From a virus, in the IMG/VR virus record IMGVR_UViG_3300003322_000846, positions 1 to 27,078 of that record: a stretch of DNA of 27,078 bases; one strand, written 5' to 3'. The notes beneath the pieces were generated by a model. The model worked only from the letters and a program-made list of their open reading frames with translations, had not been told where the DNA came from and made no database searches. The translations under genes and the position numbers were made by a program. Shown one piece after another: positions 1 to 27,078 of this stretch. Position 1 is the stretch's first letter. Each line of letters opens with the position of its first letter.

Positions 1-2
1 CG

Positions 3-47
3 TACGTGAAGAAGGTGAACACGCGGACGGGTGAGGTGATCGCCTAG
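3..47 (+). CDS. C-terminal end of an upstream gene (partial)
   Basis: The third reading frame is open from the window edge and stops at TAG 45-47, giving the tail YVKKVNTRTGEVIA. It lies just before the capsid leader, so it is probably the end of a head gene such as a portal, protease or scaffold protein. Fourteen residues are too few to identify it. The frame is chosen because the other two + frames stop even earlier and because the stop is followed directly by a hairpin-forming palindrome. Confidence 0.45.
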   Translation, partial: YVKKVNTRTGEVIA

Positions 48-49
48 TT

Positions 50-67
50 CCCGGGTGGCCACCCGGG
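50..67 (+). terminator. 18-bp perfect palindrome after the upstream gene
   Basis: CCCGGGTGGCCACCCGGG is a perfect 18-bp palindrome three bases after the upstream stop codon. In RNA it could form a GC-rich hairpin, though the loop would have to open the central bases. As DNA it could be a site for a dimeric protein. There is no U-tract. A terminator or attenuator between the upstream gene and the capsid gene is the simplest reading. It shares the core CCACCCGGGTGGGTGG (59-74) with the hairpin at 13901-13932. Confidence 0.45.
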
Positions 68-81
68 TGGGTGGGTGGGGG
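65..81 (+). other. G-quadruplex motif in the capsid leader
   Basis: GGGTGGGTGGGTGGGGG has four runs of at least three G separated by single T loops. This is the textbook pattern for a very stable parallel G-quadruplex, and it lies on the coding (RNA-like) strand 118 bases before the capsid ATG. It overlaps the right arm of the palindrome at 50-67, so hairpin and quadruplex would exclude each other. CCCACC at 91-96 could also pair with part of it. Folding is inferred from the pattern only. Confidence 0.6.
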
Positions 82-130
82 TGACCTCTGCCCACCTTTC
101 ATCACATTCTGTACAGGATCAGCTACTGTG

Positions 131-198
131 AGTGGGCACCCTGCTGGCTAGTGGGCCGAGGGCGGACGAACAACGACCCCGAAGGGGTGCCCACTAGC
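131..198 (+). promoter_or_regulatory. Structured 5' leader covering the capsid ribosome site
   Basis: Three perfect pairings lie just before the capsid ATG at 199. AGTGGGCACC (131-140) pairs with 186-195. GCTAGTGGGC (147-156) pairs with 189-198. ACCCC (176-180) pairs with GGGGT (184-188) around a GAA loop. The first two share the same 3' strand and so exclude each other. The third holds the Shine-Dalgarno-like AAGGGG (182-187) in its loop and stem and can stack on the second. A weak promoter (-10-like TACTGT at 124-129) may precede it. The layout looks like translational control of capsid output; function is inferred. Confidence 0.5.
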
Positions 199-2016
199 AT
201 GAGTTTCCTCAGCGAACTTCTCTCCCGGCTGGCGGAAGTACCGGCCGACGAGCAGCCGAACGTCATCGCCCAGGCCATCGCGGAGGCCGGGGGTATCAAC
301 CCCGACGAGCTGTCCGCCGACATCCTCGCCCGGTTCGACGAGCTGACGGGCGGCGAGGACGGCACGCCGGCCGACGAGACCGCCATCCAGGCCCTGGAGA
401 CCCTCGCCCGCGTCGCGGACGGGGTGCAGGCGATCCGTGCCGCGCAGGCCGAGCGCGCCACGCGCGCGGCGGAGATCGGGGAGCGCCTGCGGTCCCTGAA
501 CCCCGCCGACAGCGGCGAGACGCCGGAGGCCACTGCTGACGGCGGCGGCTCCCCGGACGCGGCCCCCGCCGACGCGGCGGTGGAGATCCCCGAGGAGGCC
601 GCCGCTCCCGAAGGCGCGGAGGTCGGCGGGGAGCTGGTCGCGGCATCGCTGCGCCGCTCGCGTGTCCCGCTCGGCACCGGCAACACCCGCGCCGCCGACG
701 TGCGCCCCGCGCAGGACGGCAGCCACTACAGCGAAAAGTTCACGCTGGTGGCCGCTGCGGACATCCCCGGTTTCGGTACGGGCCAGACCCTGAACGGCAC
801 GCAGGATCTGGCGGCGGTGTGGGAAGCGCGCATGATGCCGCTGATCACCTCCAACGCCAACTCCGGTGTCGACGGCCAGCGCTCGCGCATCGGCCTGGCG
901 CGTATCCGCCGCGACGTGCCCGAGCAGTTCATGATCCGCAACGATCACGAGGCCGCCGAGAAGATCGAATTCGCCACCTCCGAGAAGAACCTCCCGGGAG
1001 GCTCGCTGGTCGCGGCGGCGGGCTGGTGCGCCCCCTCGGAGACGCTGTACGACCTGTGCCCCATCCGCATGACCGAGACGGGCCTGGTCAACCTCCCCTC
1101 CATCGTCGCGCGCCGGGGCGGCATCCGCTACCCGGCCGACTTCGACTGGGCGGCGGTCTGGTCCTCGATCGGCTTCTACCTCACCGAGGCGGAGGTCATC
1201 GCGGGCACCGAGAAGCCGTGCATCGAGGTCCCCTGTGACGATGAGTTCCAGGAGTGCCGGATGGACGTCTCCGGCCTGTGCATCCGCACCCCGATCCTGA
1301 TGGAGCGGGGCTGGCCGGAGCGCGTGCGCCAGTTCATGGACGGCGCGATGATCATCCACGCGCACAAGCTGAACGCGCGCAAGCTGGCCCGGATGGAGGC
1401 GCTCTCCACCCTCATCACCAAGCCCGCCACCCCGGACCCGGACCCGGCCGCATCCATCGTCGACCCGCACGGGCCGGGCGCGTTCGAGTCCACGCTGTCC
1501 ATGCTGGAACTCCAGGTCCAGTACCAGCGCTACCGCGAGCGCCTGTCCCAGACGGAGTCGCTGGAGATGATCGCGCCGTTCTGGCTGCGCGGCATCCTGA
1601 AGTCGGACCTGCGCAAGAAGCTGGGAATCGACAACCGGTACGACGTCACGGACGCCGACCTGGACCGGTACTTCCGCAACATCGGCGTCAACCCGCAGTG
1701 GGTCTATGACTGGCAGGACTCGTTCTCCGAGCCCCTGGACCCGAACGGCTTCGGCGGGCCGATCCCGACCGTGTGGCCCTCCACCGTCAAGGTCATGCTC
1801 TACCGGGCCGGCACCTTCTTCCAGCTCGGGGCCGACGTCATCAACCTTGACGGCGTCTACGACCACGCCTCGCTGGTCCAGAACGTCTACACGGCGCTCT
1901 TCACCGAGGAGGGCTGGCAGGTGTGCACGCGCTGCGGGAACTCCTACGTGATCCAGCTCGACCTGTGCCCGAACGGCCTGTCGGGCGCCTACCAGTGGAC
2001 GCAGTGCGCCGCCTGA
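199..2016 (+). CDS. Major capsid protein (HK97-like fold)
   Basis: This 605-residue protein is read as the shell-forming major capsid protein. Residues 1-60 are helical and acidic. Residues 62-100 look like a coiled coil, and about 101-160 are an Ala/Glu/Pro linker. This whole N-terminal part resembles the scaffolding (delta) domain that is fused to some HK97-type capsid proteins. The shell domain follows. Its stretch from C277 to C287 (C-A-P-S-E-T-L-Y-D-L-C) and the adjacent RRGGIRYPADFDW are typical of actinophage capsid proteins. The C-terminus carries a CxxC (C576, C579). ATG 199 is preferred over an upstream GTG at 151 because the leader 151-198 is taken up by stem structures and AAGGGG lies about 11 bases before 199. 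No separate scaffold gene is visible, though it could lie upstream of the window. Confidence 0.85.
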   Translation: MSFLSELLSRLAEVPADEQPNVIAQAIAEAGGINPDELSADILARFDELTGGEDGTPADETAIQALETLARVADGVQAIRAAQAERATRAAEIGERLRSLNPADSGETPEATADGGGSPDAAPADAAVEIPEEAAAPEGAEVGGELVAASLRRSRVPLGTGNTRAADVRPAQDGSHYSEKFTLVAAADIPGFGTGQTLNGTQDLAAVWEARMMPLITSNANSGVDGQRSRIGLARIRRDVPEQFMIRNDHEAAEKIEFATSEKNLPGGSLVAAAGWCAPSETLYDLCPIRMTETGLVNLPSIVARRGGIRYPADFDWAAVWSSIGFYLTEAEVIAGTEKPCIEVPCDDEFQECRMDVSGLCIRTPILMERGWPERVRQFMDGAMIIHAHKLNARKLARMEALSTLITKPATPDPDPAASIVDPHGPGAFESTLSMLELQVQYQRYRERLSQTESLEMIAPFWLRGILKSDLRKKLGIDNRYDVTDADLDRYFRNIGVNPQWVYDWQDSFSEPLDPNGFGGPIPTVWPSTVKVMLYRAGTFFQLGADVINLDGVYDHASLVQNVYTALFTEEGWQVCTRCGNSYVIQLDLCPNGLSGAYQWTQCAA

Positions 2017-2051
2017 CGCCCTGACAGCGGGCGGAACCCGCCACCCTCCGC

Positions 2052-2081
2052 GCGCGGCCTGGTGTTTCCCCCAGGCCGCGC
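2052..2081 (+). terminator. Hairpin after the capsid gene
   Basis: GCGCGGCCTGG (2052-2062) pairs perfectly with CCAGGCCGCGC (2071-2081) around an 8-base loop. It lies 36 bases after the capsid stop with no U-tract. It is probably a partial terminator or RNA-stabilising hairpin that lets the capsid gene be expressed more than the genes after it. Confidence 0.6.
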
Positions 2082-2153
2082 CCCGGTGAGGTGACCCCCA
2101 GCCGGTTCCGCCCGCTGCGCACACCGCCTCTCCGACTGCGAAGGGCTCAGGCC

Positions 2154-3284
2154 GTGAGCACACCCATCCCCGGAAAAACCTGGGTAGACCCTCCACCCGT
2201 CGACCCGTACACGTACGGCCTGCTGTCCGTCTCCGATGTCACCACCGGCACCGGACCCTGGCAGATCGGCGGAGTGGAGTACGACACCGACGCCTGCGCG
2301 CAGGGCGGCCTGGTCGTCGGTTCCTGCCCCGTCCCCAACCCCACCGCCGACCTCACCGCCGGCCTCACCATCGCCCCGGACCCCGCCTCGGGAGCGCCCG
2401 CGTTCCAGCTCACCGCACCCGCCGGGAACGACTTCCCGGTGGTGTGGGCGCTGGTGTCCACCAGCGGCGGACCCACGCTCACCGGAACCGCGCGCCCGGG
2501 AACGGTGCAGCACCTCATCCCCAACCCCCCGGCCGGCACCTACGCCTTCCAGGTGCAGGCGTACGGCCATCCGCTGGTGGAGGCGGGGGACGTCACCTTC
2601 CCCCTCACCGAACCCACCACCGGCACCGTCACCCTCACGGCGACCGGCCCGGGGACCAGCCATGACAAGCCCGTCGCGGAGGGCCTCGCCCACGTCACCT
2701 CTCCGGGCCCGTTCACGGTGTACGCGCGCGCCGAGTGCAACGCGGTCGGGTTCGACAACCCCACCGCCACCGCGCGCAGGCGCATCGCGTACATCGAGAA
2801 CCGCGAGGTGGAGCACTTCTTCTCCCGCTACGTCCTGGGCGCGGCCGGCGCTCGGCTCCCGCTAGGGGCCACCGCCGCGCCGCTGAAACAGGCGCTGGGG
2901 GCACTGGAGGCGGACGCGGCCCTGTTCTACGGCGGCCAGCCGGTGCTGCACAGCCCGCGCTGGACCAACCCCTACTTCGAGGACCGCCACCTCCTCCAGC
3001 CGGGGCGTGACACCAGCCCCGTCCTGCGCACCCACCTCACGTCGAAGGTGGCGTTCGGCGGCGGCTACTACGACAACCCCTTCAACCCCGCCATCCCCCC
3101 CACGGACGGCCAGTTCTGGCTGGTCGCCACCGGTTTCGTGAGGGCATGGCGTTCCGAGGTGTTCGTGAACGAGACGTTTACCGAGGCGACGAACCTGCGC
3201 ATGGCCCTCGCGGAGCGCACCTACCTGTTCGACGCGGACTGCTACCGGGCCGCTGTCCTGGTCAGCCTGACCGGGGAGGGCTGA
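2154..3284 (+). CDS. Virion protein following the capsid gene, possibly capsid-related
   Basis: This 376-residue protein resembles a conserved actinophage virion family, but its exact role is not known to me. Residues 20-55 carry YGLLSVSDV and a Cys pair. About 60-190 looks like an all-beta, Ig-like segment. About 198-225 is a long charged helix (ATARRRIAYIENREVEHFF). The rest contains HSPRW, GGGYY and a WLVATGFVRAWRSEVFV strand. The helix-plus-beta order after residue 195 recalls HK97-like shell proteins, so it may be a second capsid or vertex protein; that is inference. GTG 2154 is chosen because AAGGG (2141-2145) sits 8 bases before it. The upstream alternative GTG at 2091 would add an arginine/proline-rich leader with no good ribosome site. 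It lies four bases before the next gene and is probably co-translated with it. Confidence 0.7.
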   Translation: MSTPIPGKTWVDPPPVDPYTYGLLSVSDVTTGTGPWQIGGVEYDTDACAQGGLVVGSCPVPNPTADLTAGLTIAPDPASGAPAFQLTAPAGNDFPVVWALVSTSGGPTLTGTARPGTVQHLIPNPPAGTYAFQVQAYGHPLVEAGDVTFPLTEPTTGTVTLTATGPGTSHDKPVAEGLAHVTSPGPFTVYARAECNAVGFDNPTATARRRIAYIENREVEHFFSRYVLGAAGARLPLGATAAPLKQALGALEADAALFYGGQPVLHSPRWTNPYFEDRHLLQPGRDTSPVLRTHLTSKVAFGGGYYDNPFNPAIPPTDGQFWLVATGFVRAWRSEVFVNETFTEATNLRMALAERTYLFDADCYRAAVLVSLTGEG

Positions 3285-3287
3285 GCG

Positions 3288-3617
3288 GTGGCTGTACTGA
3301 CTCCCCGGGAGGGGCACTCCCTCGCCCAGGTCGTCCAGGCCGCGCTGAACGTGGCCGGACCTGCTCAGGTGTCAATCGTCTCCGGCGGTACCGGGGCCGG
3401 CGTCCAGCTTCCCGACCACCACGCCGCTGAGGTGGAGGCCGCGCTCGGCTGGACCTCTTCCCCCGAACCAGAACCGGAACCGGACCCCAGTCCGCTTGTG
3501 GTGGAGGGTGCGGACGTTCCCGCCGCCCCCGACCTCCCGCAGCCGCCCGCCGCGAAGGCGGCATCCGCCCCCCCGAAGAAGCCCACCCGCCGCGCGCGCC
3601 GCAGCGAGAAGGAGTAA
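3288..3617 (+). CDS. Small virion-operon protein with acidic and basic tails
   Basis: A 109-residue protein of unknown function. Residues 1-55 form a short folded-looking region. It is followed by an acidic repeat (EPEPEPDP), an Ala/Pro-rich linker and a strongly basic end (KKPTRRARRSEKE). The GTG start lies three bases after the upstream stop, with GGGGAGGG just before it. The charged, flexible C-terminus would suit contact with DNA or with the acidic tail of another virion protein. Its place between a capsid-type gene and the tail tube gene suggests a head or head-tail joining role, but no family is recognised. Confidence 0.65.
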   Translation: MAVLTPREGHSLAQVVQAALNVAGPAQVSIVSGGTGAGVQLPDHHAAEVEAALGWTSSPEPEPEPDPSPLVVEGADVPAAPDLPQPPAAKAASAPPKKPTRRARRSEKE

Positions 3618-3621
3618 CCAG

Positions 3622-5337
3622 GTGGCCACTGTCTACCCCAGCTTCCTCCGTGGCAACGTCATGCGCGTCACGCGCCTGAACGGCTGCGGCCAGCCCATCT
3701 ACGGCGACTGCAACAGCGTCGTGTCCGACGGGTTCGTCACCGTTACCCTCTCCGCCGAAGTCCAGGAGGGCGAAGAGGTCACCGTCACCAAGGCCAACGG
3801 CAAGACCTGCATCTCCGACAAGGCATGCGACCAGCTCCGCTGGTACACCTCGGAGATCGAGTTCTGCCAGGTCGACCCCGACCTCATCCAGATCATGAAC
3901 CCCACCTGGGAGAAGATCCTCGACTACCAGGGCGACACCATCGGCTACGACGCCAAGGGCAATCTCTCCTGTGACACCGGCTTCGCGCTGGAGATCTGGA
4001 TGGACACCTACGGCGCCACCGACGCCTGCTCCGGGGAAGCCTCGCAGGGCGCTTGGGGATACCTTCTGCTGCCGTGGGTGGTCGGCGGAGCCCCCGGTGA
4101 CCTGGAGATCGGCAACGACGCGATCAGTTTCTCCTTCACCGGCCGCACCAAGCTGGGCTCGCGCTGGGGCCGCGGCCCCTACCCGGTGATGCTGGGCGAG
4201 AACGCCGTCCCCTCCCGGCTGCTCACCCCGGTGAGCACGGACACCCAGTACCGGCTGTTCACCACCACCGTCCGGCCGCCCGAGCCCGAGTGCGGGTGCC
4301 AGCCGGTGGACCGCCCCACCCCGGACCCGGCGACCCTCACCCTCACCGGCATCGAGGGCGAGTCCCCGCGCCGCACCGTGCGCATGCGCGTCGACAACCA
4401 CGGCTTCGGGCCCACGGTCGTCGACTGGGGCGACGGCACCCCCACTCAGGAGGTCGCGGACGGCGCGTACGTCACGCACACCTACGCGGCCGACGGCGAC
4501 TACACGATCACCGTGGCCGACCAGCAGACGCCGGCCATCACGGTGTCCAAGGACATCACCGTCCCGCTCCCGGCCGACCAGCCCACCCTGGCGCTGTCCG
4601 CGACCAACCCCACCAACCGCTTCCAGGTCACCGCAGCGGTCACCCTGCCCCAGCAGTCCAGCGGTCAGGGCATCATCGACTGGGGCGACGGTTCCGACCC
4701 CCAGACGTTCACCGCCGCTCCCGACGGCAGCGCCTCCCTCGTGCACACCTACCAGGCGGCCGGCGTGTACACCGTCCAGGTGCGCCGCGCCGACGTCCCC
4801 ACGCTGCGCACCCGTGACGCCATCAGCGTCCCCGTCCCCGGCGGCCCGACCGGTGTCACGGCGTTCGCCGCGAACACCGACGCCAGCGGCCAGACGGTGC
4901 AGCTCTCCTACGACAACTCCCCCAACGGCGTCGTCAACATCAACTGGGGCGACAGCCAGATCTCCCCCAGTCAGCCCCAGACCGGCACCAACGTCCCCCA
5001 CGTCTACGCCACCCCGGGCACCAAGACGATCACCGTGACGTCGGTGGCGAACCCCGCCGCCGCGACCACCGTCACCGTCACCGTGCCGCTGATGGTGGTC
5101 ACCGCGACCCAGACGTCCGGCAACCCCAACTCCGCCGACCTCCTCGCGGAGAACTTCACCGACGGTCCCGTGAACATCAACTGGGGTGATGGCAGCGCCA
5201 CCGCCACCAACCCCGGTGACGGCACCACCGTGACCGCCCACGTGTACGCCTCGTCCGGGTCGCACACCATCACGGTGACCGACCAGTCCGACCCCACCCG
5301 TCAGGGCCGCACCACGGTCACCACCCCCTTCGCGTAA
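3622..5337 (+). CDS. Major tail tube protein with four C-terminal PKD domains
   Basis: This 571-residue protein builds the tail tube. Residues 1 to about 215 match the actinophage major tail protein pattern: RGNVMRVTRLNGCG at the start, VVSDGFVTVTLSAEV, GEEVTVTKANGKTC, FCQVDPDL, FALEIWMDTYG and GRTKLGSRWGRGPY. After a Cys/Pro linker (CGCQPVDRPTPDP) come four PKD-type Ig domains. They are marked by WGDG motifs with tryptophans at 269, 354, 442 and 521 (the third reads WGDS), and by H-x-Y and TIT strand ends. These would stud the outside of the tail, where such domains often bind surfaces loosely. GTG 3622 is chosen because AAGGAG (3609-3614) lies 7 bases before it. Typical tail tube proteins are shorter, so more than half of this one is decoration. 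It lies before the connector genes, not after them as is usual. Confidence 0.85.
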   Translation: MATVYPSFLRGNVMRVTRLNGCGQPIYGDCNSVVSDGFVTVTLSAEVQEGEEVTVTKANGKTCISDKACDQLRWYTSEIEFCQVDPDLIQIMNPTWEKILDYQGDTIGYDAKGNLSCDTGFALEIWMDTYGATDACSGEASQGAWGYLLLPWVVGGAPGDLEIGNDAISFSFTGRTKLGSRWGRGPYPVMLGENAVPSRLLTPVSTDTQYRLFTTTVRPPEPECGCQPVDRPTPDPATLTLTGIEGESPRRTVRMRVDNHGFGPTVVDWGDGTPTQEVADGAYVTHTYAADGDYTITVADQQTPAITVSKDITVPLPADQPTLALSATNPTNRFQVTAAVTLPQQSSGQGIIDWGDGSDPQTFTAAPDGSASLVHTYQAAGVYTVQVRRADVPTLRTRDAISVPVPGGPTGVTAFAANTDASGQTVQLSYDNSPNGVVNINWGDSQISPSQPQTGTNVPHVYATPGTKTITVTSVANPAAATTVTVTVPLMVVTATQTSGNPNSADLLAENFTDGPVNINWGDGSATATNPGDGTTVTAHVYASSGSHTITVTDQSDPTRQGRTTVTTPFA

Positions 5338-5356
5338 GCCGCCCCTCCCCTCAGAC

Positions 5357-5387
5357 CGGGGCCGATGTCAGCCGGACACCGGCCCCG
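5357..5387 (+). terminator. Hairpin after the tail tube gene (first of two)
   Basis: CGGGGCCG (5357-5364) pairs with CGGCCCCG (5380-5387) and, past one mismatch, TGTC pairs with GACA, leaving a five-base loop. It sits 20 bases after the stop codon. Together with the hairpin at 5399-5433 it makes a tandem stop signal or stability element. Confidence 0.65.
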
Positions 5388-5398
5388 AGCCCCCCGTC

Positions 5399-5433
5399 CC
5401 CTCCGGTGCTCTCCTTCCTGGAGCACCGGAGGG
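5399..5433 (+). terminator. Hairpin after the tail tube gene (second of two)
   Basis: CCCTCCGGTGCTC (5399-5411) pairs perfectly over 13 bp with GAGCACCGGAGGG (5421-5433) around a 9-base pyrimidine-rich loop. It lies 12 bases after the first hairpin and 42 bases before the next start codon. There is no U-tract, as is common for GC-rich actinobacterial terminators. Confidence 0.7.
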
Positions 5434-5475
5434 CGCACGGGACCCTCGTCTCATCGCAGCGCAAGGAGCCTCACC

Positions 5476-6054
5476 ATGGCAGTAGCGACCGCAGGATGGC
5501 GGCTGTACCCCCCGAAGGGGGAACTCCAGGAACTCACCCAGCGGGTGGTGTGCTGGGCCGGCCACGACAAGCGCGTGGGCATCGGCACCGGAGGCGGCAC
5601 GCACGTCATCGTGCCCCTGGACCTGTGCACCTCCGTCGGCACCCCCCTGGTCCTCACCCCCGGCGGCGCGTCGGTGGCGTGTGAGGGGACCCCGCCCACC
5701 GGCTGGGTCACCGTCGCCAACCTCACCGCCGCCGACGTGTCCGGGATCAACCCCAACACCTGCACGGAGATCGCCGCCCCCACCGGCCTCGCCGTTTCCG
5801 GCACCCCCACCACCACGGCGATCACCGTGCAGTGGACCGCCCCCACCGGCTACACCCCCACCGGCTACCGCCTCGCGTACAAGGCGAACGCGGCCAGCAC
5901 CTGGACGTACGTCACCGTCGCGGCGGGCACCACCACCCGCCCGGTCACCGGCCTGACGGTGGACACGCAGTACAACTTCAAGGTGCAGGCCCTCAACGGG
6001 GACGTTCCGTCGCCGTTCACGAGCGTGGTGAACATCTCCACCGCCGCCTCCTGA
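5476..6054 (+). CDS. FN3-domain virion protein
   Basis: A 192-residue protein. Residues 1-95 are an unrecognised, probably beta-rich domain with Trp and Cys residues (WRLYPPKGELQELTQRVV, VVCWAGH). Residues about 102-192 are a clear fibronectin type III domain: APTGLAVSGTPTTTAITVQW, GYRLAYK, and TGLTVDTQYNFKVQALNG. FN3 domains are common add-ons on phage surface proteins. The ATG is supported by AAGGAG (5463-5468) seven bases before it. It stands alone between strong hairpins, so it may be a separately expressed decoration protein on capsid or tail. Which of the two cannot be told from sequence. Confidence 0.7.
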   Translation: MAVATAGWRLYPPKGELQELTQRVVCWAGHDKRVGIGTGGGTHVIVPLDLCTSVGTPLVLTPGGASVACEGTPPTGWVTVANLTAADVSGINPNTCTEIAAPTGLAVSGTPTTTAITVQWTAPTGYTPTGYRLAYKANAASTWTYVTVAAGTTTRPVTGLTVDTQYNFKVQALNGDVPSPFTSVVNISTAAS

Positions 6055-6086
6055 CCCCTCTCCACCCTGTCGTCTTTTCCCCCACC

Positions 6087-6119
6087 GGAGGGCGTCACCC
6101 CCAGCGGGTGACGCCCTCC
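6087..6119 (+). terminator. Hairpin between FN3 gene and fibre gene
   Basis: GGAGGGCGTCACCC (6087-6100) pairs perfectly over 14 bp with GGGTGACGCCCTCC (6106-6119) around a 5-base loop. It begins 32 bases after the FN3 gene stop and ends 20 bases before the fibre start. Probably a terminator or processing site that uncouples the two genes. Confidence 0.7.
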
Positions 6120-6139
6120 ACCGGCATCTGGAGGTCGGT

Positions 6140-9100
6140 GTGGCGCTCGCCCACTACCGGGCCAAGTTCTGGTTCCCCACCGCAGAAATCGCCCCCAACA
6201 TCACCGCCCGCGTCTTCCTGCACGACACGAACGTCTTCGCCCCCCTCTACACCGACGCCACCGGGACAGTCCCCCAGCCCAACCCCACCCGCACCGACGC
6301 GCAGGGCTTCGTGGACTTCTGGGCCGAGGAAGGCCAGTACTGGCTGCACATCGACTCCGAGGCGTTCGAGATCAGCGTGGGCGGCTCCGGACAGAACGCC
6401 ACCGAACAGTGGGTCCTGGCGCAGATCAGCGCGCACGACGCCGACACCACCGACGTCCACGGCATCGCCGACACCGGCCAGCTCGCCACGGACACCGACG
6501 TCGCCGCCGTCACCACCGCCCTCCAGCAGCACACCCAGCGCACCACGAACGTCCACGGGATCGCGGACACCAGCGTCCTGGAGACGCAGACCGGCGCGCA
6601 GGCGAAAGCCAACGCCGCCCAGCAGAACGCGCTGGCCGCGCTGACCGCCCACGACGCCGACACCACCGACGTCCACGGCATCGCGGACACCAGCCAGCTC
6701 CTGACTCAGGCGGACATCGACGGCCTCGCCACGCACGCCGAGGTCCAGGCGGTGGCCGACAGCCTCACCGCGCACGAGGTCGACACCACCAACGTCCACG
6801 GGATCACCGACACCACCCAGCTCGCCACTCGCGCCGATCTCGACGGCCTCGCGACCCGCACCGACGTCCAGGCGGTGGCCGACGACCTCGCCGCGCACGA
6901 GGCCGCGACCACGGACGTCCACGGGATCGCCGACACGAGCGTCCTGGAGACACAGGCCGGCGCACAGGCGAAGGCGAACGCCGCACGGGACGCGGCGATC
7001 GCCGACGCGGACGGGAGGTACCTCCCCCTCACCGGCGGGACCGTCACCGGGACGATCCGCTCCGAGGACGACTCACCCTCCACCGCCGCGTTCTCCGGCC
7101 GCCTGCCTGCGGACGCCGCCGACCGGTGGACCACCAGCGTCGACGGCACCATGCAATGGGGACCCGGAGGCACCACCGCGCCGGACACGACCCTCTCGCG
7201 CAGCGCGGCCGGGGAACTCAGTCTCGACGGCGGGCTGACCCTGGAGGGCCACAATCTGACCCTCGTGCGGGAGGACGGGACCGGCGCCTACCGGCTGCGC
7301 GTCACAGGAGGAGGACTGGACTTCGAGATCGGCGGCCTGGACCTCTTTTTCTCCCGCTTCGCCAACCCCGACTTCACCGGCGCACAGAACGTCCTCATCC
7401 GCCTGGAGTCGGCCGGCACCCACCTCGTCGGCCACACCATCCTGGGCTCCACCCCGTATGACGTGATCTTCGAGTTCGACACGGCCGAGGCGCTGGCGAC
7501 GATCCACGGAGATCTGACGGTCACCGGGGTGACCACCATCAGCGGCTACGCCACCGACGCCGCCGTCCAGGCGGTGGCCGACGACCTCGCCGCGCACGAG
7601 GCCGCGACGACCAACGTCCACGGGATCGCCGACACCAGCCAGCTCCTGACTCAGGCGGACATCGACGGCCTCGCCACGCACGCCGAGGTCCAGGCGGTGG
7701 CCGACAGCCTCACCGCGCATGAGGCCGACACCACCAACGTCCACGGGATCGCCGACACCAGCGTCCTGGAGACACAGACCGGCGCCCAGACGAAAGCCAA
7801 CGCCGCACGGGACGCCGCCATCGCCCAGGCGGCGACGGACGCCGCCGGCCTCTACCTCAACCGCACCACGGGCGGCACGGTCCAGGGAACCATCACCGAA
7901 TCGGCTGCCTCCGCGACCGCGAGCGCCTACCGCACCCAGGTGAGCGGGGATGCCGTCCCGCGCTGGGAGGTGCGTATCGACGGCAGCGCCCGCTGGAGCA
8001 ACGGCACCGACGCGGCGGACGTCGTGGTCGCGCGCACCGCCGCCGGAGTACTCACCCTCACCGGCTCCCTGGACGCCGTCCTGACCGCCGCCTCCACCAT
8101 CGGACTGGGCACGCGGGTGAGCGGGGACACCCAGGACCGGTTCAGCGTGCTCGCGGACGGCACCCTCGTCTGGGGATCCGGCACAGGAATGCCCGATCTC
8201 CAGCTCCGCCGTCTGTCCGCCGGGGTCCTCCAGGTCGACCAGGGTTTCCGGGTGCAGGGCACGACCACCCTGGCGGGCCTGCTCCAGTTCCTGCGCGCCG
8301 CTTCCACGGATGTCGCCATCGCCTCTCAGGTGAGCGGTGAGGGCTTCGACCGGTTCCGGCTCACGGCTGCCGGTCTGATGGAGTGGGGACCGGGGACCGC
8401 CGCGCGGGACGTGAACCTGTCCCGGGAGGCGGCAGGCACTCTCGCGCTGCACGCCGGGGGGCTGCGTGTGTACCGCGCGACGGCCGGCGAGGTGGCGTTC
8501 AGCGCGCGGGTGGAGGGCGACACCCAGTCCCGCTGGTACGTGCTGGCCGACGGCTCGATGACGTGGGGACCCGGCGGCAGCACCGTCCAGGACATCGGGC
8601 TGGGACGGACAGCGGCGGGCATCCTGACCCTGACCGGAGCCGCTCTGGCGCAGGTGCGTGCGGCCACGACGGACGCCGTGCGGGACGTGCGCGTGAGCGG
8701 GGACACGCAGCCGCGTTTCTACCAGGTCGCCACGGGTCAGATGTACTGGGGGCCGGGGAACGCGTCGCTGGACACGCTCCTGTACCGGGATCAGCCCGGC
8801 AGCCTGGTCACCGACGGCAACTTCACGGTGAACGGGCAGCTTTTCGTCAACGGCACCACCGAGACGACCGGTACCAGCGCAGCCACCGGCTTCACCGTCG
8901 CCAGCCAGCGCATGCGGCGCAAGGCCGGGACCACCTACGTCAATGTCTCCCTCAACGTCACCACCGCCCTCACCACCCCCGGCGGCACCAGCGGGAACGT
9001 CAACCCCGACGTCACCATGTGCACGGTTCCCGCGAACTGGCGGCCGGGGGAGGATCTCTACACGAGCGTCACCACCGGGGTGGGACACGGCACCATCCGC

Positions 9101-9196
9101 ATCGCGACGACCGGCGTGGTACAGCTGATCACCTGGATTCCGAGCCAGTCGGTAGCGGCCGGCGCTGTCATGTTCTTCACCTACACCTTCCAGTGA
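6140..9196 (+). CDS. Repeat-built phage fibre
   Basis: This 1018-residue protein is a long, probably trimeric, virion fibre. Residues 1-95 form an N-terminal attachment domain (AHYRAKFWFPTAEIAPNITARVF). Seven copies of a motif H-x3-TT-[DN]-VHGI-[AT]-DT follow, five in residues 98-275 and two around 480-560, linked by Ala-rich helical stretches. About six repeats then read [RQ]V-SG-[DE]-x-RW/RF...DG-x3-WG-x-G...L-x-R-x-AAG-x-L, roughly between 310 and 890. The end (about 905-1018) is a compact beta domain rich in Thr and is the likely tip. The GTG has GGAGG (6130-6134) five bases before it; another GTG two bases earlier is out of frame. Its location between tail tube and connector genes is unusual for a tail-tip fibre, so it may be a capsid or side fibre. 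Confidence 0.8.
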   Translation: MALAHYRAKFWFPTAEIAPNITARVFLHDTNVFAPLYTDATGTVPQPNPTRTDAQGFVDFWAEEGQYWLHIDSEAFEISVGGSGQNATEQWVLAQISAHDADTTDVHGIADTGQLATDTDVAAVTTALQQHTQRTTNVHGIADTSVLETQTGAQAKANAAQQNALAALTAHDADTTDVHGIADTSQLLTQADIDGLATHAEVQAVADSLTAHEVDTTNVHGITDTTQLATRADLDGLATRTDVQAVADDLAAHEAATTDVHGIADTSVLETQAGAQAKANAARDAAIADADGRYLPLTGGTVTGTIRSEDDSPSTAAFSGRLPADAADRWTTSVDGTMQWGPGGTTAPDTTLSRSAAGELSLDGGLTLEGHNLTLVREDGTGAYRLRVTGGGLDFEIGGLDLFFSRFANPDFTGAQNVLIRLESAGTHLVGHTILGSTPYDVIFEFDTAEALATIHGDLTVTGVTTISGYATDAAVQAVADDLAAHEAATTNVHGIADTSQLLTQADIDGLATHAEVQAVADSLTAHEADTTNVHGIADTSVLETQTGAQTKANAARDAAIAQAATDAAGLYLNRTTGGTVQGTITESAASATASAYRTQVSGDAVPRWEVRIDGSARWSNGTDAADVVVARTAAGVLTLTGSLDAVLTAASTIGLGTRVSGDTQDRFSVLADGTLVWGSGTGMPDLQLRRLSAGVLQVDQGFRVQGTTTLAGLLQFLRAASTDVAIASQVSGEGFDRFRLTAAGLMEWGPGTAARDVNLSREAAGTLALHAGGLRVYRATAGEVAFSARVEGDTQSRWYVLADGSMTWGPGGSTVQDIGLGRTAAGILTLTGAALAQVRAATTDAVRDVRVSGDTQPRFYQVATGQMYWGPGNASLDTLLYRDQPGSLVTDGNFTVNGQLFVNGTTETTGTSAATGFTVASQRMRRKAGTTYVNVSLNVTTALTTPGGTSGNVNPDVTMCTVPANWRPGEDLYTSVTTGVGHGTIRIATTGVVQLITWIPSQSVAAGAVMFFTYTFQ
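6686..6774 (+). repeat. 89-bp direct repeat, copy 1 (in fibre gene)
   Basis: These 89 bases are identical to 7631-7719. They encode the DTSQLLTQADIDGLATHAEV to SLTAH part of the VHGI repeat unit. The copies are 945 bp apart, a multiple of three, so recombination between them would remove or duplicate 315 codons in frame. Confidence 0.9.
7631..7719 (+). repeat. 89-bp direct repeat, copy 2 (in fibre gene)
   Basis: Second copy of the exact 89-base repeat at 6686-6774, same strand. Sequence just before it is also near-identical to fibre sequence at about 6872-6920, which shows that the second repeat block arose by duplication of the first. Confidence 0.9.
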
Positions 9197-9207
9197 CCGC
9201 CTCCCGT

Positions 9208-9222
9208 CCCCACCCCGTGGGG
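9208..9222 (+). terminator. Small hairpin after the fibre gene
   Basis: CCCCAC (9208-9213) pairs with GTGGGG (9217-9222) around a CCC loop, 11 bases after the fibre stop. The stem is only 6 bp, so this is a weak candidate. A -10-like TAGGCT (9229-9234) follows, without a clear -35 element. Confidence 0.3.
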
Positions 9223-9271
9223 GCTGGCTAGGCTGGCATCTCGACCGCCCCTCTGTCCGGGAGGACCGCCC

Positions 9272-10144
9272 ATGCCCGTCATCAATCCCACCCCGGGCGC
9301 CCCCATCACGCCTGATGACGGCGGCCCGTGCGCCTGGCCGCTGGACACCACGTGCTGCCCCGGCTGGCCCGCAGACCCCGCCGACTGGAGCCCGCAGCAC
9401 ACCCTGGCCGTGGAGATCGCCACGGACACCCTGTGGCGCCTGACAGCGGGGCAGTACGGACTGTGCCCCGAACTCATCCGCCCCTGCCGACGCGCCTGCG
9501 CCCCGGACCGCTACGGCACCGGTTTCCTGTGGGACCGGGGCACCTTCCCCCTCGACCCCTACGTCTACAACGGGAAGTGGTTCAACTTCGGCTGCGGGTG
9601 CGGCCCCGAGGACTGCTCCTGCTCCCCCCTGTGCGTCCTGGAACTGCCGGGGGATGCGAACAGCGTCGTAGAGGTGAAGATTGACGGCGAGGTGCTCGAT
9701 CCCGCCCAGTACCGGCTGGACCGCCGGCCGGGCAAGGCGCGGCTGATGCGGCAGGGCGGTCCCTCCGGTCCGTGCTGGCCGACCTGCCAGAACCTCGCCG
9801 TGGACGACAACCAGCCCGGTACGTTCTCGGTCCTGTACCTGCGGGGGAAAGCGGTCCCGGCCGCAGGGCAGCGGGCGCTGGGCGCGCTCGCCTGCGAGAT
9901 CTACAAACAGTGCACGGGCGCGGCTGGGTGCCGGCTGCCCGAACGCGTGCAGACCGTCACCCGCGAAGGGATCACGTACGACATGTTCGACCCGGCCGAA
10001 TGGCTCGACCAGGGACTGACAGGACTGCGGGAGGTGGACACGTGGCTGCGCGCCGTCAATCCCCACCGCCTCTACCAGGCCCCCGGCGTGTTCTCCCTCG
10101 ACATCTCCCCCGCCCCTTCCAGCGCCCGGGGATACACCCTGTGA
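9272..10144 (+). CDS. Head-to-tail adaptor
   Basis: This 290-residue protein looks like the actinophage head-tail adaptor that sits under the portal and joins it to the tail. The signature is the opening CAWPLDTTCCPGW, then a helical stretch (HTLAVEIATDTLWRLTAGQYGLCP), the RPCRRAC motif, and a C-terminal helix with GLREVDTWLRAVNP. It has 16 cysteines, including the cluster GCGCGPEDCSCSPLC, so metal binding or disulfide bonding is likely. GGGAGG (9259-9264) lies seven bases before the ATG. Its stop overlaps the next start (GTGA), which couples the two proteins. Adaptors normally follow the capsid gene directly; here about 7 kb of tail tube and decoration genes intervene. Confidence 0.75.
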   Translation: MPVINPTPGAPITPDDGGPCAWPLDTTCCPGWPADPADWSPQHTLAVEIATDTLWRLTAGQYGLCPELIRPCRRACAPDRYGTGFLWDRGTFPLDPYVYNGKWFNFGCGCGPEDCSCSPLCVLELPGDANSVVEVKIDGEVLDPAQYRLDRRPGKARLMRQGGPSGPCWPTCQNLAVDDNQPGTFSVLYLRGKAVPAAGQRALGALACEIYKQCTGAAGCRLPERVQTVTREGITYDMFDPAEWLDQGLTGLREVDTWLRAVNPHRLYQAPGVFSLDISPAPSSARGYTL

Positions 10145-10668
10145 CCACTCCCCCGATCCTCCTGCCCGCCGACGCCGATCCCGTCCTTGGCCCGATGCTG
10201 GACCAGTTCGTGACCTGCGTGTGCGCGGAACTCCAGGCCGCCGAACGGCCGGCGTGCGCGTGCTGTCTCGTGTGGGGCAACACCATCCCTCCCGCCACTT
10301 TCTGCGACTGCGACTGCAACGGGGGCAGCGGGCAGGCGTGGGTGAGGGTGGTGCGGTGGGATCCTTCCGCCACCGTGAACCAGGCCGTGCGCCGCAAGTG
10401 CCAGCCGTGGCGCTACCGGGTGTGGCTGGAGGCCGGGGTCTACCGGTGCGTCGCCGCTGTCTCCGACCCCCACAGCGGCCAGCCGCCCACCTGTGAGCAG
10501 CGCGCGGCCGACGCGTGGGCGCTCCTCACGGATGCCCGCCTGCTGCGCCAGGCCGCCTCCTGCTGTGCGGCGTTCCAGGGCAAACAGGTGGACTTCGTCT
10601 CGCAGGATCCCACGCAGGTGGCGGGCGCCTGCTCGGGGGTGGCGCTCCAGTTCACGGTGGATCTGTGA
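10141..10668 (+). CDS. Tail terminator or head-tail stopper, Cys-rich
   Basis: A 175-residue protein translated from GTG 10141, overlapping the adaptor stop by four bases. It resembles the actinophage protein that follows the adaptor and closes the head-tail joint. Features are CVCAELQAAERPACACCLVWG, the FCDCDCNGGSGQAWVRVV segment, a W-rich beta region and the final helix-strand DARLLRQAASCC ... GVALQFTVDL. Fourteen of 175 residues are cysteine. Whether it is the stopper (neck) or the tail terminator cannot be settled by eye; both sit at this point in gene order. A strong terminator follows directly, ending the connector pair. Confidence 0.65.
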   Translation: MTTPPILLPADADPVLGPMLDQFVTCVCAELQAAERPACACCLVWGNTIPPATFCDCDCNGGSGQAWVRVVRWDPSATVNQAVRRKCQPWRYRVWLEAGVYRCVAAVSDPHSGQPPTCEQRAADAWALLTDARLLRQAASCCAAFQGKQVDFVSQDPTQVAGACSGVALQFTVDL

Positions 10669-10671
10669 GCC

Positions 10672-10708
10672 GGGTGCGGGGCGGCGTTTCCCCGGCCGCC
10701 CCGCACCC
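10672..10708 (+). terminator. 14-bp terminator after the connector genes
   Basis: GGGTGCGGGGCGGC (10672-10685) pairs perfectly with GCCGCCCCGCACCC (10695-10708) around a 9-base loop that contains TTT. It starts three bases after the stop codon. The left arm recurs at 15718-15733, at the far end of the accessory block. Confidence 0.75.
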
Positions 10709-10728
10709 CTGGCGGGCATCCTGAAGGG

Positions 10729-10914
10729 ATGGACCACGACCTGGAGCAGCACGTCCTGCTGATCACCGTCACCGCGCAGCGCGGCGACCGCAGCGCGGTG
10801 CGCCTCATGAGCGTGATGCGGTCGATGCTCTCCCATCCCCAGTACCACCGCCTCCACCCGGTGTTCACCGCCGAGACGTTCCCCGCCGCGCGTCCTCTGC
10901 ACGGAGAGGGCTGA
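10729..10914 (+). CDS. Small hypothetical protein (61 aa)
   Basis: A 61-residue protein with no recognised family. It has a hydrophobic strand near the start (HVLLITVTAQRG) and an amphipathic helix (SAVRLMSVMRSMLSH). The start is uncertain because the Shine-Dalgarno-like AAGGG (10724-10728) touches the ATG with no spacing. An in-frame CTG lies at 10741, but that is 12 bases from the AAGGG. It is the first gene of the accessory block and is followed by a promoter. Confidence 0.5.
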   Translation: MDHDLEQHVLLITVTAQRGDRSAVRLMSVMRSMLSHPQYHRLHPVFTAETFPAARPLHGEG

Positions 10915-10938
10915 CACCCCCCGGGGGTCTGTTATGGT
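10911..10938 (+). promoter_or_regulatory. Promoter P1 of the accessory block
   Basis: CTGACA (10911-10916) and TATGGT (10933-10938) with a 16-base spacer fit an actinobacterial sigma-70-type promoter. The -35 overlaps the end of the previous gene. The spacer holds the palindrome ACCCCCCGGGGGT (10916-10928). Initiation would fall near 10945, inside the shared element described next, 30 bases before the ATG at 10975. Confidence 0.6.
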
Positions 10939-10954
10939 TCGGGTACACGGTACG
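10930..10954 (+). repeat. 25-base shared promoter-region element, copy 1
   Basis: These 25 bases match 12378-12402 with a single C/T difference at 10940. They include the -10 TATGGT and the downstream GTACACGGTAC (10943-10953), a pair of GTAC half-sites three bases apart. Conservation beyond the -10 suggests a protein-binding site over the start point. Confidence 0.75.
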
Positions 10955-10974
10955 AACCGAGACCCGGAGACGTC

Positions 10975-11421
10975 ATGACCGATCCCATCGACCTCGTCAA
11001 GATCATCCCGTTCGCGTGGCCCTACGAGTACCTCGCCCCGCTGGAGAAGGCCGCGGCCACCCAGCCCCGGCGTCATCCCTCGTTCGCGGACGAACCCGCC
11101 TACCCGGGACGCCGGCTCGCCTCCACGGCCGTCAGGGATCTCCTGGAGTACGCCGGGCAGATCATGCTGGACGCCGCGCTGGCCCAGGACACCACCCCCG
11201 CCCAGTCCGGGCACCTCATCGGCGCGCACGCCATCTACACGCACGCAGCCGGGATGGTGCGGGACATGATCCTGGACGAGGAGGGCGGCTACGTGGACGC
11301 CAAGGAGTACCCGGACCTGTGGGGAGTCATCGCCTCCGGTGACACCGTCGCCGCCCTCGGCTGGTGGGGACACCTCAACGTGTGCCACACCCTCACCGTG
11401 GCGGGCATCTCCCTCCAGTGA
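10975..11421 (+). CDS. Hypothetical protein (148 aa) of the accessory block
   Basis: A 148-residue, mostly helical protein that I do not recognise. It begins MTDPIDLVKIIPFAWPYEY. It contains a helix-rich middle with several histidines (GHLIGAHAIYTHAAGMVRDM), an acidic turn (DEEGGYVDAKEYPDLW) and a Trp-rich end (AALGWWGHLNVCH). GGAGA (10966-10970) precedes the ATG by four bases. It has its own promoter (P1), which suggests independent timing. The histidine pattern hints at metal binding, but no known motif is complete. Confidence 0.65.
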   Translation: MTDPIDLVKIIPFAWPYEYLAPLEKAAATQPRRHPSFADEPAYPGRRLASTAVRDLLEYAGQIMLDAALAQDTTPAQSGHLIGAHAIYTHAAGMVRDMILDEEGGYVDAKEYPDLWGVIASGDTVAALGWWGHLNVCHTLTVAGISLQ

Positions 11422-11484
11422 CCACCCCCGAGACATGGCAGGCGTTCAGCACTGCCCGGCACGAGAGATCCAGGAGGAACCCCG

Positions 11485-11715
11485 GTGAAGCACTGTAAGC
11501 GCGTGGTGGGCATGGAGCAGGTGGGGGACGAGATCACGGTCCACTACCGCACCGACCTGCGTCCCGTGCTCTCCTACGTGGTGCTCGCGGTGGTCGCCGC
11601 CGTGCTCCTGGCGGTTGCCGCCGCCTGTGACGGCGACCGCAACGGCCTGCACCAGGGCCCCGACGACGAGTTCCCCCAGTACCGGCGCGTCCAGCAGCAG
11701 GACCCCGCCGGTTAG
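11485..11715 (+). CDS. Small single-pass membrane protein (76 aa)
   Basis: A 76-residue protein with one clear transmembrane helix (LSYVVLAVVAAVLLAVAAAC, about residues 29-48). The N-terminal 28 residues are mixed-charge and the tail is acidic and hydrophilic (GDRNGLHQGPDDEF). A perfect AGGAGG (11472-11477) lies seven bases before the GTG. The cysteine ending the helix is not at the N-terminus, so this is not a lipoprotein. No family is recognised. A role in superinfection exclusion, membrane anchoring or lysis timing would be guesswork. Confidence 0.65.
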   Translation: MKHCKRVVGMEQVGDEITVHYRTDLRPVLSYVVLAVVAAVLLAVAAACDGDRNGLHQGPDDEFPQYRRVQQQDPAG

Positions 11716-11846
11716 TCCTTGCAGACGGGAAGGGGCGGACAGCCAGGTAAGAAGGAGTGGCAAGGCGCCGGGCTGATCGGGCGTCCCCGGTCGGAATGCC
11801 GCTCCTCCCCCTCCCTTTGATTCACCTTGGCCGGAAAGGAATTGAC

Positions 11847-12125
11847 ATGGCGTCAGGAAAACGGAAGCGCAAGTCCGTCATACCCAAGGACGTGCGGCGC
11901 GCGCGGGTCAACCAACGCGCACGGGAGGTCATCAAAGAAGTCGTCCAGCCGGAAGAAGGGCTGCGGATGCTGAACGGCGGCCAGTTGGCGCCGGAATCGG
12001 AGGAACGCGTCCGGGCGGCGCTGTTCCGGCGCTTCGGGCCCTCTCTGGCGTTGCGGAAAGGCCTGAATCAGCCGGGAGTGACGATCAGCGTCCCCGATGA
12101 CCTGCCTTCGCCGGGGGCCGTCTAG
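11847..12125 (+). CDS. Small basic protein (92 aa)
   Basis: A 92-residue protein starting MASGKRKRKSVIPKDVRRAR. The N-terminal third is strongly basic and resembles a nucleic-acid-binding tail. The middle is helical (VNQRAREVIKEVV; SEERVRAALFRRFG). The end is a proline-bounded strand (GVTISVPDD). GGAAAGGA lies just before ATG 11847. An upstream in-frame GTG at 11757 is possible, but it would add a region with no coding character. The very strong terminator at 12134-12189 begins nine bases after its stop. No family is recognised. Confidence 0.65.
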   Translation: MASGKRKRKSVIPKDVRRARVNQRAREVIKEVVQPEEGLRMLNGGQLAPESEERVRAALFRRFGPSLALRKGLNQPGVTISVPDDLPSPGAV

Positions 12126-12133
12126 GACCGGCC

Positions 12134-12189
12134 GGCACGTCAGAGGGGCCGCTCCCCCGGAGTGCGGGGAGCGGCCCCTCTGACGTGCC
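12134..12189 (+). terminator. 24-bp perfect-stem terminator
   Basis: The 24 bases 12134-12157 pair without mismatch with 12166-12189 around an 8-base loop. This is the strongest hairpin in the window. The sequence after it (GCGTCCCTC) is C/T-rich but not a U-tract. It separates the first four accessory genes from the next promoter. Confidence 0.85.
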
Positions 12190-12356
12190 GCGTCCCTCAC
12201 AGTGCACGGCATGCCGAATGACGCGGGCAGTCCGGTGGCAGACCACCACCCGGTCGGTAGCGGCCGGTGTGCTCGCGGTGGGTGATGAGGTGCGCGTGAC
12301 GGCCACCGTCATCAACCCGGTGTTCGCCGTCACATAACCTCTGGCGTTCCCGCACG
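12190..12356 (+). other. Non-coding gap with a doubtful 39-codon reading frame
   Basis: Between the terminator and promoter P2 no convincing gene is present. One reading frame, ATG 12218 to TAA 12335-12337, would encode 39 residues. Its stretch LAVGDEVRVTATVINPVF looks protein-like, but no ribosome site precedes it. It could be a remnant of a gene or chance. Otherwise I see nothing in this stretch. Confidence 0.3.
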
Positions 12357-12386
12357 TTGCCTCGCGCGGTGCGGGAGTGTTATGGT
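12357..12386 (+). promoter_or_regulatory. Promoter P2 of the accessory block
   Basis: TTGCCT (12357-12362) and TATGGT (12381-12386), spaced 18 bases, precede the 489-residue gene. The -10 and the bases after it are nearly identical to those of P1. Initiation near 12393 would leave a leader of about 30 bases before ATG 12423. Confidence 0.6.
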
Positions 12387-12402
12387 TTGGGTACACGGTA
12401 CG
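12378..12402 (+). repeat. 25-base shared promoter-region element, copy 2
   Basis: Second copy of the element at 10930-10954, with one mismatch (T at 12388). It again spans the -10 and the GTACACGGTAC core (12391-12401) at the same distance from the -10. Sequence on both sides has diverged, which points to selection on this site. Confidence 0.75.
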
Positions 12403-12422
12403 GAGAGAGGGAAGGACCCACC

Positions 12423-13892
12423 ATGGAAACGCAGGTCGTGGCCACCAACAGTCAGGCGAAGATCGTGCACCTGCGCGGCAGCATCACCACCGTCTGCGGC
12501 GCCACCACGTTCCGCAAGGCCAACGCCGTCCAACTGGAGACCGCCAAGCGCTGCGCCCGCTGTTTCCCCGAAGCCGCCGCTGCGGCACCCAAGACGACGA
12601 GCCGCAAGCCCGCCGCCCCGAAGGCCGCTTCCCTCCCGCAGCAGCCGGCCCCGGTCGCTGAGGCCGCCCCGGCGGAGGACCGCTGGGTGTACCGCCTCTC
12701 CTACGCGCAGCTGGAGGCGAGCCGCGAGAAGTTCACCAAGATCAACGACCGCGCGGCCAAGAAGGGCCTTACCGGTTCCTGGGGCTTCACCAGCGTGGAG
12801 CGCCGGGTGGAGACGCAGACACACCCCGCGACCGGCTTCCCCGTGGAGCGCGTCTACTACGAGTGCACCATCGGCGGCAGCGCCCCCGCCTTCGAGGGGT
12901 GGCAGTTCATCGGCACCCTCGACTGGGACGAGTACGCGGGCCTCATCGTGCGTGCGCTCCCCGGTGCGCCCGCCATCCAGCGGGACAACCTCCGTCAGGG
13001 GTGGTGCGACCACTGCAAGACAACGCGTATCCGCCGGACGACGTACGTGGTGCGCGACACCAGCAACGGCGCGCAGCTCCAGGTGGGCGGCTCGTGCATC
13101 AAGGACTTCACCGGCTGGGCGGGCAACGTGGCGTGGCTGGAGAAGCAGCTCCCCTCCCAGTCCGGAGAGGAGTGGTTCGGGCAAGCCGGCCACGTCGACT
13201 ACACGCCCTCGGCCGTCCTGGCGACCGCGTGGGCGGTCATCAAGCAGCATGGATTCGTCCCCGCTTCCCACCACGACAAGACCACCACCCGCACGCTGGT
13301 GGACATGGCGCTCTACCCCAACACCAAGAACGCCAAGGAGGAGGCGTTCGCCCGCTCCCTGAGGCCCCTTGCGAAGGAAGCCGCCGGCCGCGCGGAGGAG
13401 ATCAAGGCGTTCGTCCTCTCCGACGCGTTCGGAGGTGACAGCGACTACGTCCTCAACCTCAAGGCGGCGGCGGCCGGCGAGCGGGTGTCACCGCGCAACT
13501 TCGGCCTCCTGGTGTCCGCTCCGCAGGCGTACGCGCGTCACCTGGAGCGCACCCTGATCCGGGAGAAGCAGGCGGCGGATGACGCCGGATCGCAGTGGAT
13601 CGGTACGGCTCCGGACAAGGCGCAGGGGGTCAAGGGTTCGCGCCTGGAGGTGGAGGTGACCATGCGCAGCCTCCGCTACATCCAGGGGGACTACGGGGTC
13701 TCCACGCTCTACGTGATGACCGACGGGAGCGGGAACGTCCTCAAGTGGTTCGCGTCGGACGACAAGCTCGGCGAGCGGGAGGGCGCCCGGTTCCTCATCC
13801 GGGGCACCGTCAAGGCACACGAGGAGTACCACGGCGTCCGGCAGACCGTACTGACCCGGTGCACCGTGCTGAAGACCCTCCCCACCGAGTAA
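12423..13892 (+). CDS. Zinc-ribbon and OB-like nucleic-acid-binding candidate (489 aa)
   Basis: A 489-residue protein with three parts. Residues 1-49 have the pattern of a small zinc ribbon (H16, C25, C44, C47). A flexible Ala/Pro/Lys linker follows (50-85). The core starts at DRWVYRLSYAQLEASREKF and includes a second Cys site (C195-x2-C198, then C225 in VGGSCIKDFTG). Residues about 405-485 alternate strands in the manner of an OB fold (SRLEVEVTMRSL; LYVMTDGSGNVLKWFA; RFLIRGTVKAHEEYHGVRQT). I recognise similar proteins in actinophages and their hosts but know of no proven function. Binding of single-stranded DNA or RNA fits best. The ATG has GAAGGA (12411-12416) six bases before it. It has its own promoter (P2) and a strong terminator after it, so it is a self-contained unit. 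Confidence 0.7.
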   Translation: METQVVATNSQAKIVHLRGSITTVCGATTFRKANAVQLETAKRCARCFPEAAAAAPKTTSRKPAAPKAASLPQQPAPVAEAAPAEDRWVYRLSYAQLEASREKFTKINDRAAKKGLTGSWGFTSVERRVETQTHPATGFPVERVYYECTIGGSAPAFEGWQFIGTLDWDEYAGLIVRALPGAPAIQRDNLRQGWCDHCKTTRIRRTTYVVRDTSNGAQLQVGGSCIKDFTGWAGNVAWLEKQLPSQSGEEWFGQAGHVDYTPSAVLATAWAVIKQHGFVPASHHDKTTTRTLVDMALYPNTKNAKEEAFARSLRPLAKEAAGRAEEIKAFVLSDAFGGDSDYVLNLKAAAAGERVSPRNFGLLVSAPQAYARHLERTLIREKQAADDAGSQWIGTAPDKAQGVKGSRLEVEVTMRSLRYIQGDYGVSTLYVMTDGSGNVLKWFASDDKLGEREGARFLIRGTVKAHEEYHGVRQTVLTRCTVLKTLPTE

Positions 13893-13900
13893 CCACCCAC

Positions 13901-13932
13901 GAGGCCACCCACCCACCCGGGTGGGTGGCCTC
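13901..13932 (+). terminator. 14-bp terminator related to the capsid-leader palindrome
   Basis: GAGGCCACCCACCC (13901-13914) pairs perfectly with GGGTGGGTGGCCTC (13919-13932) around the loop ACCC. CTCTTCC follows, a weak pyrimidine tract. It ends eight bases before the next ribosome site. It shares CCACCCGGGTGGGTGG (13913-13928) with 59-74. Confidence 0.75.
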
Positions 13933-13953
13933 TCTCTTCCTGGAGTGCCCCTC

Positions 13954-14607
13954 ATGCTGTACGGCATCTACGTCCCCACCGCCCGCACGCCCGTCGCCGG
14001 CCTCGACCTGGAGCGCTTCCCCTCCCGCGAGCAGGCCGAACGTGAGCTGCGGCGCCGCACCCTGACGGGCGCCAGTACGACCTGGTACGTGCGCGACCGG
14101 TCCGAGCGCTCCCACCGGCGCACCCGGAGAACGCAGGTGTGGGACGCGGCCGATGACACCAACTACATGCGCGTCTTCCTGCGCTACGCCTCCGACCCCG
14201 TCCCCTCCCTCCTCGACGTCCCCGATGAGGAATGGATCGTCGAGCCGGGGCGCAACCGGCCCCAGGTCATCCGTCTGCCGTGGGAGGAGGTCCCCGGGGA
14301 GACGATCACCCTGCGCACGAACGGTGTCCGCATCCGGCCTTCCGCCGCGTCCCCTCAGAACCCGCCTGAGCGCCCCGCGCGCGCTGCGCGCACCACAACC
14401 CCTGCGCCCGTCCCGCAGGCGCTCCCAGCGGCGCGGGGGGTGTGTGCAGCGTGCTACCAGGAACGCACTGCCGCCGGTACGTGCGGCTGCGCGGGAAACG
14501 CCGGTGACGTCCCTGTCACCCTGCACCGTCCCTCCCGTACCGGATGGGAGCAGTGCGACGCATGCGGACGGGCGGCCACCGCCTACGCCCGCTGCGGCTG
14601 CTCCTGA
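13954..14607 (+). CDS. Hypothetical protein with twin CxxC-x9-CxC motifs (217 aa)
   Basis: A 217-residue protein. Residues 1-130 form an unrecognised alpha/beta domain (MLYGIYVPTARTPVAGLDLE; helix FPSREQAERELRRRTL; then acidic strands up to TLRTNGVRIRP). A Pro/Ala linker spans about 131-160. The end has two small metal-site motifs with the same spacing: C164-x2-C167-x9-C177-x-C179 and C201-x2-C204-x9-C214-x-C216. Each looks like a zinc knuckle. TGGAG (13941-13945) lies eight bases before the ATG. The long linker and paired knuckles suggest nucleic-acid or protein binding. No function is known to me. Confidence 0.65.
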   Translation: MLYGIYVPTARTPVAGLDLERFPSREQAERELRRRTLTGASTTWYVRDRSERSHRRTRRTQVWDAADDTNYMRVFLRYASDPVPSLLDVPDEEWIVEPGRNRPQVIRLPWEEVPGETITLRTNGVRIRPSAASPQNPPERPARAARTTTPAPVPQALPAARGVCAACYQERTAAGTCGCAGNAGDVPVTLHRPSRTGWEQCDACGRAATAYARCGCS

Positions 14608-14641
14608 AAACGCTGTCACCGACACGAAAGGCATCACTCCC

Positions 14642-15031
14642 ATGACCACCGACTGGACGACCCTCCTCGCCACCCCGCGCACGGTCACCGTCCTGGACCA
14701 GAACGGCGAGCCGCGCGAGATCACCGTCACCCCGCGCGTACGGGACCGCGTGCGCGCGGGCCGGCGGCGTGTCACCGTGCACGTGCTGCCCCTCCTGCTG
14801 GACGAGGTCGCCGCCGTCGACCTCCGGTACCGGGCGTTCGCGGCCGACATGCTCCGGGCGGCGACGGTCGAACTGAGCGAGGACGCCATGCGGCACGTCG
14901 CCTCCCACCGCCGCGCAGGGCGCGTGCGCACGTCCTACAACGGGGAGGGGATCGTCCCCGTGACCGCCGTCCTCGAACTGGGTGAGCGGCTCTGGGACCA
15001 CTTCTTCGCCGCTGGCGGGGATGAGCGATAA
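14642..15031 (+). CDS. Hypothetical protein (129 aa)
   Basis: A 129-residue protein without a recognised family. It begins with beta-like sequence (PRTVTVLDQNGEPREITVTP), then a basic strand (RVRAGRRRVTVHVLPLLL) and helices (YRAFAADMLRAATVELSEDAMRHVASH; AVLELGERLWDHFFAAG). GAAAGG (14626-14631) precedes the ATG by ten bases. It follows the twin-knuckle gene by 34 bases with no terminator between, so the two are probably co-transcribed. Confidence 0.6.
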   Translation: MTTDWTTLLATPRTVTVLDQNGEPREITVTPRVRDRVRAGRRRVTVHVLPLLLDEVAAVDLRYRAFAADMLRAATVELSEDAMRHVASHRRAGRVRTSYNGEGIVPVTAVLELGERLWDHFFAAGGDER

Positions 15032-15100
15032 GAGGGGTTGTCGGTGCGGCGGGGGCGCGGCGCGTACGCGTCCTGGCCGGGGCGGGCGATGATCGTGCCC

Positions 15101-15250
15101 ATGAGTACCAACGCGACGATGGCCCTGATCGTCTGTGTCCTGGCGCTGATGGCGGCCGTGGTGCTGGTCGCGGGGATCTGGGCCACGGTGAAGATCGTGA
15201 AGACGCGCGCGGAGCACCAGGGAGTGCCAGCGGGTAAGCACCCCTCATGA
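15101..15250 (+). CDS. Very small membrane protein (49 aa)
   Basis: A 49-residue protein that is mostly one transmembrane helix (MALIVCVLALMAAVVLVAGI, about residues 7-26), followed by a basic amphipathic tail (WATVKIVKTRAEHQG). In-frame alternative starts are ATG 15089 and GTG 15095; none has a strong ribosome site. Its TGA overlaps the ATG of the gp10-like gene (ATGA), so its translation probably drives that of the next gene. No family is recognised. Confidence 0.55.
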   Translation: MSTNATMALIVCVLALMAAVVLVAGIWATVKIVKTRAEHQGVPAGKHPS

Positions 15251-15705
15251 GCCGGGTGGAGATCGAGATCGATGAGGCTGCGGTGGACCGCCTCCTGCGC
15301 TCCCCGGAAGGGGACGTGGGTCAGGCGGTCCGCCGCGTTGTGGTGGCGGCGCGCAACGTGGCGGTGGCGAAGGCGCCGGTGGACAACGGGCCACTGCGGG
15401 GGTCGCTGCGCACGGAGTTCGAGTACGGGTCGCGCTATGTGCGCGGGTGGGTGTACTCGAACCTGGAGTACGCGCTGTATGTGCACGAGGGCACAGGGAT
15501 CTACGGGCCGAAGGGGCGGCCGATCAAGCCGAAGCGCGGGCAGTATCTGGTGTTCGAGGCGCGCAACGCCCGCCGGACGCCGGGGGGGCGGGGAAATCTG
15601 GTGTTCGCGCGGCAGGTGCGCGGGCAGCGTCCGCAGCGGTTCCTGCTGGAGGCGCTGCGGGAGGTGTCGCCGTGGCCGGTGGACGATGCGGTGATCTACA
15701 CCTGA
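15247..15705 (+). CDS. HK97 gp10-like tail completion protein
   Basis: A 152-residue protein with the features of the HK97 gp10-like family, which acts in head-tail joining and tail completion. Seen in the sequence: helix VGQAVRRVVVAARNVAVAKAP, then PVDNGPLRGSLRTEF, a VYSNLEYALYVHEGTGIYGPKG strand-turn, and the ending VRGQRPQRFLLEAL. In this family the VD-x-G-x-L-R-x-S and Y-A-x-x-V-H-E-G-T motifs are typical. Its length fits the family. It is coupled to the upstream 49-residue gene by an ATGA overlap and has no good ribosome site of its own. It marks the return to the structural operon after the accessory block. Confidence 0.85.
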   Translation: MSRVEIEIDEAAVDRLLRSPEGDVGQAVRRVVVAARNVAVAKAPVDNGPLRGSLRTEFEYGSRYVRGWVYSNLEYALYVHEGTGIYGPKGRPIKPKRGQYLVFEARNARRTPGGRGNLVFARQVRGQRPQRFLLEALREVSPWPVDDAVIYT

Positions 15706-15726
15706 GGTGCTGGGCCGGGGTGCGGG

Positions 15727-15747
15727 GCGGCGTACCGGGTGCGCCGC
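15727..15747 (+). terminator. Weak hairpin before the chaperone genes
   Basis: GCGGCG (15727-15732) pairs with CGCCGC (15742-15747) around a 9-base loop. The sequence to its left (15718-15733, GGGTGCGGGGCGGCGT) copies the left arm of the terminator at 10672, but the right arm has decayed. It looks like a degenerate copy of that terminator. Confidence 0.35.
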
Positions 15748-15816
15748 ATGCGAACCCTCAGTGATCGGGTGGTTACTCTGGGCACACTTGCTGTCGCCCC
15801 TCGCAGGAGCTGCCCC

Positions 15817-16305
15817 ATGGCCACTGACTTCGTTCTGGACGCCGACACCGGTTACGACCCCGATGAACTCCCCCCGATCGCCGTGAAAATCGACGGCCGC
15901 GAGTACACCGCCTACCCCCCCAAGGACTCCCTCCCGATCCTCCTGTCGCGGCTCAGCGACGTGGAGACGCTGGAGCGCGATCCAGCGGCCCAGCAGGATC
16001 TGATCCGGCAGATCCTGCTGTCCGTGTTCGACTCCGCTACCACCCTGCTGCTGCTGGACCGGCTCATGGACATGAGCGACCGGAAGTTCACCCTGCGCTA
16101 CGTGCTGCACGTCGTGAACCTGGTGGGCGACTACTACCGGCCCCTCATGCAGGAGCACTACGAGGCGATGGGGGTGGACAACCCTCTGGGCACTCCCGCC
16201 AACCGTGAGGAGCGCCGCGCCCTGGAGCGCGGGCCGGCGAAGAAGACCGTGAAGAAGGCCGCGCCCAGGGCCGCCGCGCCCAGGGCCGCCGCGCGCGCGC
16301 GGTGA
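15817..16305 (+). CDS. Tail assembly chaperone, first protein
   Basis: A 162-residue protein placed two genes before the tape measure, as the first tail assembly chaperone normally is. It starts with an acidic stretch (VLDADTGYDPDELPP) and a short beta hairpin (IAVKIDGREYTAYPP). Helices follow (ILLSRLSDVETLERD, LIRQILLSVFDSATTLLLLDRLMD, LRYVLHVVNLVGDYYRPLM). The tail is low-complexity and basic (KKTVKKAAPRAAAPRAAARAR), produced partly by a 15-base tandem repeat. AGGAG (15805-15809) lies seven bases before the ATG; an earlier in-frame start at 15739 has no ribosome site. Assignment rests on position, helical content and the overlap with the next gene. Confidence 0.75.
   Translation: MATDFVLDADTGYDPDELPPIAVKIDGREYTAYPPKDSLPILLSRLSDVETLERDPAAQQDLIRQILLSVFDSATTLLLLDRLMDMSDRKFTLRYVLHVVNLVGDYYRPLMQEHYEAMGVDNPLGTPANREERRALERGPAKKTVKKAAPRAAAPRAAARAR
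16261..16290 (+). repeat. Two tandem 15-base repeats at the end of chaperone 1
   Basis: GCGCCCAGGGCCGCC occurs twice in tandem (16261-16275 and 16276-16290) and is followed by a GC dinucleotide run up to the stop. It encodes the repeated APRAA. It lies in the zone where phages often shift frame between the two chaperones. Confidence 0.9.
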
Positions 16306-16883
16306 ACCCTCCCGCGCGGGCGGCGTTCGGCCCCGTGGACGGGGGGTACCTCCCCTTCACGGTCGACGGCCGTCCCTACGCCCTGGACGTCCCGCACGAC
16401 GGGCGCCTCCTGGCGGGGTGGGCGGCGGACGGACGCTGGATCGAGCTGGTTCCCGGCTGTCTGCACCCCGACTACGCGCGGGAGTTCACCGACCGCCTCG
16501 TCCACCCCACCGATCCCCTCGGCCTGCGCGCGTGCCACCAGATCGCGCTGGGCCTGGCGGAGGAGGTGTACGGGGTGCCGTGGTGGGCGGCGGCGCGGCT
16601 GTGCGTGACGGCGCGGGAAGGGTGGCGCTACTTCGGGGCGTGGTGTGTCCAGCACGGGGTCAACCTGTCCGGTGAGCCCGCGCACCGGGTGGTGTCGGCC
16701 GCTCTGGCGTGGATCGCGTCCCGGGTGGAGGACGAGAAGGAGGCGCGGAAGGTGGAGAACGACATCTTCCTCCCGCCCAAGCCCACGGGGAAGCGGCGTA
16801 TGAAAGCCGCTCCCGGGTTCTCCCCGCAGGAGCAGGCGGCGGCGTTCGAGGCGGCGATGGCGGCGCTGGGTCCGGGAGGGTGA
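16302..16883 (+). CDS. Tail assembly chaperone, second protein
   Basis: A 193-residue protein in the -1 frame relative to the first chaperone, overlapping it by GTGA (16302-16305). It has a beta start (GGYLPFTVDGRPYALDVPHDGR) and a helical middle rich in Trp (GLAEEVYGVPWWAAARLCVTAREGWRYFGAWCVQHG). The end is charged and helical (EDEKEARKVENDIFLP; SPQEQAAAFEAAMAAL). The -1 frame is open from 16209, so a fusion by frameshift is possible, but no standard slippery heptamer is present. GTG initiation by coupling is equally likely. Position directly before the tape measure supports the role. Confidence 0.7.
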   Translation: MNPPARAAFGPVDGGYLPFTVDGRPYALDVPHDGRLLAGWAADGRWIELVPGCLHPDYAREFTDRLVHPTDPLGLRACHQIALGLAEEVYGVPWWAAARLCVTAREGWRYFGAWCVQHGVNLSGEPAHRVVSAALAWIASRVEDEKEARKVENDIFLPPKPTGKRRMKAAPGFSPQEQAAAFEAAMAALGPGG

Positions 16884-17090
16884 CGGCCCGGCGAGCAGAC
16901 CAGCCCATGCCGGGCCGCCGCGCCCTCTGTCGGATGACGGCGCCCGGCCACCTTAGAAGGCGGCTGTCCTCCCCGCCAACCCACATCACGCCCTGTAGCC
17001 TGGCGATTACGAGAAGTGAAAGCCGCTGGTTAGTGGACCGGGCTCGATGAACCACCTGTCTCGGGTGGTTCACCATGCCCGGGAGGACGA
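16884..17090 (+). other. Leader of the tape measure gene with a hairpin
   Basis: This 207-base gap holds no convincing gene. A hairpin lies at 17048-17072: TGAACCACC pairs with GGTGGTTCA over nine perfect base pairs around TGTCTCG. A -10-like TAGCCT (16996-17001) occurs without a clear -35. The hairpin ends 10 bases before the ribosome site GGAGG (17082-17086) of the tape measure gene, so it may set its translation or mark an RNA 5' end. Confidence 0.45.
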
Positions 17091-20000
17091 GTGGCAGGTG
17101 AGGTCGGCCGCGCGTCCGTCGTGGTCTCCGCCGACGTCGGCACTTTCTCCACCCAGCTCCGCCAGGAACTGCGCACCGCCGGCCGCAACGCGGGCCAGGC
17201 GTTCGACGACGCCCTCCAGAGTTCCCTGCGCAACGCCGGCCGCGACGCGGGACGTACCGTCACCCGGGACCTGCGCGCCGCCCTGCGCGGTGTCTCCGCC
17301 ACCGTGCGCGTCGACCCCGACACCACCCGCTTCCAGCGGGACGTCACCCGGGACCTGCGCGCCCTGACCGCCGTGGCGCTGCGCGTCACCCCCGACACCG
17401 ACACCTTCCGCACCGACCTGGCCCGCCAGCTCCGCAGCCTGGCTGCGGTCACCGTTCCCGTCGAGCCCGACACCACCCGCTTCCGGGCCGTCATGGACCG
17501 CCAGCTCCGGGGCCTGTCCGCCACCGTCCGCATCACCCCCGACCTCACCCGGTTCCAGGCGGACCTGCGCGCCGGCCTGCGGACGTTCGCCGCCCCCGTC
17601 CGCGTCACCCCCGACATCCCGCGCTTCCTCTCCGAGCTGGAAGCGGGGGTGCGCACCCTCAGCCCCGAGGTGCGCATCGTCCCCGACATGGTGCGTTTCG
17701 CCGCCCTCATCCAGGCGGGCCTGCGCACCTTCACCGCCACCGTCCGCATCACCCCCGACATCGCCCGCTTCCGCACCGCCCTGCGCCAGGGACTGCGCGG
17801 GGTGGAAGCCACTGTGCGCGTCACCCCCGACCTGGCGCGCTTCCGCTCCTCCCTGGTCGCCCAGATCCGCAGTCTGGGCGCCGTCCAGGTGCGTGTGGAG
17901 CCGGACATCCGCCGCTTCCAGGCCGCTATGCGCCGCCAGCTCCGGGGCATCGACCCCATCCGCGTCCCCGTGGTCCCCGACACCGCCGGATTCCTGCGCG
18001 CCCTGCGCCGCCTGGACCCCCCGCCGATCCGTGTCCGCGTGCAGACGGACACCGACGCCGACGCCCTCGGACGCGGCCTCAACCGCCTCGTCGACGGCCT
18101 CAACAACAGCAACGGCGCAGCGGGCGGCGCGGCCGGCGGCTTCGCGCGGCTGGGCGGAGCGATGGGACCGCTCATCGCCACAGCGGGCTCCCTCGTGGGA
18201 GCCCTCGCTCCCGTGGTCGGCATCCTCGCCGCCGCCCCGGCCGCGCTGGTCGGCTCCATCGCCGCGTTCGGCGCGCTGCGCCTGGCGACCGCCGGCCTGG
18301 GCGAGGCGTTCGGCTCGGCCCTGAACGACAACGCCAAGAAGTTCCAGGAGACCCTCAAGGGCCTCACCCCCGCAGCGCAGGCCGCGGCCAAGGAGATCCG
18401 CTCCCTCAAACCCGCTTTCGACGACCTCCGCGCCGACGCCCAGGCCGCGTTCCTCACTCCGCTCAGCGGACAGTTCACCGCCGCCGCGCGCGCCGCCGCA
18501 CCCCTGCGCACCGCTCTGCTGTCGACCGCCACCGCATGGGGGCAGATCGCCCGCGCCTCCCTGCGGGCGGCGACGTCGCAGGGCTCGGTGGCCAACCTCC
18601 AGTCCGTGTTCGGCGCGGTGAACCAGGGCCTGACAGCCATTGCGCGCGGTATCGGTCCGGTGATCAGCGGCCTGATCGAGATGGCCGGGGTGATCTCCCA
18701 GGCGTTCGGGACGCAGGTCGCGGCCGGCATCCAGAACGCTCTGACCGCCTTCGGGAACTTCCTCACCACCGCCTCCCGCAGCGGCCAGGCCATCGCGTGG
18801 GTGCAGGGCGCCGTCACCGTGTTCCGCCAACTGGGCGTCATCGTCGCGAACATCGGCTCCATCATCGGCTCCTTCCTGGGGGCGATGTCCACGACCGGGG
18901 CGGGCATCCTCATCGTCTTCCAGCAGCTCACCGGGGCGCTGGCGGACTTCTTCCGTACCGCCGCCGCGCAGTCGGCGCTGTCGGCGCTGTTCGGGCTGTT
19001 CGGGGCGCTCGCCAACGCCCTCACGGGAGCGGTGCTGCCCGCTCTGTCGGCGCTCCTGACCGCACTGGCTCCGGTGATCACGACGCTGAGCAACGCGCTC
19101 ACCCCCGTGATCCAGGAGCTGGGGACGCTCCTGGGCGCGGTTTTGACGGCGGCGCTCCAGACCGTGGTGCCGCTCCTCCAGCCGCTGGCCGACATCGTGG
19201 CCAACCTCCTGGCCGCTCTCACCCCGCTGCTGCCCGTCCTCACCGAGGTGGCCGTTCAGCTCGGCAACGAGCTGGGGCGCGCGGTCCAGAGCCTGGTGCC
19301 GCTCCTCACCGCGCTCGGGACGGCCGTGGTGCAGGTGGTGGCCGCGTTCGTCCCCCTCGTGGGGCAGATCCTCCAGGCCCTGCTGCCCGTCCTGCCGCCC
19401 GTGGTCGACGCGTTCTCCGCCCTCGTCCAAGCGCTCGTTCCCCTGCTCGGGCCGGTCGCTGACCTGGTCTCCGCGTTCGCGCCGCTGCTCGCGCTGTTCA
19501 TCCAGATCGCCGCCCCCATCCTCAAGGTGGCCGCCTCGTTCGCGTCCTGGGTGATCATCCAGGCCATCGTGCCGATGATCTCCGCCATCGTCTCCGCCCT
19601 GGTGGCCCTCACGAACGTCCTCACCACCGTGGTGTCGGCCATCGCGAGTTTCGTGCAGCAGGTCATCACCTGGTTCCAGAACCTGTACAACATCCTCGTC
19701 GGCAACAGCATCATCCCCGACCTGATCAACGCGATCATCCAGTGGTTCACGCAGCTCCCCGGCCAGGTGCTCGCGATCGTCACCGGGTTCGTGACCAGCG
19801 TCATCAGCGCCTTCACCAGCCTGGCCACCTCCGTGATCACGACGGTGTCCACTTTCGTGACATCGATCGTCACGTTCTTCGCCTCCCTGCCGGGGCGCAC
19901 GGTGGCGGTCCTGTCCAGCCTCGCCGGCCTGCTGGTCGGGGTGTTCAGCAACGCAGTCACCTCCGCCCTGAACACCGCCCGCAACCTGGGCAACGCGATC

Positions 20001-20510
20001 GTCGCCTTCTTCGCGGGACTGCCCGGCCGCATCGTCGGCGGCCTCGCCGGTCTCCCGGGACGCGTGGCGGGCGTGTTCAACTCGGTGCGCAGCGCCGCCG
20101 TGGGCGCCGTCAGCTCCCTGATCAGCAGCATCGTGGGGATGTTCGCCGGCCTCGGCTCCCGCATCGTCGCCTCCCTGGGGAACATCGGCTCCCGCATCCT
20201 CTCCTCCATCACCTCCGGGCTCCCCAGCTCGGTGCGTGACCTCCTCCCCTTCGCCAACGGCGGCATCGTCAGCCGCCCCACCCGCGCCCTCATCGGTGAG
20301 GCGGGCAAGGAGGTCGTCGTGCCGCTGACACGCCCCGCGCGCGCGGTCCAGCTCGCCCACGAATCCGGGCTCGTGGACCTCCTGCGCCGCTCCGGCGCCC
20401 TGGGGGCCGCACCGGCGGGCCACACCTGGAACATCCAGTCCAACAACACAGACCCGATGGTGCTCGCACAGCACCTCTACGGCCACGTCGCCCGTGCCTC
20501 CGGGCTCTGA
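17091..20510 (+). CDS. Tape measure protein
   Basis: This 1139-residue protein sets tail length and is threaded through the tube. Residues 72-315 hold ten units of about 24 residues with the pattern VRV-x-PD-x2-RF-x3-L-x3-LR-x-L. A Gly/Ala-rich hydrophobic region follows (about 345-410: MGPLIATAGSLVGALAPVVGIL). Next comes a long set of Leu/Val-rich helices, several of which could cross a membrane (about 610-830), as in tape measures that form the DNA channel. The C-terminus has the common tape measure ending FANGGIVSRPTRALIGEAGKE then VVPLTRP. The start is GTG 17091, with GGAGG four bases before it. It is the largest gene in the window and supports a tail well over 100 nm by the usual length rule (inference). 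Confidence 0.95.
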   Translation: MAGEVGRASVVVSADVGTFSTQLRQELRTAGRNAGQAFDDALQSSLRNAGRDAGRTVTRDLRAALRGVSATVRVDPDTTRFQRDVTRDLRALTAVALRVTPDTDTFRTDLARQLRSLAAVTVPVEPDTTRFRAVMDRQLRGLSATVRITPDLTRFQADLRAGLRTFAAPVRVTPDIPRFLSELEAGVRTLSPEVRIVPDMVRFAALIQAGLRTFTATVRITPDIARFRTALRQGLRGVEATVRVTPDLARFRSSLVAQIRSLGAVQVRVEPDIRRFQAAMRRQLRGIDPIRVPVVPDTAGFLRALRRLDPPPIRVRVQTDTDADALGRGLNRLVDGLNNSNGAAGGAAGGFARLGGAMGPLIATAGSLVGALAPVVGILAAAPAALVGSIAAFGALRLATAGLGEAFGSALNDNAKKFQETLKGLTPAAQAAAKEIRSLKPAFDDLRADAQAAFLTPLSGQFTAAARAAAPLRTALLSTATAWGQIARASLRAATSQGSVANLQSVFGAVNQGLTAIARGIGPVISGLIEMAGVISQAFGTQVAAGIQNALTAFGNFLTTASRSGQAIAWVQGAVTVFRQLGVIVANIGSIIGSFLGAMSTTGAGILIVFQQLTGALADFFRTAAAQSALSALFGLFGALANALTGAVLPALSALLTALAPVITTLSNALTPVIQELGTLLGAVLTAALQTVVPLLQPLADIVANLLAALTPLLPVLTEVAVQLGNELGRAVQSLVPLLTALGTAVVQVVAAFVPLVGQILQALLPVLPPVVDAFSALVQALVPLLGPVADLVSAFAPLLALFIQIAAPILKVAASFASWVIIQAIVPMISAIVSALVALTNVLTTVVSAIASFVQQVITWFQNLYNILVGNSIIPDLINAIIQWFTQLPGQVLAIVTGFVTSVISAFTSLATSVITTVSTFVTSIVTFFASLPGRTVAVLSSLAGLLVGVFSNAVTSALNTARNLGNAIVAFFAGLPGRIVGGLAGLPGRVAGVFNSVRSAAVGAVSSLISSIVGMFAGLGSRIVASLGNIGSRILSSITSGLPSSVRDLLPFANGGIVSRPTRALIGEAGKEVVVPLTRPARAVQLAHESGLVDLLRRSGALGAAPAGHTWNIQSNNTDPMVLAQHLYGHVARASGL

Positions 20511-20529
20511 CAGAAGGAGGTGAGCAGCG

Positions 20530-21810
20530 GTGTATGACGGCTACCTCAGCCTCGCCGGGAACGAGATCATCAACTCCGCCCGCGCGGTGGCCTACGCGCG
20601 GGCTGCGGGACTGGAGATTGAGTGCGAGCCCTGCGACAGCATCCCCGAGGCTCTCGGGGACGAGCCGTACTACCAGGTCGACGACAGCGCGCCGTGGTTC
20701 GACGCCAACAGCCCGGAGTCGAGAGGCTTCCTCGGGGTGTTCGGCATGGACGTGGCCGGCCTCAACTCCAACCCCATCGCCCGCACTCCCACGGCGCTGA
20801 TCACCGACGGCTCCTCGCTGGGGCCGATGCGGCGCACCCACCGCGAGATCGCTTTCACCGTCGCGCTGATCACCACCGGGGAGTGTGAGCTGACCTACGC
20901 CCTCCAGTGGCTGTCGCTGGCGCTCCTGGGGACGACGTGCCAGGGGCAGACGCGTACCTGCAACGGGGACGAGGTGTGCATGTTCTCCTGCTGCCCCGGT
21001 CAGTACCCCACGCTGGCGGGACAGGAGGTGGGTGATGCGGAGATGCGCCACCTGTACGACGTGGGGCTTCTGACGGGGCCTCAGGTCACGGAGAAGAAGT
21101 ACCTCCAGGAGAGCGGCCTCATCTGGACCACCGTCACCTTCACCCTGGCCGCCGCGAAACCGTGGATCTACCGCGACCCGCTCACCTCCAACGTGGACTG
21201 GGTGGCTCTGGGGACGGGGCAGGTGGTCCCGACGACCGATCCGGACCAGGTGTACCAGCAGTGCCTGAACCCGGTGCCCTGTGTGGTCGACCCTCTCTGT
21301 CCGGACCCTGCGCTGCCCCCGGCGGCGCCGGTACCGGTGTCCCCGTGCTACCCCAGGGGGGTGGGGACGTTCCGCCGCTCGCGGATCGCGATCAACCCGC
21401 AGGACCAGCCGGCCTGGTCGGAGACAGTCCCTGTGGTGGAGGTCCGCACGGGTGCGCTCGCGATGCGGCGGCTGCTGGTGCGGTTCTGGACCAACCCGCA
21501 GGGCGGCGACTGTTCCTCGTTCACCGATCCCTGCGGGGCGTGCGCGGACATCAACATCGCCTATGTGCCGGCCGGCTCGACGCTGCGGGTGGACGGGCGT
21601 GTCCAGCGTTCGGTGGTGGAATGCCCCCAGTTCCCCGTGGGCACCGCCACCGGCACGCCGGTGATCTACGGGCAGCAGGGGTCGTTCTTCGACTACCCCG
21701 CGTTTCCCTGCCCGACGGGGCTGTGTATCGAGGTGTGGTCGCGCTCCGACACCACCGCCGCCGACGCGACCGCCCGGGTGCTCCTGGTACCGCGCGCGGA
21801 CCTGGGGTGA
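20530..21810 (+). CDS. Distal tail (Dit-like) minor tail protein
   Basis: A 426-residue protein directly after the tape measure, where siphoviruses encode the distal tail protein that caps the tube and anchors the tip. It starts MYDGYLSLAGNEIINSARAVAYAR, a common opening for actinophage tail proteins. The middle has strands such as REIAFTVALITTGECELTYALQW and an insert with many cysteines (CQGQTRTCNGDEVCMFSCC). The C-terminal part (from about 285) is a beta domain with further Cys pairs (DCSSFTDPCGAC, CPTGLC). The GTG has an almost perfect ribosome site, AAGGAGGTGA (20514-20523), six bases upstream, the best in the window. A closely spaced hub gene follows after three bases. Confidence 0.75.
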   Translation: MYDGYLSLAGNEIINSARAVAYARAAGLEIECEPCDSIPEALGDEPYYQVDDSAPWFDANSPESRGFLGVFGMDVAGLNSNPIARTPTALITDGSSLGPMRRTHREIAFTVALITTGECELTYALQWLSLALLGTTCQGQTRTCNGDEVCMFSCCPGQYPTLAGQEVGDAEMRHLYDVGLLTGPQVTEKKYLQESGLIWTTVTFTLAAAKPWIYRDPLTSNVDWVALGTGQVVPTTDPDQVYQQCLNPVPCVVDPLCPDPALPPAAPVPVSPCYPRGVGTFRRSRIAINPQDQPAWSETVPVVEVRTGALAMRRLLVRFWTNPQGGDCSSFTDPCGACADINIAYVPAGSTLRVDGRVQRSVVECPQFPVGTATGTPVIYGQQGSFFDYPAFPCPTGLCIEVWSRSDTTAADATARVLLVPRADLG

Positions 21811-21813
21811 GCC

Positions 21814-24210
21814 ATGGCCGTTGACAACAGCCTGTTCGACGTCGGCGGTACCCCGTCGGCGATCATGACGAACGTCACCCTCTCGCAGTCCCGCGTCCAC
21901 CAGACCGCCGCCTACGAGCCGGTGAAAAACCGGTACTACGCCACGCAGGTCATCGACGATGGCGTGACGCTGCCCGGCGAGTCCGGGCCACCGCCGGACG
22001 GAACACGGTCGGCGCGCGGCGACCTGGCGATCAACGAGCTGGACGCCAGCGGGACCGTCCTGAACGTCATGTACGTGCGGGGCTTCGACCACGGGCAGAG
22101 CCTGGGGGTGGAGGACGTCGGCGGGACCACCCGCCTGTGGATCTCCTACAAGGCCGTCATGACGAGCCTGGGCGGCAACACGTTCGGCCGTTCCATCGCC
22201 TACCTGCCGTTCCAGGCGGGTGCGGTCATCGACGTCACCGACCCCTCCATCAGCGACTTCACCCCCTTCACAGCGAACTCGATGTCCCCGGGCTTCGACC
22301 CGGCCAACAACCAGTTCGGGATCAACTACAACACCGGCTCCGGCTCACGCGTGCGGATCTACGACCTCGCCGCCTGGCGGGCGCAGGACTTCAGCACCTG
22401 GCTCTACGACTTTCCCCGCGCCACGTTCCCCACCTTCCAGGGGTGGGCGCTGTACGGGAACTACGTCTACCTCCGCAACGGGGACGCCTACTCTGACGAC
22501 AACCCGCCCCCGCCGGACGGCAACGGCAACACCTACTGGACGGTCCAGGACGTGCGCACGGGCTCGACCGTGCGCCGCTTCCAGGACCTGACGTTCCTGA
22601 ACCTCCCCTACCGGGAGCCCGAGGCCGTAGGCGTCTTCCTGTACCCGGCCGGACCGCAGCTCATCTACGGCTTCGCGATCTCCGGGCCGCGCATGAACCT
22701 GTACGGGATCAGCGCGCGCAGCATCCCTGCGGAAGTGGGGATCGCAGCGGCCCAGATCGGGGAACCGGACCCGGGTATCCAGCTCACCGTGACCGTGCGT
22801 CCGGACACCGACGTCGTGAGCTGGTCGGTGGTGCGCATCGTCGGGGGCATCACCCAGCCCCTGTTCGCCGGTACCGGGCCGACGCTGGCGGACCAGTCGG
22901 TCTGGGTCGACACCGGGCCGCCGGTGTGTGTGCCGGTGGTCTACCAGGTGACGGTGAACCGCAGCGGCGGCGGGCCAGCGGAGATCGCCCAGTCACAGCC
23001 GATCACCTACGTGCCTCCGGAAGGGTGCGCACAGAACAGCGTCGTCGGCCAGGAATCCAACGTCCTGGGGTGCGCGGACCACTACTCGGCCATGATCCAC
23101 TGGCGGGGCGGGGCACAGCCCTACCCGGCGAGCGCGATGACCCGGCTCACCCAGGTGACCTGGTCGCGGACGCTGAACGACACCTCCGAGGCCACCATCA
23201 CCGTCCTCAAGGGGAACATCAGCCCCGACTGCTGCGAGGCGATCGGCCGCGCCGAGCCGTGGGTGCACGAGCTGACGCTCTACCGGGACGGCGCGCTCGT
23301 GTGGCAGGGGCCGATTGTGCAGATCACCGCGCGCCGGGAGTCCATCACCATCCAGGCCAAAGACGTGTTCGCGTGGATGGACAAGCTGGTGAACGCGTTT
23401 CCGGTGCGGTACGTCAACGCGACCGCCGATGCGGAGGGCAAGCGGCGCGGGACGATCGTGTACATCGCCTACAACCACATCCGCCTCAACCTCACCGACC
23501 CGCGTTTCTCGCGGCCGTCGGACTATCCGGGCATCCTGCCCTACCTGGTGCGGCGGGAGAACGGCCTCCCCGTGATCAAGGTGGAAAAGGACGGCTCGTC
23601 GAATGTGACGATCTGGGTCGAGTACATGGGGACGATCCTGCGTGAGTGGGCCAAACGCGGCCTGACGTGGACGACCGTGGGACGCACGCTGCTGCTGCGC
23701 GCCCGCCCCTCGGACGCCACGCGGGCGATGGCGCGGCTCACCCTGGAGGACTTCTCCGGGGATGTGGAGGTGATCCGCGACGGCACGTCCGCCGCGACCA
23801 TGGGATGGGCGACCAACCAGAACGACCAGGACATCAGCGAGGGCACGTTCGTGGTGGTCGGCCGGCGCGGCACCGCCTACGGCCGGCTCGACAACCTCGT
23901 GCACATCCAGGAAGAGACGATCAGCAGTGCCGACCTCCAGGACGCGGCGGGCAACGCGGTCGCCGGCCGCTACCCGGCGCCGGTCGTCATCAACGTGCCC
24001 GACGGCTCCAGCCTCGTCCCCACCGCCCCCATCCGTATCGAGCAGCTCGTACCCGGGGAGCGCATCGACGTGTTCGCCGACACCTTCTGCATCCCCCTCG
24101 TCCAGGGCTTCGCCCTCTCGGACGTGGAGGTCACCTGGGAGAACGGCGGGGAAAAGGTCGGGATCTCGCTGATCCCCCTCACCAGCCTGGACGAGGAGCT
24201 GGGATCGTGA
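21814..24210 (+). CDS. Tail hub protein fused to a TagC/P68-like beta-propeller
   Basis: A 798-residue two-part tail protein. Residues 1 to about 305 read as a P68 RBP/TagC-like beta-propeller. The match is seen in GDLAINELDASGTVLNVMYV then RGFDHGQSLGVED, TTRLWISYKA, GRSIAYLPF, SRVRIYDLAAW and FQGWALYGNYVYL. In that family the propeller is known from a staphylococcal phage receptor-binding protein and from secreted Gram-positive proteins. About 306-405 is an FN3/Ig-like spacer. About 415-798 resembles the siphovirus Gp37-like tail hub family: SAMTRLTQVTWSRTLNDTSE, the RREGITIQAKDVFAWMD-type strand (here RRESITIQ), and a C-terminal VEVTWENGGEKVGISLIPL. The fusion puts a likely receptor-binding head at the N-terminus of the hub. 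The next gene overlaps by GTGA. Confidence 0.8.
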   Translation: MAVDNSLFDVGGTPSAIMTNVTLSQSRVHQTAAYEPVKNRYYATQVIDDGVTLPGESGPPPDGTRSARGDLAINELDASGTVLNVMYVRGFDHGQSLGVEDVGGTTRLWISYKAVMTSLGGNTFGRSIAYLPFQAGAVIDVTDPSISDFTPFTANSMSPGFDPANNQFGINYNTGSGSRVRIYDLAAWRAQDFSTWLYDFPRATFPTFQGWALYGNYVYLRNGDAYSDDNPPPPDGNGNTYWTVQDVRTGSTVRRFQDLTFLNLPYREPEAVGVFLYPAGPQLIYGFAISGPRMNLYGISARSIPAEVGIAAAQIGEPDPGIQLTVTVRPDTDVVSWSVVRIVGGITQPLFAGTGPTLADQSVWVDTGPPVCVPVVYQVTVNRSGGGPAEIAQSQPITYVPPEGCAQNSVVGQESNVLGCADHYSAMIHWRGGAQPYPASAMTRLTQVTWSRTLNDTSEATITVLKGNISPDCCEAIGRAEPWVHELTLYRDGALVWQGPIVQITARRESITIQAKDVFAWMDKLVNAFPVRYVNATADAEGKRRGTIVYIAYNHIRLNLTDPRFSRPSDYPGILPYLVRRENGLPVIKVEKDGSSNVTIWVEYMGTILREWAKRGLTWTTVGRTLLLRARPSDATRAMARLTLEDFSGDVEVIRDGTSAATMGWATNQNDQDISEGTFVVVGRRGTAYGRLDNLVHIQEETISSADLQDAAGNAVAGRYPAPVVINVPDGSSLVPTAPIRIEQLVPGERIDVFADTFCIPLVQGFALSDVEVTWENGGEKVGISLIPLTSLDEELGS

Positions 24211-24425
24211 GCGCGCTCCCGGGACAGCGTGCCGCGCAGCGTCCCCTGCGGGCGGCGAAGGACTCCCAGGGCGTTCTGGGACGCCTGGCGAGCAGCGGCG
24301 GGATCCGTGCCGCGCGCCTCATCTCCTACCTCGACGGCGAGCCCGTCGAGTTCTACGTCACCGAGGACGGGGTGCGCGCGGAGCGCCCCTACACACCCGG
24401 CACCACCAGTGAGGAGGGCCTGTAA
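24207..24425 (+). CDS. Small tail-module protein (72 aa)
   Basis: A 72-residue protein squeezed between two tail tip genes. It overlaps the hub gene by four bases (GTGA) and the next gene by one (TAATG). GAGGAG (24193-24198) precedes the GTG by eight bases. The first 35 residues are basic (GQRAAQRPLRAAKDSQ, GGIRAARLIS) and the rest is a short beta region (LDGEPVEFYVTEDGVRAERPY). Tight coupling suggests a stoichiometric tail component or adaptor for the next protein. No family is recognised. Confidence 0.65.
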   Translation: MSALPGQRAAQRPLRAAKDSQGVLGRLASSGGIRAARLISYLDGEPVEFYVTEDGVRAERPYTPGTTSEEGL

Positions 24426-26305
24426 TGGCAAGGTGCGGTTGCGGGGGCACGTGCTCCTGTGTGGTCCAGGGGGTCAGCCCCGTCACCGTGACGGGCAACG
24501 GCTCCGTCCAGCAGCCCTACGTGATCTCCCTGTCGCAGGGCGGACAGACCGGCTGCGCGGCCATCACCGCGTGCGTGGGCGCCAACCTGGGTCCCGGGCT
24601 GCGGTTCGACGCGGCGACGGGGCGTATCCAGGCGCGGCTGTCCACCGACGCCGGGAACACCCTGACGTTCGGCGCCGACCAAGGCCTGAAGAACCTGTCC
24701 GGTGCGGGCCCGGGGCCGACGACGTGCAGCAAGAGCATCGCCGGCCTTCCCGCCGCGCCGGGCGTGACCGGCGCCTACGCCCTCAGCGGCCACCTGGGCG
24801 CCTACTCCAGTCCCGCGCAACTGGAGTACTGCCTCGCGGAGCAGATCGACATCATCGGCTTCTGGTGCGCGACGTCCGCCGACGATGTAGGGGTCGTCTC
24901 CGACTTCCAGGACATGCGCCTCACCGACGGCCGCTCCAGCCTCTACACCTCCGCCTACATCCGCGACATGAACGCGGCGGACGTCAAATCGGTGTACAGC
25001 TACGCGGGCGACGTCGACGACCCCGTCCCCTTCAACCAGGGCGACGGCTCCGCATCGCTGAACAGGGCCGACCGGCGCGGCGGCTGGTGGGGATGGCTCA
25101 CCCCGCGCTACTACCAGCCGCTCCTGTCCGATTTCCTGCGCACCATCAACGGCAAGGCCGTCGCGCTCCTGGACTGCCACCCCGCCGCCACGGTCCCCTC
25201 GGGGGAGGCGGTGCAGATCCGGGGCGCGATCCGGGGCATCCTGGAGCACTGCGCGCAGGCGTGGGCGATGATCGGGGTCAGCGAGATCCCCAACGCGGGC
25301 ACCGTGATCGCGGCCGGCATCACCCCGGTGCTGGTCGCCCCCGACGCCGCGCCGCCCTTCAACACCGCCACCCTGCCGTATCCGGTCGCGGACGTGACGG
25401 GGGCGGGCATCCAGTGGATGATCCTGGCCAGCAACTACGCGGACAGCGTGTTCACCGCGTACCGCAACGCGGGGATCAACGTCCTGATGTGGGGCTCGGG
25501 ACGGCACACGGAACGCACCCGCGCCGCGACGCTGGGCATCCGGGGCGGCTACAACATGGACGCCGTCTACTACCGGGGGCCGAACTGGGACGGGCGCGGC
25601 TACGACTACCGCTCCCAGGTCAACCCCTGGAGTCACCGCCGTCCCGGCCACGGCCAGCTCACCTACCGCACGGAGGACAAGGCCGTCACCTCGTCGACCG
25701 GTGCGGTGCGCGGGCGTACCGTGGCGAGCGAGCCGGGCCTCCAGGTCCCGGCGGGATTCGGCGGCGGGTTCGACCGGCCGGCGATCCTGATGGGCTGGAT
25801 GTGCCCCATGACCAACCCCACCTCGTACACCATCAGCGTTGACCTGAAGTTCGACACCCTCGCGGCATCCGACACCGCCACCGCGAAGCTGGGCCTGCTG
25901 TTCGGGGCGCCCACGGACGCCGAGCCGTTCGCGTGGCCGGCGGGGAACGCGACCGTCAACCCTCGCGGGTACCCGCAGTTCCCGTTCTCCGGCTACCGGG
26001 TGTGGCAGCGGCAGAACGGGGAGATCGGCATCGGAATTTTCCAGGCCGGGGTGTTCACCAACCTCGCCACCCGTACCTCTCCGGCGGTCGCGGCGGACGT
26101 GTACAACAACTACCTCCTCACCGTGACGCCCACCCAGATCACCTGGACGCGTACGGCGTCGGGCGGCACGCAGTACACCGCCACGGTCGCGAACTCGGCC
26201 CTGCGCGGCGGGTACGTGTGGGCGGAGAAGGTGGAGCGCAACACGGGTGTCACGGGGAACGAGTTCGACGGCTGGTTCCGCAACCCCGTCTATACCGCAG
26301 TGTGA
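24425..26305 (+). CDS. Minor tail protein with GDPD-like barrel and lectin-like end
   Basis: A 626-residue tail tip protein. Residues 1-95 form an anchoring region (ARCGCGGTCSC, then VTVTGNGSVQQPYVISL). About 105-430 resemble a glycerophosphodiester phosphodiesterase TIM barrel in order: GHLGAY near H123, VVSDFQDMRLTDGRS, PLLSDFLRTINGKAVALLDC, IGVSEIPNAGTVIAAGITPV, and AYRNAGINVLMWG. Key residues look lost: the HR-G pair reads HLG and the E-x-D site reads GFW. The barrel may therefore bind rather than cut, or act by other residues. About 450-626 is a concanavalin/LamG-like sandwich (TISVDLKFD; YNNYLLTVTPTQITWTRTAS; GYVWAEKVERN). GAGGAGGG (24411-24418) precedes the ATG. GDPD-type domains occur in other actinophage tails and suggest a teichoic-acid-like target. 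Confidence 0.75.
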   Translation: MARCGCGGTCSCVVQGVSPVTVTGNGSVQQPYVISLSQGGQTGCAAITACVGANLGPGLRFDAATGRIQARLSTDAGNTLTFGADQGLKNLSGAGPGPTTCSKSIAGLPAAPGVTGAYALSGHLGAYSSPAQLEYCLAEQIDIIGFWCATSADDVGVVSDFQDMRLTDGRSSLYTSAYIRDMNAADVKSVYSYAGDVDDPVPFNQGDGSASLNRADRRGGWWGWLTPRYYQPLLSDFLRTINGKAVALLDCHPAATVPSGEAVQIRGAIRGILEHCAQAWAMIGVSEIPNAGTVIAAGITPVLVAPDAAPPFNTATLPYPVADVTGAGIQWMILASNYADSVFTAYRNAGINVLMWGSGRHTERTRAATLGIRGGYNMDAVYYRGPNWDGRGYDYRSQVNPWSHRRPGHGQLTYRTEDKAVTSSTGAVRGRTVASEPGLQVPAGFGGGFDRPAILMGWMCPMTNPTSYTISVDLKFDTLAASDTATAKLGLLFGAPTDAEPFAWPAGNATVNPRGYPQFPFSGYRVWQRQNGEIGIGIFQAGVFTNLATRTSPAVAADVYNNYLLTVTPTQITWTRTASGGTQYTATVANSALRGGYVWAEKVERNTGVTGNEFDGWFRNPVYTAV

Positions 26306-26409
26306 CCGGGAGGGCACGCGCAGTGACCTGGAGGGTTCACGGGAACCAGAGGCGGCCAGGTAGGTTGCGGTGCTCGCGCATCACCTGACCACCCGCCCCG
26401 GAGATCCCG

Positions 26410-26823
26410 ATGTTCAGATTCCACCTCCAGATCGCCTCCCACACCACCGTGGAGATCACCGCCCCTCCCACGGGCGTGCTGCTGGACCTGACTCCCTCAG
26501 GCCCCCGCGCGCGCCTGTGGTGGGAGCGCGACGCCCTCTCGGGACCTGACGGGGAGATCCTCCAGCAGGTGGCCCCGGGAGGGGACATCCTGTACGTGAC
26601 CCGTGAACTCCAACTCCACCCCCAGCCGCAGCGCATCTTCCGGGGAATCGTGAACGAGTACCAGGCCGGCGGCGGAGTGGTGCAGCTCCAGGCGCTCCAG
26701 CCGCGCGAGGGGGATTACACCATCGCGGTCGAAGGGACGCCGGAACCGCCGCTGGGACACGGCCCGGTGTACCGCCGGGTACCGTCACCGGTCTCCGAGG
26801 ACGGCGCGCTGAACGGTCTGTGA
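26410..26823 (+). CDS. Hypothetical protein (137 aa) after the tail tip genes
   Basis: A 137-residue protein that I do not recognise. It is beta-rich (MFRFHLQIASHTTVEITAPP; DILYVTRELQLHPQPQRIFRG; GGVVQLQALQP) and ends in a flexible Pro/Gly stretch. CGGAGA lies about seven bases before the ATG. A possible promoter lies upstream (TTCACG 26336-26341 and TAGGTT 26361-26366, spaced 19). It could be a small virion protein, or the first gene of a late accessory set. Confidence 0.6.
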   Translation: MFRFHLQIASHTTVEITAPPTGVLLDLTPSGPRARLWWERDALSGPDGEILQQVAPGGDILYVTRELQLHPQPQRIFRGIVNEYQAGGGVVQLQALQPREGDYTIAVEGTPEPPLGHGPVYRRVPSPVSEDGALNGL

Positions 26824-26881
26824 CCCGCTGTACCTGCCCGGCGTTGTGCGGGGCAGCAGACCCCGCCCGACAGGAGCCCCC

Positions 26882-27078
26882 ATGACACGCACACTCACGG
26901 CCGCCGTCCTCCTGGCGGTCGGCCTGGTGGCGGGATCGGCATCCGCCGCCTCCGCCGACGGGCCGGACACCGGGTACGGATACGGGAACGACGGCGGTTA
27001 CGGCGCCCCCCAGCATCCGCCGGCCGACGACGACTGCACCCCTACCGCAACCCCTCCGGGACACCCCACCCCCACTCC
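26882..27078 (+). CDS. Secreted Gly/Tyr/Pro-rich protein (partial, cut by window end)
   Basis: The first 65 residues are visible and the frame is open at the window end. The start is a clear Sec signal peptide: MTRTLTAAVLLAVGLVAG, then SASAASA before the likely cut at ASA-DG (about residue 26). The mature part is low-complexity (TGYGYGNDGGYGAP) with one Cys and a Thr/Pro-rich stretch typical of secreted linkers. AGGAG lies seven bases before the ATG. Phages seldom carry such a protein in the structural operon. It may act in the host envelope, for example in superinfection exclusion or lysis; that is inference. Confidence 0.65.
   Translation, partial: MTRTLTAAVLLAVGLVAGSASAASADGPDTGYGYGNDGGYGAPQHPPADDDCTPTATPPGHPTPT

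Follow-up and report, generated by a model that had tools for sequence, protein, structure and literature searches.

The 27,078-nucleotide stretch of viral DNA analyzed here (the window) contains eight open reading frames, b1 to b8, between a phrog_810 neck gene that ends at position 10668 and an HK97-gp10-like tail-completion gene (gp10) that starts at 15247. The flanking genes were identified by profile matches: the head-tail adaptor at 9272-10144 (phrog_783, E = 6e-83) and, on the plus strand like every feature described below except one hairpin, the phrog_810 neck/connector gene that forms the left flank at 10141-10668 (E = 3.9e-19; 57-61% identity in sister phages by tblastn) and gp10, the right flank, at 15247-15705 (phrog_5, E = 3e-14; 67-81% identical in sisters). 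None of the eight has a structural match: no block protein matched a Pfam family above the cutoff or a structural PHROG below E = 0.05, which bears out the first-pass annotation on this point. The window has no nucleotide relatives among isolated phages, and the phage that carries the block is a phage of an actinobacterium, from a clade of actinophages undescribed so far.

Seven of the eight ORFs are solid. The doubtful one is b4 (11847-12125), a basic ORF of 92 aa with a coding signal of -0.06 per codon, compared to 0.17 to 0.40 in the other block genes; the original count of eight genes stands for the remainder, although the position of the b8 start codon is uncertain. The b1 product (10729-10914; 61 aa; in-frame coding signal, 0.26 per codon) is an orphan of no family, b2 (10975-11421; 148 aa; 0.38 per codon) is an acidic orphan with no phage homolog, and b7 (14642-15031; 129 aa) is a further orphan. 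The two tiny membrane proteins noted earlier are confirmed as b3 (11485-11715; 76 aa, with one membrane segment that ends in AAAC) and b8 (15101-15250; 49 aa), which have peak hydropathies of 2.81 and 3.06, respectively, and both would be envelope proteins. The two proteins credited with zinc-type motifs, b5 and b6, likewise hold up as Cys-motif proteins as far as their sequences go.

The largest block gene is b5 (12423-13892; 489 aa), a member of the phrog_2319 family (E = 2.3e-64, profile positions 8-397 of 399) with an N-terminal Cys domain, a CxxC center, and a predicted C-terminal OB fold. It is about 50% identical to Zukovirus gp88 and to 14 viral contigs, and its relatives occur in 92 phage and 23 plasmid records; the family is widespread and common to phages and plasmids. 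Plasmid neighbors of b5 relatives include DUF3560 (twice), an SSB, and a MobF relaxase. The AF2 model of b5 (mean pLDDT, 66) has a predicted five-stranded C-terminal domain at residues 407-486. Foldseek neighbors include PriB, POT1, RPA, and an archaeal SSB (E = 0.05-0.1); PDB matches to OB folds span E values of 0.02-0.1, with every PDB match above 0.01, and two phage proteins named as ssDNA-binding are also among the neighbors. Because of the Cys motifs and the predicted OB fold, a nucleic-acid-binding role is most likely for b5, which may be a metal-binding, OB-fold protein that binds single-stranded nucleic acid for establishment or replication, and the family is a clear candidate for a binding assay. 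Single-protein scans of viral contigs with b5 and with the minor tail protein returned nothing, but alignment queries did match. No capsid match was found in 14 phage records with b5 relatives, many of which are fragments, which no more than hints that b5 is mobile apart from the virion module of the window phage.

The b6 protein (13954-14607; 217 aa) has two C-terminal Cys4 motifs (CxxC...CGC) and is predicted to be a zinc-ribbon accessory protein; its structure model, with a mean pLDDT of 45, is too poor for use. It is the single block gene common to all three sister records, with 44% identity in L058 and E values of 1.8e-9 in G016 and 2.3e-5 in G015.

Two predicted promoters, P1 (10911-10954) and P2 (12357-12402), share the element TTCGGGTACACGGTACG. 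P1 reads CTGACA-16-TATGGT, scored as a sigma-70 promoter with an extended -10, and P2 reads TTGCCT-18-TATGGT, a reading made by eye. The sequence GTTATGGTTYGGGTACACGGTACG is present at 10931 and 12379, against a chance expectation of 0 matches within 3 mismatches, and a 37-nt stretch shared by the two regions is 84% identical, so that the earlier description of matching promoters is sound at the level of sequence. The shared element is absent from the sister genomes and has no match in viral contigs by exact search. The internal terminators proposed for the block correspond to strong hairpins, one with a perfect 25-bp stem and no T-run between the P1 and P2 units (12133-12190, no strand assigned) and one, terminator-like, with a 14-bp stem and a T-rich tail downstream of b5 (13901-13932). 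A further terminator-like hairpin, with a perfect 14-bp stem and an RNA fold of -43.5 kcal/mol for 62 nt, precedes the block at 10669-10713. The stretch from b6 to gp10 yielded no terminator-like site, and b8 overlaps the start of gp10 by 4 bp, which together suggest that the block is perhaps partly cotranscribed with the late genes.

In the transcription layout that we propose, the hairpin at 10669-10713 would terminate the upstream structural transcript, and a host-type RNA polymerase would read two units from the matched promoters: a P1 unit of b2 and b3, perhaps with b4, and a P2 unit of b5, with partial read-through into b6, b7, and b8 and then gp10. With two such units, cargo expression could be independent of the structural genes. 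The cargo could plausibly be expressed from its own promoters to serve host takeover or establishment, and the arrangement points to a virion operon that, in these phages, is interrupted by self-promoted cargo.

The 16-mer GGGTGCGGGGCGGCGT occurs exactly at 10672, within the upstream hairpin, and again at 15718-15733, downstream of gp10; the chance of both copies is about 3e-4 for two 200-bp junction regions. These copies had been taken to bracket the block, as if it had inserted beside a duplicated terminator. The copies are real, but the second lies past the tail-completion gene, so the repeat encloses the block plus gp10, and only the first lies in a perfect hairpin, which argues against a duplicated terminator; the sisters have unrelated hairpins at this site. 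Repeat-bracketed insertion was therefore rejected. A foreign composition was likewise not seen: the GC content of the block (0.698, versus 0.708) and its mid-range trinucleotide distance are unremarkable, so the block is not a recent foreign acquisition.

The distance from the adaptor to gp10 is 5.1 kb in the window, compared to 0.5-1.5 kb in 25 of the 28 more distant relatives in which both genes were found, a few of these loci being near-duplicates; the outliers are at 1.8, 3.0, and 6.6 kb. In PIS 136 and Sunfish, a phrog_810-type gene is followed directly by gp10, and Kronus, ReqiPine5, and Ribeye each have one phrog_901 gene at the junction. The latter genes, together with a 26-residue stretch of b7 that resembles the phrog_901 N terminus, would fit a reading in which some of the block proteins are virion or assembly components that have diverged and b7 is the counterpart of the mycobacteriophage phrog_901 between phrog_810 and gp10. 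The hhalign probability is 2.2%, however, with no phrog match for b7; PIS 136, Sunfish, and Xkcd426 lack such a gene at the junction; and L058 has no b7 and has b6 beside gp10. We rejected the assignment of b7 to phrog_901 and consider this reading very unlikely.

Sisters G015 and G016 (109-111 kb), with adaptors 66-70% identical and flanks 57-73% identical to those of the window, have inserts of about 11 and 12.5 kb at this junction, and most of the genes in them are unrelated to those of the block. At the DNA level the inserts match the block only weakly and over short stretches, and b6 is the sole shared gene. In the closer sister L058, whose gp10 is 81% identical, b6 adjoins gp10, and b7 and b8 are absent. 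The claim that the block splits a normally continuous operon thus holds with respect to distant relatives but not the nearest sisters, with their larger inserts there. Since the sisters have different genes at the junction, the site is a clade-level variable cargo slot rather than a unique insertion. The call of an accessory block is itself supported: the block is missing from most distant relatives, its content is unlike between close sisters, and conservation in all relatives, named at the outset as the finding against it, is not what the relatives show.

The G015 and G016 inserts each include, near the distal end, a PF00589 tyrosine recombinase that is the only one in either genome and is 81% identical between them, and a Cys/OB protein lies near the start of these blocks; neither protein has a match among isolated phages. 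We claim no homology between b5 and this Cys/OB protein, as the match covers 83 columns of the C-terminal domain at 24% identity with a probability of 12%. The recombinase would suit a remnant integration cassette, in which an ancestral integrase and attP were located here (the sisters may still have both) and the integrase was later lost or replaced in the window, and b6 does suggest a shared ancestry of the window and sister blocks. Yet the window and the L058 record, both of them fragments, lack a recombinase, no tRNA gene was found as a possible attachment site, and scans of genome contigs with b5 and adaptor alignments had no match, so that neither a prophage relative nor a host was identified; we regard such a remnant as very unlikely. 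It is also quite unlikely that the neck/tail-completion junction is a dedicated cargo bay in which islands for establishment or counter-defense are swapped with the help of the sisters' tyrosine recombinase and in which Cys/OB-type proteins recur as the core.

A counter-defense or superinfection-exclusion island, in which b5 and b6 would inhibit nucleic-acid-targeting host defenses and b3 and b8 would block the entry of later phages at the membrane, is consistent with variable multigene content at a fixed site, predicted promoters of its own, small membrane proteins, and the location of b5 relatives near plasmid transfer genes. The first block gene of the sisters is lipoprotein-like, which also counts toward this reading, as a family of phage lipoproteins is reported to exclude superinfecting phages in the case of S. 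thermophilus phages (PMC3952083). However, none of the eight block proteins matched the curated PADLOC defense models at E <= 1, no homolog of tested function was found, b8 is missing in L058, and b3 has no family, and we consider such an island possible but unlikely.

We favor, with a probability of roughly 60%, a multigene moron-type region in a variable cargo slot that this clade keeps between the phrog_810 gene and gp10. The block is a genuine accessory region amid virion-building genes, of a general kind already known, and is best filed as a multigene moron or region of genomic plasticity. The cargo of such a region may confer a host- or niche-specific advantage and be traded between phages as whole genes. 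The junction provides one defined address of accessory-gene exchange in an undescribed actinophage clade, and comparing more sisters there would thus enrich for new host-takeover or counter-defense genes.

Among known proteins, the phrog_2319 family members Zukovirus KimJongPhill gp88, Aeh1 ORF229c, Stormageddon gp21, and Tunturi_5 ORF318 align with b5 over residues 92-483 and share its conserved CxxC and C-terminal region, but the N-terminal Cys domain of b5 is an addition. The b5 gene sits in a structural operon, like the Stormageddon relative among tail genes, whereas the Zukovirus relative is among early genes. The b6 protein is homologous over its full length to gp350 of the Streptomyces phage Frankenweenie (47.5%), and there are relatives in the Streptomyces phages Kela, Quantum, and Satis; unlike b6, gp350 belongs to a 200-kb phage in which its neighbors are small hypothetical genes, away from the virion genes. 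The order capsid, major tail, adaptor, phrog_810, gp10, and tape measure is shared with the Rosebush/Pipefish-type connector module (Kronus, ReqiPine5, and Saccharomonospora phage PIS 136), which, unlike the window, has zero or one gene from phrog_810 to gp10. As in morons and regions of genomic plasticity (PMC4378225), extra genes separate two genes that are neighbors in relatives. At the sequence level these extra genes have their own promoters and terminator-like elements, and their content varies among sisters, here G015, G016, and L058. Atypical composition and a single coding region are usual but not obligatory traits of morons; the block differs in its phage-like composition, in having eight ORFs (seven to eight, given b4), grouped into two promoter units, where a moron is usually one gene, and in occupying a slot inside the connector-tail operon.

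The 27,078-base IMG/VR virus record is probably a fragment of a virus genome, and its protein relatives and GC content of ~70% suggest an actinobacterial host. Its virion genes follow the order found in Rosebush/Pipefish-type actinophages: major capsid (phrog_777), major tail (phrog_792), head-tail adaptor (phrog_783, 9272-10144), a phrog_810 neck gene (10141-10668), an HK97-gp10-like tail-completion gene (phrog_5, 15247-15705), two genes in the chaperone position, tape measure (phrog_305), and minor tail proteins. No nucleotide match to positions 9000-17000 or 8900-10700 was found among 50,697 phage records.

Eight open reading frames, b1 to b8, all forward, lie within 10669-15246, between the phrog_810 and gp10-like genes. 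Coding signal is clear in all except b4 (11847-12125), where it is weak. The first-pass annotation recognized no structural protein here, and none of the eight products has a Pfam family above cut-off or a structural PHROG match below E 0.05; for b2 (10975-11421) and b7 (14642-15031) the phage collection yielded no match. The two tiny membrane proteins that it proposed are b3 (11485-11715) and b8 (15101-15250), with a single strong membrane segment apiece, and its zinc-type motifs are cysteine motifs in b5 (12423-13892) and b6 (13954-14607).

Comparison of sequences indicates that this junction is a repeatedly used accessory site, since sisters and relatives carry differing content there, and that the block is one version of that content. 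In Saccharomonospora phage PIS 136 and Curtobacterium phage Sunfish the gp10-like gene lies directly 3' of the phrog_810-type gene; a single phrog_901 gene separates them in Kronus, ReqiPine5, and Ribeye, and one predicted lipoprotein-like gene in locus L062. From the end of the adaptor gene to the start of gp10 there are 5.1 kb in the window and 0.5 to 1.5 kb in 25 of 28 relatives, a set that includes a few near-duplicate loci; the others have 1.8 kb (L103), 3.0 kb (Sunfish), and 6.6 kb (L072). PIS 136 also has, between major tail and adaptor, genes (L007:3009-4444) annotated as ExsB and cyanophycin synthetase, which may be metabolic cargo occupying a different slot of this operon.

Searching viral contigs with the adaptor and gp10 alignments yielded two sister phages, G015 (111 kb; adaptor 69% and gp10-like protein 67% identical to those of the window) and G016 (109 kb; 66% and 73%). 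They carry ~11 and 12.5 kb at the junction, so that the operon described as normally continuous is so in most relatives but not in these sisters; the accessory character of the block is borne out by conserved flanks and variable content. The two sister blocks share most of their gene order, which differs from that of the window. DNA of these genomes matches the window's block at best weakly and over short stretches (E no better than 0.005), and b6 is the only block protein in common (E 1.8e-9 and 2.3e-5). Each block includes a lipoprotein-like gene, a Cys-rich protein that may have an OB domain and, toward the gp10 end, a tyrosine recombinase with a small gene after it; G015 additionally encodes a GNAT acetyltransferase. 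Neither record has a PF00589 match besides this recombinase, and a search of both found no serine resolvase family match. Another block gene present in both (L046:6738-7580, 77% identical, starting MSEPELKLLVVDWDFFFPNP) encodes a product with no match in Pfam, PHROG, or PADLOC. The record of the closest relative, L058 (gp10 81% identical), opens partway through a b6 homologue (44%) whose end lies immediately ahead of gp10; b7 and b8 are therefore absent at this position.

A second variable junction of the tail operon lies between the chaperone-position gene and the tape measure, where both sisters, unlike the window, carry a helix-turn-helix gene on the reverse strand (terminase-small-subunit-like, phrog_4044; L046:14122-14889, minus strand; L047:3961-4713). 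A third follows gp10: ahead of the next tail gene L058 has a reverse-strand membrane-protein frame (L058:1279-1581) where the window has a 112-bp gap without one. The large window gene with internal repeats between the major tail and adaptor genes (6140-9196) matches phrog_24355 (named polysaccharide deacetylase) at its N-terminus, and its sister versions are just 38 to 39% identical; its product is probably a fast-changing virion decoration or fiber. About eight 72- to 75-nt repeats (VxPDTxRF type, 24 to 25 residues) make up the N-terminal portion of the tape measure gene (17279-17883), and similar repeats occur in the sister tape measures.

The 16-mer GGGTGCGGGGCGGCGT, said to bracket the block, is exact at both positions, and a chance match is not likely (~3e-4, Markov model, two 200-base junction regions). 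The second copy (15718), however, lies 3' of the tail-completion gene, so the pair encloses the block plus gp10. That copy is in no perfect hairpin and the sister sequences at its position are unrelated, which leaves insertion beside a duplicated terminator unsupported.

The proposed pair of matching promoters holds at the sequence level: a 37-nt element at 10925 recurs at 12373 with 84% identity, reading CTGACA-16-TATGGT and TTGCCT-18-TATGGT (the latter read by eye), each followed by GGGTACACGGTACG. Shuffles of the window gave no match to the shared element within three mismatches. Hairpins follow phrog_810 (14-bp stem), b4 (perfect 25-bp stem), and b5 (14-bp stem and T-rich tail), the last being a candidate internal terminator. 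The 20-nt terminator-type sequence CCACCCACCCACCCGGGTGG after b5 (13905-13924) is also found upstream of the capsid gene in reverse orientation (59-78). The hairpin at 10669 would terminate the upstream structural transcript, and two host-type promoters would drive the cargo genes. Because b8 overlaps gp10 by 4 bases and no terminator-like site was found between b6 and gp10, part of the transcription may run from b6 through b8 into gp10.

The b5 protein belongs to phrog_2319 (E 2e-64); its relatives occur in 92 phage records (from Streptomyces, Gordonia, Rhodococcus, Aeromonas, Vibrio, Erwinia, and other phages), 23 plasmid records, and 14 viral contigs (47 to 51%). A capsid search of the 14 contig records gave no match to the capsid of the window. 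In Gordonia phage Stormageddon the relative lies among tail genes, as in the window. Depositors named that protein "DNA binding domain protein" and the Tunturi_5 one "RecT-like ssDNA annealing protein"; plasmid neighbors include DUF3560 proteins (twice), SSB, and a MobF relaxase. CxxC motifs occur at positions 44 and 195, and C195, C198, and C225 are invariant in an alignment of 13. In the AlphaFold2 model (mean pLDDT 66) the C-terminal domain has five strands. Foldseek placed it near OB-fold proteins including PriB, POT1, RPA, and an archaeal SSB, with every E value above 0.01, and near phage proteins without assigned function and two named ssDNA-binding. The b5 protein probably binds nucleic acid and may act on it during establishment or takeover. 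The b6 protein has two sets of four cysteines and aligns along its whole length with Streptomyces phage Frankenweenie gp350 at 47.5% identity.

The block products would have their role inside the cell rather than in the virion, at establishment or takeover. Counter-defense and superinfection exclusion are possible rival explanations; none of the eight proteins matched a PADLOC model. The block fits the published description of morons or regions of genomic plasticity, in which extra genes with a promoter and terminator lie between genes adjacent in relatives and vary between phages (PMC4378225). It differs from the usual form in being multigenic and in having the composition of the phage itself, which argues against recent acquisition.
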